Shown piece after piece: positions 1-64,000 of a stretch of 64,000 bases of DNA (the first letter of the stretch is position 1; every line of letters begins with the position of its first letter). The position numbers and the translations under genes are program-made. The notes under the pieces were generated by a model. It saw nothing but the letters and a program-made list of their open reading frames with translations. It had not been told where the DNA came from and did no database searches. The stretch comes from Mixta gaviniae (lineage in GTDB: Bacteria > Pseudomonadota > Gammaproteobacteria > Enterobacterales > Enterobacteriaceae): the NCBI RefSeq assembly GCF_002953195.1, contig NZ_CP026377.1, forward strand, positions 1,736,001 to 1,800,000, given 5' to 3'.

Positions 1-1030
1 CAATCATCATAATACCCGCCAGCACCACCATCGGGATCTGCGCCATCACCGCGCTAAGGCCGGTGACCAGTAATAACAGCACCAGCGCGGCGGCAACGGT
101 TGAGACGCGGGTACGCGCCTTGCCCAGCTCAACGTTGACGATAGTCTGGCCAATCATCGCGCAACCGGCGATACCGCCGTAAAAGGCGGCGAGGATATTC
201 CCGACGCCCAGCCCCCAGCACTCACGGCGCTTGCTGGAGGGCGTATCGGTCAGATCGTCAACCAGCTTGGCGGTCAACAGGGATTCCATCAGGCCGACCA
301 GCGCGATGCTTATCGCGGTCGGCCAGACAATCTGCAGCGTGGCGAGATCCAGCGGCACCGCCAGCTGATTCAGGCCGGGCAGGCCAGCCTGCATCGGGCC
401 TTCATCCCCGACGTTCGGCACCTGCAGTCCACAGAAGACGGCGATGGCGGTGATCACCACAATCGCTACCAGCGGCGAAGGCACGCTTTTCAACAGACGC
501 GGCAGCAGCAGCACGATAGCCAGCGTCAGCGCGAACAGCAGCCATACCGGCAGCGCCTGGCCCCAGACATGCGGCACCTGCGCAAAAAAGATCAGCACGC
601 CCAGCGCATTGACAAAACCGAGCATCACCGAGCGCGGAATATAGCGCATCATGCGCGCCAGCCCGGCAAGGCCGAACAGGATCTGGATAACCCCGCCCAT
701 CAGCACCGCAGGCATAATGTATTCGATGCCGTGCGCGCGCACCATCGGGCCGATGACCAGCGCCACCGAACCGGCGGCGGCGGTCACCATCGCGGGCCGT
801 CCGCCCAGCACGGAGAGCGTCAGCGCCAGCACGACCGAGGCGATCAGGCTCACTTTCGGGTCAACGCCGGCGATCACGGAAAATGAGATCACTTCCGGGA
901 TCAGCGCCAGTGCGGTAATTACGCCGGCAAGGCACTCGCGCGTCAGTAATGTGGGCGAGCGTAGCACGCGGGCCACGGTTAACGCGCTGTCGACGTGCTT
1001 TGTCTCGCTCGTCGCAGAGGGGGTAGTCAT
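1..1030 (-). CDS. SulP-family inorganic anion transporter, C-terminus cut off by window edge
   Basis: Reading the complement from an ATG at 1030 gives an open frame that runs off the window start (343 complete codons). It begins MTTPSATSETKHVDSALTVA and continues into hydrophobic segments typical of the SulP/SLC26 membrane domain, including the stretches LALIPEVISFSVIAGVDP, GGRPAMVTAAAGSVALVIGP and, near the edge, GLMESLLTAKLVDD. The family moves sulfate, bicarbonate or dicarboxylates across the inner membrane; the substrate cannot be told from what is visible. Any C-terminal STAS domain would lie outside the window. It is read away from the neighbouring VOC gene, so it has its own promoter. 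Its sequence looks more like the short SulP proteins than like DauA. Confidence 0.85.
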   Translation of the reverse strand, partial: MTTPSATSETKHVDSALTVARVLRSPTLLTRECLAGVITALALIPEVISFSVIAGVDPKVSLIASVVLALTLSVLGGRPAMVTAAAGSVALVIGPMVRAHGIEYIMPAVLMGGVIQILFGLAGLARMMRYIPRSVMLGFVNALGVLIFFAQVPHVWGQALPVWLLFALTLAIVLLLPRLLKSVPSPLVAIVVITAIAVFCGLQVPNVGDEGPMQAGLPGLNQLAVPLDLATLQIVWPTAISIALVGLMESLLTAKLVDDLTDTPSSKRRECWGLGVGNILAAFYGGIAGCAMIGQTIVNVELGKARTRVSTVAAALVLLLLVTGLSAVMAQIPMVVLAGIMMI

Positions 1031-1209
1031 AATTTGCAGGCTCTTATTGTCTTAGTATGATGCGGCGACGCGCACCGTAAATCTGAAAGGGATGAATTGT
1101 CCGGGCAGGACAAGCGCGGTATGTTACCGTTAATTGGGCATGGACACCAGTTCAGCCCCGCCGCCGTCCAGTGAAGGGGCCGGCACCATCATAGTCAGAG
1201 GGGAAAAGG

Positions 1210-1599
1210 ATGCAGCTACGTATCGCCAGACCGGTCAACGATTTACACCGCAGCCAGCAGCTCTACTGCCAGGGAATGGGTATGCAACTGCTGGGGGAGT
1301 TTAGCGATCATCAGGGGCACAGCGGCATTATGCTCGGCTACGCGGGCGAAAGCTGGCATCTCGAATTTACTCATTGCCTTCATCATCCGGCCGCGCCAGC
1401 CTCGACCGCGGAAGATTTGCTGGTGCTGTATCTGCCTGAGGAAGCGGTATGGCTGGCGCGTTGCGAAGCGATGCAGGCGGCGGGCTTCCGGACGATTACG
1501 CCCTTCAACCCTTACTGGGAAACCGCCGCCCGCACTTTTATCGATGAAGATGGCTACCGCACGGTAATACGTCTCGGCAGCTGGCCTGCGGTTAGCTGA
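1210..1599 (+). CDS. VOC-family (glyoxalase/dioxygenase fold) protein, YycE-like
   Basis: A 129-residue protein with one to two beta-alpha-beta-beta-beta units of the vicinal-oxygen-chelate fold. It opens MQLRIARPVNDLHRSQQLYC, the usual 'paired with a substrate' first strand, and ends with FIDEDGYRTVI, the family's closing 'DPDG' strand. An AGAGGGGAAAAGG Shine-Dalgarno lies just before the ATG. VOC proteins include glyoxalases, fosfomycin-resistance enzymes and uncharacterised members. Metal-ligand positions cannot be assigned with confidence, so no reaction is claimed. The gene is convergent with ariR and their 3' ends overlap by 8 nt. Confidence 0.75.
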   Translation: MQLRIARPVNDLHRSQQLYCQGMGMQLLGEFSDHQGHSGIMLGYAGESWHLEFTHCLHHPAAPASTAEDLLVLYLPEEAVWLARCEAMQAAGFRTITPFNPYWETAARTFIDEDGYRTVIRLGSWPAVS

Positions 1600-1852
1600 G
1601 GATATCGTCCTCAGTTTTATGCACCACCAGTTCCAGCACGTGACGATAAATATCCAGCGTCACCACGTCGCTTTCCAGCTCCAGGCGTTGGATCAGCTTA
1701 GTGATAATCGCTTTATTGTTTATCGGCTGACCCGCCTGGAGGATCTCGGCGACAACGGTGCCAAGAATTTCCATCTCATTAATCGCCGCGCTTTCCTGCT
1801 TATTAAAGTACTCAGCAATTTCCTTGTCGGTCTGGGGTGTCATAGTCTGCAT
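1592..1852 (-). CDS. ariR: AriR/YmgB-like biofilm and acid-resistance regulator
   Basis: An 86-residue, mostly helical, acidic protein. The core LGTVVAEILQAGQPINNKAI followed by LIQRLELESDVVTLDIYRHV lines up by eye with E. coli AriR (YmgB), a small dimer linked to biofilm formation and acid resistance in the Rcs and blue-light (BluR) circuits. The start at 1852 has GAGG about 6 nt upstream; an in-frame ATG at 1843 is an alternative. In E. coli ariR sits in the ycgZ-ymgA-ariR-ymgC operon. Here it stands alone, next to a candidate small RNA transcribed in the same direction from further upstream. The symbol is given by similarity; paralogues of this family exist, so exact orthology is unproven. 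Confidence 0.75.
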   Translation of the reverse strand: MQTMTPQTDKEIAEYFNKQESAAINEMEILGTVVAEILQAGQPINNKAIITKLIQRLELESDVVTLDIYRHVLELVVHKTEDDILS

Positions 1853-1987
1853 GTCAGTCCTCTTTAACGCGGCCAGCGCGCGTTAAGGCTTATAGTATCG
1901 GGCGATATCGGCCGTTGCCTGGCCGGGTTTAAAGGGGTAACACGGTAACGAACAATGCGAAACAGGATGCAGCACATCCTTCAGACG

Positions 1988-2034
1988 AAAAAAAACCTCT
2001 GAAGGTGGAAATCCGAGTTAAACACCTTCAGAGG
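1988..2034 (-). terminator. Strong intrinsic terminator on the minus strand
   Basis: Perfect 12-bp inverted repeat (arms 1996-2007 and 2023-2034) with a 15-nt loop. On the minus strand it is followed at once by eight T (complement of 1988-1995). The plus strand has no T run. It lies upstream of ariR, and the only annotated gene on the far side, the MarR gene, points away. It must therefore end a transcript that starts inside 2035-2580, which is the main reason for proposing a small RNA here. Confidence 0.85.
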
Positions 2035-2080
2035 CGACGCAAATGCATCATTCGTTACAGAGCCGTTATCTGGCTCAGCG
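1988..2080 (-). ncRNA. Candidate Hfq-type small RNA of about 93 nt with a DsrA-like rpoS-pairing motif
   Basis: Elements in order on the minus strand: -35 TTGTAC (2113-2108), 16-bp spacer, -10 TATAAC (2091-2086), predicted start near 2080. Then come a 5-bp hairpin (GAGCC 2076-2072 with GGCTC 2064-2060) and a single-stranded stretch starting UGUAACGAAU (2059-2050). The RNA ends with the 12-bp terminator stem and eight U. This is the usual layout of a trans-acting Hfq RNA. From memory, E. coli DsrA carries the same ten bases where it pairs with the rpoS leader. No coding frame of note exists within it. Promoter, ends and target are inferred. Confidence 0.6.
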
Positions 2081-2084
2081 GTAA

Positions 2085-2191
2085 AGTTATACAAAAAAAT
2101 CAAAGCTGTACAAAGAAAGCTTATACATTTTGTGCTATACGTTAAGAAACATATAGTTAACTAGGTAATTAATTATTCAAAAGCTATACAA
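2085..2191. repeat. Five degenerate copies of an AT-rich element upstream of the candidate small RNA
   Basis: On the minus strand the element reads TTGTATAGCTTT. Copies start at 2191 (exact), 2128 (ATGTATAAGCTTT), 2113 (TTGTACAGCTTT) and 2094 (TTGTATAACTTT), with a weaker ACGTATAGC at 2142. Two of them supply the -35 and -10 of the predicted small-RNA promoter. Such repetition before one promoter suggests iterated protein-binding sites or duplicated promoter elements. No known regulator consensus is recognised. Confidence 0.55.
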
Positions 2192-2198
2192 CACCGTT

Positions 2199-2214
2199 AC
2201 GAAAACGTTTCGCT
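2199..2214. promoter_or_regulatory. PurR/LacI-family-like operator
   Basis: The 16-mer ACGAAAACGTTTCGCT has the central AACGTTT core of LacI/GalR-family operators. Read on the minus strand it matches 13 of 16 positions of the PurR consensus as I recall it. It lies about 120 bp upstream of the predicted small-RNA start and about 370 bp upstream of the MarR gene, so which gene it would control is unclear. Confidence 0.4.
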
Positions 2215-2506
2215 TGCAACGTTTTTTAAAAAAAGCGCCACCCCCGCCCCCTCTTTGTAAAATTTGAGACTCTTCTGAACTCTGCCTGCGGCTAAAATCA
2301 AGCGGCGGCGCAGGCAAACAGGCGCTCTTTATTTGCGCGACAAATTATCTTTCGACTAACATTTTAGAACGCATACGCCATAAGGCCAGCGATAAACAGA
2401 ATAAAAAGGCGCACGGGGGCGTTAAAGTGCAGGCGACGCATGAGGGTGATCATGAAAGCCCAGCGGGCCATGCCATTTTTTGCACCACAATGCGCCGCGC
2501 CGATTG

Positions 2507-2536
2507 TTCACAACCGCGCATGCTAGCGCCTATACT
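2507..2536 (+). promoter_or_regulatory. Predicted sigma-70 promoter of the MarR-efflux operon
   Basis: TTCACA (2507-2512), 18-bp spacer, TATACT (2531-2536); each hexamer differs from consensus at one position. The predicted start is near 2543, giving a leader of about 40 nt before the MarR start codon. Confidence 0.55.
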
Positions 2537-2561
2537 TAACTACGGCAATTTACATTGAAGT

Positions 2562-2572
2562 CTAATCATTAG
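2562..2572. promoter_or_regulatory. Small palindrome, possible MarR autoregulatory operator
   Basis: CTAATCATTAG is a perfect odd palindrome lying between the predicted transcription start and the MarR start codon, and it runs into the AGGTG Shine-Dalgarno at 2571. MarR-family repressors commonly bind short palindromes next to their own promoter. A link to this protein is inferred from position only. Confidence 0.35.
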
Positions 2573-2583
2573 GTGCCTATATT

Positions 2584-3012
2584 TTGGATCCTCAACAGCG
2601 TTTCTCCCGTCTGCTGCATCTCACCGCCCACGCCTGGCGTCTGGCAATCGATCGCCGCCTGAAAGAGAGCGGCCTCAGCATGAACAGCTGGCTGGCCGTG
2701 GCGACGCTGGCCAGCGAAAGCGAGCCTATGACGCAAAAAGCACTGGCGCAGGTGCTGGGCCTGGAGGAGGCGAGCGTGGTGCCGCTGGTAGATCGGCTGG
2801 TGGCGCAGCGGCTGATCGAACGTTCGCAGCCGGAGGAGGATCGCCGTAAACGCCTGCTGCTGGTCACCGGGCAGGGCAAGGCGCTTTTCGAGCGGGTAAA
2901 AGTCGAGACGGATCGGCTGCGCGGCGAGCTGCTGGCGGATATCGATCGGGATGAGCTGGCGATAGCCCAACGGGTATTGCAGCAGCTGCTGGATAAGACA
3001 GGAACACTCTGA
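2584..3012 (+). CDS. MarR-family regulator of the adjacent efflux operon
   Basis: A 142-residue winged-helix repressor starting at TTG 2584, with AGGTG 8 nt upstream. The helix-turn-helix covers MTQKALAQVLGLEEASVVPL and LVDRLVAQRLIERSQ, and the wing is PEEDRRKRLLLVTGQG, with the conserved D-R-R pattern of the family. Flanking helices form the dimer interface. MarR proteins usually leave DNA when they bind phenolic or lipophilic compounds. The gene is one nucleotide from the downstream MFS gene (stop 3012, start 3014), so it is co-transcribed with the pump and probably represses the whole operon. The ligand is unknown. Confidence 0.88.
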   Translation: MDPQQRFSRLLHLTAHAWRLAIDRRLKESGLSMNSWLAVATLASESEPMTQKALAQVLGLEEASVVPLVDRLVAQRLIERSQPEEDRRKRLLLVTGQGKALFERVKVETDRLRGELLADIDRDELAIAQRVLQQLLDKTGTL

Positions 3013-3013
3013 C

Positions 3014-4702
3014 GTGGCGAAATCAAATCCCTACGCGCCGCGCCAGTGGCAGCCGCATGAAAAGCCGATGCTGCCCGGCTCGCCTTCAACGCCACTGCAT
3101 CCTGCCCGCAAACGCATCGCCTTCGGGCTGGTTGGCCTGCTGATCACCCTGACCGGCGCGCTCAGCAATGCGCTGGTGACCGCCAACCTGACCAACCTGC
3201 AGGGAACCTTTGGCGCCTATTCCAACGAAATCGCCTGGCTGCCGGCGGTGTATGTGATGGGCAATATCTCCATCAACCTGCTGCTGGTGAAATTTCGCCA
3301 GCAGTTCGGCCTGCGCATTTTTACCGAAGCCTTTTTATTGCTCTATGTGCTGGTGGCCTTTTTCCATCTCTTCGTGAACGATCTCAGCTCGGCGATTATC
3401 GTGCGCGCCGCTCACGGTATGGTGGCGGCCGCGCTGAGTTCGCTGGGCATCTATTATCAGGTACAGGCATGGCCGGCGAAGCACCGTCTCAAGGCGCTGG
3501 CGATCGGCATCGGCGGGTCGCAGCTGGCGATACCGCTGGCGCGGCTGTTTTCATCTGAGCTGCTGCAGCTGGAGGAGTGGCGCGGCCTCTATCTGTTTGA
3601 GCTGGGTCTGGCGGTGGTAGCGCTGGGCTGTGTGCTGATGTTGAAACTGCCGCCCAGCGATCGCAGCAAGGTGTTCGAAAAGATGGATTTTCTCACCTTT
3701 ATCTTAATGGCGCCGGGCATGGCGCTGCTCTGCGGCGTGCTGTCGCTGGGGCGCATTGAGTGGTGGTTTTCTACCCCCTGGCTCGGCATCGGGCTGGCGC
3801 TGTCGCTGCTGTTGATCGTCAGCGCGGTGGTGCTGGAGCATAACCGCGCCAATCCGCTGATCAATACACGCTGGCTGGGCAGCGGGGCGATCGTCAGGCT
3901 GGGCATTGTTATGATTATGATGCGCGTGGTGCTGGCGGAGCAGAATACCGGCGCGATCGGCTTTTTGCAGCAGGTGGGGTTAATCAACGATCAGCTGCAT
4001 GGCCTGGCGCTGGCGATCGTCAGCGGTGTGGCGCTGGGTATCGCCGCCAGCGCGCTGACCCTGAAGCCCGCGCATTTCAGCTGGCCGATCGTCACTTCGC
4101 TGTTGATTATGATGGTCGCCTCGCTGATGGATGCCAACGCCAACCCGCAGACCCGTCCGCAGGATATGTACCTCAGCCAGTTTCTGCTCGGCTTCAGTAG
4201 TTCGTTCTTTATGGCACCCGCCATGTTGTTGGGCATCGGCAGCGTTGTCGCCCAGCCGAAAAACCTGGTGAGCTTTGTGGTGCTGTTCGGGATGAGCCAA
4301 AACCTGGGCGGCCTGATCGGCTCGGCGATGCTGGGTACCTTTCAGATCTGGCGTGAAAAATATCACTCCAGCCTGCTGGGCGATCGGCTTTCGCTGCTCG
4401 ATCCCAACGTTACCGATCGTCTGAGTCAGTACAGCAGCCTGTTCGGCAGCCAGCTGAACGACGCCACGCTGCTTAGCGCGCAGGCGGTCGCTCAGCTGCA
4501 GACTGTCGCCACGCTACAGGCCAACGTGCTGGCCTGGAATGACACCTATTTACTGACCGCCGGCATGGCGTTCTGCACCCTGGTCTGGGTGCTGTATCGC
4601 CTGACGCGTCAGCGTATCCTTACCCGACGCCAGCAGCAGCGTGACGCCGCCGCTGTGGCGCAATCTGTTCCGGCAACCGCTGAAAGCATGGAGAAACAAT
4701 GA
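3014..4702 (+). CDS. MFS drug efflux pump (DHA2/EmrB-like), inner-membrane part of a tripartite system
   Basis: A 562-residue major-facilitator protein, the length of the 14-helix DHA2 group. After a proline-rich cytoplasmic start (about residues 1-35) come hydrophobic segments such as IAFGLVGLLITLTGALSNAL and WLPAVYVMGNISINLLLV. A basic C-terminal tail (RLTRQRILTRRQQQR) follows the last helix. It would drive proton-coupled export of amphipathic compounds across the inner membrane and pass them to the adaptor encoded next. GTG at 3014 is used because it follows the marR stop closely and AGGA lies about 10 nt upstream. The 3' end overlaps the adaptor gene by 4 nt (ATGA). The substrate is not predictable, and the protein is not a close EmrB. 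Confidence 0.85.
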   Translation: MAKSNPYAPRQWQPHEKPMLPGSPSTPLHPARKRIAFGLVGLLITLTGALSNALVTANLTNLQGTFGAYSNEIAWLPAVYVMGNISINLLLVKFRQQFGLRIFTEAFLLLYVLVAFFHLFVNDLSSAIIVRAAHGMVAAALSSLGIYYQVQAWPAKHRLKALAIGIGGSQLAIPLARLFSSELLQLEEWRGLYLFELGLAVVALGCVLMLKLPPSDRSKVFEKMDFLTFILMAPGMALLCGVLSLGRIEWWFSTPWLGIGLALSLLLIVSAVVLEHNRANPLINTRWLGSGAIVRLGIVMIMMRVVLAEQNTGAIGFLQQVGLINDQLHGLALAIVSGVALGIAASALTLKPAHFSWPIVTSLLIMMVASLMDANANPQTRPQDMYLSQFLLGFSSSFFMAPAMLLGIGSVVAQPKNLVSFVVLFGMSQNLGGLIGSAMLGTFQIWREKYHSSLLGDRLSLLDPNVTDRLSQYSSLFGSQLNDATLLSAQAVAQLQTVATLQANVLAWNDTYLLTAGMAFCTLVWVLYRLTRQRILTRRQQQRDAAAVAQSVPATAESMEKQ

Positions 4703-5790
4703 GTCAGCAGGAAGAAATCAAAGCCGCAGAGCGCGAGCGCACTAACAAACGCCGCATTCTCTCCGTCGCCGTCGGCAGCGGCATTGTGATCGTCGGCGTG
4801 TTGATCATCCTTTACGCCTGGCAGCTCTGGCCTTTTACCAGCGCGGTGCAAAGCACCGAGAATGCCTACGTGCGCGGTCAGGTGACCTTTATCAGCCCGC
4901 AGGTCAGCGGCTACGTCACGGCGGTCAATGTGCAGGATCTGCAGCCGGTACATAAAGGCGAGGTGCTGATGACCATTGACGATCGCATTTACCGCCAGCG
5001 CGTCGAGCAGGCGAAAGCGCAGCTGGCGATCAAGCAGGCGGCGCTGGCCAATAACCAGCAGCAGCGGCGTAGCGCCGAGGCGGTGATCGCCCGTAACCAG
5101 GCCGCGCTGGAAAACGCCAGGGCGCAGGCGGTGAAAAGCGGTTTCGACCTGAAGCGCGTGGAGAACCTGGTGGCGGACGGCTCGCTGTCGATCCGCGAAC
5201 GCGACGCGGCACGCGCCGCCAACAGCCAGGCCGTGGCCGCCGTGCAGCAGGCGAAAGCGACTGTGGATGTCTCGCGCCAGGATCTGCAGACGGTGATTGT
5301 TAACCGCGGCTCGCTGGAGGCGGACGTCGCTAACGCCGAAGCGGCGCTGCGCCTGGCGCAGATCGATCTGGACAATACGCGTATCATCGCTCCGGAAGAG
5401 GGACAGCTGGGGCAGATCGCAATGCGGCGCGGCGCTTACGTTTCGGCGGGCACGCGCCTGACGTCGCTGGTGCCGGCGCAGAAATGGGTGATCGCCAATA
5501 TGAAAGAGACGCAGATGGCCAACGTACGTCCCGGTCTGCCGGTCACTTTTAGCGTCGATGCGCTAAACGGCGCGACCTTCCACGGCGTGGTGCAATATAT
5601 CTCGCCGGCGGCGGGCTCGGAATTCAGCGCCATCTCGCCCGATAACGCCACCGGCAACTTTGTCAAAATCGCCCAGCGTATTCCTGTGCGTATCAAAATC
5701 AACGACAACGAGCAGGCACGCCTGCGTCCGGGCATGTCGGTGCAGGTCAGCATCGATACCTCGGCCGCACCGGTGGAGGAGCAGCGATGA
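4699..5790 (+). CDS. HlyD/EmrA-family periplasmic adaptor of the efflux system
   Basis: A 363-residue membrane-fusion protein. One N-terminal membrane anchor (about residues 20-42, ending YAWQLWPF) is followed by the first lipoyl half-motif (STENAYVRGQVTFISPQVSG). A long alanine- and glutamine-rich coiled coil (about 95-210), the second half-motif (DNTRIIAPEEGQLGQI) and a beta-barrel domain follow. It bridges the MFS pump and the outer-membrane channel. Start and stop codons overlap those of both neighbours by 4 nt, a strong sign of translational coupling and a fixed complex. Confidence 0.9.
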   Translation: MSQQEEIKAAERERTNKRRILSVAVGSGIVIVGVLIILYAWQLWPFTSAVQSTENAYVRGQVTFISPQVSGYVTAVNVQDLQPVHKGEVLMTIDDRIYRQRVEQAKAQLAIKQAALANNQQQRRSAEAVIARNQAALENARAQAVKSGFDLKRVENLVADGSLSIRERDAARAANSQAVAAVQQAKATVDVSRQDLQTVIVNRGSLEADVANAEAALRLAQIDLDNTRIIAPEEGQLGQIAMRRGAYVSAGTRLTSLVPAQKWVIANMKETQMANVRPGLPVTFSVDALNGATFHGVVQYISPAAGSEFSAISPDNATGNFVKIAQRIPVRIKINDNEQARLRPGMSVQVSIDTSAAPVEEQR

Positions 5791-7163
5791 GCGGACGCCG
5801 ACTGCGCGCGCTGGCGCTGCTGATCCCGCTGCTGGCCGGCTGCGCCACCGAAGTGGAAAAGGCGCCTTCCTCGCTGCCGATGCCGCCGCAGTGGCGCAAT
5901 CAGGTCGGGCCGACGGCCGCGCCGGAAGCCAACTGGTGGCGCGCCTTCGCCGATCCCGATCTTAACCGGCTGGTTGAGCAGGCGCTGCGCAATAATCCCG
6001 ATATCCTTACCGCACGCGCCCGCGTCGATCAATATCGCGCGCAGCTGCGCGCTGCGACGGGCGATAACTTCCCCACGCTGGACGCCGGCGTCGGCGTGAC
6101 GCGCGCGCGCTCGCTCTCGGCGGCCACCGGGGCGCCGCATGACGGCACGGTTTATCAGGGGCTGCTACAGGCGAATTATGAGGTTGATCTCTGGGGCTCG
6201 CGCAGCAGCAGCATCGACGCGGCACGCGCCTCGCTGGCGGCGCAGCAGGCGGCGGCGGCGGCGGCTGAGTTGACCATCGCCACCTCGGTTGCCTCCGGCT
6301 ATATGACGCTGTTAGCGCTGGATGAGCAGCTGCGCGTCACCCAGGCGACGCTGGCGACGCGGGAAAACTCGCTTAATCTGGCGCAGCGCCAGTTCGAAGC
6401 GGGCTATACCTCACGGCTGGAGTGGATGCAGGCGGCGTCGGAATATCAGGCGGCGAAGGCGCAGATCCCGCAGCTGACGCACCAGATCCGCCAGCAGGAG
6501 AACGCGCTGAGCATTCTGGTGGGCATGAATCCGCGCCATATCGCGCGCCAGTCGCGCTTTACGAAGGTGATGCCGCAGCGCATGCCGTCGCTGCTGCCGT
6601 CGCAACTGCTGCAGCGTCGGCCGGATATCGTGCAGGCGCAGCGTCAGCTGCTGGCGGCCGACCGCTCGCTCGCCTCGTCGCAGGCGCAGCTGCTGCCGTC
6701 GCTGAATCTTACCGCCTCCGGCACGCTGCAAACCTCGGTGCTGCATCAGCTGGTGGATAATCCTTTCCGCCTCTGGAGCGTCGGCGGCAGCGTGCTGGCG
6801 CCGTTGCTGAACCGCGAGGCGCTAACGGCACAGGTCGACGTATCGATGGCTACGCGCAATCAGGCGCTCTATGGCTATGAGAAAGTGGTGCGCAACGCCT
6901 TCAGTGAGGTAAACGACGCGCTCGATGCCATCGAACAGACGCAGGCGCAGCTGCAGGAAGTGGAAAAGCAGCAGGAGATTGCTGCCGACACGCTGCGCAT
7001 CGCCCGCAACCGCTATCAAAACGGCTACGCCTCCTATCTTGACGAGCTGGACGCGCAGCGTACCCTGTTCAGCGCGCAGCTGAATGTGGTACAGCTGAAA
7101 AATACCCTGCTGCAGGCGCAAATCGATCTCTACCGCGCGCTGGGCGGCGGCTGGCAGCCGTAA
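5787..7163 (+). CDS. NodT/OprM-family outer-membrane efflux lipoprotein
   Basis: A 458-residue outer-membrane factor with a lipoprotein signal: basic start, hydrophobic run and the lipobox LLAGC with the acylated Cys at residue 19. Two tandem OEP repeats (about 55-245 and 265-450) form the beta-barrel and periplasmic alpha-barrel of a trimeric channel. The family motifs NWWRAFADPDLNRLVEQAL, YEVDLWG and LLQRRPDIVQAQRQLLAADR are all present. With the two upstream genes it completes a self-contained three-part exporter, so this operon need not borrow TolC. No U-rich terminator follows directly, and GC-rich hairpins occur at about 7184-7220. Confidence 0.92.
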   Translation: MSGRRLRALALLIPLLAGCATEVEKAPSSLPMPPQWRNQVGPTAAPEANWWRAFADPDLNRLVEQALRNNPDILTARARVDQYRAQLRAATGDNFPTLDAGVGVTRARSLSAATGAPHDGTVYQGLLQANYEVDLWGSRSSSIDAARASLAAQQAAAAAAELTIATSVASGYMTLLALDEQLRVTQATLATRENSLNLAQRQFEAGYTSRLEWMQAASEYQAAKAQIPQLTHQIRQQENALSILVGMNPRHIARQSRFTKVMPQRMPSLLPSQLLQRRPDIVQAQRQLLAADRSLASSQAQLLPSLNLTASGTLQTSVLHQLVDNPFRLWSVGGSVLAPLLNREALTAQVDVSMATRNQALYGYEKVVRNAFSEVNDALDAIEQTQAQLQEVEKQQEIAADTLRIARNRYQNGYASYLDELDAQRTLFSAQLNVVQLKNTLLQAQIDLYRALGGGWQP

Positions 7164-7315
7164 CGGGCAAGGCCGATCGACGCTGGCAGGGAGTGCCTGC
7201 CCGTCGGCGTCCGCCGCAGAGGCGGTTACCCGTTAACCGGCTTATGCTACACTGCAGTCCCCTGGCGCAGGTACAGTGCGGTAGCGCTTTTTTACCGTGC
7301 TTTCTTCCTGCTGTG

Positions 7316-7471
7316 ATGATGATGAAAATGAACGAATCTTTACCGCCCGACCTGCCAGAAAGAGATGAGCCGCCGAGGCTTGATGACGCCCAGTTCGCGG
7401 TGGTGGTGCTTGCGGTAACCTCATTTACGCTTATAATTTTCGTGCTGCTGGTGACCCTGTGGATGTCCTGA
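7316..7471 (+). CDS. Small single-pass membrane protein, unknown function
   Basis: A 51-codon frame, MMMKMNESLPPDLPERDEPP and onward, ending in one strong transmembrane helix (FAVVVLAVTSFTLIIFVLLV) and a very short tail (TLWMS). Several in-frame ATG codons (7316, 7319, 7322, 7328) make the exact start uncertain; 7328 would give 47 residues. The acidic, proline-rich N-terminus followed by a C-terminal helix suggests a tail-anchored or N-in small protein. I do not recognise the family. The next small frame begins 41 nt downstream and also encodes one membrane helix. Confidence 0.5.
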   Translation: MMMKMNESLPPDLPERDEPPRLDDAQFAVVVLAVTSFTLIIFVLLVTLWMS

Positions 7472-7512
7472 GGCCGCCCGTCTGTGCGTTGGGAGCGAGA
7501 AAGGAGAAGGAG

Positions 7513-7698
7513 ATGGAGAGTCGGGAGGATAAGCTTATCGCGCTGATTGGCCTGCTTTCTGCCTGTCTGATTACCGTGGTTTTTCTTTTCGCCGTCACCT
7601 GGCTGAACGACGTGCGCCGCTCAGCGCAGGCAGTGCCGGAGGCGCAGGCCTGCTACGCCCCCGTTGAACCTGCTGCCTCAGCGCCCGCGCGCCCTTAA
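7513..7698 (+). CDS. Small single-pass membrane protein, unknown function
   Basis: A 61-residue protein starting at ATG 7513 directly after a strong Shine-Dalgarno (AAGGAGAAGGAG). It has a short charged start (MESREDK), one membrane helix (LIALIGLLSACLITVVFLFA) and an alanine- and proline-rich tail ([19 protein letters not shown]). A longer in-frame GTG start at 7459 has no ribosome site. It lies 41 nt after another small membrane protein and overlaps the end of the convergent glycosidase-like gene by 4 nt. The family is not recognised. Confidence 0.55.
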   Translation: MESREDKLIALIGLLSACLITVVFLFAVTWLNDVRRSAQAVPEAQACYAPVEPAASAPARP

Positions 7699-8849
7699 GC
7701 CTGATTCTGCATCTTAATTTGCTGGCTGCGCAGCGCCAGCGCCAGCGGCTCATAGAGCGTGCGGCTGCCGTTAGGGTCGGGCAGGCCGAATAGCGGGCCG
7801 GGCGAGCGGCGATCGTCCGCCCAGGCCGGATACTCCACCACCGGATAGATCGAAATGCCCTCCATCGCCACGCCGCGCTCCAGCGCCAGCTGCACCTGAT
7901 CGGCCACCACGTTTAGCCAGTTCGCCCGCGCTTCGCCCTCCGCCCCGGTTTCCGCCAGCAGCATCGGACGCTGATAGCGCTGCCACACCTCTTCCAGCAG
8001 CAGATGCAGCGGCCGCCAGGCGGGATGGGCGATGGTTAGCGGTGAGCCGTCGCTTAGCCACTGATTATCGGGATAGTAGTTCAGGCCGATAATATCCAGC
8101 GCCGCCGGGCTGCCGCCCAGCTCGGGAAACTGGCGGCCGCACAGCATATCCCAGGCGTCGAACTGCGCCAGGTTCTGACGCGTCGCTTCTTCACGTGCCG
8201 CCGCGCTGTCGTTGGCCGGCGCCACATGTACCAGCGGATCGGTCAGCACAAAGCGCGCCTGCGGATAGACTTCGCGGATCGCCGCGATCGCCGCCAGGCT
8301 GGCGCGCACCAGCTGCTGCTTTAGCGCCGGGCCGCGTCCGCTGGTGTAGGGATTCAGCCACGCGACCTCCGCGCCCGCCCAGGACCAGAACGAAATCTGA
8401 TTCACCGGCGTAAAGAAGGGCTGTTCAATGCCTTCGTTACGCATCACCTCGGCCATCGCTTTGGCGAAGCGGGCAAAGGCGGTAACAAATTCAGCGGACC
8501 AGATATTGAGATGCGCCGGATAGCCGAAGTGCGCCACCTCCCAGATTATCTGAATGCCGTGCTGGCTGGCGGCATGCACCATCGGCAGAAAAGAGGACCA
8601 GTCATACTCGCCGGGCTTTTTCTCGATCAGATACCAGCGCGCGCCGTCACGCGCGGTCAGCAGGCGATGCTCCGCCAGCGCGGCGTAATCTTTATGCGCC
8701 AACATGTCATGGCCGCTGCTGATGATCATATCGAGGCGTTTGCCTTCGCCGCGGCAGGCGGTGGAGCAGGGGAAGCTGCCCTGAAAAAAGCTGTTAAACA
8801 GCGACGGTTGATGACGCTGCGGCGACATCGGCGAAGATGTGGTTGGCAT
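7695..8849 (-). CDS. GH1-like (beta-glucosidase superfamily) TIM-barrel protein with Gln at the acid/base position
   Basis: A 384-residue protein resembling family-1 glycoside hydrolases. After a short N-terminal extension it reads [20 protein letters not shown] (barrel start), then the acid/base region [15 protein letters not shown] at the end of strand 4. [14 protein letters not shown] follows, then the nucleophile-strand region [13 protein letters not shown]. In GH1 enzymes strand 4 ends in Asn-Glu and strand 7 carries the nucleophile Glu. Here the first is Asn-Gln (codon CAG) and the second is kept. No signal peptide is visible, so it is probably cytoplasmic. ATG 8849 has GGGAGAAG six nt upstream. 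It is divergent from ymdB. Substrate unknown. Confidence 0.7.
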
Positions 8850-8956
8850 GCGGTTCTTCTCCCGTGAAAAAGGCAGGCGCGGAACGTTTCGCTAAGTCTA
8901 GACTAAATGACAATCCTGACCTGATTTTCGCAGCACATATTCCCGAGGAGGCAACG

Positions 8957-9508
8957 ATGCATAACCGACTGCGTATTATGCGGGGCGACATTACCCGGCT
9001 GGAAGTGGACGCCATCGTCAATGCGGCGAACAGCAGCCTGCTGGGCGGCGGCGGGGTGGATGGCGCCATCCATCGTGCCGCCGGCCCGGCGCTGCTTGCC
9101 GAGTGTCGCCATCTGGCCGCCACGCGCGGCGGCTGTCCCACCGGCGAAGCGGTGCTGACCGGCGCCGGCAATCTGCCGGCGCGGGCGGTGATCCATACCG
9201 TCGGCCCGGTGTGGCGCGGCGGCCAGCAGGGCGAAGCGGAACTGCTGGCCAACGCCTGGCGCAACAGCCTGCGGCTGGCGGCGGAGAACCGTTTCGCCAC
9301 CATCGCCTTTCCGGCGATCTCCACCGGCATTTACGGCTATCCTAAAGCGGCGGCGGCAACCATTGCGCTGCGCACCATTAATGACTTTTTCCTGCATCAT
9401 GACTATCCGCAGGAGGTGTGGCTGGTCTGTTTTGATGAGGAGATGTACCACCTTTATCAGCAGCAATCGGAACAGTCGCATGACGCCCGGGGAACGCAGG
9501 GTGAATAA
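8957..9508 (+). CDS. ymdB: Macrodomain O-acetyl-ADP-ribose deacetylase
   Basis: A 183-residue macrodomain protein matching E. coli YmdB. YmdB hydrolyses O-acetyl-ADP-ribose and also modulates RNase III. Visible signatures are the nucleotide-binding [20 protein letters not shown], the glycine-rich [10 protein letters not shown] loop and the strand [10 protein letters not shown]. The start at 8957 has a perfect GAGGAGG 5 nt upstream and gives the expected first residues [20 protein letters not shown]. The frame is open further upstream, but nothing supports an earlier start. It is followed after 32 nt by clsC, the same pair as in E. coli. Confidence 0.93.
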
Positions 9509-9540
9509 TAACGATCAGACCCATAAAAAAAGGACCATCA

Positions 9541-11013
9541 ATGGCTGAAGCACTTTATTCGCAGGATAACTTTACGCCTGCCGACAGCCGCACTCGCCTC
9601 GCCAGGGCGGTGACGCCGCGAATCGCTCAGCATCCCCGCCACAGCGGTCTGCATCCGCTCAGCGACGGGCTTGACGCCTTCGCCGCGCGCTATCTGCTGC
9701 TGTCGATGGCGGAAGAGCGCATTGATATTCAGTACTATATCTGGCAGAACGATATGTCGGGCCGGCTGCTGTTCAGCGCCCTGCTGGAGGCGGCCGATCG
9801 CGGCGTGCAGGTGCGTCTGCTGCTGGATGATAACAACACCATGGGGCTGGACCAGACCCTCAGTGAACTGAACCGGCATCCGCAGATTGCCATTCGCCTG
9901 TTCAATCCCTTTTCGTTTCGTACGCTGCGCGCGCTGGGCTACCTCAGCGATTTCGCGCGCCTTAACCGGCGCATGCACAATAAAAGCCTGATCGTCGACA
10001 ATATGGTGACCATTGTCGGCGGCCGTAATATCGGCGACGAATATTTTGGCGCGGGCAAGCAGCCGCTGTTTTCCGATCTTGACGTGATGGCGATCGGGCC
10101 GGTGGTGGAGGAGGTAGCGGACGATTTTGAGCGCTACTGGCACAGCGGCGCGGTCAAAACCTTTGAATCGGTGGTGGATGAAGCGAGTGACGAATCGCAG
10201 ACCGCGGTGCGCCTGCCGGAAGCCTGGCGCGACAGCGAGCAGGTGCAGCGCTACATGCAGCGCGTACAGTCGAGCGGCTATATGTCGCAGCTGGACAGCG
10301 GCGAACTGGAGATGATTTGGGCGCCGGCGCGCCTGCTGAGCGACGATCCGCGTAAAGGATTGGGCAAAGCGCGGCGCGGCACCCTGCTGCCGCAGCGCAT
10401 GATGGAGGTGATCGGACGGCCGCAGCGGCAGTTCGACATTATCTCCGCCTATTTTGTCCCGACGCGCGCCGGGGTGGCGCAGTTGCTGGGGTTGGTGCGC
10501 AACGGCGTCAGCATCGCCATTCTGACCAATTCGCTGGCGGCGAACGATGTGTCGGTGGTGCATGCCGGCTACGCCAAATGGCGCAAAAAGCTGCTGCGCC
10601 ACGGCGTCAAACTCTATGAACTGAAGCCGCAGCACAACGGCGAAGAGCGGCCGCACGATCGCGGGTTGACCGGCAACTCCGGCTCCAGTCTGCATGCCAA
10701 AACCTTCAGCGTCGACAATGAAAAGGTGTTTATCGGCTCGTTTAACTTCGATCCGCGTTCGGCGGTGCTGAACACCGAAATGGGGCTGCTGATTGAGAGC
10801 GACGTGCTGGCGAGCAATATCCATCAGCGTTTTGTCGAAGAGATGCGCGATCGCGCCTGGTCGCTGAGGCTGGATAAGTGGGGGCGCATTAACTGGGTAG
10901 AATATGAGGGCGAGGCGGGCGAGGTGGTGCATAAGCACGAACCGAAAACGCGCTTCTGGCAGCGGCTGCTGGTGCGTCTGGTCTGGCGTCTGCCGGTAGA
11001 GTGGCTGTTGTAG
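9541..11013 (+). CDS. clsC: Cardiolipin synthase C
   Basis: A 490-residue phospholipase-D-superfamily enzyme with two HKD motifs: HNKSLIVDN (about residues 142-150) and HAKTFSVDN (about 386-394), each followed by the expected glycine and asparagine pattern (GGRNIGDEYF, GSFNFDPRS). E. coli ClsC (YmdC) joins phosphatidylethanolamine and phosphatidylglycerol into cardiolipin and needs YmdB for full activity, which fits the adjacency. It follows ymdB by 32 nt, and an AAAAAAAGGA ribosome site precedes the ATG. Confidence 0.93.
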   Translation: MAEALYSQDNFTPADSRTRLARAVTPRIAQHPRHSGLHPLSDGLDAFAARYLLLSMAEERIDIQYYIWQNDMSGRLLFSALLEAADRGVQVRLLLDDNNTMGLDQTLSELNRHPQIAIRLFNPFSFRTLRALGYLSDFARLNRRMHNKSLIVDNMVTIVGGRNIGDEYFGAGKQPLFSDLDVMAIGPVVEEVADDFERYWHSGAVKTFESVVDEASDESQTAVRLPEAWRDSEQVQRYMQRVQSSGYMSQLDSGELEMIWAPARLLSDDPRKGLGKARRGTLLPQRMMEVIGRPQRQFDIISAYFVPTRAGVAQLLGLVRNGVSIAILTNSLAANDVSVVHAGYAKWRKKLLRHGVKLYELKPQHNGEERPHDRGLTGNSGSSLHAKTFSVDNEKVFIGSFNFDPRSAVLNTEMGLLIESDVLASNIHQRFVEEMRDRAWSLRLDKWGRINWVEYEGEAGEVVHKHEPKTRFWQRLLVRLVWRLPVEWLL

Positions 11014-11060
11014 GCGGGCCTTGCGGCCCGCCGGACGCTGGAAGCCGCCGCGGCGGCTTC
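11013..11060. other. Two adjacent GC-rich perfect palindromes between convergent genes
   Basis: Arms 11013-11020/11025-11032 (8 bp, TTGC loop) and 11041-11049/11052-11060 (9 bp, 2-nt centre), lying between the clsC stop and the opgC stop. Neither is followed by a T run on either strand. They could act as a bidirectional roadblock or a 3'-end mRNA stabiliser, but do not qualify as classic terminators. Confidence 0.5.
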
Positions 11061-11065
11061 AGGGT

Positions 11066-12196
11066 TCAGGCCTCAGGGCGGCGCTTTTTGCCGGAGAAGA
11101 GAAAGCGCAGCAGCGGAATGCGCAGGTGGATCTCATACAGCAGAAAGGCGATACCGAAGACAAACGCCAGGCCGGCGACAAAGCCCAGCGCATTATTATG
11201 GATGTGCGGCGTAATAAAGATGCCGTACAGCAGCGTCAGCGGATGATGTACCAGGTAGATAAACAGCGAGGCGTTCACCAGCCAGGTAATGCGCGGCGAG
11301 TGGGCATTCAGGAAGCGATGGCCGAAGGCAAACACCACGTTGACCATCCACAGCCCCATCAGCATCGACACCACGGCGTCGATTTCATACATCCAGCCTT
11401 CGCCGCTGCTGTAGCGCTGGTTCGCCATATAAGCGATAAACGCCAGCGCGGCGCCGAGCGCCGTCCAGGGATTAAAGCGGACAAAGCGCGCCTTCAGCGC
11501 CGGATTGCGCCACGCCAGCGCGCCGAGCCAGAAGAAGGGCAGGTAAAACAGCGTCTGCATCACCACAAAATTAAACAGCCCGTCGATCAGCAGCGCCGGC
11601 TGGAAAATAAAGATCAGCCGGCGCATGACGCACCAGCAGAGGCTGTAGAACAAAATTGCCAAGGTTAAGGTCATCCAGCCTGGCGCTTCCGTTCCTTCGC
11701 TGGCTGTTCCGCCGCGCAGGCGACGGAACAGCCACAGACCGAGGGTCGTGAAGATCACCAGGACCAGTAAAAACCACAGGTGCGAGATCAGTTCCCAGAC
11801 CAGCGTGTTGTACTTTTCATAGCTCGAGAACTGCGGCCAGCCGGTCACTTTGCCGGTCCACGCCTTCAGCATAAAAAACTGCGGCAGCGTGATCAGCGGA
11901 ATGGCGGTCAACATCGGGATGCCGACGCGCTCGACGCGCACCTTCCACCACTCTTTCGGTGCGTAGCGCAGATAGAGCATATAAGAGAAGTAGCCGGAAA
12001 TAACGAAAAAGACCTGCATGCGGAAAGCATGGATAAAATCGTTAAATATTGTTAACCAGAGCGACGACTCCACACTGTTAACGGACCACTGGTGGCTGGA
12101 ATAAATAAGTGAAACATGAAAAGGGACGCCAAGAAGCATCAGATAGGCGCGAATTGAGTCAAAAAAATATTCACGCTGCTGGGTTTTTGTACGCAT
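11066..12196 (-). CDS. opgC: Glucan succinyltransferase OpgC
   Basis: A 376-residue polytopic membrane protein of the acyltransferase-3 family. Segment 1 is preceded by [20 protein letters not shown], which carries the conserved D-R pair. About ten hydrophobic segments follow, and the protein ends in a basic tail ([12 protein letters not shown]). OpgC (MdoC) adds succinyl groups to osmoregulated periplasmic glucans after their synthesis by OpgG and OpgH. The gene is divergent from opgGH as in E. coli, with 238 bp between start codons holding both promoters. Confidence 0.9.
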
Positions 12197-12434
12197 AATT
12201 ATCCAGTTTTAGTACGTTTTTTACTCCGGTTCACCCTGAACCTGATAAAAGTGAGCGCTTTACTTTACCGGAGCGGGAATCCATATAATATCAGCCGATT
12301 CTGTAACAGACGATCAACCAGGGTTAACGCCGCCAGCCCAGGGCAAACGGGAACAAAACCGCTGATATACTGTCGGAAAACCGAATAATCCATTAATATG
12401 GATGGGATTGATTTAAGCACACGAAAGGGGGGAT

Positions 12435-14000
12435 GTGCTGATTACTAACAAAAATAAAACGGAACTGAAAAAACTGCACTGGGTAGGTGCGGCAGTTCTG
12501 CTTGCCTTGTATGCCAACACCGGTTGGGCTTTTAGCATTGACGATGTGGCAAAAGAGGCGAAATCGTTAGCGGGAAAAAGTTTTGAAGCGCCGAAGAGCA
12601 ATTTGCCCTCTCAGTTTCGTGACATGAAATATGCTGACTATCAGCAGATTCAGTTTAATCACGATAAAGCGTACTGGAACAAACTGAAAACGCCATTCAA
12701 GCTGGAGTTTTATCATCAGGGCATGTATTTCGACACGCCGGTGAAACTTCATGAAATCACCGCCAACACGGTGCGTGAAATCAAATACAGCCCGGACTAC
12801 TTTAATTTCGGCAATGTACAGCACGATCCGGAAACCATTAAGAACCTCGGCTTCGCCGGGTTTAAGGTTCTGTATCCGCTCAACGCCAAAGGGAAAGATG
12901 ACGAGATCACCAGCTTCCTCGGCGCCAGCTATTTCCGCGTTATCGGCGGCGGCCAGGTCTATGGTCTCTCCTCGCGCGGTCTGGCGATCGATACCGCGCT
13001 GCCGTCCGGCGAAGAGTTCCCACGCTTCCGCGAGTTCTGGGTGCAGCGTCCGAAGCCGCAGGATAAGCAGCTGGTGATCTATGCGCTGCTCGATTCGCCG
13101 CGCGCTACCGGCGCCTATCGCTTTGTGCTGCGTCCGGGCAGCGACACCAATGTCGACGTGCAGGCGAAAGTCTATCTGCGCGATAAAGTGGGCAAGCTGG
13201 GCGTCGCGCCGCTGACCAGCATGTTCCTCTATGGCCCGAATCAGCCTTCTCCGATAGTGAACTACCGTCCTTCGCTGCATGATTCTAACGGGTTGTCGAT
13301 TCACGCCGGCAACGGCGAGTGGATCTGGCGTCCGCTGAACAATCCGCGCCATCTGGCGGTCAGCACCTTTACCGTGGAAAACCCGAGAGGTTTCGGCCTG
13401 CTGCAGCGCGGACGCGAGTTTAATCAATACCAGGATCTCGATGACCGTTACGATCTGCGCCCGAGCGGCTGGATCGAGCCGCAGGGCGACTGGGGCAAAG
13501 GGCGCGTCGAGCTGGTGGAGATCCCGACGGCGGATGAGACCAACGACAACATCGTCGCCTTCTGGACGCCGGAGAACCTGCCGGATCCGGGCAAGGAAAT
13601 GAACTTTAAATATCGTCTGCACTTTACCCGTGATGAAGACCAGCTGCATTCGCCGGAAACGGCATGGGTGAAAAATACGCTGCGCTCCACCGGCGATGTG
13701 AAACAGTCGAACCTGGTGCGTCAGCCAGACGGCACCCTCGCCTTCGTGGTCGATTTCGTCGGCGAAGAGATGAGCAAGCTGGCGGACAATACGCCGGTCG
13801 CGCCGCAGGTCAGCATCGGCAACAACGGTGAGATTGTTGAACAGAGCGTACGCTATAACCCGGTCACCAAAGGCTGGCGCTTAATGCTGCGCATCCGCGT
13901 TAAAGACAATAAGCAGCCGACCGAAATGCGCGCCGCACTGGTTAACGGTGATAAAGCGCTGACGGAAACATGGAGCTATCAGTTGCCTGCCAATGAATAA
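12435..14000 (+). CDS. opgG: Periplasmic glucan biosynthesis protein OpgG
   Basis: A 521-residue exported protein with a signal peptide (hydrophobic [14 protein letters not shown], cleavage probably after GWA) and the mature start [20 protein letters not shown], nearly identical to E. coli OpgG by eye. OpgG acts with OpgH to build and branch the beta-1,2-linked glucose backbone of osmoregulated periplasmic glucans. GTG 12435 is the chosen start. It follows AGGGGGG very closely and gives about ten more N-terminal residues than E. coli, so the exact start is uncertain. The stop overlaps opgH by 8 nt (ATGAATAA). Confidence 0.95.
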
Positions 14001-16557
14001 ATCAATGCTTACTCCAGCCGACTATGTCGACGCGCTGCCGCTGACGCCGGAACGCAAAGCGGCGCTGTCGTCCAGCCTGCCCGCCCAGGAGGCGGGCGGT
14101 GACGTCTACAGTAAACTGCACCAGCAGCTGGGCCAGGGCGGCCCGGCTGAGGCTCGCCCTGACGATGCGCCGCTGACCTCGGTCAAAGCGCGCATCGAAA
14201 TGAGCTGGCCCGACTCTGTCGACGGCGGAAAACAGTTCGGTCAGGATTATCTTGACCGTACGACGCTGAAGGCGATGCCGCCGGTAAAGCGCTCGCTAAT
14301 GTTCCCGGAAGCCTGGCGCACCAACCCGCTGGCCCGCGCCTGGGATTCGCTGCGCGGCCGCAAATCAACGCCGCGCTATGCCACGGCGGAAGAGCAGCGC
14401 CAGGAAGATAAATGGCGCCACGTCGGCTCCATTCGTCGCTATATTCTCCTGATCCTCACCCTGTTCCAGACGGTGATCGCCACCTGGTATATGAAAACCA
14501 TTCTGCCTTACCAGGGCTGGGCGCTGATCGACCCGATGGATATGCTGAACCAGAACTGGCAACAGTCGCTGCTGCAGCTGCTGCCTTATGTGCTGCAGAC
14601 CGGCATCCTGTTCCTGTTCGCCATTCTGTTCTGCTGGGTCTCGGCGGGCTTCTGGACAGCGCTGATGGGCTTCCTGCAGCTGATGATCGGGCGCGATAAA
14701 TACAGCATCTCCTATACGCTGAACGGCGACGAGCCGATCGACCCGACGCACCGCACGGCGCTGATCATGCCGATCTGTAACGAAGATGTGGAACGCGTCT
14801 TCGCCGGTCTGCGCGCCACCTGGGAATCGGTAGTGCGCAGCGGCGAAAGCGACCACTTCGACGTTTACATCCTCAGCGACAGCTACGACGCCGATATCGC
14901 CATGGCGGAGCAGAAAGCGTGGATGGAGCTGGTGCGCGACGTGGGCGGCGCGGGCAAGATTTTCTATCGCCGCCGTCGCCGCCGCGTGAAGCGTAAAAGC
15001 GGCAACATCGACGACTTCTGCCGTCGCTGGGGCAGCCAGTACAGCTACATGGTGGTGCTGGACGCCGACAGCGTCATGAGCGGTGAATGCCTGACCGGTC
15101 TGGTGCGCATGATGGAAGCGAACCCGAACGCCGGCATTATCCAGTCTTCGCCGAAGGCGTCAGGCATGGATACGCTCTATGCGCGCTGTCAGCAGTTCGC
15201 CACCCGCGTTTACGGGCCGCTGTTTACCGCCGGTCTGCACTTCTGGCAGCTGGGTGAATCGCACTACTGGGGCCACAACGCGATTATCCGCGTGCAGCCC
15301 TTTATTGAGCATTGTGCGCTGGCGCCGCTGCCGGGCGAAGGGTCGTTCGCCGGCTCGATCCTCTCTCACGACTTTGTCGAAGCCGCGCTGATGCGCCGTG
15401 CCGGCTGGGGCGTCTGGATCGCTTACGACCTGCCTGGCTCTTATGAAGAGCTGCCGCCGAACCTGCTGGACGAGCTGAAGCGCGACCGTCGCTGGTGTCA
15501 TGGCAACCTGATGAACTTCCGCCTGTTCCTGGTGAAAGGTATGCACCCGGTACATCGCGCGGTGTTCCTGACCGGCGTGATGTCCTATCTCTCCGCGCCG
15601 CTTTGGTTTATGTTCCTCGCGCTCTCGACGGCGCTGCAGGTGGTGCATACCCTGATGGAGCCGCAGTACTTCCTGCAGCCGCGTCAGCTGTTCCCGGTGT
15701 GGCCGCAGTGGCGTCCGGAGCTGGCGATCGCGCTGTTCTCCACCACGCTGGTGCTGCTGTTCCTGCCGAAGCTGCTGAGCGTGGTGCTGATCTGGTTCAA
15801 AGGGGCGAAAGGCTACGGCGGCGCGCTGCGTCTGCTGGTATCGATGCTGCTGGAGATGCTGTTCTCGGTGCTGCTGGCGCCGGTGCGCATGCTGTTCCAT
15901 ACGGTGTTTGTGGTCAGCGCCTTCCTGGGCTGGGAAGTGGTGTGGAACTCGCCGCAGCGCGATGATGACGCCACGCCGTGGAGCGAAGCGTTCCGTCGTC
16001 ACGGTTCACAGATGCTGCTGGGCATCGTCTGGGCGGCCGGCATGGGCTGGCTGGACCTGAATTTCCTCTGGTGGCTGTCGCCGATCGTCTTCTCGCTGAT
16101 CCTGTCGCCGTTCGTCTCGGTGGTTTCCAGCCGCGCAAGCAACGGCCTGGCGACCAAACGCGCCAAATTGTTCCTGATCCCGGAAGAGTACGCGCCGCCG
16201 AAAGAGCTGCAGGATACCGATGCCTATCTGCAGCTGAACCGCGAACGCGCCCTGAAGCATGGCTTTATGCATGCGCTGTTCCATCCGTCGTTTAACGCGC
16301 TGGCGACCGCTTTGGCGACGTCGCGTCACCTGAAAAGCGACCTGCTGGATCACGCGCGCGACCGTCGGGTCGAGCATGCGTTAAGCGATGCGCCTGCGAA
16401 GCTGAGCCGCGATGAGCGCCTGGCGCTGATCAGCGATCCGGTAACGCTGGCGCGCCTGCACTATCGGCTGTGGCAGGATGCGGAAAAATATCATGAGTGG
16501 CTCGATTACTATCGAACGCTGCAGCTCAACCCGCTGGCGCTGGCGCCGGCGAAATAA
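13993..16557 (+). CDS. opgH: Membrane glucosyltransferase OpgH
   Basis: An 854-residue inner-membrane enzyme (E. coli 847). A long cytoplasmic N-terminus is followed by two membrane helices and a family-2 glycosyltransferase domain (about 250-520) with the metal-binding [14 protein letters not shown] and the acceptor-site [13 protein letters not shown]. At least five further helices follow. It polymerises glucose from UDP-glucose and passes the chain to OpgG. In E. coli it also slows FtsZ assembly at high UDP-glucose. Translation is coupled to opgG by the 8-nt overlap. Confidence 0.95.
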
Positions 16558-16559
16558 GC

Positions 16560-16645
16560 TGTGCGGCCTGCGGGCCACAGTGAAAAACGCACGCGCCGTC
16601 GCTGGTGGCGTGCGAAAGACAGGCGGCCTGCGGGCCGCCTTTTTT
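16560..16645 (+). terminator. Tandem hairpins ending in an intrinsic terminator after opgGH
   Basis: The distal hairpin has arms 16622-16628 and 16633-16639 with a TGCG loop, followed by six T (16640-16645), and is a convincing intrinsic terminator. The proximal hairpin just after the opgH stop reuses the same GGCCTGCGGGCC core (about 16567-16578) but lacks a T run. Confidence 0.8.
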
Positions 16646-16744
16646 ATTGCCGACGCCGGCTTTACGCTACCTTTACCTTCAGAACGCTGGCGGACAGGGG
16701 CAGGGCGGATACAATGGCCTGGTTTATGCTAAGGGGGTAAGCGG

Positions 16745-16984
16745 GTGAAGAAGAGGTTAGGCAGCATCATGCTGCTGGCAGCGACGTTGCTGCTAAGCGG
16801 CTGCGGCAGCATTATCAGTCGCACGGTGCCCGGGCAGGGGCACGGCAATCAATATTATCCGGGGGTGCAGTGGGATGTGCGCGACACGCCGTGGCGCTTC
16901 TTGACCATTATCGACGTGCCGCTATCGGCCCTGCTGGATACGCTGTTGTTGCCGGTGGATGCGCAGCACGGTCCCTATGAGTAG
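16745..16984 (+). CDS. yceK: YceK-family lipoprotein
   Basis: A 79-residue lipoprotein: basic start, hydrophobic run, lipobox LLSGC with Cys at residue 20. It continues GSIISRTVPGQGHGNQYYPG and ends LLLPVDAQHGPYE, nearly the E. coli YceK sequence as I recall it. It starts at GTG 16745 with AGGGGG about 8 nt upstream. Function is unknown. Asp is absent at the position after the acylated Cys, so export to the outer membrane by Lol is likely. It is convergent with msyB, 18 nt apart. Confidence 0.9.
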   Translation: MKKRLGSIMLLAATLLLSGCGSIISRTVPGQGHGNQYYPGVQWDVRDTPWRFLTIIDVPLSALLDTLLLPVDAQHGPYE

Positions 16985-17002
16985 TCAGCCGCGGCGCGGC
17001 GC

Positions 17003-17404
17003 TTACCAGCGGTCAGATTCGTTATTGCTGCCGCTGTCTTCCCACTCCTGTGCTACCGCTTCGCCTTCTTCGGTATCGAGCGGCGGTTCAAGCTGGAATT
17101 CGCCCTCATCCCACTCGTGCAGCGTGTTCTCCGGCATCCACTCCTGACGCAGTTCAACCTCATCGAAATCGCCGTCAAAAATCGCCTGCGCCGCTTCGCC
17201 GGTACGCAGCGGTAACAGTTCGCCGTCATCGCTCTCATCGGCAAGGAACTCCGCCTGCCACATAATCTCCCCATCCTGCATCACATATTTTTGCAGATTG
17301 AACTGTCCTGGTGACGCCTCGTCATTATCCAGCTCCGGGTGGTTCGCCAGAAACTCTTCACGGGCGTTATCAATCGCTTCTTCCAGTGTGCTAAACATGC
17401 TCAT
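17003..17404 (-). CDS. msyB: Acidic protein MsyB
   Basis: A 133-residue, strongly acidic cytoplasmic protein. MSMFSTLEEAIDNAREEFLA at the N-terminus and NTLHEWDEGEFQLEPPLDTE near the C-terminus match E. coli MsyB. MsyB was found as a multicopy suppressor of secY24 and secA defects, and in E. coli its expression rises under RpoS control. The biochemical role is unknown. It stands as a single gene, convergent with yceK. In E. coli mdtG lies between msyB and lpxL; here only about 150 bp separate them. Confidence 0.92.
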   Translation of the reverse strand: MSMFSTLEEAIDNAREEFLANHPELDNDEASPGQFNLQKYVMQDGEIMWQAEFLADESDDGELLPLRTGEAAQAIFDGDFDEVELRQEWMPENTLHEWDEGEFQLEPPLDTEEGEAVAQEWEDSGSNNESDRW

Positions 17405-17513
17405 TGGTCTCTCCTTACTCTCCTCGGGGATGGTTTCAGGAAAGGATAGACGAAGATTGGCCGCGTCATGGCTTCGTGCAAGAAAAAAGTGGGGGAGAGA
17501 CGGGGGAGAAAAG

Positions 17514-17545
17514 CGGCCCTTTCGCTCCGGGCAGGAACGAAAGGG
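17514..17545 (-). terminator. Probable lpxL terminator
   Basis: Inverted repeat with arms 17517-17528 and 17534-17545 (one mismatch inside). On the minus strand it is followed after three bases by CTTTTC. It lies 11 bp beyond the lpxL stop. The weak U tract makes this tentative. Confidence 0.5.
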
Positions 17546-17556
17546 CGCAGCGGAGA

Positions 17557-18477
17557 TTAATAGAGCCTGGGCTGGCCTTGCGGCCGCGTTTTAAAGCGGC
17601 GATGCAGCCACATATACTGCTCTGGCGCCATCAGGATCGCCTCTTCCACGATTTGGTTCATGCGTGCGGCGGTCGCCTCTTCGCTCTCGGTGGAGATATC
17701 CTCCACGTTCGGCAGCACCACCAGCTCATAGCCTTTGCCGTGCGGCAGACGACGCGGCACAAACGGGATCACCGCCGGCCTGGCGCTGCGGATCAGCAGA
17801 TAGCTGCCTTTGGTCGAAGCGGCGTCCGGCACCGCAAAGAAGGGCACAAAGACGCTGCTTTTCGGGCCGTAGTCATGATCGGGCGCGTACCAGATAATAT
17901 CGCCTGCCTTCAGCGCACGGATCATCCCCTTGAGATCTTTGCGATCGATCATGCTCTTATTGGATCGCATCCGTCCCCAGGTTTGCAGCCAGTCGATCAC
18001 CGGGTTGTCATTCGGTCGATAGACGCCGATACCGGGGTTGAGCATGCCGAAGATGCGGGCGCCCAGCTCCAGCGTCAGAAAATGCATGCCGATCAGCAGG
18101 ATCCCTTTTTTCGCCGCCAGCGCGCGCTTGATGTGTTCGTCGCCGGAGTTGGTAAACCATTTGCGTACCCGCCAGTCGGGCCAGAACCAGGCGATGCCGG
18201 TTTCCAGCAGCCCCATGCCGACCGATTCAAAGTTACGCTTGATCAGCGCTTCACGCTCGGCGGTGGGCATGGTGGGAAAACAGAGTTCCAGATTGCGGCG
18301 CGCAATCGCTACGCGCCGTTTCATAAAGCGCATCGATAAACGACCGAGGCCGCAGCCGAGGTGGTAAAGCACCGGATAGGGAAGCAGAACCACAAGATAA
18401 AGCAGGCCAATGCCAAGCCAGAGTAACCAGTAACGCGGATGCAGCAGATCGCGAGAAAATTGAGGCAGCTGAGTCAT
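17557..18477 (-). CDS. lpxL: Kdo2-lipid IVA lauroyltransferase
   Basis: A 306-residue inner-membrane acyltransferase of the LpxL/HtrB family, same length as E. coli LpxL. One N-terminal membrane anchor ([20 protein letters not shown]) precedes the catalytic His-x4-Glu motif in [35 protein letters not shown] provides conserved substrate-site residues. It transfers laurate from acyl-ACP to lipid A precursor. LpxM and LpxP are paralogues, but this position next to trhO and msyB is that of lpxL. Confidence 0.92.
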
Positions 18478-18624
18478 GTTCTTCCAGATAGTCGTTGCGG
18501 CAGGCGTCAGGCTGCCGCAGTGTCCAGTTTAAGGGGCATATTGTGCCACTTTTTTTCGCCTGGCTGAAATAATGGTATCAGCCAATCTTTACGGCGGCGC
18601 TGACGAGGCGCCGCCGGCGAGGAT

Positions 18625-19722
18625 TTACAGGTTAAACAGCCCCTTCACCTCATGCGGTTCGCAGCGCCAGTACTGCGGCGGCGCCTGTACTTTTTCGCCC
18701 AGCTCGGCGGCGGCGTGCCACGGCCAGCGCGGATCGTAAAGCATCGCGCGCGCCAGCGCCACGGCGTCAGCTTCGCCCTCAACCAGAATCGCTTCCGCCT
18801 GCTTCGGCTCGGTGATCAATCCGACGGCGATCACCGGCATGCGGGTCAGCGCTTTTTTAATTCCCACCGCGAATGGCACCTGATAGTTAGGGCCGACGCT
18901 GATCTGCTGCTGCGGCGAGAGGCCGCCGCTGGAGACATGGATATAGTCGCAGCCAGCCGCTTCCAGCGCCTTGCTCAGCGCGATGGATTGCGCTTCGTCC
19001 CAGCCGCCTTCTACCCAGTCGGAAGCGGAGATCCGTACGCCGACCGCTTTATCGCGCGGGAAGACGCGCCGCACGTCGTCGAAAATCTCCAGCACCAGAC
19101 GCATGCGGTTTTCCAGCGAGCCGCCATATTCGTCGTCGCGCTGGTTAGCGAGCGGGGAGAGGAACTGGTGCAGCAGATAGCCATGGGCGGCATGCACTTC
19201 CACCAGGTCGAAGCCGAGGCGGTCGGCACGGATGGCGCTGTCGATAAACGCCTGTTTGATCTCCGCGATGCGCGCTTTGGTCAACGCCAGCGGCGTGTCG
19301 TCGCCTTCGCTGTAGGGCAGCGCCGATGGCGCGGAGGTTTGCCAGCCGCCCTGCTGCGGCGTCAGAAAGCCGCCGCCGCGCCATGGCACGTCACAAGAGG
19401 CTTTACGACCGGCGTGGCCCAGCTGGATCCCCAGCGGCATGGTGGCGTAACGTTTCACATCATTGATGGTTTCCGCCAGCGCCTGCTCGGTTTCGTCATC
19501 CCACAGGCCCAAATCCTGCGGCGTAATGCGCCCGGCGGCTTCGACGGCGGTCGCTTCGATAATCAGCAGTCCGGCGCCGGAGAGCGAGAGATGGCCCAGA
19601 TGGATGCGGTGCCAGGGCGTCGCTTTACCCTGTTCCGCCGAGTACTGGCACATCGGCGCGATAATGATGCGGTTACTGAGAGATAACTTACCCAACTGTA
19701 TCGGCGTAAATAGCTGACTCAT
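18625..19722 (-). CDS. Old yellow enzyme (XenA/YqjM class NADH:flavin oxidoreductase)
   Basis: A 365-residue FMN-dependent TIM-barrel ene-reductase. Class signatures are IIIAPMCQYSAEQGKATPWH (the Cys that tunes FMN in the YqjM/XenA branch), the substrate-site VEVHAAHGYLLHQFLSP and the phosphate-binding ARAMLYDPRWPWHAA at the C-terminus. It would reduce activated C=C bonds, quinones or nitro compounds with NAD(P)H. E. coli has no such gene here. It sits between lpxL and trhO and is preceded by a perfect 16-bp palindrome, so it is probably induced by electrophiles through its own repressor. The physiological substrate is unknown. Confidence 0.9.
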   Translation of the reverse strand: MSQLFTPIQLGKLSLSNRIIIAPMCQYSAEQGKATPWHRIHLGHLSLSGAGLLIIEATAVEAAGRITPQDLGLWDDETEQALAETINDVKRYATMPLGIQLGHAGRKASCDVPWRGGGFLTPQQGGWQTSAPSALPYSEGDDTPLALTKARIAEIKQAFIDSAIRADRLGFDLVEVHAAHGYLLHQFLSPLANQRDDEYGGSLENRMRLVLEIFDDVRRVFPRDKAVGVRISASDWVEGGWDEAQSIALSKALEAAGCDYIHVSSGGLSPQQQISVGPNYQVPFAVGIKKALTRMPVIAVGLITEPKQAEAILVEGEADAVALARAMLYDPRWPWHAAAELGEKVQAPPQYWRCEPHEVKGLFNL

Positions 19723-19738
19723 CTTTTTCTCCGTCTGT

Positions 19739-19754
19739 TATCACTTAAGTGATA
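19739..19754. promoter_or_regulatory. Perfect 16-bp palindromic operator before the old yellow enzyme gene
   Basis: TATCACTTAAGTGATA equals its own reverse complement over all 16 bases. It lies 17 bp upstream of the minus-strand start codon at 19722 and overlaps a possible TACTAT -10 element. No known regulator consensus is recognised. HxlR- or TetR-type redox repressors are typical controllers of such genes, but none is encoded nearby. Confidence 0.6.
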
Positions 19755-19930
19755 GTAAGGGCGCTAATAAAGGATCTATGCTCAACGTGATTGTGAGCCA
19801 GGTCAATTGTCAGTATGTGCGGTAGCGCCCGATCGTCAAATGTAGAAAAAATGCTGCAACGCTTTGCTTCACTGTTAAATCAGGTATGATGTCGCCCGCT
19901 AAAAACCGCTCATTAATGGGAAAGAACACC

Positions 19931-20995
19931 ATGCCAGTGTTACATAACCAGGTATCCAACAAAGAGCTGAAGGCGCGCATGCTGGCCGAAACCGAGCCGC
20001 GCACCACCGTCTCTTTCTATAAATATTTCACCCTCGACGATCCGCAGGCGTTTCGCGATGCGCTCTACAAAGCGCTCACCGGGCTGAAGGTTTTCGGCCG
20101 TATCTACGTGGCGCATGAGGGCATCAATGCCCAGATCAGCGTGCCGGCCAGCCTCTATCCACGCATGCAGGAGACGCTGTATGGCTTCCATCCGGCGCTG
20201 AATAATCTGCGCATGAACGTGGCGCTGGACGACGACGGCAAATCTTTCTGGGTGCTGCGCCTGAAAGTGCGCGACCGTATTGTGGCCGACGGCATTACCG
20301 ACGACAGCTTTGACGCCAGCCAGGTCGGCGCCTACCTGAAAGCGGATGAAGTCAACGCCATGCTCGACGATCCTGACGCGGTGTTCGTCGATATGCGCAA
20401 CCACTACGAATATGAAGTGGGCCATTTCGACCAGGCGCTGGAAATTCCCGCCGACACCTTCCGCGATCAGCTGCCGATGGCGGTGGATATGCTGCAGGAT
20501 AAAAAAGATAAAAAGATCGTGATGTACTGCACCGGCGGCATTCGCTGTGAGAAGGCCAGCGCCTGGATGCGCCACAACGGCTTTGAGCAGGTCTACCATG
20601 TCGAAGGCGGAATTATTGAATATGCGCGCCGCGCGCGCGAGCAGGGTTTGCCGGTGCGTTTCAAAGGCAAAAACTTTGTCTTCGATGAGCGGATGGGCGA
20701 GCGCATCTCTGACGATGTGATTGCGCACTGCCACCAGTGCGGTACCCCCTGCGACACGCACGTCAACTGCGTCAACGATGGCTGCCACCTGCTGTTTATC
20801 CAGTGCCCGGCCTGCGCCGAGAAGTATCAACACTGCTGCAGCCCGATCTGCATGGAAGAGGCGTCACTGCCGCCGGAAGAGCAGCGCGCGCGCCGCGCCG
20901 GCCGCGAAACCAGCAATAAGATCTTCAATAAGTCGCGCGGCCTGCTGAATGCCACGCTGACCATCCCCGCGCCGTCGGATAAAGCGGAAAGTTGA
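19931..20995 (+). CDS. trhO: tRNA uridine(34) hydroxylase (rhodanese-family TrhO)
   Basis: A 354-residue protein matching E. coli YceA/TrhO from the start [18 protein letters not shown]. An N-terminal acylphosphatase-like domain is followed by a rhodanese domain with catalytic Cys in [19 protein letters not shown]-terminal cysteine-rich zinc-like region follows ([27 protein letters not shown]). It makes the 5-hydroxyuridine needed for cmo5U at the tRNA wobble position. The longer frame from 19886 is rejected because residue 1 of the family aligns with 19931. Confidence 0.93.
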
Positions 20996-21010
20996 TACCG
21001 CGAACGGCAT

Positions 21011-21039
21011 AAAAAAGGGCAGCCCAGGCTGCCCTTTTT
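21011..21039. terminator. Bidirectional intrinsic terminator between trhO and yceI
   Basis: Six A, the palindrome GGGCAGCCCAGGCTGCCC (21017-21034) and five T. It serves trhO on the plus strand and yceJ-yceI on the minus strand. Confidence 0.9.
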
Positions 21040-21056
21040 CTTTGGTGCAACGGTAA

Positions 21057-21635
21057 TTATTTCTGGCGTACGCCTTCCACCGAGATCATCAGCTCCACTT
21101 CCTGCGAGGCGGGGCCGAGATTGGTTTTGATGTTGAAGTCTTTCAGCGCCAGTTTGCCTTCCGCCTCAAAGCCGGCGCGGTAGCCGCCCCACGGATCGTC
21201 GCCCTGGCCAAGCATTTTCGCTTCCAGCGTAATCGGCTTCGTCACGCCGTTCAGCGTCAGATTGCCGGTGATATCCAGCTCGTCGCCATCTTTCTTCACG
21301 CCGGTAGAGACGAAGGTCGCCTGCGGGAATTTGCCAACGTTAAGGAAATCGGCGCTGCGCAGATGCTTGTCGCGCTCGGTATGGTTGGTGTCCACGCTGC
21401 TGGTGTTAATGGTAACGTTAACTTTATCCGCCGAGGGATCCTTCTCATCGAAGGTAAAGCCGCCATCGAAATCTTTAAACGTACCGTAAAGCCAGCTGTA
21501 GCCGAGATGCTTGATACGGAACTGGATAAAGGCGTGCTGCCCCTGTTTATCAATTTTATATTCCGCGGCGGTCGCCGCCTGCGCGGCAAGCAACAGGGTT
21601 GCTGCGGTCAGGCCGCAGAGCGTTTTTTTCAACAT
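21057..21635 (-). CDS. yceI: YceI-family periplasmic lipid-binding-like protein
   Basis: A 192-residue protein with a signal peptide ([20 protein letters not shown], cleavage after ATA or TAA) and an eight-stranded lipocalin-like YceI domain. [20 protein letters not shown] and [20 protein letters not shown] match E. coli YceI. The family binds isoprenoid or amide lipids. E. coli YceI is base-induced and osmotically induced. The start at 21635 is preferred over 21653: it lies 1 nt after the yceJ stop, has GGAG in the end of yceJ, and gives a standard signal peptide. It is co-transcribed with yceJ. Confidence 0.92.
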
Positions 21636-21636
21636 G

Positions 21637-22212
21637 CTATTTCTCCGTTTCAATAGATGAAGCGATGCGGCAACCCAGCATCCGTTTCAGTGTGATATCA
21701 CGATCGATAAAGTGGTGTTTCAACGCCGCCAGACCATGCAGCAGCGAGAGGATCACGACGCTCCACGCCAGCCAGAGGTGGATATCGCCCGCCAGATCGA
21801 TCTGCGTGGCGTCGGCGTTGATGACGGCCGGCGCCGACAGCAGGCCAAAGATGTCAATCGGCTGGCCTTCGCCGGTAGAGATCAGGTAACCGGTGATGAA
21901 AATGGCGAACAGCAGCAGATAGAGCAGCAGGTGCGCGGCGGTCGCGCTGTAGCGCACCAGCGGCGAATAGCTGGCGAGCGGCGTCGGAGGCGGAGAGATA
22001 AAGCGCCAGATAACGCGCAGGATCATTACGGCGAACAGCACCATGCCGACGCTTTTATGCAACTCGGGCGCTTTGTGATACCAGGTATCGTAATAGCCCA
22101 GCGTGACCATCCACAGCCCGAGCGCAAACATGCCATACACTGCTAAAGCCACCAGCCAGTGAAGCGATACGGCGATGTGTCCATATTCACCGCGACTGTT
22201 TTTCCACCGCAT
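21637..22212 (-). CDS. yceJ: Cytochrome b561-family membrane protein YceJ
   Basis: A 191-residue four-helix membrane protein of the bacterial cytochrome b561 family. Haem-ligand histidines are expected in [16 protein letters not shown] (helix 1) and [12 protein letters not shown] (helix 2). [14 protein letters not shown] and [16 protein letters not shown] segments supply the others. It probably passes electrons from quinol to a periplasmic partner. The tight linkage to yceI (1 nt gap) suggests a YceI-linked redox function. ATG 22212 has GGGAG about 6 nt upstream; earlier in-frame ATG codons at 22227 and 22218 overlap that site. Confidence 0.88.
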
Positions 22213-22609
22213 TAGCATCTCCCTCATTCACGTTTTGACATGAGACTGAACAAGCTGAAACAGAAAATCAACAAAAATCAGGGCCAGCGCGCGCTTTTTT
22301 CATCCTGTTCAAAAAAACTGGCTATTGATGACGGCTATTCCGCAGTTTTATCGAGTTATTCCGCGTGATGACGATCGCTGACACCTTTTTGCTAAGAAAA
22401 GAGTAGGTGTGTATAACGGAAAGGTTTGAATGACTGTTTCAGTTAATTTGAATGAAATGTGAGTTTCTGCCAGCTCAATGTCAATTTTTGTCAATGTAAA
22501 GTGGATTTACGCTGGGTAAATAACCTGGAACGGGGGAGGAGTATTTATAACATTTCATTTACAATGAGCGGTCGCGCCGGCAGCGCTCATATTCACCATA
22601 AAGGACGCG
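22213..22609. other. AT-rich intergenic region with yceJI promoter area
   Basis: About 400 bp of visibly lower GC than its neighbours between divergent transcripts. It holds a striking GGGGGAGGAG (about 22532-22541) with no normal start codon at proper distance, and a ten-codon frame (ATG 22429) of doubtful meaning. No conserved gene is recognised. The minus-strand yceJ promoter must lie near 22230-22300. Confidence 0.4.
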
Positions 22610-22786
22610 GTGGCAGAGAAAATCAGGGTGCTAAACTCAAAAGGTACAGCGGAAGTAGGGCTATTTAGTGCCGTGTTTATGTTAAAAGATGGCATTCCAC
22701 GCCAGCAGAAGACATTGCAACAGGAGGAAATTTCAACAAAGTTGCAATTTGTCCGCGCGGTGTATAAAGTAAAAACGTGTCAATAA
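22610..22786 (+). CDS. Possible 58-residue small protein of unknown function
   Basis: GTG at 22610 follows AAGGA after 4 nt and opens a 58-codon frame ending at TAA 22786: VAEKIRVLNSKGTAEVGLFS, then a middle with AVFMLKDGIPRQQKTLQQEE and the end VRAVYKVKTCQ. The composition is protein-like (mixed hydrophobic and charged, no rare-codon runs) and AT-richer than the flanking genes. The frame remains open upstream to 22568. No family is recognised. It could instead be chance coding in the leader region of the proP-like gene. Confidence 0.28.
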   Translation: MAEKIRVLNSKGTAEVGLFSAVFMLKDGIPRQQKTLQQEEISTKLQFVRAVYKVKTCQ

Positions 22787-22831
22787 GCGTGACGCAGATC
22801 TCATTTCTGTGCCATGCACTCATGCTGCGTT

Positions 22832-22875
22832 ATAGCTTTCCTTACCATTTGCCAGCGGCTGGCTATGAAAGCTAT
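22832..22875 (+). promoter_or_regulatory. Structured leader hairpin upstream of the proP homologue
   Basis: Nested inverted repeats: outer arms ATAGCTTTC (22832-22840) and GAAAGCTAT (22867-22875), inner arms GCCAG (22851-22855) and CTGGC (22859-22863) with a 3-nt loop. It lies 42-86 nt before the proP start and is not followed by T. If transcribed it would form a long stem in the leader, so post-transcriptional control is possible. Confidence 0.45.
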
Positions 22876-22917
22876 GGTGCTGCCTCTTCGTCATCGCGTC
22901 ATCCGTGAGGAAACGAT

Positions 22918-24387
22918 ATGAACGTAGCTACAGGCTCATCTACTCATTCCAAAAAACATTTCTGGCAGAAGAAAGGTCAGAAAGAACTTACCGTCGACGA
23001 TATCACCATCGTGGATAATGCCATGCTGAAACGCGCCGTCGGCGCCGCCGCCCTGGGTAACGCCATGGAGTGGTTCGATTTCGGCGTATACAGCTATCTG
23101 GCTGTCACCATTGGTAAAGTCTTCTTCCCGGGCGGCAGCCCGGCGGCGCAGCTGATCGCCACTTTCGGCGCGTTCGCCGCCGCGTTTCTGGTACGCCCGA
23201 TCGGCGGCCTGTTCTTTGGCCCGCTTGGCGACCGCATCGGCCGGCAAAAAGTGCTGGCGATCACCATGATTTTGATGTCGATTGGCACCTTCTGCATTGG
23301 GCTGATCCCCGGCTATAACAGTATCGGTATCGCCGCGCCGCTGCTGCTCTTGCTGGCGCGCCTGCTGCAGGGCTTCTCTACCGGCGGCGAATATGGCGGT
23401 GCCGCCACCTTTATCGCCGAATACTCTACCGATAAGCGTCGCGGCTTTATGGGCAGCTGGCTGGAGTTTGGCACCCTGGGCGGTTATCTGCTGGGAGCGG
23501 GGCTGGTCACGGCGCTGACGGCGGTACTGTCGACCGATCAGCTGCTTAGCTGGGGTTGGCGCATTCCTTTCTTTATCGCCGCGCCGCTGGGGCTGTTCGG
23601 GCTTTATATCCGTCTGAAGCTGGAAGAGACGCCGGCGTTCCAGAAACATATGGAAAAGCAGGAAGCGCTGGAGCATAGCAAGCCGCGCATGACGCTGTGG
23701 CAGATGCTGAAGAAATACCGCGCGCAGATGCTGAAATGTATCGGCCTGGTGCTGCTGTTCAACGTTTCTAACTACATGCTGACCTCTTACATGCCGAGCT
23801 ACCTCACCGGCGTGCTGGGCCTGAGCGAGCTGAGCGGCCTGATGCTGGTGCTGGTAGTGATGTTCGTCATGATGCCGCTGACGCTGTTCTGGGGCCACTG
23901 GAACGATCGCCTCGGTCGTCGTCCGGTGATCGCGCTCGGTTCGGTCGGCTTGATTGTGCTGGCGATCCCGTGCCTGATGCTGGTGGCCACCGGTAACCTG
24001 GTGTTCGTGTTTATCGGGCTGATGATCCTTGGCGTGCTGCACAGCTGCTTCAGCGGCACCATGCCTTCCGCGCTGCCGGCGCTGTTTGCTACCGATATTC
24101 GCTATAGCGCGCTGGCGATCGGCTTTAATATCTCTGTTTCGCTGTTCGGCGGTACCACGCCGCTGATGACCGCCTGGCTGGTCGACACAACGCAAAACCT
24201 GCTGATGCCCGCTTACTACCTGATGGGCGCCGCAGTTATCGGTCTGATTACTGTCTTCTTTATGCGTGAGACGGCACGTAAGCCACTGCACGGTTCGGCG
24301 CCGGCGGTAGGTTCGGAAGCGGAAGCGGTGAAGCTGGTGAAAAAACTGAAGCTGCGTCGCCAGAAAGAAAAGATGCAGGCGCAATAA
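22918..24387 (+). CDS. proP: ProP-like proline/betaine:proton symporter (MFS)
   Basis: A 489-residue 12-helix MFS osmolyte transporter. NAMEWFDFGVYSYLAVTIGK, GDRIGRQKVLAITMILMSIG and QGFSTGGEYGGAATFIAEYS are hallmark ProP/metabolite-proton-symporter motifs. It would import proline, glycine betaine and ectoine during hyperosmotic stress. The C-terminal tail is short and basic (VKLVKKLKLRRQKEKMQAQ). It lacks the long heptad coiled coil of E. coli ProP, so its osmotic activation threshold may differ. A GAGGAAA ribosome site precedes ATG 22918. In E. coli proP maps elsewhere. Confidence 0.85.
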   Translation: MNVATGSSTHSKKHFWQKKGQKELTVDDITIVDNAMLKRAVGAAALGNAMEWFDFGVYSYLAVTIGKVFFPGGSPAAQLIATFGAFAAAFLVRPIGGLFFGPLGDRIGRQKVLAITMILMSIGTFCIGLIPGYNSIGIAAPLLLLLARLLQGFSTGGEYGGAATFIAEYSTDKRRGFMGSWLEFGTLGGYLLGAGLVTALTAVLSTDQLLSWGWRIPFFIAAPLGLFGLYIRLKLEETPAFQKHMEKQEALEHSKPRMTLWQMLKKYRAQMLKCIGLVLLFNVSNYMLTSYMPSYLTGVLGLSELSGLMLVLVVMFVMMPLTLFWGHWNDRLGRRPVIALGSVGLIVLAIPCLMLVATGNLVFVFIGLMILGVLHSCFSGTMPSALPALFATDIRYSALAIGFNISVSLFGGTTPLMTAWLVDTTQNLLMPAYYLMGAAVIGLITVFFMRETARKPLHGSAPAVGSEAEAVKLVKKLKLRRQKEKMQAQ

Positions 24388-24451
24388 TATCGGCTTTGAT
24401 TATGCGCGACGATATTAAACAATCAGAGCGGTAGGAAAAAGCGGAATAAAT

Positions 24452-24486
24452 AGAAAGGCACAATTTTATTGTGCCTTTCTATTTTT
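24452..24486. terminator. Bidirectional terminator between proP and solA
   Basis: A 12-bp perfect stem (AGAAAGGCACAA 24452-24463 with 24469-24480) and a 5-nt loop. It is followed by ATTTTTATTT on the plus strand, with A-rich sequence before it that gives a T run on the minus strand. Confidence 0.88.
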
Positions 24487-25600
24487 ATTTAAAGCGGGAA
24501 AGAGAAAAAGGCGTTAAGTCAAATTCGCAGGGCGAATCGCTGGCGAAAGCGCAGGCTATTTCGCCTAAAACGCTGGCAAATTTAAAACCGTGACCGCTTA
24601 ATCCGCTTATTATCATGCGCTGATTATCTTCCGGCAGCGTATCAATAATAAAGTCTTCGTCAGGGGAATTATCATAAGCGCAGGCGGCACCATGTAAACA
24701 AACGCCCACGCCCGGTAGAAAACGACGCAGGAAATTAAATACCTCGTTACCGTCGCTGGCGTACGCGCCGAACGGTTTGCGCGCCTCGCCGGGCGCCATC
24801 AGCTGGCCGCCGTCGTGACGGCCGATTTTCAGCTCATTATTCTCTGCCGGGAAGCCGTAGTACTGGCTGCCATCTTCCATTTCAACGGTAAAGCCGGGAA
24901 ACTTATTATTCTCGCCGTAGCGGCCATCGGCCTGATACCAGGCGAACACCTTGCGCACCGGCGTCACCGGCAGCGCAGGGCAAAAGGCGTTAATCGCGGT
25001 GCCGGCGCTTAACAGCAGCTTGCGGCCGTAATAGTCGCCGTCAAGGGTGGTGACGCGCTGCAGATCGCCTTCGCGGGCCAGGGCGGTGACCGGGCAGTTA
25101 AACAGCTGGGCGCAGCCCGCTTCGCGCGCCAGGCGTATCCAGCTGCGGATCGCCACTTCCGATTTGAGATAGCCGGAGCGTGGCTCATAGACGCCGACAT
25201 AGCCGTCCGGCACGCTGATATCGGGCCAGCGCTGACGCACCTGCGCCGCGTCCAGCACCTCCACGTCCAGCTGGAACTGACGCGCGCTCTCAATCACGTT
25301 AGCGATAAACGACGAGGCGGCAGGCGCGAGATTGATAATGCCGCTGCGGTGCATAATGCGTTCGCCGCTCAGCGTTTCCAGTTCATCCCATAGCTGCTGG
25401 GCGCGCAACAGCATCGGCACATAGCGCGCGCCTTCGCCGTAAGCATGGCGAATAAGCCGCGTTGCGCCGTGATGGCTGCCTTCCTGATGTGGGGGATGGG
25501 CGCTGTCGATCATCAGCACCTTCAGCCCGGCGCGGGTGGCGTGCCAGCCCGCTGCGGCGCCGACGGAGCCACTCCCGATAACGATAAGATCATAAACCAT
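24485..25600 (-). CDS. solA: N-methyl-L-tryptophan oxidase
   Basis: A 371-residue FAD enzyme of the monomeric sarcosine oxidase family, same length as E. coli SolA (about 372). The N-terminal dinucleotide fold is [36 protein letters not shown] is the substrate-pocket segment, and [20 protein letters not shown] is the conserved C-terminal FAD contact. It oxidatively demethylates N-methyl amino acids, releasing formaldehyde and H2O2. ATG 25600 has AGGAGAA upstream; the longer frame to 25669 lacks support. The covalent-flavin Cys is probably in [18 protein letters not shown]. Confidence 0.9.
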
Positions 25601-25660
25601 TAGCCAACTTCTCCTGACGCTGCGAAGGGTTAGCAGCATAGCAAAAGGGCGCAGATAATA

Positions 25661-25683
25661 AAAAGGCACCCCGAAAGGTGCCT
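25661..25683 (-). terminator. bssS terminator
   Basis: Stem AGGCACC (25664-25670) with GGTGCCT (25677-25683), followed on the minus strand by TTTTTATTAT. Confidence 0.88.
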
Positions 25684-25700
25684 GTCAAACATGACGTTAA

Positions 25701-25955
25701 TTAGTGCTTTTTGTAGTCTCGAGCAAGGATTTCGCTGGCTTCTATTTTAGCGATGCCCGCTTCCAGAATGGAGATAAATTGTCTGGCAACGTCCGTAGTC
25801 AGCCAGTAAGTCGGCCCTACGTCGGCTTCATCAGGCTGTTGCTCATTAGATGAAAGCGAATGCAGACGAATCATCATCGCATCATACGAGTCCACGGTAC
25901 TGATATCCCATCCAACGAGGGGATGTGTCTGAATGATCTCTTTATTACTGTCCAT
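25701..25955 (-). CDS. bssS: Biofilm regulator BssS
   Basis: An 84-residue protein with the BssS core IIQTHPLVGWDISTVDSYDA and TYWLTTDVARQFISILEAGI, essentially the E. coli sequence. BssS affects biofilm formation through signal (AI-2 and indole) uptake and catabolite-linked pathways; its biochemical action is unknown. It is monocistronic, with its own terminator, between solA and dinI as in E. coli. Codon use and GC are lower than in the surrounding metabolic genes, common for small stress genes. Confidence 0.92.
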   Translation of the reverse strand: MDSNKEIIQTHPLVGWDISTVDSYDAMMIRLHSLSSNEQQPDEADVGPTYWLTTDVARQFISILEAGIAKIEASEILARDYKKH

Positions 25956-26135
25956 TATAACCCCCTTATTACTCGTAGAACGAAGTGATTAATTGAGGTT
26001 TCAATGCGGCTTTTTTTCACAGAGCAGGATGATTATAACAGCGTTACAGAATTAAGCGGCACGAAAAATGCGCTAATCGCTACTTTAATCGGCAGGTGAA
26101 TAATAATTGAGCAAAAATCTGAACGTAGCAGGTAA

Positions 26136-26164
26136 GAAAAAAACTCCTGCCGAAAGCAGGAGTT
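26136..26164 (-). terminator. Terminator of the small helical protein gene
   Basis: Stem AACTCCTGC (26142-26150) with GCAGGAGTT (26156-26164), CGAAA loop, and on the minus strand a run of eight T. Confidence 0.9.
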
Positions 26165-26172
26165 TATAAAAA

Positions 26173-26448
26173 TTAAACGCCGGCGTCGGACTGAATTTGC
26201 ACCGGCGTGCTGCGTTTTTCCAGCTCTTCCGCAAGGCGGGCGAAATGCAGCTGCATTCCCTCATCATGATTTTGATTCTGCGATTCCAGACGCAGGCTGT
26301 GAATTAACAGCTGGTTGGATTTAGCGTCCAGGCAAAAAGTAAGATAAGAGAATGCGTTTTCCAGCACGGTAAGACGACGCTGCTGTTCGCCAATCAGCGC
26401 CAGCAGTTCACCAAATGTCATCGCCTCTTCCGGTTTTTCAGCGGTCAT
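26173..26448 (-). CDS. Small helical protein, possible IraP-like sigma-S anti-adaptor
   Basis: A 91-residue, mostly helical protein: MTAEKPEEAMTFGELLALIG, then EQQRRLTVLENAFSYLTFCL and a charged second helix. The start at 26448 has a near-perfect AGGAGGTG at 6 nt, and the gene has its own strong terminator, so it is a genuine gene. The pattern 'ELL..L...Q.....VE.A' loosely recalls IraP, the anti-adaptor that blocks RssB-driven RpoS degradation. Identity is low and IraP in E. coli lies elsewhere. This naming is only a hypothesis; the family is otherwise unrecognised. Confidence 0.7.
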   Translation of the reverse strand: MTAEKPEEAMTFGELLALIGEQQRRLTVLENAFSYLTFCLDAKSNQLLIHSLRLESQNQNHDEGMQLHFARLAEELEKRSTPVQIQSDAGV

Positions 26449-26545
26449 GAGTAACACCTCCTGTAAAGCATGACTGGCGCAAGAATATGTCATCAGCTTA
26501 AAACAGTCTATAACCGTGTTGACGCGGCGGCGAGGCGGCAAAGAT

Positions 26546-26573
26546 AAAAAAAAGCCGGATGGCGATATCCGGC
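26546..26573 (-). terminator. dinI terminator
   Basis: Stem GCCGGAT (26554-26560) with ATCCGGC (26567-26573), followed by eight T on the minus strand. Confidence 0.9.
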
Positions 26574-26597
26574 AAACAACGGCACAAAGAGGGGGGA

Positions 26598-26843
26598 TCA
26601 GTCAGTGATAAACCAGTCGTCCGCGCTTTCCCACGTCTCCTGCAGGATTTCGGTCACGCGATCTTTCGCTTCTTTACCACTGCCCATCACGGTCAGGTTA
26701 TTGGCGCTGGCGTAGCGCACGGAAATATGGTTGCTGACTTCCGGAAATGCTTTATCGATACGTTTTGACAGCTCCTGCGTCAGCGCATCGATAGCGCCGG
26801 CAGGGAGTTGAGTAGTTTTCGCTATAGTGACTTCAACACGCAT
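26598..26843 (-). CDS. dinI: DNA-damage-inducible protein DinI
   Basis: An 81-residue protein matching E. coli DinI over its whole length: MRVEVTIAKTTQLPAGAIDA at the start and the acidic helix EILQETWESADDWFITD at the end. DinI binds RecA filaments, stabilising them and limiting UmuD cleavage to tune the SOS response. A LexA box lies 20-39 bp upstream of the start, so it is directly SOS-regulated. Confidence 0.96.
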   Translation of the reverse strand: MRVEVTIAKTTQLPAGAIDALTQELSKRIDKAFPEVSNHISVRYASANNLTVMGSGKEAKDRVTEILQETWESADDWFITD

Positions 26844-26862
26844 ATCTGCCTCCGCTGTGAGT

Positions 26863-26882
26863 ACTGGGTATTTATACAGTCA
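26863..26882. promoter_or_regulatory. LexA (SOS) box of dinI
   Basis: TACTGGGTATTTATACAGTC: CTG (26865-26867), ten AT-rich bases, CAG (26878-26880), with the flanking TA and T of the consensus. Confidence 0.92.
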
Positions 26883-26948
26883 ACGCGAAAGCAAAGCAAC
26901 GAAAAGCTGCGCGGCAAAAGAGGAAAATGAGAGGAAAAAAGCGAAGCA

Positions 26949-26971
26949 GGCCGGCGCACGTGACGCCGGCC
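26949..26971 (-). terminator. GC-rich hairpin after pyrC, weak terminator
   Basis: Perfect 8-bp arms 26949-26956 and 26964-26971. On the minus strand a run of six T follows only after about eight bases, so it is a suboptimal intrinsic terminator or a 3'-end stabiliser. Confidence 0.45.
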
Positions 26972-26981
26972 GGGTAGCGTA

Positions 26982-28025
26982 TCAGGCGACGCGCCAGTTC
27001 AGCGTTTCGCCGGCAAGGAAAGGCACCAGCGTATCGCCCGCCGCGGCGAGGCTGTCGCTCACCGTCCAGGGTTCGCGCACCAGGCGAATCGTCCCTTCAT
27101 TCAGCGGCAGGCCATAAAAACGCGGGCCGTTTTCCGAGCAGAACGCTTCAAAGTGCGCCAGCGCATTCAGTTCCTCGAAGACCGTGGCGTAAGCCGGCAG
27201 CGCCGTCGGGGCATTAAACACGCCGGCGCAGCCGCAGCTCGCCTCTTTGCGGTGACGCAGATGCGGCGCGGTATCGGTGCCGAGGAAGAAGCGCGGATGG
27301 CCGCTGGCGACCACCTGGCGCAGCGCCTCCTGATGCACATTGCGCTTCAGGATCGGCAGGCAGTAGAGGTGCGGGCGTACGCCGCCAACCAGCATATGAT
27401 TGCGGTTAAACATCAGGTGCTGCGGCGTAATGGTGGCGCCGAGACGATCGTTGCCCGCTTCGACGTACTGCGCCGCCTCTTTGGTGGTGATATGTTCAAA
27501 CACCACCTTTAGCTCCGGATAGCGCTGGCGCAGCGGCTCCATCACCGTTTCGATAAAGCGCGCTTCGCGATCGAAAATATCGATGTGGGCGTCGGTCACT
27601 TCGCCATGGATCAGCAGCGGCATGCCGATGCGCTGCATCCGCTCCAGCACGGCGGCGATCGCATCAATGCTGGTGACGCCGTGGCTGGAGTTGGTGGTGG
27701 CATGCGCGGGATAGAGCTTGGCGGCGGTGAAAACGCCGGCGCTAAACCCTTTTTCCACTTCGTCCGCGCTCAGCGAATCGGTCAGATAGCAGGTCATCAG
27801 CGGCTGGAAGGCGTGGCCTTCCGGCAGTGCGGCGAGAATGCGCTCGCGATAGGCGATGGCCGCCTCGACGCTGGTCACCGGCGGGGCCAGGTTGGGCATA
27901 ACAATGGCACGGCCGCACACGGCGCTGGTATAAGGTAATACGGCGCGCAGCATCTCATCGTCACGCAGATGGATATGCCAGTCGTCAGGGCGGCGAATGA
28001 TCAGTTGCTGGGGTTGTGCAGTCAT
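26982..28025 (-). CDS. pyrC: Dihydroorotase
   Basis: A 347-residue class II dihydroorotase, length as in E. coli. The metal-binding HxH is in [13 protein letters not shown], the carboxylated Lys in [16 protein letters not shown], further His ligands in LLIHGEVTD and [14 protein letters not shown], and the catalytic Asp in [14 protein letters not shown]. It closes carbamoyl-aspartate to dihydroorotate, step three of pyrimidine synthesis. Upstream sequence preserves both PurR control and the CTP-sensing start-site leader. Confidence 0.96.
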
Positions 28026-28035
28026 CAGTTATGCT

Positions 28036-28072
28036 CCGGCGGTAAGAAAAAGAAAGGCAGTTTTTAGCCGGG
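28036..28072 (-). promoter_or_regulatory. pyrC leader hairpin (start-site switching control)
   Basis: In the transcript, CCGGC near the 5' end (complement of 28071-28067) can pair with GCCGG at 28040-28036, which overlaps the GGAG ribosome site. The likely start positions form a C-rich cluster (28072-28070). In E. coli, C-started transcripts form this stem and block translation, whereas start shifted downstream at low CTP frees it. The same geometry is visible here. Confidence 0.7.
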
Positions 28073-28077
28073 TACCA

Positions 28078-28106
28078 AGCATAAGGATAAAGGCAACCGA
28101 TTGCAC
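28078..28106 (-). promoter_or_regulatory. pyrC: pyrC promoter with overlapping PurR operator
   Basis: Minus strand: -35 GTGCAA (28106-28101), 17-bp spacer, -10 TATGCT (28083-28078). The plus-strand 16-mer AGGCAACCGATTGCAC (28091-28106) matches the PurR consensus ANGCAANCGNTTNCNT at all fixed positions but the last, so bound PurR would cover the -35 and spacer. Confidence 0.75.
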
Positions 28107-28126
28107 TTGCTTTGTGCGCCGCGGAT

Positions 28127-28153
28127 AAAAAAAAGCCCCGGGCGGCGGGGCTT
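28127..28153 (-). terminator. yceB terminator
   Basis: Stem AAGCCCC (28133-28139) with GGGGCTT (28147-28153), followed by a run of eight T on the minus strand. Confidence 0.9.
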
Positions 28154-28179
28154 TAAAAAGGATAGGGTTAAAAACGGCC

Positions 28180-28743
28180 TTAATCGGTAAAGGGGATCAC
28201 CAGCTCGCCCGGTTTCACCTCAATGCCTTTCGCCAGCTTTTTCGCCATCGCTTCCGCTTTGCTGCGATCGCTGCTTAACACATAGGCCGGCTCGCGATCG
28301 AAATAGCTTTTCAGCGACTGATTAAGATAGGGCGTCAGGCTTTGCAGCACCGGCTGCATTTTTTCCGGCGTCACGTCCGCCTGCACAATCTCCAGATCTT
28401 TCAGGTACACCGCGCCTTTCTCTTTATCAAAGAACGGCTGCGCTTTCATCTTCAGCTGCATATCCGCCTGCTGCGGGCCGAGCAGCGAGGTAATGTTGAC
28501 CTTCGCATTGCCGGAAAGGGTCACCTTGCCCGGCTCTTCGCGGCCAATCTGGCTGCTGAGGTTGGTTAATACGATATGCGCATTGACCAGCCCGGACACG
28601 CCGATATTTTTCTCATAATTATTGTGTTTTTGCAGCGCCTGATTCACCTCCTGTTCGGAGAGAGTGTATTGGGTTAGCTGGTTGCAGGCGGTCAACAGAC
28701 CGGCCATCAGAAGGGCGCAGAGCGCCAGAAACGCCTTGTTCAT
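28180..28743 (-). CDS. yceB: YceB lipoprotein
   Basis: A 187-residue lipoprotein with the lipobox LLTAC (Cys 20) and a DUF1439 domain. Residues such as LTQYTLSEQEVNQALQKHNN and KVTLSGNAKVNITSLLGPQQ match E. coli YceB. The tubular lipid-binding-like fold of this family suggests hydrophobic-ligand binding at the outer membrane; no activity is established. It is a single gene with its own terminator between grxB and pyrC, the E. coli arrangement. Confidence 0.9.
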   Translation of the reverse strand: MNKAFLALCALLMAGLLTACNQLTQYTLSEQEVNQALQKHNNYEKNIGVSGLVNAHIVLTNLSSQIGREEPGKVTLSGNAKVNITSLLGPQQADMQLKMKAQPFFDKEKGAVYLKDLEIVQADVTPEKMQPVLQSLTPYLNQSLKSYFDREPAYVLSSDRSKAEAMAKKLAKGIEVKPGELVIPFTD

Positions 28744-28877
28744 GACAATCCTCGAGAGTAATGCGGAGAAAGTCTCCTTTCAAACGGGGCTAGCTTGCCG
28801 CAATCATCGCCGGGAGTCACCAGGAGAATACGTAAAGAAGGGGAAAAAACGGGGCGGCACGCGGCCGCCCTACAGGC

Positions 28878-29525
28878 TCACACCGCGATAGAGCTGAGCA
28901 GGTTAACCTGGGTCTGCTTCGCCATATTATCGCGATACTCCGTCACGCGGCTGGGGTAATTGACCCCTGCCACCAGCGTCAGCGAGCGCAGCAGCGGGAA
29001 AAGATGAATATCATCCTCCGAGAGTTCACCGTTAACCGCATTCGGCTTAACGATCAGCTTATCGAGATCGCGCAGATCGTCACTGATCTTTTTCACCAGC
29101 CCGTTGGCGTGCTGCTTCAGTTCGGCGAAATCGCCGATGCTCGCTTCCTTTTTCGTTTTGAAATAGCTGCGCGCCTCGGGCGTGGCGAACTCGGCGAATG
29201 ACGCCTGCGCGATGCGCGGCAGCAGCAGCTTGTTAACATAGCCGTTCACGTTGCGCAGCCAGTCGCTGATGGCGGGATTGGTCTTGCCGGTCAGCAGCGG
29301 TTCGCCGTCCAGCTTATCGACATAGCGCACGATATCGAGGCTTTCCGGCATACAGCTGCCATCCTCTTTCTGCAGGATCGGCGCTATTTTCTGACCGATC
29401 AGACGCTTCGGCGTCTCCTCGTCGTCGTTGAGCATCACCACCAGCTCAACCGGCAGGTTTTTCAAACCGAAAATCATGCGCGCTTTCACGCAGAAGGGAC
29501 AATGATCGTAAATATAGAGTTTCAC
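28878..29525 (-). CDS. grxB: Glutaredoxin 2
   Basis: A 215-residue GST-like glutaredoxin. The N-terminal thioredoxin fold carries the active site CPFC in YDHCPFCVKARMIFG (E. coli has CPYC), and an all-helical C-terminal domain follows. MKLYIYDHCPFCVKARMIFG and KEDGSCMPESLDIVRYVDKL are diagnostic. It reduces disulfides and glutathione mixed disulfides with GSH, but is a poor ribonucleotide reductase donor. It is preceded by mdtH in the same direction with about 110 bp between. Confidence 0.94.
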   Translation of the reverse strand: MKLYIYDHCPFCVKARMIFGLKNLPVELVVMLNDDEETPKRLIGQKIAPILQKEDGSCMPESLDIVRYVDKLDGEPLLTGKTNPAISDWLRNVNGYVNKLLLPRIAQASFAEFATPEARSYFKTKKEASIGDFAELKQHANGLVKKISDDLRDLDKLIVKPNAVNGELSEDDIHLFPLLRSLTLVAGVNYPSRVTEYRDNMAKQTQVNLLSSIAV

Positions 29526-29636
29526 CAGACCTCTCCTTACTTCTGCTGTCGGCGGCGGCCGCCGCCGACAATCAGTTGAATAGTCTTAAAAAGTATGGAA
29601 GAGATTCAGGGGGAGGGCAAACCGCGACGGCGGAAC

Positions 29637-30842
29637 TCAGCCGCCGCTGAGCATCGCCGGCGCTGCGGCGCGCGGCTGAAACTGCCACCAGAGCGCCAGC
29701 AGCGTCGCCATGCCTACGCTGCCGAGCATCAGCCACGGCAGTTCCGGCATCGCCAGCTCGCGGCCGGCGTCGAACATCCAGCCGCCGCCGGTGTAGCCGA
29801 GCGCGCCGCCGAGCGCCAGCCCCAGCCGGCTGAAGCCGAGATAGCTGCCGCGCGCCCGCGCGCTGGCCAGTTCGGCGCCGAGGGTTTCCCGCGCCGGTTC
29901 GGCAATGATCGAACCGATATAGAACAGGCTGATCAGCACAAACAGCTGCTGCAGCGAGTCGGTCAGGCCTACCGGCAGCAGGCTAAGGGTCATCAGCAGC
30001 AGCCCCGCCATCAGACGATGCTGCAGGCGAAAGCGTTTTTCACTCCAGCGGGCGATAGGATAGAGCAGCGTTAGCGACAGCGTGGCTTCGATGGCGTACA
30101 TCCATTTCACCGCGCTGGCGCTGCCGGCGACCTGGTTCACCATAATCGGCAGCATCAGCATCACCTGTACCGCCAGCATGTAATAGCCGGTCAGGGTCAG
30201 CACATAGGTGCAGAAGCGGCGATCCTTCAGCACGCGGCTCAACCCTTCGCGCATCGGTGTCGGTACGGTAGAGATGCGCCATGCGGGCAGCAGCAGGGCG
30301 TTAAACAGCGCGGCCAGCACAAACACCAGCGCGCCGGCCCAACAGACCAGGCGGAAATCCCAGGCGAGCAGCCAGCTGCCGATCAGCGCCCCCAGCACCG
30401 CGCCGGCGCTGTCCTGCATCATCAGCAGCGAAAAGAAGCGGCCGCGCGCCTCGGGCCGGATCAGTTTCACCACCAGCGCGGTGCGCGGGGGATCGAACAG
30501 CGTGCCGCCGAGGCCGGAGAGCAGGCAGGAGAACCAGAGAACCCAGGGCTCGTGCGCCATCGCCATCGTCGCGAAGCCGGCGGCGCGCAGCAGCATGCCG
30601 CTGACGATCATCGGTTTGGCGCCGAAGCGGTCGGCGATAGCGCCGCCGAAGACGCCCAGCCCCTGCTGCACCAGCTGACGCAGCCCGAGCGCGATGCCCA
30701 CCATGATCGCCGCCCAGCCCAGCTGGTCGACGAAACGAATAGAAATCAGCGGAAAAACGACAAAAAAGCCCAGCACCACCAGCATATTGTCGACCAGCAG
30801 AAAAACTCGCCCCAGACGCCGGGCACGCGCAACACAAGCCAT
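29637..30842 (-). CDS. mdtH: MFS multidrug efflux transporter MdtH
   Basis: A 401-residue 12-helix MFS antiporter, same length class as E. coli MdtH (402). It starts [20 protein letters not shown], with the motif-A-like loop [17 protein letters not shown] between helices 2 and 3 and the antiporter-type helix 5 that includes [13 protein letters not shown]. In E. coli it gives modest fluoroquinolone resistance. It is divergent from rimJ across 292 bp holding both promoters. Confidence 0.92.
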
Positions 30843-31134
30843 GCTGATTCCTTAGCAACAGTAAACAAAGCTTATTTCCAGAGGCTCTATTCTGGGTGTT
30901 GGTTGTTCAATTTAACAGCAAACAGAGAATGATATTTTTTTATCGATCTTTGACAAAATGTGCTGTAATTTCAGGGCAGTAATGCCAGCTTTGCCGCGTT
31001 ACCGCGCAATGGGTTTGCGTCGGAGCAATCGGTAAAGCCAGAATGAAGGATGTCGGGCCGCCGCGCCGTGCTGCGCCACTGCCGGCCAGATATCAATCAA
31101 TTTTGTTTATCAGCCATGGCTTTCAGGAGAAAAG

Positions 31135-31725
31135 ATGTTTGGCTATCGTTCCGCCGCGCCGAAAGTGCGCCTGACCACCGATCGGCTGGTAGTACGTCTT
31201 GTTCATGAGCGCGATGCATGGCGGCTGGCTGATTATTATGCTGAAAACCGCGCTTTCCTTAAGCCCTGGGAACCGGTGCGCGACGAGAGCCACTGTTATC
31301 CTTCCGGCTGGCAGGCGCGCCTGGGGTTGATTACCGATATGCATAAGCAGGGCAGCGCTTTTTACTTTATCGTGATGGATCCCGAGGAGAAAGAGGTGCG
31401 CGGCGTCGCCAATTTTAGCAATGTGCTGCGCGGCTCGTTTCACGCCTGCTATCTCGGCTACTCGCTGGGCGAAAAGTGGCAGGGGCAGGGCATGATGTTT
31501 GAAGCGCTACAGGCGGCGATTCGCTATATGCAGCGTCAGCAGCGCATGCATCGCATCATGGCCAACTATATGCCGCATAATCAGCGCAGTGGCGATCTGC
31601 TGGCGCGCCTGGGTTTTGAAAAAGAGGGCTACGCCAAAGATTATTTGCTGATCGACGGCCGCTGGCAGGATCACGTGCTGACCGCGCTGACCTGCCGCGA
31701 CTGGACGCCGGAGCGGCGCGGCTGA
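31135..31725 (+). CDS. rimJ: Ribosomal protein uS5 alanine N-acetyltransferase
   Basis: A 196-residue GNAT acetyltransferase. The strand-turn [20 protein letters not shown] opens the domain and the acetyl-CoA loop is in [20 protein letters not shown]. It acetylates the N-terminal alanine of ribosomal protein S5 and assists 30S assembly. AGGAGAAAAG precedes the ATG. In E. coli rimJ is followed by yceH; here yceM follows after 70 nt and no yceH is present. Confidence 0.94.
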
Positions 31726-31795
31726 GGCCGCGCGCGACGGTTTTTCTTCCGCCCGGACGCCGCGCCTGAGGCCGGGTCCGCAACAGAGGTCTGCT

Positions 31796-32716
31796 ATGAC
31801 GGTAAAGATTGGGGTGGTGGGGTTAGGCGGCATCGCGCAAAAGGCCTGGCTGCCGGTGCTGGCGCGCGCCGAGGGCTGGACGCTGACGGGCGGCTTTTCG
31901 CCGAACCAGCAGAAGGCGCAGCAGGTATGTGACAGCTACCGTATGCGCTGCTACGGGCAGCTTGACGCGCTGGCGGCGGACTGCGACGCGGTGTTTGTCC
32001 ACAGCAGCACCGCCAGCCACTATCGTGTGGTGCGCGAGCTGCTGGAGCGGGGCGTCGATGTTTGCGTCGACAAACCGCTGGCAGAGACGCTCGGCGAGGC
32101 GGAGGCGCTGGTGGAGCTGGCGCAGCGGCGCGGCCGCAAGCTAATGGTCGGCTTTAATCGCCGCTTCGCACCGCGCTATCAGCAGCTGAAAGCCGCGCTG
32201 CATCAGCCCGCCTCGATCCGCATGGAGAAGCACCGCAGCGACAGCGTCGGCCCGCACGATCTGCGCTTTACCCTGCTGGATGACTATCTGCACGTGGTGG
32301 ATACCGCGCTCTGGCTGGCGGAAGGCAAGGTCAGGCTACAACATGGCCACATTCAGACCACCGAGGCGGGAGAGATGCTCTATGGCGAACATCATTTCAG
32401 CGTCGGCGCAACCCAGGTAACCACCAGCATGCACCGGCGCGCCGGCACGCAGCGCGAGTCGGTAAGCGCTATCGCCGACGGCGGTGTCTGGCAGCTGGAT
32501 GAGATGCGCGACTGGCGGCATGAAGCTGACGGCCGATGCATTATCGAGCCGCCGCCCGCCTGGCAGACCACACAGGCCTTGCGCGGTTTCGACGGCGCGG
32601 CGCGTCATTTCATCGCCTGCGTGCAAAATCAGACAATGCCGGAAACCAGCGGCGAGCAGGCGCTCCGGGCGCAGCGCATCGTGGAAAAACTCTGGCGCGA
32701 CCTGGAGCGGGAATAA
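31796..32716 (+). CDS. yceM: Gfo/Idh/MocA-family oxidoreductase YceM (MviM)
   Basis: A 306-residue NAD(P)-binding protein. The Rossmann start is TVKIGVVGLGGIAQKAWLPV, and the family signature CVDKPLAETLGEAEALVELA contains the conserved E-K-P-type Lys, followed by GFNRRFAPRYQ. The reaction is unknown. It lies just before murJ, and the old name MviM reflects that linkage to the virulence locus. GAGG precedes the ATG at 31796. Confidence 0.9.
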   Translation: MTVKIGVVGLGGIAQKAWLPVLARAEGWTLTGGFSPNQQKAQQVCDSYRMRCYGQLDALAADCDAVFVHSSTASHYRVVRELLERGVDVCVDKPLAETLGEAEALVELAQRRGRKLMVGFNRRFAPRYQQLKAALHQPASIRMEKHRSDSVGPHDLRFTLLDDYLHVVDTALWLAEGKVRLQHGHIQTTEAGEMLYGEHHFSVGATQVTTSMHRRAGTQRESVSAIADGGVWQLDEMRDWRHEADGRCIIEPPPAWQTTQALRGFDGAARHFIACVQNQTMPETSGEQALRAQRIVEKLWRDLERE

Positions 32717-32839
32717 TCTGCTGTAACAATCCGTTGTGGTTATTTCGCTGCGTATCGGTAGACTAACCGCCGGATCGGCCCGCTGCCGGTCCGCTATTGT
32801 CTGTTAACCGGATAGAACCTTCAGGATGCGCAGTTAACC

Positions 32840-34378
32840 ATGAATTTGTTGAAATCCCTGGCGGCGGTCAGCTCTATGACGCTGTTCTCACGCGTGCTGG
32901 GCTTTGCCCGCGATGCGATTGTGGCGCGGGTGTTCGGAGCCGGGATGGCTACCGACGCCTTTTTTGTCGCCTTTAAACTTCCCAATCTGCTGCGCCGCAT
33001 CTTTGCCGAAGGCGCATTTTCACAGGCGTTCGTGCCGATCCTGGCGGAGTATAAAAGCAAGCAGGGCGAAGAGGCGACACGCGTGTTCGTCGCCTATGTC
33101 TCCGGGCTGTTGACGCTGGCGCTGGCGCTGATCACTTTTCTCGGCATGCTCGCCGCCCCCTGGGTGATCATGGTCACCGCGCCGGGCTTTGCCGATACCG
33201 CCGATAAGTTCGCGCTCTCCAGCAGCCTGCTGCGTATCACCTTTCCCTATATTCTGCTGATCTCACTCGCCTCGCTGGTGGGGGCGATCCTCAACACCTG
33301 GAACCGCTTTTCCGTGCCGGCCTTCGCGCCCACGCTGCTGAATATCAGCATGATCGGCTTCGCGCTGTTCGGCGCGCCGCACTTCCACCCACCGGTGTTG
33401 GCACTGGCCTGGGCGGTGGTGGTCGGCGGCGTGCTGCAGCTTGGCTATCAGCTGCCGCACCTGAAGAAAATCGGCATGCTGGTGCTGCCGCGTCTCAACC
33501 TGAAGGATGCAGGCGTCTGGCGCGTGCTGCGCCAGATGGGGCCGGCGATCCTCGGCGTGTCCGTCAGCCAGATATCGCTGATCATCAATACCATCTTCGC
33601 CTCTTTCCTGGTCTCCGGCTCGGTCTCCTGGATGTACTATGCCGACCGCCTGATGGAGTTTCCTTCCGGCGTGCTGGGCGTGGCGCTGGGCACCATTCTG
33701 CTGCCGTCGCTGTCACGTAGCTTCGCCAGCGGCAACCATGATGAATATTCGCGTCTGATGGACTGGGGGCTGCGCCTCTGCTTCCTGCTGGCGCTGCCGA
33801 GCGCGGTGGCGCTGGGTATTCTCTCCGGGCCGCTTACCGTGGCGCTGTTTCAGTACGGCAAATTCACCGCCTTTGACGCCGCGATGACGCAGCGCGCGCT
33901 GATCGCCTATTCGGTCGGCCTGATGGGGCTGATCGTGGTGAAGGTGTTGGCGCCGGGCTTCTATTCGCGCCAGGACATCAAAACGCCGGTGAAAATCGCC
34001 ATCGTTACGCTGATTATGACCCAGCTGATGAACCTGGCCTTTATCGGCCCGCTGAAACATGCCGGGCTGTCGCTGTCGATCGGCCTGGCCGCCTGTCTGA
34101 ACGGCGCGCTGCTCTTCTGGCAGCTGCGTAAAAAGCAGATTTTTCAGCCGCAGCCGGGCTGGTTCGGCTTCTTGCTGCGTCTGGTGCTGGCGGTGGTGGT
34201 GATGGCGGGCGTGCTGGTGGCGATGCTGATGGCGATGCCCGCCTGGGATATCGGCAGCATGCCATACCGGCTGGCGCGGCTGGCGGCGGTCTGCGCGGTG
34301 GGCGGTGGCGCCTACTTCGCGGTACTGGCGCTGCTGGGCTTCCGCCCGCGCGACTTCGCCCGTCGCTCGGTGGCCTGA
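32840..34378 (+). CDS. murJ: Lipid II flippase MurJ
   Basis: A 512-residue, 14-helix MOP-superfamily flippase, near the E. coli length (511). Conserved residues include the first-helix region [20 protein letters not shown], the cavity arginine in [20 protein letters not shown], and [20 protein letters not shown]. It moves lipid II to the periplasmic side for peptidoglycan synthesis and is essential in E. coli. It is convergent with flgN. Confidence 0.96.
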
Positions 34379-34392
34379 TAGCAGACGCACCA

Positions 34393-34420
34393 AACCCGCC
34401 GGAAGCGAATCCGGTGGGTT
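34393..34420. other. 11-bp hairpin between murJ and flgN, no T run
   Basis: Arms 34393-34403 and 34410-34420 pair fully if one G-U is allowed. It lies between convergent stops. Neither strand has a downstream T tract, so intrinsic termination would be weak. Confidence 0.5.
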
Positions 34421-34433
34421 AGGGGGTCAGCGG

Positions 34434-34865
34434 TCAAACGCGGCGAGAAGTAAAGCCGCCGGAGGTCGCCTGGCCGTCCGGGCCGTAAAAGGCCTGGGTC
34501 TGATGCGGCTTCAGCAGCGCCAGCGCTTTGCTGTTCAGCGCCACCTGCTGGTTCAACAGCATGCCGTTATGGGTATTGTTGTCGCGCAGCTGACGCGTAT
34601 GCTGCTCGATCGTCTGCCAGCGACGCGCCAGCTCCGGCTGGCCGCGGTAGGGCGCCTGAAGACGATACTGTTTCTCTGATTCCCGCCGCATGCCGTCCAG
34701 ATAGTTCAGCGTGGTCAGCAGTGAACTCTTATCTTCGGTAATGCGCTGAAGCAGGCTGCTGTTAATGAAGCCGGCAGAGAGTTGCTCATGCTCTTCCTTC
34801 ATAATATTGCTCAGCGAGCCGAGGACTTCCTGCATTTTATCCAGCGCGGTAATCAGGCTGTTCAT
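34434..34865 (-). CDS. flgN: Flagellar export chaperone FlgN
   Basis: A 143-residue all-helical chaperone. The N-terminal MNSLITALDKMQEVLGSLSN and the C-terminal LLNQQVALNSKALALLKPHQ (amphipathic helix that binds FlgK and FlgL) fit the family. It keeps the hook-filament junction proteins unfolded and delivers them to the export gate. It lies 5 nt after flgM, so it is co-transcribed from the sigma-28 promoter upstream of flgM. Confidence 0.93.
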   Translation of the reverse strand: MNSLITALDKMQEVLGSLSNIMKEEHEQLSAGFINSSLLQRITEDKSSLLTTLNYLDGMRRESEKQYRLQAPYRGQPELARRWQTIEQHTRQLRDNNTHNGMLLNQQVALNSKALALLKPHQTQAFYGPDGQATSGGFTSRRV

Positions 34866-34870
34866 GGCGG

Positions 34871-35170
34871 TTATTTATCCTGTAAGTACGATTTCGCTTC
34901 CTGAATCAGGGCGTCAGCGATTTTACCGGTGTCCATCTTCAGCTCGCCGTTGCGAATGGCGGTTTTCAGCTGCTCGACGCGCGCGGTATTAATGTCCTGA
35001 CTGCCCGGCTTCATTAGCTGGGACTGAGCGCCGCTCAGGCTGACCTGCGCGGCACTGGCTGGCGTTGCTGCGCTGCTGGTCTGACGCACTTTCGCGCCGG
35101 CGCTTTCATTGCTTTCGCGCGGCTGAACGGTGCTGACGGGCTGCATAGCTTTGGTTTTATCAATGCTCAT
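34871..35170 (-). CDS. flgM: Anti-sigma-28 factor FlgM
   Basis: A 99-residue protein. The disordered N-terminal half ([20 protein letters not shown]) is the export signal region and the helical C-terminal half ([20 protein letters not shown], then [16 protein letters not shown]) binds FliA. It holds sigma-28 inactive until the hook is complete and FlgM is secreted. It is expressed from its own sigma-28 promoter as well as from flgA read-through. Confidence 0.95.
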
Positions 35171-35240
35171 GGTCGGGCTCCTGTAAATTCAGGCCTGCGT
35201 GCTGCCTGATGGGCAAAGAGTACAATGTATGTTGATCCCA

Positions 35241-35267
35241 CTATCGGCAGAACAACAGCCATCTTTA
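35241..35267 (-). promoter_or_regulatory. Sigma-28 (FliA) promoter of flgMN
   Basis: Minus strand: TAAA (35267-35264), exactly 15 bp, then GCCGATAG (35248-35241), against the consensus TAAA-N15-GCCGATAA. It lies about 70 nt upstream of the flgM start. Confidence 0.9.
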
Positions 35268-35272
35268 GCAGT

Positions 35273-35932
35273 TTATAGCGATATAAGAATATTCCCATCC
35301 GCACTGACGCTACCGCTCACTATTTGCCCATTTCCCATTCGTACCCGTACCCGCTGCGTCGCCGTGGCGTTATTTAGCGCCCGGCCCTCGCCGCTGGCGT
35401 TAAAGCCGTCGCCCTGCGCAATGACAATGACCGGCTGGCCCGCTTTTACCCGCCAGGGCTGACGCACCATCGAGAGCGTCAGCGGCTGGTCGGGTGGCAG
35501 GTCACGCACGCTGACCGCATCGACAATCTCCTGCGGATCCAGTACCGCGCGCGCCGGCAGGGTATCGAGACGCCCCTGCTTGATCGCCACGTCGGCGGCG
35601 CTGAGCGTATCGCCGCGCGCGACCTGATGGCTCACCACCACATAATTGCCGGTCACCTGGACTTCAACCTGAATATAGCGGCGCTGCTGATCGCAGGTTG
35701 CCGCCACGCTCATCGGTCCCCAGAGGCGGCTATTGCCTGGCAGTGCAAACTGTGGTGCGGGGCAGGTCGGCCACTGCTGCTGCGGCGTACGCACCACAAC
35801 ATTCATGCCGGCCGCATGTTGCGGATCGCGCGTTTTAAAAAACTGGTTGAGCTGCGCGGTCAGATCGTCCGCCCATACCGGCATCGCCAGTATGACCAGC
35901 ATCGCCGTCAGCCACCCTTTTATTATCCGCAT
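35273..35932 (-). CDS. flgA: Flagellar P-ring assembly chaperone FlgA
   Basis: A 219-residue periplasmic protein, exactly the E. coli length when started at 35932. The signal peptide is MRIIKGWLTAMLVILAMPVW, cleaved after VWA. The SAF domain includes VARGDTLSAADVAIKQGRLD, and the C-terminal beta domain VKAGQPVIVIAQGDGFNASG. It assists FlgI polymerisation around the rod. GGGGAT lies about 8 nt before the start; upstream ATG codons to 35974 add residues with no signal-peptide sense. It is divergent from flgB across an FlhDC box. Confidence 0.93.
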   Translation of the reverse strand: MRIIKGWLTAMLVILAMPVWADDLTAQLNQFFKTRDPQHAAGMNVVVRTPQQQWPTCPAPQFALPGNSRLWGPMSVAATCDQQRRYIQVEVQVTGNYVVVSHQVARGDTLSAADVAIKQGRLDTLPARAVLDPQEIVDAVSVRDLPPDQPLTLSMVRQPWRVKAGQPVIVIAQGDGFNASGEGRALNNATATQRVRVRMGNGQIVSGSVSADGNILISL

Positions 35933-35988
35933 CTGTTTATCCCCATCACCTGTCATGGCGCTCATTCTACCCACGCGCGCAATTATTC

Positions 35989-36030
35989 AAGGCAAAAAAT
36001 AGCGCTGCTTTTTAGCGCTATTCCGTCGAT
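35989..36030. promoter_or_regulatory. FlhD4C2 binding site between flgA and flgB
   Basis: Half-site AAGGC-AAA-AAATAGCG (35989-36004), an 11-bp spacer, then the inverted half CGCTATTC (36016-36023) followed by CGTCGAT. The central arms AATAGCGCT and AGCGCTATT form a perfect 9-bp inverted repeat. This fits the published imperfect-palindrome consensus for class 2 flagellar promoters and would activate both divergent operons. Confidence 0.85.
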
Positions 36031-36087
36031 AGCTTTGCCGCCGCCCGATTATGCTGACAGCTCAAAATTTTCACTTCCGGAGGGAGC

Positions 36088-36501
36088 ATGCTCGACAAAC
36101 TGGATGCAGCACTACAGTTCGGCACCGAAGCGCTGAATCTGCGGGCTCAACGTCAGGAGATCCTGGCATCCAACATCGCTAACGCCGATACCCCTGGCTA
36201 TCAGGCCAGAGATATCGATTTCGCCAGCGAGCTTAATCGCGCGATGGAGAAAGGGCGTGCGCAGGGTTCAGGCCTTCAGCTTGCGGTGACGTCGGCACGC
36301 CATATTCCTGCGCAAACCGCGACGCCGCCGTCGATGGATCTGCTGTATCGCATTCCCGATCAGCCGTCGATGGATGGCAACACCGTCGATATGGATCGCG
36401 AGCGTACGCAGTTTGCGGACAACAGCCTGAAATATCAAACCGACCTCACGCTTATCAGCAGCCAGATAAAAGGCATGATGACCGTGCTGCAAGGACAATA
36501 A
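36088..36501 (+). CDS. flgB: Flagellar proximal rod protein FlgB
   Basis: A 137-residue rod protein (E. coli 138). The family signature [20 protein letters not shown] lies near the N-terminus, and a C-terminal helix ([20 protein letters not shown]) packs in the coiled-coil core of the rod. It is the first gene of flgBCDEFGHIJ, downstream of the FlhDC box, with GGAGGGAG before the ATG. It is secreted by the flagellar type III apparatus. Confidence 0.96.
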
Positions 36502-36504
36502 CAG

Positions 36505-36909
36505 ATGGCCTTACTGAACATTTTTGATATCGCCGGTTCGGCGATGACTGCACAGTCTCAGCGATTGAACGTCGCCGCCAGTAACCTGGCCAACGCCGAC
36601 AGCGTGACCGGGCCTGACGGCCAGCCCTATGTGGCGAAACAGGTGGTGTTCCAGGTGGACGCCGCGCCGGGTCAGGCGACCGGCGGCGTACGCGTGGCCC
36701 AGGTGGTGGAAGATAAGACGCCCGCGAAGCTGGTTTACGATCCAGGCAACCCGCTGGCGGACGGCAAAGGCTACGTCAAGATGCCGAACGTCGATGTGGT
36801 CAGCGAAACGGTCAACAGCATGGCGGCCTCGCGCAGCTATCAGGCGAACGTCGAAGTGCTGAACACCGTCAAGTCGATGATGATGAAAACCCTGACCATG
36901 GGTCAATAA
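36505..36909 (+). CDS. flgC: Flagellar proximal rod protein FlgC
   Basis: A 134-residue rod protein, same length as in E. coli. It carries the rod/hook N-terminal signature [20 protein letters not shown], and the C-terminal segment [20 protein letters not shown] forms the outer helix. It polymerises after FlgB above the MS ring. It lies 3 nt after flgB. Confidence 0.97.
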
Positions 36910-36921
36910 CGGAGAATAACA

Positions 36922-37596
36922 ATGGGCTTAGCCGTTGGCGTTAACGAAAAGATCAACCCCAGTGTCCTGACCAACACCACCGGGGCGTCGAGCAGCAGTA
37001 GCGCGTCCGATCTGCAGGGCAACTTTTTGACCCTGCTGGTGACGCAGCTGAAAAATCAGGATCCCACCAATCCGATGGAGAACAATGAGCTGACCACGCA
37101 GCTGGCGCAGATCAATACCGTAAGCGGCATTGAGAAGCTGAACACCACGCTGGGTTCGATTTCTGGTCAGATCAACAGCAATCAGTCGATGCAGGCTTCT
37201 ACCCTGATCGGCCACGGCGTAATGGTGCCGGGCACGCAGATCCTGGCCGGCAAAGGTCAGGCTACGCCGTTCGGCGTCGACCTGACGCGCGCCTCGACGA
37301 CGACCACCGCGACCATCACCGATGGCAGCGGCAAAGTGGTACGTACCATTGACCTTGGTGGCCTGACCGCGGGCGTCCACACCTTCGCGTGGGACGGCAC
37401 CCTGACGGACGGTACCACGGCGCCGGATGGCAAATATAACGTCTCGCTCGCCGCCAGCGACGGGACAGAACAACTGGTGGCTCAGCCACTGAACTATGCC
37501 TTAGTGAACGGTGTGACCACCGATTCCAGCGGGGCAATTCTTGACCTCGGGACGATGGGCACCACCACGCTCGATAAAATTCGTCAGATTCTCTAA
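36922..37596 (+). CDS. flgD: Hook-capping protein FlgD
   Basis: A 224-residue hook cap scaffold. The N-terminal region with LQGNFLTLLVTQLKNQDPTN and PMENNELTTQLAQINTVSGI is diagnostic, followed by the Tudor-like and fibronectin-like domains (FAWDGTLTDGTTAPDGKYNV). It caps the growing hook and is discarded when FlgK arrives. It is 12 nt after flgC. Confidence 0.96.
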   Translation: MGLAVGVNEKINPSVLTNTTGASSSSSASDLQGNFLTLLVTQLKNQDPTNPMENNELTTQLAQINTVSGIEKLNTTLGSISGQINSNQSMQASTLIGHGVMVPGTQILAGKGQATPFGVDLTRASTTTTATITDGSGKVVRTIDLGGLTAGVHTFAWDGTLTDGTTAPDGKYNVSLAASDGTEQLVAQPLNYALVNGVTTDSSGAILDLGTMGTTTLDKIRQIL

Positions 37597-37626
37597 AAAC
37601 GACACCAATTTACTCAGGAGTGACAC

Positions 37627-38826
37627 ATGGGCTTTTCACAAGCGGTCAGCGGCTTAAACGCGGCCTCCAGTAACCTCGACGTTATCGGCAACAACATTTC
37701 TAACTCCGCGACCGCCGGCTTTAAATCCAGCACCGTAGCATTCGCCGACATGTTCGCCGGCTCGAAAGTGGGCATGGGCGTAAAAGTGGCTGGCGTGATC
37801 CAGGACTTTAACGACGGCACCACCACCACCACCAGCCGTGGTCTGGATGTGGCGATCAGCCAGCAGGGCTTCTTCCGCATGGCGGATGACAACGGTTCGG
37901 TCTACTACAGCCGTAACGGCCAGTTCATGCTGGATGAGAACCGCAACATCGTTAACATGCAGGGCATGAAGCTGACTGGCTACCCGGTTGCCGGCTCGCC
38001 TCCGACCGTGCAGACCGGCGCCAACCCGGTTGCGCTCAGCGTGCCGACCACCCAGATGACCGCCAGCGCCACCAGCAAAGGCGGCCTGATCGCGAACCTG
38101 AACTCGTCTGACGGCACCAAAGTCGATGCTAACTTCGACAGCACCGATGCTTCCAGCTATAACGCCAAGTCATCCATGACCACCTATGACTCGCTGGGCA
38201 ACGCGCATACCGTCGACCTCTATTTCGTGAAGACCGCGGACAACAACTGGAACGTGCATCCGATCGACTCCAGCACCGGTACCACGACCACGCCGTTCAC
38301 CATGACCTTTAACGCGAACGGCATTATGACCTCTGCGGCCAACCAGACCATTTCGATGGGCGCGCTGAACGGTGCCAACGCGCAGACGTTTACGCTGGAC
38401 TTCACCAACAGCATGCAGCAGAACACCGGCGCCAACACCTTCGGCAACCCGACGCAGGATGGCTATAAGCCGGGCGACCTGGTGAGCTACCAGATCAACA
38501 ACGACGGTACGGTAGTGGGCAACTACTCCAACGAAAAAACCCAGGTGCTGGGTCAGATCGTGCTGGCGAACTTCGCGAACGCTGAAGGCCTGAAGTCAGA
38601 AGGCAATAACGTCTGGTCTTCCACGTCCTCCTCCGGTCAGCCGCTGGTTGGTCTGGCGGGCACCGGCAACCTCGGCAGCCTGACCGCCGGCGCGCTGGAG
38701 TCCTCTAACGTCGATTTGAGTAAAGAGCTGGTCAATATGATCGTCGCGCAGCGTAACTATCAGTCGAACGCGCAGACCATCAAAACCCAGGATCAGATCC
38801 TCAACACGCTGGTTAACCTGCGTTAA
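37627..38826 (+). CDS. flgE: Flagellar hook protein FlgE
   Basis: A 399-residue hook subunit (E. coli 402). The N-terminal signature is LNAASSNLDVIGNNISNSAT, the D0-D1-D2 arrangement has a Ser/Thr/Gly-rich middle, and the C-terminal helix includes LVNMIVAQRNYQSNAQTIKT. About 120-130 copies form the universal joint. TTTACTCAGGAGTGACAC supplies the ribosome site. Codon use is strongly biased to frequent codons, as expected for an abundant protein. Confidence 0.97.
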   Translation: MGFSQAVSGLNAASSNLDVIGNNISNSATAGFKSSTVAFADMFAGSKVGMGVKVAGVIQDFNDGTTTTTSRGLDVAISQQGFFRMADDNGSVYYSRNGQFMLDENRNIVNMQGMKLTGYPVAGSPPTVQTGANPVALSVPTTQMTASATSKGGLIANLNSSDGTKVDANFDSTDASSYNAKSSMTTYDSLGNAHTVDLYFVKTADNNWNVHPIDSSTGTTTTPFTMTFNANGIMTSAANQTISMGALNGANAQTFTLDFTNSMQQNTGANTFGNPTQDGYKPGDLVSYQINNDGTVVGNYSNEKTQVLGQIVLANFANAEGLKSEGNNVWSSTSSSGQPLVGLAGTGNLGSLTAGALESSNVDLSKELVNMIVAQRNYQSNAQTIKTQDQILNTLVNLR

Positions 38827-38847
38827 TAACGCTAACAGGATTGCGCT

Positions 38848-39606
38848 ATGGATCACGCGATTTATACCGCCATGGGCGCGGCGAGCCAGACGCTCAATAT
38901 GCAGGCGGTGACGGCCAACAACCTGGCCAACGCCTCCACCCCAGGCTTTCGCGCGCAGCTCAATGCGCTGCGCGCGGTGCCGGTAGAAGGGTTATCGCTG
39001 CCGACGCGTACGCTGGTCACAGCCTCTACGCCAGGCTCCGATATGTCGTCGGGCGCGCTCGACTACACCCAGCGTTCGCTGGATGTGGCGGTGCAGCAGG
39101 ACGGTTGGCTGGCGGTACAGGCGCCGGACGGCACTGAGGCTTACACCCGCAACGGCAACATGCAGGTCAGCCCTACCGGGCAGCTTACCATTCAGGGCAA
39201 CCCGGTAATGGGCGACGGTGGTCCGATTGCGGTGCCGCAGGGCGCAGAGATCACTATCGCCTCCGACGGTACGCTGACCGCGCTGAACCCGGGCGACGCC
39301 CCGAACGCAACGGTACAGCTGGGACGTCTGAAACTGGTGAAGGCGACGGGCCAGGAAGTGACGCGCGGCGACGACGGCATGTTCCGTCTGACCGCGGCGG
39401 CGCAGGCTCAGCGCGGCGCGGTGCTGCAGAATGACCCGACGGTGCATGTGATGCCCGGGGTGCTGGAAGGCAGCAACGTTAAGCCGGTTGCGACGATGGT
39501 CGACATGATCGCCAACGCCCGCCGCTTCGAGATGCAGATGAAAGTCATCTCCAGCGTCGATGAAAACGAACAACGCGCCAATCAGCTGCTCAATATGAGC
39601 AGCTAA
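38848..39606 (+). CDS. flgF: Flagellar proximal rod protein FlgF
   Basis: A 252-residue rod protein (E. coli 251). [20 protein letters not shown] and the C-terminal [20 protein letters not shown] are family marks. It forms the middle rod and interacts with FlgE-like folds. It lies 21 nt after flgE. Confidence 0.96.
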
Positions 39607-39623
39607 GGCGAAAGGAAAACAGC

Positions 39624-40406
39624 ATGATTAGCTCCTTATGGATCGCCAAAACCGGTCTTGACGCCCAGCAAACTAATATGGACGTCATCGCCAACAACCT
39701 GGCCAACGTCAGCACCAACGGCTTTAAGCGTTCGCGCGCGGTATTTGAAGATCTGATGTACCAGACCATGCGTCAGCCCGGCGCTCAGTCCTCTGAGCAG
39801 ACCACGCTGCCATCTGGCCTGCAGATCGGTACCGGCGTACGTCCGGTGGCGACCGAGCGCCTGCACACCCAGGGCAACCTGTCGAAAACCGACAACTCGA
39901 AAGATGTGGCGGTTAACGGTCAGGGCTTTTTCCAGGTGCAGATGCCGGATGGCACCCTGGCCTACACCCGTGACGGCTCGTTCCAGGTTGATCAGAACGG
40001 TCAGCTGGTGACCAACGCCGGCTTCCCGGTTCAGCCCGGCATCACCATTCCGGCCAACTCCCTGAATATCTCTATCGGGCGTGACGGCGTGGTAAGCGTG
40101 ACCCAGCAGGGTCAGGCGCAGCCGGTGCAGGTCGGTCAGCTGACGCTGAGTACCTTTATCAACGATACCGGCCTCGAGAGCGTGGGCGAGAACCTCTACA
40201 AAGAGACGCAGGCTTCCGGCGCACCGACTGACAGCACCCCGGGCCTGAACGGCGCCGGTCTGCTTTATCAGGGCTACGTGGAAACCTCTAACGTCAATGT
40301 GGCGGAAGAGCTGGTGAGCATGATCCAGACGCAGCGCGCTTATGAGATCAACAGTAAGGCTATTACCACCTCCGATCAGATGCTGCAAAAACTGACGCAG
40401 GTGTAA
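39624..40406 (+). CDS. flgG: Flagellar distal rod protein FlgG
   Basis: A 260-residue distal rod subunit, the exact E. coli length. [20 protein letters not shown] and [20 protein letters not shown] are diagnostic, and the extra loop found in FlgG rather than FlgE is present. It forms the straight shaft that passes through the P and L rings. The 64 bp after it hold a GC-rich hairpin before flgH. Confidence 0.97.
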
Positions 40407-40433
40407 CGGCAGTAAGCGCGCGTTAGCGCGAAC

Positions 40434-40455
40434 CGGCGGGGCGCAGGCCCCGCCG
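40434..40455 (+). other. Intercistronic hairpin between flgG and flgH
   Basis: Perfect 9-bp arms CGGCGGGGC (40434-40442) and GCCCCGCCG (40447-40455) with a GCAG loop and no T run. A smaller GCGCG repeat precedes it. Positioned inside an operon, it could mark an RNA-processing or 3'-protection point that sets different levels of rod and ring mRNA. Confidence 0.5.
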
Positions 40456-40488
40456 ATCCAGAGTGAAATAATGAAAGGTATACAGGTC

Positions 40489-41193
40489 ATGGCGAAGCAA
40501 TACGCATTCAAGCCTGGACATTTGGTCATCGCCACGCTGCTGGTGACCCTTAACGGTTGCGCCTTAGTTCCCCGTAAAGCGCTGGTCGATGGCCCGACGA
40601 CGGCTCAGCCGATGCCAGCCATGCCGCCCGTGGTAAACGGATCCATTTTCCAGGGGGTGATGCCGATGAACTACGGTTATCAGCCTCTGTTCGAGGATCG
40701 TCGTCCGCGCAATATCGGCGACACCCTTACTATCGTGCTGCAAGAAAACGTCAGCGCCAGTAAGAGTTCCTCTGCCAACGCCAGCCGCGACGGCAGCGCC
40801 AGCCTCGGTCTGACCGCGGTACCGCGCGCGCTGGAAGGCCTGCTGGGCGGCGATAAGACCTCGCTGAGCGGCGAAGGCAAAAACGATTTCGCCGGTAAAG
40901 GCGGCGCCTCCGCCAATAATACCTTCACCGGTACGATTACGGTTACCGTCAATCAGGTGCTGCCGAACGGCAACCTGAACGTGGTCGGTGAGAAACAGAT
41001 CGAGATTAACCAGGGCACCGAATTTATTCGCTTCTCTGGCGTGGTCAACCCGCGCACCATCAGCGGTAACAATACCGTGGTGTCAACGCAGGTAGCCGAC
41101 GCCCGTATCGAATATGTCGGCAACGGCTACATCAACGAAGCGCAGAATATGGGCTGGCTGCAGCGCTTCTTCCTGAACATCTCACCGATGTAA
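40489..41193 (+). CDS. flgH: Flagellar L-ring lipoprotein FlgH
   Basis: A 234-residue outer-membrane lipoprotein (E. coli 232) with the lipobox LNGC (Cys 24). The body [20 protein letters not shown] and the end [20 protein letters not shown] are almost invariant in enterobacteria. It builds the L ring in the outer membrane. An in-frame ATG at 40471 would add six residues. 40489 gives the more usual signal peptide, but neither start has a strong Shine-Dalgarno. Confidence 0.93.
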
Positions 41194-41202
41194 GAGGCTT
41201 TT

Positions 41203-42312
41203 ATGTCACAGTTACGCATTATTCGTATCGCGCTTTCGCTGCTGCTGTTGGCCGTCAGCGTTAACGCCAGCGCCGATCGCATTCGCGATCTCGCCACTAT
41301 CCAGGGCGTCCGGGATAACCAGCTGATCGGTTACGGCCTGGTGGTCGGGCTTGACGGCACCGGCGACCAGACGGCGCAGACGCCGTTTACCACCCAGTCG
41401 CTGAACAACATGCTGTCACAGCTTGGCATCACGGTGCCAAGCGGCACCAACATGCAGCTGAAAAACGTGGCGGCGGTGATGGTGACCTCCAGCCTGCCGG
41501 CGTTTGGCCGTCAGGGCCAGCAGATCGACGTGGTCGTCTCCTCGCTGGGTAACGCCAAAAGCCTGCGCGGCGGTACGCTGCTGATGACGCCACTGAAGGG
41601 CGTCGACAACCAGGTTTACGCGCTGGCGCAGGGCAACATCCTGGTCGGCGGCGCGGGCGCCTCGGCGGGCGGCTCCAGCGTGCAGGTCAACCAGCTGAAC
41701 GGCGGCCGCATCACCGGCGGCGCCACGATCGAACGCGAAATCCAGAGCAACTTCGGCACCCAGGGCACGCTTAACCTGCAGCTGAACGACGAAGATTTCA
41801 GCATGGCGCAGCGCATCAGCGACGCCATTAACAGCCGCGGCTACGGCGTGGCGCAGGCGCTGGACGCCCGCACCGTGCAGGTACGCGTGCCGACGAACAA
41901 CAGTTCTCAGGTACGTCTGCTGGCCGATATCCAGGATCTGGATGTGTCGGTGCCGATTCAGGACGCCAAAGTGATCATCAACTCACGCACCGGTTCGGTG
42001 GTGATGAACCGCGAAGTGGCGCTTAGCTCCTGTGCGGTCGCGCAGGGCAACCTGTCGGTGACGGTTAACCAGCAGCAGAACGTCAGTCAGCCGAATACTC
42101 CGCTGGCCGGCGGCCAGACTGTGGTGACGCCGCAAACGCAGATCGATATGCGTCAAGAGGGCGGCGCGCTGCAACGCGTCAACGCCAGCGCCAACCTGAA
42201 CAGCGTGGTGCGCGCCCTGAATGCGCTCGGCGCGACGCCGATGGACCTGATGTCGATTCTTCAGTCAATGCAGAGCGCAGGCTGCCTGCGCGCCAAACTG
42301 GAAATTATCTGA
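41203..42312 (+). CDS. flgI: Flagellar P-ring protein FlgI
   Basis: A 369-residue periplasmic protein with a signal peptide (about 25 residues, cleavage after ASA). [20 protein letters not shown] and [20 protein letters not shown] are near-identical to E. coli. It polymerises with FlgA help into the P ring in the peptidoglycan layer. A disulfide is expected between the Cys in SSCAVAQGN and the one in [12 protein letters not shown]. Its stop overlaps the flgJ start by 1 nt. Confidence 0.97.
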
Positions 42313-43280
42313 TGAATGATACGCAATCTGTAGCGAGCGCGGCGTACGACAGCCAGGCGCTCAATGACCTGAAACGCCAGGCGGGCACCGATCCGAAAGG
42401 AAAGGCGCTGCAGGTGGCGAAGCAGGTGGAAGGCATGTTTGTGCAGATGATGTTGAAAAGTATGCGCCAGGCGCTGCCGCAGGATGGCCTGCTCAGCACT
42501 GAACAGTCGCGCATGTTCACCTCAATGTATGACCAGCAGATTGCGCAGGAGATGGGCAATAAGGGGCTTGGGCTGGCGGATGTCATCGTTAAGCAGATGA
42601 TGCCGGCCCAGGCGCCGGACGAAAAGGCGGGCACCGTGCCGATGCCGCTCGATCGTTCGGTCGTGGTCAATACCCTGCTGCCGCGTCAGCTGGAGCAGAT
42701 GCAGACGCAGATGCTGCAGATGGTGCAACGCGCGGTGCCGAAGCTGCCGCAGCCGACCGAAAGCGCGCCGCTGAGCGGCGACAGCAGCGACTTTATCGCC
42801 AAACTGACGCAGCCGGCGCAGCTCGCCAGCCAGCAGACCGGCATTCCGCATCAGCTGATCCTCGCCCAGGCGGCGCTGGAGTCGGGCTGGGGCAAACGTC
42901 AGATCCTGACCGAGGACGGCAAGCCGAGCTACAACCTGTTCGGCATCAAGGCTACCGGCAGCTGGCAGGGGAAAACCACAGAAATCACCACCACCGAATA
43001 TGAGAACGGCGTGGCGAAAAAAGTGAAGGCGGCGTTCCGCGTCTATGACTCTTACGTCGATGCGCTGACCGACTACGCTAACCTGCTGAGCAACAATTCG
43101 CGTTACGCCAAAGTGACAACGGCAAAAACGGCGGAAGAGGGCGCGCATGCATTGCAGGAAGCGGGCTACGCCACCGATCCGAAGTACGCCAAAAAGCTGG
43201 TGGGCATGATTCAGCAGTTTAAAAATCTGGGCGAGAAGGTCGCCAAAGCCTACGGCAATGATATCGGCGATCTGTTCTGA
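42312..43280 (+). CDS. flgJ: Rod cap and flagellar peptidoglycan hydrolase FlgJ
   Basis: A 322-residue two-domain protein. The N-terminal rod-cap domain (about 1-110, with QVEGMFVQMMLKSMRQALPQ) is followed by a linker and a C-terminal glucosaminidase domain. That domain carries the catalytic Glu in LILAQAALESGWGKRQILTE and continues YNLFGIKATGSWQGKTTEIT. It opens the cell wall so that the rod can cross. It is translationally coupled to flgI (TGATG). Confidence 0.96.
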   Translation: MNDTQSVASAAYDSQALNDLKRQAGTDPKGKALQVAKQVEGMFVQMMLKSMRQALPQDGLLSTEQSRMFTSMYDQQIAQEMGNKGLGLADVIVKQMMPAQAPDEKAGTVPMPLDRSVVVNTLLPRQLEQMQTQMLQMVQRAVPKLPQPTESAPLSGDSSDFIAKLTQPAQLASQQTGIPHQLILAQAALESGWGKRQILTEDGKPSYNLFGIKATGSWQGKTTEITTTEYENGVAKKVKAAFRVYDSYVDALTDYANLLSNNSRYAKVTTAKTAEEGAHALQEAGYATDPKYAKKLVGMIQQFKNLGEKVAKAYGNDIGDLF

Positions 43281-43288
43281 TTTTTCGC

Positions 43289-43315
43289 TCAAGTTTCACT
43301 TAAGCACGCCGATAA
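43289..43315 (+). promoter_or_regulatory. Sigma-28 (FliA) promoter of flgKL
   Basis: TCAA (43289-43292), exactly 15 bp, then GCCGATAA (43308-43315), a full match to the -10 consensus. It starts 9 nt after the flgJ stop and about 90 nt before flgK, making flgKL a class 3 unit in addition to read-through. Confidence 0.92.
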
Positions 43316-43405
43316 CCACAACAGGCCAGAGAGCGTCCAGTACGCTCGCGGCACCCGATTCGTTTACTGCCGCCCGGTGCGTTACCGGGGCAAAAAGGAA
43401 CCGAC

Positions 43406-45043
43406 ATGTCCAGCTTGATTAACTCCGCAATGAGCGGACTGAGCGCCGCGCAGGCTGCGCTGAATACCACCAGCAACAACATCAGCAATTACAATGTTGC
43501 TGGCTATTCGCGTCAGACTGCGGAGCTGTCATCGCTGCCCAGTACCCTGAGCGGCGGCAGCTATTACGGCAACGGCGTCACTGTCAGCGGCGTTCACCGC
43601 GAGTATGACGAGTTCATTACCGGCCAGCTGCGCAGCGCCTCTGCTCAGAACAGCGGCATTGCTTCGCAATATAATCAGATTTCCAATATCGACGATCTGA
43701 TGTCGACCTCCTCCAACAGCCTGTCGACCACGCTGTCCGATTTCTTCACGACGCTGCAGAACGTGGTAAGCAACGCCGACGATCCCTCCGCGCGTCAGAC
43801 GCTGATGGGCAAAGCGTCCGGTCTGGTTAACCAGTTTAAAGTAACCGACCAGTATCTGCGCAATATGGACAGCAGCATCAACACCAACGTGACCTCGTCG
43901 ATCCAGCAGATCAACAGCTACTCCAGCCAGATCGCCAACCTGAACGGTCAGATCGGCAAGCTGCAGGCGGCGGGCGCGGGCGCCGATCCCAACAGCCTGA
44001 TGGATCAGCGCGATGCGCTGGTCAACAAGCTGAACGACCTGGTGGGGGTTAACGTCTCCAAACAGGACGGCAGCTATATCGTTTCGATGTCGAACGGCCT
44101 GGCGCTGGTTAACGGTTCGGATACCAAGCAGCTGGTGGCAATGCCTTCCAGCAGCGATCCGACCCGCACTACCGTCGGCTACGTTGATAAAACCGCCGGC
44201 AACGTCGAGATCCCGGAAAACCTGGTCAGCACCGGTTCGCTGGGCGGCCTGCTGAAGTTCCGCAGCGAAGACCTCGACTCGGCGCGCAATAAGCTGAACC
44301 AGCTGGCGCTTAACTTCGCCGACGGCTTCAACACCCAGCATAAAGCGGGCTTCGACAGCGAAGGCAACCCCGGTACCGATTTCTTCGCGATCGGCGGCCC
44401 TTCGGTGGTCGGCAACAGCAAAAACGGCTCTGCCACGACCCTGACCGCCAGCTGGAGCGATACCAGCAAGGCACAGGCGACCGATTACAAAGTGTCGTGG
44501 GACGGCAGCAACTGGAACGTCAAGCGCCTGTCCGATAACACCAACGTCAGCGCGACGCTCGACGCGAACGGCAAGCTTAACTTCGACGGCCTGCAGCTGA
44601 CGCCGTCAGGCACGCCGGCTGCCAACGACAGCTTTGTGGTGAAGCCGGTCAGCAACGCCATCGTTAATATGGGCGTGGCGATCGGCAACGAGTCGCAGAT
44701 TGCCGCGGCGTCTGCGGCGGGCGGCGAAAGCGATAACCGCAACGCGCAGAAGCTGCTTGACCTGCAGGGCAAAAACCTGGTGAACGGTAACGCGACGCTG
44801 TCGCAGGCCTACGCCAGCCTGGTGAGCGATATCGGCAACAAAACCAATACGCTGAAAACCACCAGCGAGACGCAGACCAACGTGGTGAATCAGCTGACTA
44901 ACCGCCAACAGTCGGTGTCAGGCGTCAACCTCGATGAAGAGTACGCCAACCTGCAGCGTTATCAGCAGTACTATATGGCGAACGCGCAGGTTCTGCAGAC
45001 CGCGTCAGCGCTTTTTGACGCGCTGATCAACATCCGTGGCTAA
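43406..45043 (+). CDS. flgK: Hook-filament junction protein FlgK (HAP1)
   Basis: A 545-residue junction protein, near the E. coli length (547). The N-terminal MSSLINSAMSGLSAAQAALN and TTSNNISNYNVAGYSRQTAE and the C-terminal NLDEEYANLQRYQQYYMANA form the D0/D1 coiled coils. The middle is variable. It joins hook and filament and is delivered by FlgN. AAGGA precedes the ATG. Confidence 0.97.
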   Translation: MSSLINSAMSGLSAAQAALNTTSNNISNYNVAGYSRQTAELSSLPSTLSGGSYYGNGVTVSGVHREYDEFITGQLRSASAQNSGIASQYNQISNIDDLMSTSSNSLSTTLSDFFTTLQNVVSNADDPSARQTLMGKASGLVNQFKVTDQYLRNMDSSINTNVTSSIQQINSYSSQIANLNGQIGKLQAAGAGADPNSLMDQRDALVNKLNDLVGVNVSKQDGSYIVSMSNGLALVNGSDTKQLVAMPSSSDPTRTTVGYVDKTAGNVEIPENLVSTGSLGGLLKFRSEDLDSARNKLNQLALNFADGFNTQHKAGFDSEGNPGTDFFAIGGPSVVGNSKNGSATTLTASWSDTSKAQATDYKVSWDGSNWNVKRLSDNTNVSATLDANGKLNFDGLQLTPSGTPAANDSFVVKPVSNAIVNMGVAIGNESQIAAASAAGGESDNRNAQKLLDLQGKNLVNGNATLSQAYASLVSDIGNKTNTLKTTSETQTNVVNQLTNRQQSVSGVNLDEEYANLQRYQQYYMANAQVLQTASALFDALINIRG

Positions 45044-45068
45044 TTGAATTAATGAAGGAATAAGCACC

Positions 45069-46034
45069 ATGCGACTCAGTACCAACATGATGTTTGACCA
45101 GCAGATGCGCGGCGTGAGTAACGCGCAGTCAAGTTGGCTGAAAGCGGGGGAGCAGCTCTCCACCGGCAAACGGGTGGTCAACCCGTCTGACGATCCGCTG
45201 GCGGCCGCGCAGGCGGTGGTGCTTTCTCAGGCGCAGGCGGAAAACAGCCAGTATAAGCTGGCGCGCAACTTCGCCACCCAGAGCGTTTCGCTGGAAGAAA
45301 GCACGCTGCAGAACGTTACCCTGGCGGTGCAGAGCGCGCAGACGGCGGTGATTTCCGCAGGCAACGGCGCGCTCTCTGACGATGACCGTGCCTCTTACGC
45401 CACGCAGCTTGAGGGGATTCGCTCCCAGCTGTTGAACCTGGCGAACAGCACCGACGGTAACGGCCGCTATATTTTCGCCGGCTACAAGAGCGACAGCGCG
45501 CCTTTCACCGCAGACGCGAACGGCAGCATCGTCTATAACGGCGGTAACGACGCCATTACGCAGAAAGTTGACGCCAGCCGCACCATGACCACCAGCCATA
45601 CCGGGGCACAGGTGTTTATGTCGCTGACCAGCAATGCGGTTAAAGAGCCGAACAATGGCGTCAGCGAAAACAATATTTTTGATACGCTGGATACCGCCAT
45701 CAACGCCCTGAAGCAGCCGATTCAGAATGGTGACGAGGCGGCCAAAGCGGTGTCGAAAGAGGCGCTGGATAAAACGACGCGCGGTCTGAGCAACTCGCTA
45801 AACAATATTCTGGCGGTGCGCTCCGAGCTGGGCACACAGCTGGATGAGCTGGGTAAGCTGGACAGCCTCGGTGATGACCGCAGCACCCTGCAGTCGAGCC
45901 GTATGAGTTCGCTGGTGGATGTGGATTACACCAAGGCGATCTCGACCTATACCATGCAGCAGCAGGCGCTACAGGCTTCTTATAAGACATTCAGCGATAT
46001 GTCCCAGATGTCTCTGTTCCAGATGAATCGTTAA
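45069..46034 (+). CDS. flgL: Hook-filament junction protein FlgL (HAP3)
   Basis: A 321-residue protein (E. coli 317). MRLSTNMMFDQQMRGVSNAQ and GEQLSTGKRVVNPSDDPLAA are the flagellin-like N-terminal signature, and the C-terminal helix is YTKAISTYTMQQQALQASYK. It is the second junction layer to which flagellin adds. It ends the flagellar cluster and is followed by a clear intrinsic terminator. Confidence 0.97.
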   Translation: MRLSTNMMFDQQMRGVSNAQSSWLKAGEQLSTGKRVVNPSDDPLAAAQAVVLSQAQAENSQYKLARNFATQSVSLEESTLQNVTLAVQSAQTAVISAGNGALSDDDRASYATQLEGIRSQLLNLANSTDGNGRYIFAGYKSDSAPFTADANGSIVYNGGNDAITQKVDASRTMTTSHTGAQVFMSLTSNAVKEPNNGVSENNIFDTLDTAINALKQPIQNGDEAAKAVSKEALDKTTRGLSNSLNNILAVRSELGTQLDELGKLDSLGDDRSTLQSSRMSSLVDVDYTKAISTYTMQQQALQASYKTFSDMSQMSLFQMNR

Positions 46035-46079
46035 TTATCTCCTTTTTGAACGTGCTTAAACCGGGCGCGTTCACTTTTC

Positions 46080-46119
46080 CCCGTCACCGATGGCTTATCG
46101 TCGCTGACGGGTTTTTTTT
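46080..46119 (+). terminator. flgKL terminator
   Basis: Arms CCCGTCA (46080-46086) and TGACGGG (46105-46111), with additional weaker pairing in the 18-nt interior, followed by eight T (46112-46119). Confidence 0.88.
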
Positions 46120-46603
46120 GCCCTGAAAACGACGATCTCACGTGCGCTTGCGGCGTAACGGTTTGGCGCCCGTCGCGCCACTCAGCCGCCGTAGCCAGTG
46201 ACTCCGCATGGCCGGCGCGTTATCCGCCGACAACGAACGCCCGCAGCCGCTGATCGCCGCTATCCGTTTATCGCTGCCGTCAGGCTGGGGCGGATCGCCT
46301 GTCGCAGTCAGTCTCGCAGCTGGCGCGTCACCTCTCCTGTAAAAACCGCTGGCCGCCGCGCTATTTTCTCCTGAAGCGGGCGCGCCTGAACTACGGCAAC
46401 CGCATGTGGGCGGCCGCTTTATACAGAACGCGAGCAGCATTCAGTCGATAAGACGGGGCTTTTTCAGGCGAGCAGTTGCAAGCGGCGAGGTGGGCATCTT
46501 CAGGCGGGTAGTTGCGAGCGGCGAGGTGGACATCTTTAGTCGGCCGCTTTATGCGACAACGCGAGCGACATTGAAACGGGGAGGCGGGTAGCGGTTACAG
46601 GCA
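46120..46603. other. Gene-free 480-bp region with nested repeats, possible decayed coding sequence
   Basis: No convincing gene. One reading (about 46282-46449, plus strand) gives a protein-like string including KNRWPPRYFLLKRARLNYGN before a stop. A neighbouring frame upstream is also open, as if a frameshifted remnant, but no family is recognised. The distal half contains the tandem repeat listed separately. The element CGGCCGCTTTAT also recurs (46411 and 46541 regions), each time followed by an AACGCGAGC-like string. Confidence 0.4.
46465..46536. repeat. Two tandem 36-bp repeats downstream of flgL
   Basis: Units 46465-46500 and 46501-46536 start CAGGCG and end CATCTT and differ at 4 of 36 positions, all transitions. 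Because 36 is a multiple of three, a plus-strand frame through them reads a repeated 12-residue string containing VASGEV. There is no ribosome site, so this is unlikely to be a gene. Confidence 0.8.
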
Positions 46604-46629
46604 ATAAAAAACCCCGGCCGGAGCCGGGG
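46604..46629 (-). terminator. rne terminator
   Basis: Arms CCCCGGC (46612-46618) and GCCGGGG (46623-46629) with a 4-nt loop, followed by six T on the minus strand. It lies about 25 bp beyond the rne stop. Confidence 0.9.
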
Positions 46630-46652
46630 TTGATTTTCATCTACGAGCTGTA

Positions 46653-49600
46653 TCAGGGCTTGGTGGCCGGAGCCGTCGCCTGATGTGTGGCGCTGTGGCC
46701 GCCTGCGGCGCCTCTGCCTTCAAAGTTGAAGGCCGGGCGCACCCAGTCGCTGTGACGCGGCGCTTCAGGCTGCCATACCGGCGCCGGCGCTTTGGTCATT
46801 GGCGCGCTGGCGTGGAACCTGGCGGCCATGACCGACGGCTTGCTTTCGCTGGCGGTCTCAACGGCAGCCGGCTGGCTGACAACGGCGGTAGGCGCTTCAT
46901 CGCGCGCCGGCACCGGCGCATGCGGTTCGGTCACCGGCAGCGTTTCTTCAGGCTCGATAGCGGGCGCGTTCAGCACCTGCTCAACCTGCGCCACGATCTC
47001 TTCGCTGACGTCGGCGGCGCTGCTTTCAGCAACGGTACTGGCCTGCTGCTCATCCGGCGTTACGGACGGCGCGGTCTCTGCAGGCGTAACTTCTTCCTGC
47101 GCGGCCCCCTTAACCTCAACCTCGTCTGCCGGTTTCGCCTGCGCAGCGACAGACGCTGCGCGCGCTTCGGCGGCGGCCGGGATCACGGAAGGCTCTTCGT
47201 TCACCGGTACCTCGATAGCGGAGGTATCATGCGTGTCGACCGGTGCGATCGGCGCGCTAACCTGCTCAGGCTCGGCGTGCTGTACCGCTTGCTCCGGCTG
47301 CTGCTGTTCAGCAACGGCTTCGCTGGCGGCGGCAGGCAGCGCAATGGCGGCAGCGGTCTCTTCGCGGCTGTAGTCCGGCGTCTCATTTACGTTATCGGTC
47401 GGCGCGGCGTGGTCGTTAGGGGTCTGTGCAACCGGATAGCGGATCCACACCTTGCCTGACGCCATTTCCGGCGATGCGGCGCCAGAGGCGATCGGCATCG
47501 GAGACTGCGTCGGGTAACGCTCGTCGCGGTAACGACGACGACGCTGACCGCTTACGCGCAGATGACGCGGAGAACGGCGTGAACGGCGCGGCATATTGCC
47601 ATTGTCACGGTTTTCCTGCTCTTCCTGCTCGTCAGCGTGCGCCTGCGGCGGCTGCTGGGCGTCTGGCTGCGCATCGACGGTCGGCTTCGCTTCGTCGGCG
47701 GCAGGCTGGATAGCCTCTTCCGTCGCGGTGGCTTCAGCGCTTTCGAAACGCACTTTCTGCGTCAGCTGACGCGGCTTGCGACGCGGCATGACCTGCACGC
47801 GCTCTTCCGTTGCGTTCTCTTCATCGCTTTCAACCGGCACGACGGCTTGCTGCTGCTCTTCCTGCTGCGCGGCGGCTTTAGCGGCCTCCTGCTGCTGACG
47901 GCGCTCTTCCTGACGGCGGCGCTGACGCTCGGCACGCTGTTCACGGCGCTGCTGCTGCTGCTCTTCACGCTGGGCGCGCGCTTCGTCGCTCAGAACGTTT
48001 TGACGTTCGTCGCGCGCTTCGGCGTTCGGCTGCTGGCGTTTGTTGTTACGACGCTGCTCTTCGCGCGGCTCACGGTTTTCACGCGGCTCGCGATTTTCGC
48101 GCGGTTCGCGGTTTTCACGCGGTTCGCGGCTTTCGCGCGTCGATGGCTGCGCGGCATCGCCGTTGCGGTCACGGTTACGATCGCGACGGTTATTGTTATT
48201 GCCGTTGCGACGGTTGTTATTGTTGCCGTTGCGGCGCTCACGCGGTGGCGTGGCGGTTTCGCTGGCCTGCTGCGCATCGTCTTCCTGCGGCTTTTCAGCG
48301 GCGGCGGCCGGCGCGGCAGGGGATTCAGCGGCAAACAGTTTTTTCAGGCCGCCAAACAGACGTCCGATAAAACCGGTTTGCGCAGCGGGTTCGGCAGCGG
48401 GCGCTTTGGCGGCGGCCGGTGCTGGCGCTTCGCTCTCGATAACCGGCGCTTCCTGCGGGGCAGGCGGCGCGTCCGGCATTACAAAGGCGGCCAGGGCCGG
48501 CTGCTCCGGACGACGGCGTTCGGCATGCTCATCTTCTGACGGCAGTGCCATTTCCGCTTCGTGCAGCTTCGGCAGATGGTAGCTCAGGGTCTGTGTCTCT
48601 TCACCGCTGCGCACGCGCAGCACGGAGTAGTGCGGCGTTTCCATCTGATCGTTCGGTACGATAATCGCTTTCACGCCGCCCTGACGTTTTTCAATGGCGC
48701 TGACAGCGTCACGTTTTTCGTTGAGCAGGTAGGATGCGATCGGCACCGGAACGATAGCGTGAACTTCTTTGGTGTTCTCTTTCAGCGCTTCTTCTTCAAT
48801 CAGACGCAGAATAGAGAGCGACAGCGATTCGTTGTCGCGAATGGTGCCGGTGCCGCTACAGCGCGGACAGACATGATGGCTTGACTCGCCGAGCGACGGG
48901 CTGAGGCGCTGACGCGACATCTCCAGCAGGCCGAAACGAGAAATATGGCTAATCTGAATACGCGCGCGATCCTGACGCACCGCTTCGCGCAGACGGTTTT
49001 CTACCGCGCGCTGATGGCGCACCGGCGTCATATCGATAAAGTCGATAACGATCAGGCCGCCCAGGTCGCGCAGGCGCAGCTGACGTGCAATCTCGTCGGC
49101 CGCTTCGAGGTTAGTGTTAAACGCGGTCTCTTCGATATCGCCGCCGCGCGTCGCGCGCGCTGAGTTGATATCGATGGCAGTTAACGCCTCGGTGCTGTCG
49201 ATGACAATCGAGCCGCCGGAAGGCAGACGCACTTCGCGCTGGAAAGCGGATTCGATTTGCGATTCGATCTGATAGTGGCTGAACAGCGGGATTTCACCGG
49301 TGTAGAGCTTAATTTTGCTGCTGAAATCGGGACGGCCGAGCGCGGCGATATGCTGACGCGCCAGCTCCAGCACTTTCGGGTTATCGATCAGGATTTCGCC
49401 GATGTCGGGACGCAGATAGTCGCGGAAGGCGCGCACGATCACGTTACTTTCCTGATGGATCAGGAACGGCGCCGGGCGATTTTCCGCCGCTTTTTTGATC
49501 GCTTCCCAGTGCTTCAGGCGGAAGCTAAGATCCCACTGCAGCGCGTCGGCGGATTTGCCGACGCCGGCGGTGCGCACGATTAACCCCATGCCGTCCGGCA

Positions 49601-50078
49601 GTTCCAGAGACGAGAGCGCCTCTTTCAGCTCGGTGCGGTCGTCGCCTTCAATACGGCGAGAGATGCCGCCCGCGCGCGGGTTGTTCGGCATCAATACCAG
49701 ATAGCTGCCGGCCAGGCTGATAAAGGTCGTCAGCGCTGCGCCTTTATTGCCGCGCTCTTCTTTATCAATCTGAACAATGACTTCCTGGCCTTCGCGCAAC
49801 ACATCTTTAATGTTGGGGCGACCATGGGCGTTATAGCTGGCGGGGAAATACTCGCGGGAAATTTCTTTAAGCGGTAGGAAACCGTGTCGTTCAGCGCCGT
49901 AATCAACAAAAGCCGCTTCCAGACTGGGCTCAATGCGGGTGATCTTTCCTTTATAGATGTTGGCCTTTTTCTGTTCGTGTCCAGGGCTTTCGATATCCAG
50001 ATCGTACAGACGTTGTCCATCTACAAGGGCAACACGCAACTCCTCCTGTTGAGTTGCGTTGATTAACATTCTTTTCAT
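46653..50078 (-). CDS. rne: Ribonuclease E
   Basis: A 1141-residue endoribonuclease (E. coli 1061). The catalytic half starts [20 protein letters not shown], with the S1 domain (about 35-125), a DNase-I-like domain with the metal Asp in [15 protein letters not shown] and [15 protein letters not shown], and the Zn-link CPRCSGTG. The membrane-targeting helix is [17 protein letters not shown]. The C-terminal scaffold has an Asn/Arg-rich stretch, RENREP repeats, the enolase-side [15 protein letters not shown] and the PNPase-binding tail [14 protein letters not shown]. It organises the degradosome for mRNA decay and rRNA/tRNA processing. The start at 50078 replaces the longer frame to 50132. Confidence 0.97.
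48061..48132. repeat. Four in-frame 18-bp repeats inside rne
   Basis: Units 48061-48078, 48079-48096, 48097-48114 and 48115-48132 encode repeated RENREP on the minus strand (about residues 649-673). They lie in the arginine-rich RNA-binding part of the scaffold domain. Units differ by a few bases, and the length could vary between strains by slippage. Confidence 0.85.
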
Positions 50079-50650
50079 CGTAACGTACTCGTTATTCTTA
50101 CGTGAGTGACTAAGCTGCGGGCTAAGTAACACTGGACGAAGAATAACCGACGGCCCCGTGTCTTATCGCGTCAGCGTCAACCTCACGGTTGTCGGTCGCT
50201 CAAGGGGCGCAAAAATCTCGGCAGCCTGTTTTTATAAGGAAAAACAGCGCTCGGATGAGGGAACCGCCACTGAATTTACCAGAGAGAGTCAATCCCGTCT
50301 TATCGTCCAGGCTGCAACCCGCAGCCCGCTAAATGCCTGATTTCACAATACGTCTTACGCCATTGCTGCGTGTATGTGCTATCCGGCAAAATTTCTTAAT
50401 TCGCTATTTATGGTTTCCTGGCGGTAGGCAGCCAGAAGACCGAGCCATTATTCCATTGCTAACCTTGTTATAGCAAGGTGACTTTTCATTACTGATAAAC
50501 TTTCTTGCAGCATTACGCATTCATTTTGCAGGCTTTTTCACCACCTCCCTGAGAAAGCGGGGAACAGGCCGCAAAATTGGCGGTACGCTGTCAGTTAAGC
50601 ACAGAAAAAGAAGTGGCGCTATTATCCGCCACTCATTAGAATCGCCGACC
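50079..50650. promoter_or_regulatory. Divergent rne-rluC intergenic region holding the rne 5' leader
   Basis: 572 bp without a gene. In E. coli the rne mRNA has a leader of about 360 nt whose hairpins let RNase E repress its own synthesis. The space here is enough for the same arrangement. I can see one clear stem (CTGTTTTT and AAAAACAG, about 50227-50250) and a CCTTG-CAAGG stem near 50463-50478, but cannot identify the regulatory hairpin by eye. The rluC promoter must lie in the last 150 bp. Confidence 0.55.
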
Positions 50651-51604
50651 ATGAATATGAACACGCCATCAGTACGAATCGTCGCCATCTCCGAAGAAGA
50701 AGCGGGGCAGCGCATCGATAATTTTCTCCGCACGCAGCTTAAAGGCGTGCCGAAAAGCATGATTTATCGCATTTTGCGTAAAGGCGAAGTGCGGGTGAAC
50801 AAAAAACGCATCAAGCCCGAGTATAAGCTGGCCGCCGGAGACGAAGTCCGCATCCCGCCGGTGCGCGTGGCCGAGCGCGAAGAGGCGGCGATTTCGCCGA
50901 AGCTCGATCGCGTCGCCAGCCTCGCCGGCGCCATCCTTTATGAGGATGACTATATCCTGGTGCTGAATAAACCCTCCGGTACCGCAGTACACGGCGGCAG
51001 CGGATTAAGCTTCGGCGTAATCGAAGGGCTGCGGGCGCTGCGCCCCGAGGCGCGCTTTCTTGAGCTGGTGCATCGTCTTGATCGCGATACTTCGGGCATT
51101 CTGCTGGTGGCGAAGAAGCGCTCCGCGCTGCGTTCGCTGCATGAGCAGCTGCGCGAAAAAGGGATGCAGAAAGATTACCTGGCGCTGGTACGCGGGCAGT
51201 GGCCTTCTCATCTGAAAGTGGTGCAGGCGCCGCTGCTGAAAAATATTCTGCAGAGCGGCGAGCGTGTGGTGCGCGTCAGCAGCGAAGGCAAACCGTCGGA
51301 AACGCGCTTTAAGGTAGAGGAGCGCTACGCGCATGCCACGCTGGTGAAAGCGAGCCCGGTGACCGGCCGCACCCATCAGATTCGCGTGCATACGCTGCAT
51401 GCAGGCCATCCTATTGCCTTTGACGATCGCTACGGCGAGCGGGAATTCGATAAGCAGCTTGCCTCCACCGGGCTGCGTCGCCTGTTCCTGCATGCGGCGG
51501 CGCTCTCGTTCACCCATCCGCACAGCGGCGATCGTATGCGCATGGAGGCGCCGCTGGACGATGAGCTGAAGCAGTGCCTGGCGGCGCTGCGTAAACAGCA
51601 GTAG
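50651..51604 (+). CDS. rluC: 23S rRNA pseudouridine(955/2504/2580) synthase
   Basis: A 317-residue pseudouridine synthase. The N-terminal S4 RNA-binding domain (about 15-75, with GQRIDNFLRTQLKGVPKSMI) is followed by the RluA-type catalytic domain. That domain carries the active-site Asp in LVHRLDRDTSGILLVAKK and the RNA-contact GRTHQIRVHTLHAGHPI. RluC rather than RluD is supported by the position opposite rne. Confidence 0.95.
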   Translation: MNMNTPSVRIVAISEEEAGQRIDNFLRTQLKGVPKSMIYRILRKGEVRVNKKRIKPEYKLAAGDEVRIPPVRVAEREEAAISPKLDRVASLAGAILYEDDYILVLNKPSGTAVHGGSGLSFGVIEGLRALRPEARFLELVHRLDRDTSGILLVAKKRSALRSLHEQLREKGMQKDYLALVRGQWPSHLKVVQAPLLKNILQSGERVVRVSSEGKPSETRFKVEERYAHATLVKASPVTGRTHQIRVHTLHAGHPIAFDDRYGEREFDKQLASTGLRRLFLHAAALSFTHPHSGDRMRMEAPLDDELKQCLAALRKQQ

Positions 51605-51693
51605 CGCGTTAACGCCCTGCGGGGCCGCATTAATCGTCTCGTCAGCGTGATTTCGCGGCGGGCAGGGCACAGCGTCCTGCCCGCCGCGCGCGT

Positions 51694-52281
51694 TTATTGC
51701 GCCGTTAAAGGATCGATCCCCACCTCGCGCAGCAGCGCGCACAGCGCAATCAACGGCAGCCCTACCAGCGTATTTGGATCACGTCCCTCCAGCCGTTCAA
51801 AAAGCGTAATGCCTAACCCCTCGCTTTTAAAACTGCCGGCGCACTGTAGCGGCTGTTCACGGCTGACATAGGCGTCAATTTCCGCCTCGCTTAAAGGCCG
51901 AAAATGCACCTTAAACGGCTCGACCAGCGACAGGGTGCGGTTGTATGCAGCGCAATGGAGCGCAAGGCCAGTATAAAATGTGATGGCGTTACCGCTGGCG
52001 GCGCGTAGCTGAGCGCGCGCATTGTCTTCAGTATGGGGTTTACCGGTGATGTTTCCCGCCAGCACGCAGACCTGATCGGAGCCGATAATCCAGCGATCGG
52101 GATAACGCGCTGCCAGCGCCTGCGCTTTTGCCCGCGCCAGCCTTTCTACCAGCTGCGGCGCCGTTTCGCCCGTCAGCGGTGTCTCATCCACCTCCGGTGC
52201 GGCGGTAATAAAAGAGAGGCCAAGTTTATTCAGCAGGGCCTGACGAAAAGGCGAGGTTGAAGCTAAAATAAGCTGAGTCAT
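51694..52281 (-). CDS. yceF: 7-methyl-GTP pyrophosphatase (Maf-like YceF)
   Basis: A 195-residue Maf-family nucleotide pyrophosphatase. [20 protein letters not shown] (substrate loop), the central [10 protein letters not shown] and [16 protein letters not shown] mark the YceF branch, which prefers m7GTP. It is thought to keep modified nucleotides out of RNA. It is divergent from yceD, as in E. coli. Confidence 0.94.
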
Positions 52282-52385
52282 AAATTTTTAGTTAACATAT
52301 AGCGAATCGGATGCAGACATTTTAAACTGTGCATCGCACTGGATGCGAATATCAGGTGAAAGATGCTGTTAAACGGCCTTTTTCT

Positions 52386-52414
52386 TTGACTCTCTGTCGT
52401 TACAAAGATAATAT
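52386..52414 (+). promoter_or_regulatory. Strong sigma-70 promoter of yceD-rpmF, start almost at the initiation codon
   Basis: TTGACT (52386-52391), a 17-bp spacer and TAATAT (52409-52414). Transcription should begin near 52420-52422, only 2-4 nt before ATG 52424, and no Shine-Dalgarno is present between. Confidence 0.8.
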
Positions 52415-52423
52415 GCGCGCCCT

Positions 52424-52945
52424 ATGCAAAAGGTAAAATTACCCCTGACACTTGATCCGGTTCGCGCCGCTCAAAAACGCCTTGATTATGAGGGTGTGTA
52501 TGCACCTGAACAGGTAGAGCGCGTGGCTGATTCTGTTGTCAGTGTGGACAGTGATGTGCAATGCGTTATGTCGTTTGCCGTTGATAACCAGCGTTTAGCC
52601 GTTTTGAAAGGAACGGCGGACGTTAGCGTCACGCTGAGCTGCCAGCGCTGCAACAAACCATTTGCACATCAGGTTCACGTAACGTATTGCTTCAGCCCTG
52701 TTGCAGATGATGCGCAGGCAGAAGCGCTGCCGGAAGCCTACGAGCCGATCGATGTCAACGATTTCGGTGAAATCGATCTGCTGGCGTTGGTCGAGGATGA
52801 AATTATTCTCGCCCTGCCTGTAGTTCCGGTGCATGATTCTGAACACTGTGAAGTGTCCGACGCGGACATGGTCTTTGGCAAACTGCCTGAAGAGGCGGAG
52901 AAACCAAACCCATTCGCCGTATTAGCCAGTTTAAAGCGTAAGTAA
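52424..52945 (+). CDS. yceD: 23S rRNA accumulation protein YceD (DUF177)
   Basis: A 173-residue acidic protein with the DUF177 motif [20 protein letters not shown]. The paired C-x2-C and nearby residues recall a small metal or RNA site. It begins [20 protein letters not shown]. YceD is needed for normal 23S rRNA levels in several species and is always linked to rpmF. rpmF follows after 14 nt. The mRNA appears nearly leaderless. Confidence 0.93.
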
Positions 52946-52959
52946 TAGGAGTAAGGTCC

Positions 52960-53130
52960 ATGGCCGTACAACAGAATAAACCAACCCGTTCCAAGCGTGG
53001 CATGCGTCGTTCTCACGATGCGCTGACCACTTCCACTCTGTCCGTAGATAAAGTTTCTGGCGAAACGCATCTGCGTCACCACATCACTGCGGATGGCTAC
53101 TACCGCGGTCGCAAGGTCATCGTTAAGTAA
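52960..53130 (+). CDS. rpmF: 50S ribosomal protein bL32
   Basis: A 56-residue protein, [20 protein letters not shown] continuing to [18 protein letters not shown], clearly bL32. It is one residue shorter than E. coli L32. It lacks the CxxC zinc pairs seen in some bacterial L32 proteins. ATAGGAGTAAGGTCC provides the ribosome site. It lies between yceD and plsX, and this linkage couples ribosome and phospholipid synthesis. Confidence 0.98.
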
Positions 53131-53156
53131 TTCTTGCGGCAACGCAAGGCGATACT

Positions 53157-54191
53157 TTGACACGTTTGACCCTGGCCATTGATGCTATGGGCGGGGACTT
53201 CGGTCCCTGCGTGACAGTGCCTGCAGCTTTGCAGGCACTGGCCTCACATTCGCAACTACAGCTTCTTCTGATCGGCGATCCCGCCGCTATCACGCCATTA
53301 CTTGCTAAAGCTGATTCCGCTGTAAAGGGGCGTCTGCAGGTTATCCCTGCCGAATCGGTTATCGCCAGTGATGCCAAACCTTCTCAGGCTATTCGCCACA
53401 GTCGCGGTAGCTCAATGCGCATCGCGCTGGAGTTGGTGAAAGAGGGCAGAGCGCAGGCTTGCGTCAGCGCCGGTAATACCGGTGCGCTGATGGGCCTGGC
53501 AAAGCTTTTATTAAAACCGCTGGACGGCATTGAACGCCCGGCGTTAATGACCGTGCTGCCGCATCAGCAGCACGGCAATACTGTGGTGCTGGATTTAGGC
53601 GCCAACGTAGAATCTGACAGCGCCATGCTGGTGCAGTTTGCCATTATGGGCGCGGTGATGGCCGAAGAGGTGCTGGCCATCGAACGGCCGCGCGTGGCGT
53701 TGCTGAATATCGGCCAGGAAGAGACCAAAGGGCTGAATTCCATTCGCGAGGCTGCGGAACAGCTCAGGGCGTCGCCGCAAATCAACTATATTGGCTACCT
53801 TGAAGGCAACGATCTGCTGACCGGTAAGACTGATGTGCTGGTTTGCGACGGTTTCGTGGGCAATGTCACGCTGAAAACCCTGGAAGGCGTGGTAAGGATG
53901 TTTCTTTCGCTGTTGAAATCTTCCGGCGAAGGGAAAAAAGGGGCGTGGTGGATGACCCTGCTGGGACGCTGGATCAAAAAACGTCTGGCGAAGCGGTTCG
54001 GCCACCTCAACCCCGACCAGTATAATGGCGCCTGTCTGTTAGGATTGCGCGGCACGGTGATCAAGAGTCACGGCGCGGCGAATCAACGCGCGTTTGCCGC
54101 AGCGATTGAACAGGCAGAGCAGGCGGTGCGGCGGCAAGTCCCGGAGCGGATTGCTGCGCGCCTTGAGGCTGTATTAGCCAGGAGTGATTGA
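53157..54191 (+). CDS. plsX: Phosphate acyltransferase PlsX
   Basis: A 344-residue enzyme that makes acyl-phosphate from acyl-ACP for glycerolipid synthesis. Start TTG 53157 gives (M)[16 protein letters not shown], matching the E. coli start, which is also TTG as I recall. Conserved blocks are [40 protein letters not shown] and [20 protein letters not shown]. The C-terminus is about 12 residues shorter than in E. coli. fabH starts 6 nt downstream. Confidence 0.95.
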
Positions 54192-54197
54192 GCGGAC

Positions 54198-55151
54198 ATG
54201 TATACCAAAATTATCGGTACGGGCAGCTATCTGCCCGCTCAGGTGCGGACTAACGCCGATCTGGAAAAAATGGTTGAAACTTCGGACGAGTGGATTGTCA
54301 CCCGTACCGGCATTCGCGAGCGGCGTATCGCCGCACCGGATGAGACCGTTGCGACAATGGGCTTTGAGGCCGCCGGGCGCGCGCTGGAGATGGCGGGCGT
54401 AGATAAAAACGATATCGGGCTGATCATTGTCGCCACGACGTCAGGCAGCCACGCGTTCCCCAGCTCAGCCTGTATGATCCAGAACATGCTGGAAATCAAA
54501 GACTGCGCCGCGTTTGACCTTGCGGCCGCCTGCGCAGGCTTTACCTATGGCCTGAGCGTCGCCGATCAATACATCAAAAATGGCGCGGTGAAACATGCGC
54601 TGGTGATCGGCGCCGACGTGCTGGCGCGCACGCTCGATCCGAGCGATCGCGGCACCATCATTCTTTTTGGCGACGGCGCCGGCGCCGTCGTGCTTTCCGC
54701 CAGCGAAGAGCCTGGCATTATCTCTACCCATCTGCACGCGGATGGCCGTTATGGCCAGCTGCTGACGCTGCCTTATCAAAACCGCGCGACTCAGGATCAG
54801 CCTGCTTACCTCACCATGTCCGGCAACGAAGTGTTTAAAGTCGCGGTGACGGAGCTGGCGCACATCGTCGATGAGACGCTGGAAGCCAATAATCTCGATC
54901 GTGCGCAGATCGACTGGCTGGTGCCGCATCAGGCTAACCTGCGCATTATCACCGCCACGGCGAAAAAGCTCGGCATGGGCATGGAGAAGGTGGTAGTGAC
55001 GCTCGATCGTCACGGCAATACCTCTGCAGCCTCGGTGCCGGCGGCGCTGGATGAAGCGGTGCGCGATGGCCGTATTCAGCGGGGCCAGCTGGTGCTGCTG
55101 GAGGCATTTGGTGGCGGCTTCACCTGGGGCTCAGCGCTGGTTCGTTTTTAA
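54198..55151 (+). CDS. fabH: 3-oxoacyl-ACP synthase III
   Basis: A 317-residue ketosynthase, E. coli length. The catalytic triad is Cys in [18 protein letters not shown], His in [18 protein letters not shown] and Asn in [13 protein letters not shown]. It condenses acetyl-CoA with malonyl-ACP to begin fatty-acid elongation. It sits between plsX and fabD in the conserved fab cluster. Confidence 0.97.
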
Positions 55152-55166
55152 CCGAAGGAACAGAAG

Positions 55167-56096
55167 ATGACGCAATTTGCCATGGTTTTTCCGGGACAGG
55201 GTTCCCAAACCGTTGGGATGCTGGCCGAGCTGGCTGCGGACAACCCGATTATCGAAGCGACCTTTAAACAGGCTTCCGACGCGCTGGGCTATGACCTGTG
55301 GCAGCTGACACAGCAGGGTCCGGCGGAAGAGTTGAATAAGACCTGGCAGACGCAGCCTGCGCTGCTGGCCGCCTCGGTCGCTATCTGGCGTTTGTGGCAG
55401 GAAAAGGGCGGCAAGACGCCGACCATGTTGGCTGGCCACAGCCTGGGCGAATACTCTGCGCTGGTGTGCGCAGGCGTCATTGATTTCGCCGATGCGATCA
55501 AGCTGGTCGAGCTGCGCGGCAAACTGATGCAGGAAGCGGTGCCGGCTGGCACCGGTGCCATGCAGGCGATTATCGGTCTTGACGATGCCGCCATTCAGCA
55601 GGCGTGCGAAGATGCGGCGCAGGGCCAGGTAGTCTCGCCGGTCAACTTCAACTCGCCGGGCCAGGTGGTTATCGCCGGCCATAAAGAGGCAGTCGAGCGC
55701 GCGGGCGCGGCCTGTAAAGCGGCGGGCGCGAAACGTGCGCTGCCGTTGCCGGTCAGCGTGCCTTCTCACTGCGCGCTGATGAAACCGGCGGCGGAAAAAC
55801 TGGCGGTCGCGCTGGAAAATATCACTTTTAATGCGCCAACCTTACCGGTCGTCAACAATGTTGATGTAAAATGCGAAACCTCGCCGGAGGCGATTCGCAG
55901 CGCGCTGGTGCGTCAGCTCTACAGCCCCGTTCGCTGGACTGAGAGCGTAGAATTTATGGCGGCGCAGGGCGTTACCGCGCTGCTGGAAGTTGGTCCGGGC
56001 AAGGTCCTTACCGGTCTGACGAAACGTATTGTCGACACACTGACGGCTTCGGCGGTGAATGATTCCGCCAGCCTGGCAGCGGCGCTTGAACAATAA
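55167..56096 (+). CDS. fabD: Malonyl-CoA:ACP transacylase
   Basis: A 309-residue enzyme, E. coli length. MTQFAMVFPGQGSQTVGMLA carries the GQGSQ oxyanion loop, the active-site Ser is in AGHSLGEYSALVCAG, and the catalytic His is in SVPSHCALMKPA. It supplies malonyl-ACP for FabH, FabB and FabF. A GAAGGAACAGAAG ribosome site precedes the ATG. Confidence 0.97.
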   Translation: MTQFAMVFPGQGSQTVGMLAELAADNPIIEATFKQASDALGYDLWQLTQQGPAEELNKTWQTQPALLAASVAIWRLWQEKGGKTPTMLAGHSLGEYSALVCAGVIDFADAIKLVELRGKLMQEAVPAGTGAMQAIIGLDDAAIQQACEDAAQGQVVSPVNFNSPGQVVIAGHKEAVERAGAACKAAGAKRALPLPVSVPSHCALMKPAAEKLAVALENITFNAPTLPVVNNVDVKCETSPEAIRSALVRQLYSPVRWTESVEFMAAQGVTALLEVGPGKVLTGLTKRIVDTLTASAVNDSASLAAALEQ

Positions 56097-56109
56097 TACG
56101 AGGATAAAC

Positions 56110-56844
56110 ATGAGCTTCGAAGGAAAAATTGCCCTGGTGACCGGTGCCAGTCGTGGCATCGGGCGTGCTATCGCGGAAACGCTGGCAGCACGCGGTGCGA
56201 AAGTGATTGGCACAGCCACCAGCCAGAGCGGCGCAGAGGCTATCAGCGCTTATCTGGGCGATCACGGTAAAGGTTTACTGCTGAACGTTACCGATCCGGC
56301 GTCAATTGAAAGCGTACTTGAAAATATTCGCGCCGAATTTGGCGAGGTGGATATTTTAGTCAATAATGCTGGCATTACGCGTGATAATCTCCTGATGCGC
56401 ATGAAGGATGATGAGTGGGAGTCGATTCTGGACACCAACCTCACCTCCGTTTTCCGCCTTTCCAAGGCGGTTATGCGCGCCATGATGAAAAAGCGCGTGG
56501 GTCGTATCATTACCATCGGTTCCGTTGTGGGCACGATGGGTAATGCGGGCCAGGCAAACTACGCGGCAGCAAAAGCGGGTTTGATCGGCTTTAGCAAATC
56601 ACTGGCGCGTGAAGTCGCGTCACGTGGTATTACCGTTAACGTCGTGGCTCCCGGTTTCATTGAAACCGACATGACGCGCGCGTTGAGCGACGATCAACGC
56701 GCTGGCATTCTGGCGGAAGTCCCTGCAGGTCGCCTTGGCGACGCGCAGGAAATCGCCAATGCCGTTGCATTTTTAGCCTCTGACGAGGCAGCGTACATCA
56801 CTGGTGAGACGCTGCATGTCAATGGCGGAATGTATATGGTCTGA
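56110..56844 (+). CDS. fabG: 3-oxoacyl-ACP reductase
   Basis: A 244-residue short-chain dehydrogenase, E. coli length. The cofactor loop is VTGASRGIGRA, NNAG lies in ILVNNAGITRDNLL, and the catalytic Tyr-x3-Lys is in NYAAAKAGLIGFSKSLAREV. It reduces beta-ketoacyl-ACP with NADPH. The start at 56110 gives MSFEGKIALVTGAS. The frame is open to 56059 upstream, but that part overlaps fabD and lacks a ribosome site. Confidence 0.97.
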   Translation: MSFEGKIALVTGASRGIGRAIAETLAARGAKVIGTATSQSGAEAISAYLGDHGKGLLLNVTDPASIESVLENIRAEFGEVDILVNNAGITRDNLLMRMKDDEWESILDTNLTSVFRLSKAVMRAMMKKRVGRIITIGSVVGTMGNAGQANYAAAKAGLIGFSKSLAREVASRGITVNVVAPGFIETDMTRALSDDQRAGILAEVPAGRLGDAQEIANAVAFLASDEAAYITGETLHVNGGMYMV

Positions 56845-56998
56845 TAATTGCGAAAACTATTTGCGTTAATTGCGGCAATAGCCGCAAAATAGCGTCAAAT
56901 CGTGGTTGGACCAGCCGGGATTGAGTTGCATCTTTTCCAACTTTTTATACACTACGAAAACCATCGCGAAAGCGAGTTTTGATAGGAAATTTAATAGT

Positions 56999-57235
56999 AT
57001 GAGCACTATCGAAGAACGCGTTAAGAAAATCATCTCCGAGCAGCTTGGCGTTAAGCAGGAAGAAGTCACCAACGAAAAATCTTTCGTTGAAGATCTTGGC
57101 GCTGATTCTCTTGATACCGTTGAGCTGGTAATGGCTCTGGAAGAAGAGTTTGATACTGAGATTCCGGACGAAGAAGCTGAGAAGATCACTACTGTTCAGG
57201 CTGCTATTGATTACATCAATAACCATCAGGCCTAA
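56999..57235 (+). CDS. acpP: Acyl carrier protein
   Basis: A 78-residue, highly acidic protein, essentially E. coli ACP. The phosphopantetheine Ser is in [20 protein letters not shown]. It carries all acyl intermediates of fatty-acid synthesis and feeds LpxL and PlsX encoded in this window. TAGGAAATTTAATAGT precedes the ATG. The 154-bp gap after fabG suits the separate acpP promoter known in E. coli, and codon use is that of a very highly expressed gene. Confidence 0.98.
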
Positions 57236-57246
57236 TGAACTACCAT

Positions 57247-57276
57247 CAGGCGGTCATTCGACCGCCTGAGTTTTTT
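57247..57276 (+). terminator. acpP terminator
   Basis: Perfect 9-bp arms CAGGCGGTC (57247-57255) and GACCGCCTG (57260-57268), ATTC loop, then AG and six T (57271-57276). Confidence 0.92.
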
Positions 57277-57291
57277 GTCCATCCCACATAG

Positions 57292-58563
<1,272 letters not shown>

Positions 58564-58583
58564 CTGTCCCGTTGCTGATAAAA

Positions 58584-58606
58584 GGCCCGCTCTGCGGGCC
58601 TTTTTT
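58584..58606 (+). terminator. fabF terminator
   Basis: Arms GGCCCGC (58584-58590) and GCGGGCC (58594-58600) with a TCT loop and six T. Confidence 0.92.
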
Positions 58607-58696
58607 ACATCTGGACGATTCCGATCCCCGCGGGCTGTCGCCAGAGGGCCGCGACCGGTAAGCTTATAGCGATATTGTCAAAAACTGAGCGTGCGC

Positions 58697-59500
58697 ATGA
58701 TTTGGATTAATGGAGAACAGCAACAGCAGATTGCGGTCAGCGATCGCGCGTTACACTACGGCGATGGCTGCTTTACCACCGCGCGTTTGCAACAGGGCAA
58801 CATCGCGCTGCTGGAGGCGCATCTTCAGCGGCTGCGCGAGGCAACTTCCGCGCTCCGCATCAACGGCGTTGACTGGCGTATCCTGAAAGAAGAGATGCAG
58901 GTCGCCGCGGCCAGCTGGCCGCAGGCGGAAGGGGTACTGAAGGTGATTCTGACGCGCGGTTCGGGCGGACGTGGCTACAGCGCGGCCGATTGTCGCCAGC
59001 CGACGCGGATTATTATGCTGTCCGCCGCGCCGGGCCACTACGCCGCGCTGCGTGAAACCGGGGTACGGCTGGCGACCAGCCCGATACGCCTCGGCATTAA
59101 CCCCCAGCTCGCCGGCATCAAGCACCTTAACCGGCTGGAGCAGGTGCTGATCCGCACAGAGCTTGAGCAGAGCGGGGCGGATGAGGCGCTGGTGCTTGAC
59201 ACTGAGGGTAAGCTGGTGGAATGCTGTGCGGCTAATTTATTCTGGCGCAAAGAAAATCAGCTGTTTACCCCGGCGCTGAACGGCTCCGGCGTTAACGGCA
59301 TCATGCGCAGGCATGTGATCGGCCTGGCACGGCGGCACGGCTATCTCTGTCAGGAGGTGCGCGCGCTGCCCGAGACGCTGGGCGACGCTGATGAGGTGTT
59401 TATCACTAACGCCCTGATGCCGATATTGCCGGTCGCCAGCATCGATGACTGGCGCTATGGATCCCGTGCGCTCTGTCAGCTGCTGGCGCCGGATTGTTGA
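58697..59500 (+). CDS. pabC: Aminodeoxychorismate lyase
   Basis: A 267-residue PLP fold-type IV lyase. The PLP Lys is in LAGIKHLNRLEQVLIRTELE, the phosphate-binding Glu region is DEALVLDTEGKLVECCAANL, and the N-terminal VSDRALHYGDGCFTTARL is diagnostic. It splits 4-amino-4-deoxychorismate into p-aminobenzoate and pyruvate for folate. ATG 58697 matches the family start; GTG 58691, two codons earlier, is possible. Confidence 0.94.
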   Translation: MIWINGEQQQQIAVSDRALHYGDGCFTTARLQQGNIALLEAHLQRLREATSALRINGVDWRILKEEMQVAAASWPQAEGVLKVILTRGSGGRGYSAADCRQPTRIIMLSAAPGHYAALRETGVRLATSPIRLGINPQLAGIKHLNRLEQVLIRTELEQSGADEALVLDTEGKLVECCAANLFWRKENQLFTPALNGSGVNGIMRRHVIGLARRHGYLCQEVRALPETLGDADEVFITNALMPILPVASIDDWRYGSRALCQLLAPDC

Positions 59501-59513
59501 AAGTGGATGAATC

Positions 59514-60536
59514 ATGACCCGTAAAATAAAAATCATTGCTGGCGCGGCGCTGCTGCTTGTGGTCGCCGCCGCCGTTTGCTACTGGCAGGTGCTGCGATTC
59601 GCCGATTCGCCCCTGGCCATCAACCAGGAAAAAATCTTCACCCTGCCTGCCGGCACGGGCCGCGTGGCGCTGGAAGCCCAGCTGGAAAGCCAGCATATCA
59701 TCGCCCCTTCGCCGTGGTTCGGCGCGCTGTTGAAGCTGAAGCCGGAGCTGGCGAAATTTAAGGCCGGCACCTACCGTCTGGAAACCGGCATGAGCGTGCG
59801 GCAAATGCTGACGCTGTTGGCGAGCGGCAAAGAGGCGCAGTTCCCGGTGCGCTTTACCGAAGGCACGCGGCTGCAGGATGTACTGCGTGAATTGCGTAAC
59901 GCGCCCTGGGTTAAACATACCCTGAAAGACGATCGTCCGGAAACCGCGGCCGCGGCGCTGAAGCTGAAAGAAGGGGAGCGTCTGGAAGGCTGGCTGTGGC
60001 CGGATACCTGGCTCTATACCGCCAATACGACCGATGTGGCGCTACTGCAGCGCGCGCATCAGCGCATGAAAAGCGAGGTTGACGCCATCTGGCAGAACCG
60101 TATGGCCGATCTGCCCTATAAAACGCCTGATGAGCTGGTGACTATGGCGTCAATCATCGAGAAAGAGACCGCCGTCAGCGAAGAACGCACTAAGGTAGCA
60201 TCAGTATTTATTAATCGCCTGCGCACTGGCATGCGTCTGCAGACCGACCCGACGGTCATCTACGGCATGGGCGACAAATATAACGGCGCGCTGACGCGTA
60301 AGGATCTGGAAACGCCGAGCGCGTACAATACTTACACCATTAACGGCCTGCCGCCGGGGCCGATTGCGCTGCCGGGCAAGGCCTCGCTGGAAGCGGCGGC
60401 GCATCCGGTAAAAAGCAACTATCTCTATTTTGTGGCCGACGGCAAAGGTGGGCATACCTTTACCACCAATCTGGCCAGCCACAACCGGGCGGTGCAGGCC
60501 TGGCGCATGACGATGAAGGAAAAAAATGAACGGTAA
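59514..60536 (+). CDS. mltG: Endolytic murein transglycosylase MltG
   Basis: A 340-residue membrane-anchored transglycosylase, E. coli length. One N-terminal helix ([20 protein letters not shown]) precedes the LysM-like subdomain and the YceG catalytic domain, with the active-site Glu in [20 protein letters not shown] and the conserved [15 protein letters not shown]. It cuts nascent glycan strands and helps set their length. Its end overlaps tmk by 11 nt. Confidence 0.96.
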
Positions 60537-61158
60537 GTTTATTGTGATTGAAGGCCTGGAAGGCGCAGGCAAAACCACCGCGCGTGATTGCGTGGTGGCG
60601 CAGCTGCGCGAGCAGGGCATTACCGATATCGTTTTTACCCGTGAACCGGGCGGTACGCCGCTGGCGGAAAAGCTGCGCGAGCTGATCAAGCAGGGGCTGG
60701 CGGGAGAGCAGATAACTGATAAGGCGGAGCTGTTGATGCTCTACGCCGCGCGGGTGCAGCTGGTGGACACGGTGATCAAACCGGCACTGGCGCGCGGCGC
60801 CTGGGTGGTGGGCGATCGCCACGACCTCTCGTCGCAGGCCTATCAGGGCGGCGGACGGGGCATCGATCAGCAGCTAATGCAGGCGCTGCGCGATACCGTA
60901 CTGGGCGATTTCCGCCCGCATCTGACGCTCTATCTTGACGTCACGCCCGCCATCGGACTGCAGCGCGCGCGCGCGCGCGGCGAACTCGATCGTATCGAGC
61001 AGGAGTCGCTGCGCTTTTTCGAGCGCACCCGTGCGCGCTACCTGGAACTGGCTGCCAGCGATGCCTCAATCAAAACCATTGACGCTACCCAATCGCTGGA
61101 AGAAGTGACACTGTCACTTAAGCGCGCCGTGCGCGACTGGCTGACGGAGCAGGCATAA
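60526..61158 (+). CDS. tmk: Thymidylate kinase
   Basis: A 210-residue P-loop kinase. Walker A is in [18 protein letters not shown], the DR motif in [18 protein letters not shown], and the lid region in [15 protein letters not shown] (E. coli-type with basic residues in the lid). It phosphorylates dTMP to dTDP and is essential. It overlaps mltG at its start and shares the TAATG junction with holB. Confidence 0.97.
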
Positions 61159-62156
61159 TGAACTGGTATCCGTGGCTCAACCCGGCCTATCGTCAGGTGG
61201 TGCAACAGCATCAGGCGGGGCGGGCGCATCATGCGCTGCTGGTGCAGGCGCTGCCCGGCATGGGCGACGGCGAGCTGGTATGGGCCATCGGCCGTTGGCT
61301 GCTGTGTCAGCGACGCGATGGCCTGAAAAGCTGCGGCCAGTGCCACGGCTGCCAGCTGATGCTGGCCGGCACCCATCCTGACTGGCACCGTCTGGCGGCC
61401 GAGAAAGGAAAAAGCGCGTTGGGCATCGATGCGGTACGCGAGGTTAATGAGAGGCTGTTTAATCATGCGCAGCAGGGCGGCGCGAAAGTGGTCTGGCTAC
61501 CCGATGCGGCGCAGCTGACCGAGGCGGCGGCCAATGCCCTGCTGAAAACGCTGGAGGAGCCGCCGCAGAACACCTGGTTTTTCCTCAGCAGCCCGGAGCC
61601 GTCACGGCTGCTGCCAACGCTGCGCAGCCGCTGTCTGCGCCTGCATCTGGCGCCGCCTGACGAAGCGCAGAGCCTGGCCTGGCTGCAGAAACAGTATCAG
61701 GGGGAGCCGGAAGCGATCCGCACCGCGCTGCGCCTGAGCAGCGGCGCGCCCGGCGCGGCGCTGACCCTGCTGGAGACGCAGAACTGGACGCAGCGTCAGG
61801 CGCTGTGCGACGCCTTGTCCGTCGCGCTGGAAGAGGACGTGCTGGCGCTGCTGCCGCAGCTTAATCACGATAACGCCGTCGCGCGCATCGCCTGGCTGGC
61901 TGCGCTGCTGACGGACGCGCTGAAATGGCAGCAGAGCGGCGATCGCTTCCTGACCAATACTGACCGGCCGCAGCTGGTGCAGCAGCTGGCCCAGCGGCTG
62001 CCGGCCGCCGCGCTGGATAAAAGCCTGCGCCAGTGGCTACTGTGCCGCGATCGCCTGAGCCATATCGTGGCGGTCAATCGCGAGCTGCTGCTGACTGAAC
62101 AGCTGCTGAACTGGGAAAGTTTGCTTAAGCCGGCGGCCAGGCCGCTGGCTCACTAA
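61158..62156 (+). CDS. holB: DNA polymerase III delta-prime subunit
   Basis: A 332-residue clamp-loader subunit (E. coli 334). The AAA+ fold has a zinc module CGQCHGCQLM, VVWLPDAAQLTEAAANALLK and the SRC-type arginine-finger motif in LLPTLRSRCLRLHLAPPD. As in E. coli, the P-loop is degenerate (QALPGMGDGEL), so it does not bind ATP but acts as the rigid stator. It is coupled to tmk by a 1-nt overlap. Confidence 0.96.
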   Translation: MNWYPWLNPAYRQVVQQHQAGRAHHALLVQALPGMGDGELVWAIGRWLLCQRRDGLKSCGQCHGCQLMLAGTHPDWHRLAAEKGKSALGIDAVREVNERLFNHAQQGGAKVVWLPDAAQLTEAAANALLKTLEEPPQNTWFFLSSPEPSRLLPTLRSRCLRLHLAPPDEAQSLAWLQKQYQGEPEAIRTALRLSSGAPGAALTLLETQNWTQRQALCDALSVALEEDVLALLPQLNHDNAVARIAWLAALLTDALKWQQSGDRFLTNTDRPQLVQQLAQRLPAAALDKSLRQWLLCRDRLSHIVAVNRELLLTEQLLNWESLLKPAARPLAH

Positions 62157-62171
62157 TCGAAGAGAGTGGTT

Positions 62172-62966
62172 ATGTTTTTAGTTGATTCCCATTGCCATCT
62201 TGATGGCCTGAACTACGAGACGCTGCATAAGGACGTGGATGACGTGCTGGCGAAAGCGGCGGCGCGCGATGTGAAATTTATGCTGGCGGTCGCGACCACG
62301 CTACCCGGCTTTAAAGCGATGGCGAAGCTGTTGGGCGACCGGCCGAATATCGCCTGGTCCTGCGGCGTGCATCCGCTGAATCAGGAGGAGGAGTGGGATT
62401 TCGCCGAGCTGCGTCAGCTGGCCGCCGATCCACGCGTTATCGCCATGGGCGAAACCGGGCTGGATTACTACTATCAGCAGGAAACCAAAGCGCGTCAGCA
62501 GGCTTCTTTCCGCGAACATATTCGTGTCGGACGCGAGCTGAACAAGCCGGTGATTGTCCATACACGCGACGCGCGCGACGATACGCTGGCGATCCTGCGT
62601 GAAGAGCAGGTGGAAGGCTGCGGCGGCGTATTACACTGCTTTACCGAAGATCGCGAGACGGCGGCAAAGCTGCTGGATATGGGGTTCTATATCTCCTTCT
62701 CCGGCATCGTCACCTTCCGCAATGCGGAAGCGCTGCGCGACGCGGCGCGCTACGTGCCGCTCGATCGCCTGCTGGTAGAGACCGATTCGCCTTACCTGGC
62801 ACCGGTGCCGCATCGTGGCAAAGAGAACCAGCCGGCCTTTACGCGCGACGTCGCCGACTATATGGCGGTACTGAAGGGCGTAGAGGTGGAAACGCTGGCG
62901 CAGGCCACGACGGAAAACTTCTCCAGGCTGTTCCACGTACCGATGTCGCGCCTGACGGATGCCTGA
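62172..62966 (+). CDS. ycfH: TatD-family metal-dependent hydrolase YcfH
   Basis: A 264-residue TIM-barrel hydrolase, matching E. coli YcfH from [20 protein letters not shown]. Metal ligands are the HxH in DSHCHLDG, Glu in [11 protein letters not shown], His in [11 protein letters not shown] and LHCFTEDRE, and Asp in [18 protein letters not shown]. TatD proteins are 3'-5' exonucleases or deoxyribonucleases; YcfH itself is poorly studied. It ends the operon started at pabC. GTG 62166 is a less likely start. Confidence 0.94.
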
Positions 62967-63011
62967 AAGCGGTCGTTTTTTTATAGCTCGTAATTAATCC
63001 CTGAAAATCGT

Positions 63012-63049
63012 AAAGTGCAGCGCGAAAAAAGTCGCGCTGGCACTTTTTT
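63012..63049 (+). terminator. Terminator of the pabC-ycfH operon
   Basis: A long stem pairs 63013-63025 with 63032-63045 (one bulged G), with an A-rich loop, and is followed by a run of T to 63049. Confidence 0.85.
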
Positions 63050-63110
63050 CTGCCTGAAAGATGGCGAAAAAATAAAAAATATTCTAAAGGTTAGCCGCCT
63101 GATGGGCGAA

Positions 63111-63128
63111 ACGTGACAGGTATCAAAC
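63111..63128. promoter_or_regulatory. CRP site of ptsG
   Basis: ACGTGACAGGTATCAAAC: GTGA-N6-TCA with flanks, close to the functional E. coli ptsG CRP site as I recall it, and at the same distance (about 24 bp) from the Mlc operator. Confidence 0.75.
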
Positions 63129-63142
63129 AAAACTGAACGGAT

Positions 63143-63164
63143 TTATTTTACTCTTCGTAATAAA
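63143..63164. promoter_or_regulatory. Mlc operator of ptsG
   Basis: The AT-rich inverted repeat TTATTTTACTCTTCGTAATA (63143-63162) matches the E. coli ptsG Mlc site at nearly every base. Mlc is released when EIICB-Glc is dephosphorylated during glucose uptake, so glucose should induce ptsG here too. Confidence 0.85.
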
Positions 63165-63241
63165 TCCAGAGGGCCTTAACAAGCCCCAATGGCGAAGGAT
63201 CCTCCCTCTTTCGCCGCGCGTGAAACGCGATTAAAAGCACT

Positions 63242-63253
63242 CATACTCAGGAG
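63242..63253 (+). promoter_or_regulatory. Conserved SgrS small-RNA target over the ptsG ribosome site
   Basis: CATACTCAGGAG just before ATG 63263 is the stretch of E. coli ptsG mRNA that pairs with SgrS during glucose-phosphate stress. The AGGAG is also the Shine-Dalgarno. Conservation here, against a diverged surrounding leader, suggests the control is kept. Confidence 0.7.
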
Positions 63254-63262
63254 TTCCACAAT

Positions 63263-64000
63263 ATGTTTAAGAACGCATTTGCAAACCTGCAAAAGGTCGG
63301 TAAATCGCTCATGTTGCCGGTATCGGTACTCCCGATTGCCGGTATTCTACTGGGCGTCGGCTCGGCGAATTTTGCCTGGCTACCTGCTGTTGTTTCACAT
63401 GTCATGGCGGAAGCGGGCGGATCGGTGTTCGCCAACATGCCGCTGATTTTCGCCATCGGCGTGGCGCTGGGCTTTACCAATAACGACGGCGTTTCCGCGC
63501 TGGCGGCCGTTGTGGCTTACGGCATCATGGTAAAAACCATGGCGGTCGTGGCGCCGCTGGTACTGCATCTGCCGGCGGAAGAGATCGCTACCAAACATCT
63601 GGCGGATACCGGGGTATTAGGCGGCATCATTGCCGGCTCCATCGCCGCCTACATGTTTAACCGCTTCTACCGCATTAAGCTGCCTGAGTATCTGGGCTTC
63701 TTCGCCGGTAAACGTTTCGTACCGATTATTTCCGGTATGACGGCGATTATTCTGGGCGTGGTTCTCTCCTTTATCTGGCCGCCGATTGGTAGCGCGATTC
63801 AGGACTTCTCCCAGTGGGCAGCCTATCAGAACCCGGTTGTCGCTTTCGGTATCTATGGCGTTATTGAGCGTTCTCTGGTGCCGTTCGGCCTGCATCATAT
63901 CTGGAACGTCCCTTTCCAGATGCAGATCGGCGAATTCACCAACGCGGCAGGGCAGGTTTTCCACGGCGACATCCCGCGCTATATGGCGGGCGACCCGACC
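63263..64000 (+). CDS. ptsG: Glucose-specific PTS permease EIICB, C-terminus beyond the window
   Basis: The first 246 codons of EIICB-Glc. [20 protein letters not shown] is the E. coli N-terminus, followed by membrane segments of the EIIC domain ([40 protein letters not shown]) and [20 protein letters not shown]. The EIIB domain with the phospho-Cys lies outside. It transports and phosphorylates glucose. The leader keeps CRP, Mlc and SgrS controls. Confidence 0.97.

Follow-up and report, generated by a model that had tools for sequence, protein, structure and literature searches.

Two small RNAs (sRNAs) of E. coli, DsrA (RF00014) and RprA (RF00034), are the closest described systems. DsrA is an RNA of about 90 nt with an intrinsic terminator, and it carries two motifs that pair with the rpoS leader, GAUUUCC followed by GUAACGAAU; this order allows one collinear duplex. 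RprA pairs with the same leader through an ACGAAU core and sits in the Rcs/YmgB circuit: according to PMC3465796, YmgB acts through Rcs and Rcs activates RprA. The regulator MlrA has a site at csgD, given in PMC3509220 as AAAGTTGTACA(12N)TGCACAATTTT, which was located in the K-12 sequence (L149, 1958-1991). According to the same paper, the MlrA paralogue BluR is a repressor that binds GTACA motifs over the -35 element and the spacer of the ycgZ promoter.

A stretch of Mixta gaviniae DNA of 64 kb, called the window here, has features that resemble parts of these systems. The features concerned are all on the minus strand:

2179..2191, minus strand: further half-site TTGTATAGCTTTT, upstream of the promoter
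2082..2113, minus strand: promoter TTGTAC-N16-TATAAC inside the dyad TTGTAC-N14-TGTATAACTTT, which resembles the MlrA operator
2113-2108, minus strand: promoter -35 element TTGTAC
2091-2086, minus strand: promoter -10 element TATAAC, after a 16-nt spacer
1988..2080, minus strand: small RNA gene with a predicted transcript of about 93 nt (sequence, fold, 8/8 Mixta, covariance model matches)
2060..2076, minus strand: stem-loop 1, 5' hairpin GAGCC/GGCTC (sequence, fold)
2050..2059, minus strand: UGUAACGAAU, predicted rpoS-pairing seed 1 (sequence, fold, conservation, own rpoS leader)
2036..2049, minus strand: stem-loop 2, GAUGC-AUUU-GCGUC, covarying
1988..2034, minus strand: intrinsic terminator, with a covarying 12-bp stem at 2034-1996 and eight T at 1995-1988
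2008..2015, minus strand: terminator loop CGGAUUUC, predicted rpoS-pairing seed 2, complement of GAAAUCCG
1592..1852, minus strand: ymgB/ariR-like connector gene, directly downstream of the RNA on the same strand (Pfam PF10798, E 2.6e-27)

The initial annotation had proposed a 93-nt RNA with a promoter, a 5' hairpin, an unpaired UGUAACGAAU and a terminator, and all of these were found as described on the minus strand (2080-1988). It had missed the second small hairpin (GAUGC/GCGUC, 2049-2036). The terminator reads CCUCUGAAGGUG-(15-nt loop UUUAACUCGGAUUUC)-CACCUUCAGAGG-U8. The predicted fold of the 93-mer has an energy of -36.8 kcal/mol, against -20.5 +/- 3.0 for shuffled sequences (z -5.5; none of 200 shuffles was as good). 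In this fold the terminator loop is unpaired, only the first G of GUAACGAAU is paired, and of UGUAACGAAU only the first two bases are. A simple promoter/terminator scan of the window reported neither the promoter nor the terminator of the RNA, because TTGTAC holds only three of the six consensus bases and the scan accepts loops up to 8. The motif GTAACGAAT by itself is not rare (one in the window, 0.36 expected), so the significance of the gene lies in its conservation and covariation. Its own promoter, an intrinsic terminator with a long U tail and an intergenic site are, as far as sequence alone can tell, the features of an Hfq-dependent trans-encoded sRNA.

With Rfam 15 at gathering score, the window gave a single match, the RNase E 5' UTR element rne5 (50103-50428, minus strand, 210.7 bits), and none at the RNA locus. 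Around the RNA no match was obtained up to E 5, the DsrA and RprA models included, nor was one obtained at the RNA in 13 related loci scanned. The family is absent from Rfam 15 in these scans of window, locus and related loci, in keeping with the earlier description of the sRNA as unannotated. A literature search, whose reach ended before the supplement sequences of the Pantoea ananatis sRNA catalogue (PMC6749038), did not find it either. That catalogue lists 16 novel Hfq-dependent sRNAs, one of which may be a member. Next to the sRNA lies an apparent tripartite efflux set (window 2584-7163, plus strand): a MarR-like regulator, then an apparent MFS pump, a membrane-fusion protein and an outer-membrane lipoprotein, the pump names coming from a reading of the translations.

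BLAST across relatives and covariation in the stems had been proposed as checks on the original claim, and both came out in its favour. Among 40 genomes, the window's own included, the locus was found by BLAST in 8/8 Mixta and in none of 32 other relatives, with hairpins and motif kept. The 72 nt from core to terminator are almost identical across the eight Mixta; stem-loop 1 and the region of the promoter are more variable. Mixta genomes usually carry paralogues and keep two or three copies of the family: besides the window locus (A), locus B is present in three Mixta genomes, and a fourth keeps a decayed remnant of it; locus C was found in the genome of the window, and locus D in four genomes. 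The own genome has three copies. In 16 aligned Mixta copies AACGAA is kept and GGAUUU is invariant in the terminator loop while the stems differ.

Covariation was assessed in two alignments. The wide one held 45 sequences (39 distinct), namely 25 non-Mixta genome matches, 16 Mixta copies and four Pantoea megaplasmid copies. In it 13 of the 17 pairs changed on both sides and 96.5% of 655 cells were paired, against at most 47.8% when the partners were slid; these counts lean towards structure, since the alignment was fitted to the model. A MAFFT alignment of the Mixta copies (11 distinct rows) had 95.2% of 187 cells paired. Eight of the 17 pairs changed on both sides, a number reached by 8/500 shuffles, and 21 cells changed on both sides, a number reached by none of 500; the 13 further pair types were not above shuffles (mean 15.4). 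With regard to a possible small ORF in the RNA, loop lengths shift the reading frames between copies while the stems covary. We hold with high confidence that the gene and its family are real.

Of the 392 genomes of the GTDB family scanned with a covariance model of the sRNA core (R1), 50 gave matches, the weakest of them doubtful, with up to four copies per genome (G261, 59 to 84 bits). Many of the 50 genomes have only matches of 27 to 47 bits; the matches read individually were those of at least 47.9 bits, plus L067. Matches below about 40 bits are distrusted because L067 (38 bits, no core or promoter) is a remnant and L173 (34 bits with model R2) has no core. L067 (G006:C1:3293331-3293403) is a decayed copy beside iraP that has kept its terminator and lost promoter and core. 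Across the whole order 6/394 genomes matched, all from the same GTDB family. Both large scans used stricter filters, with which weak matches can be lost. Because some of its genomes have an MlrA 98% identical to that of E. coli, the scanned family evidently corresponds to the broad GTDB Enterobacteriaceae. Members also occur on Pantoea megaplasmids and in lambdoid prophages. A search of phages and E. coli genomes with the copies L109 and L117 found nothing. A FourU thermometer is found about 200 to 270 nt downstream of the distant copies L111 and L115, and in L111 an Hsp20 gene (Pfam) comes after it. Both copies have a TGAGAA-TCTCA palindrome upstream, which resembles an RcsB box.

The promoter region was examined across the family. 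In 35/54 copies the promoter lies within a dyad, TTGTACA-N13-TGTATAASTTT, that is similar to the operator of MlrA in E. coli. It was scored with the motif TTGTAC-N-TGTATAASTTT taken from the window copy, and at the threshold of 14/17 it was reached by these 35 of 54 upstream regions and by 5 of 1080 shuffles; the eight Mixta locus A copies in this count are non-independent, and the doubtful L173 is among the 35. The gap is 14 in 32 of the 35 and 13 in three. L062, L065 and L101 read exactly AAAGTTGTACA-N13-TGTATAACTTT, and the left half of the window copy reads TTTGTACA. Among the 19 copies without a good dyad are all four from locus D and the distant ones linked to prophages or to Hsp20; in the own genome, a GTACA dyad at the promoter was present at the window copy and not at locus D. 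Half-sites with at most one mismatch number three in the 64-kb window, all upstream of the RNA (0.11 expected). In the whole own genome four dyad sites with at most one mismatch were found, at sRNA A, sRNA C, mlrA and the start of ybgA-phr, and the backwards control pattern found none.

The candidate regulator was looked for in the same genomes. An mlrA orthologue is present in 8/8 Mixta (the one scanned with Pfam gave MlrA_C at E 2.1e-38) and lies in one frame in seven. In the window's own strain it is split between two frames near residue 170 (G000:C1:1548526-1549238), either a real disruption or an assembly error. In the four Mixta first read, TGTACA-N13-TGTACA stands upstream of mlrA in three (L181-L183, not L184), and a genus-wide pattern search allowing one mismatch placed the dyad 64 or 65 bases from the mlrA match in 8/8. 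By hand count, an MlrA/BluR-type protein (E <1e-40) is encoded in 49/50 sRNA genomes and in 114/342 others (Fisher 5e-20, relatedness ignored). Taken together, these sequence data make control of the sRNA by an MlrA/BluR-type protein likely.

Similar sites were seen elsewhere. The same dyad stands at the start of ybgA-phr, a photolyase gene (G000:C1:1430892-1430918 and L251-L255; five Mixta loci read), which puts a light-repair gene beside a BluR/MlrA-type site; similar dyads appear in two more genomes. In the bluR-bluF interval of E. coli K-12, a pair of TGTACA-N14/16-TGTACA dyads is found just upstream of bluR (L148:1594-1641), an arrangement that suggests self-control of bluR, as predicted for Mixta mlrA. 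A different palindrome, TGGTNNNACCA, occurs about 85-91 nt before the core in L066, L072, L077, L078, L099, L104, L062 and L063; presumably it is of the GntR/FadR/PdhR type. At 7 or 8 of 8 positions it was found in 9/53 upstream regions against 92/2120 shuffles, eight of the nine near -85 to -91 and one at -26.

Two kinds of gene recur next to the sRNA. In the own genome, with six YmgB-domain matches in 4.5 Mb, each of the three sRNA copies is followed immediately, on its own strand, by a gene with this domain. The profile was built from E. coli YcgZ, YmgA, AriR and YmgC and the window protein. With it, a ymgB-like gene was found downstream in 33 of 51 sites, which include near-identical Mixta and Pantoea copies and L173, and in 28 of the 33 it lies within 140 nt or overlaps (longest frame). 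Such an arrangement could also be that of a cis element, a leader and attenuator of ymgB in which translation or a trans RNA overcomes the terminator. This explanation is improbable: near the other 18 copies no ymgB-like gene was found, the stem is followed by a T-rich tail, and a cis leader has no need of a complement to rpoS. Five of the 18 copies are next to or near iraP, and these face iraP on the opposite strand, which also counts against a cis element; Mixta locus B and L098 end against it, and in L097 it lies beyond one small ORF. The iraP assignment has a Pfam E of 4.2e-21 or better at five intact copies and the remnant. IraP is, in its Pfam description, an anti-adaptor for sigma-S stabilisation.

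The target was sought in the rpoS leader of the same genome, which contains GAAAUUCGUUACAAGGGGAAAUCCGUC. UGUAACGAAU complements AUUCGUUACA in it and the loop CGGAUUUC complements GAAAUCCG, the two segments being 5 nt apart. The DsrA-type pairing core of the initial annotation accordingly has its complement, AUUCGUUACAAGGGGAAAUCCGU, in the own strain's leader, and the complementarity of the terminator loop is also present there, non-collinear as noted, with the motif order opposite to that of DsrA. Complementarity to the inhibitory arm of the leader, as expected of an rpoS-activating sRNA, was found within one genome. The two unpaired motifs, GUAACGAAU and the loop GGAUUUC, are mostly kept across the family: the loop motif G[GA][AG]UUU[CU] is present in 42 of 49 wider copies scanned, and pairing is kept by wobble with GUAAUGAAU in L112 and L113 and with GGGUUUC loops in L106, L108, L110, L113 and L117. 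Broken seeds are seen in L180 (GUAACGGAU), L117 (GUAACGAUU, ending in GAUU), L101 (loop GGAAUUU) and L114 (no loop motif). On the leader side, 16 of the 30 rpoS loci compared, 8/8 Mixta included, have ATTCGTTACA ahead of the gene; since the segment AUUCGUUAC is part of the coding sequence of nlpD, its conservation is partly coding. Further pairing between leader AAGGGG and bases 5' of the core was not significant in 40 distinct sequences (38/500 shuffles reach the sum); L173 and L180, in which the core pattern AA[CT]GA is absent, were left out of the 51 sites. Single striking extensions are CCCUUGUAACGAAU in L097 and CCUUG-AACGAAU in four iraP copies.

Start regions of the own genome were ranked as targets; the 370 sampled were that of rpoS and 369 others taken from 464 kb. 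By hybrid energy rpoS ranked 14, 46 and 8 of 370 for the three own-genome copies and 5th on the sum; this ranking alone is moderate evidence for rpoS. Between four (sum) and 45 (copy C) other start regions stand above it, as they might if the sRNA family is real and trans-acting, rpoS is a minor or accidental target and the seeds serve other mRNAs, for example biofilm or envelope genes of the MlrA regulon. A known sRNA of rpoS, RprA, has csgD and ydaM as further targets, which it represses (PMC3465796). We consider this explanation unlikely. The 9-mer ATTCGTTAC occurs only in rpoS among the 370 start regions, and no other of them combines ATTCGTTAC with GAAATCC; the two unpaired motifs that are conserved match neighbouring leader segments that DsrA uses too; and the neighbours iraP and ymgB are sigma-S related. 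rpoS is likely to be a main target, a view we hold almost as firmly as that on the regulator.

The direction of the effect was approached through the predicted leader fold, in which both segments lie within the hairpin holding the ribosome-binding site (RBS). Mean predicted RBS openness rose from 0.40 to 0.57 or 0.56 when either segment was barred from pairing, against 0.50 for the best control window. The seed could also occupy the leader and repress or sponge it, for instance in competition with RprA or ArcZ, and some sRNAs do repress rpoS (OxyS and CyaR, PMC11331407); as pairing would engage the inhibitory side of the hairpin and not the RBS, repression seems very improbable. Activation by an anti-antisense route is our best guess.

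We give a probability of about 0.66 to the reading that the RNA is an MlrA/BluR-regulated, DsrA-like activator of rpoS translation with its two pairing motifs in reversed order. An MlrA/BluR-type MerR protein would bind the dyad over the promoter and set transcription of the sRNA, and the transcript would stop at its own terminator. The product would be a trans-acting, probably Hfq-dependent sRNA of the new family. Its unpaired GUAACGAAU would pair with AUUCGUUAC in the rpoS leader, and GGAUUUC of the terminator loop could make a second contact with GAAAUCC. Since AUUCGUUAC and GAAAUCC help to hold the RBS in the hairpin, pairing should free the RBS and raise sigma-S, by anti-antisense activation as for DsrA and RprA. 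With the motif order reversed, a simultaneous two-site duplex would be knotted; the likely form would be seed pairing by GUAACGAAU, the loop serving as an alternative, as a kissing second contact or as the contact of a second molecule. The linked ymgB or iraP would push sigma-S the same way by other routes.

The relation to DsrA itself was examined in the genomes. The locus is not that of dsrA, as had been noted: E. coli dsrA lies between yodD and yedP, and the window RNA has ymgB-like and MarR-like neighbours. The DsrA model found 0/8 Mixta and four other genomes of the 40, two of them over cut-off. In the family it was found in 114/392 genomes, among them 20 of the 50 with the new sRNA, which indicates that the two are not mutually exclusive (Fisher p 0.09, in the direction of co-occurrence). 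In genomes with matches of at least 61 bits, DsrA is present in only 3/23. Replacement of DsrA was considered as a general rule and is unsupported, this low share and the absence from Mixta notwithstanding. Of the suggestion of an independent or displaced activator, what is supported is an uncatalogued sRNA with a DsrA-type rpoS-pairing core. A displaced or rearranged dsrA gene would account for the same two rpoS-pairing motifs; it is rejected for the lack of an Rfam match and the presence of both RNAs in 20/50 genomes, is contradicted by the reversed motifs and different stems as well, and is left with next to no probability. RprA is present in 8/8 Mixta, with the own-genome match elsewhere (G000:C1:2086900-2087009). 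In the four genomes read its core is GAAGAAUUGC where E. coli has AACGAAUUGC. Mixta seems to have one classical pairing RNA absent and the other with an altered core, and to have kept the new family.

Copies in mobile DNA were also read. Nine IMG/VR stretches (L197-L205) carry the RNA, six of them near-identical, and in seven (these six and L202) a YmgB-like gene is just downstream. From a reading of the translations, the sRNA and YmgB-like pair of L203 lies between terminase and lysis genes. The layout of L085, a prophage region of a Pantoea plasmid, is similar, and no more than about 500 nt separate L109 and L117 from an Rz and an endolysin gene. Judged by this gene order, the prophage copies near lysis or terminase genes are moron-like. 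A more far-reaching reading, which we offer tentatively and think rather doubtful, is a mobile cassette of an MlrA/BluR-controlled sRNA with YmgB or IraP, spread by duplication and as a moron of lambdoid prophages, that would couple biofilm/c-di-GMP or blue-light signals directly to sigma-S through a reversed-order, two-contact opening of rpoS.

What is new here is an uncatalogued small regulatory RNA family in Mixta, Pantoea, related bacteria and some of their viruses. If the proposed function is true, RpoS has another sRNA input, one RNA links the MlrA/BluR signalling branch to sigma-S, and there is an explanation of how rpoS could stay under sRNA control in lineages that lack DsrA. The reversed motifs, one of them in a terminator loop, offer a clean test of how strict topology is in anti-antisense activation. 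For the copies in prophages one may ask what a phage gains from a switch that acts on the stress regulator of its host.

Compared with known systems, the new RNA resembles DsrA in carrying both rpoS-leader pairing motifs, in its length and in its intrinsic terminator. It differs in stems, promoter and loci, gives no RF00014 match, and has GUAACGAAU first and GGAUUUC in the terminator loop. With E. coli RprA it shares an ACGAAU core against the same leader and a YmgB connection; there is no match in sequence or structure, and the predicted regulator is of the MlrA/BluR type, not RcsB. The E. coli MlrA and BluR regulons (csgD; ycgZ-ymgAB) have the same GTACA half-sites and YmgB connector genes, whereas the predicted output here includes an sRNA, which the accessible part of PMC3509220 does not mention for these regulons, and the half-sites are N13 apart against N12 at csgD. 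The putative cassette would join a seed and a kissing terminator loop in two contacts, where DsrA forms a single collinear duplex. OmrA/OmrB and Qrr are multi-copy sRNA sets and, like the present family, place several similar sRNAs with a shared seed in one genome; unlike them, the new family has its copies at dispersed sites, linked to ymgB or iraP, and some of them are carried by phages.
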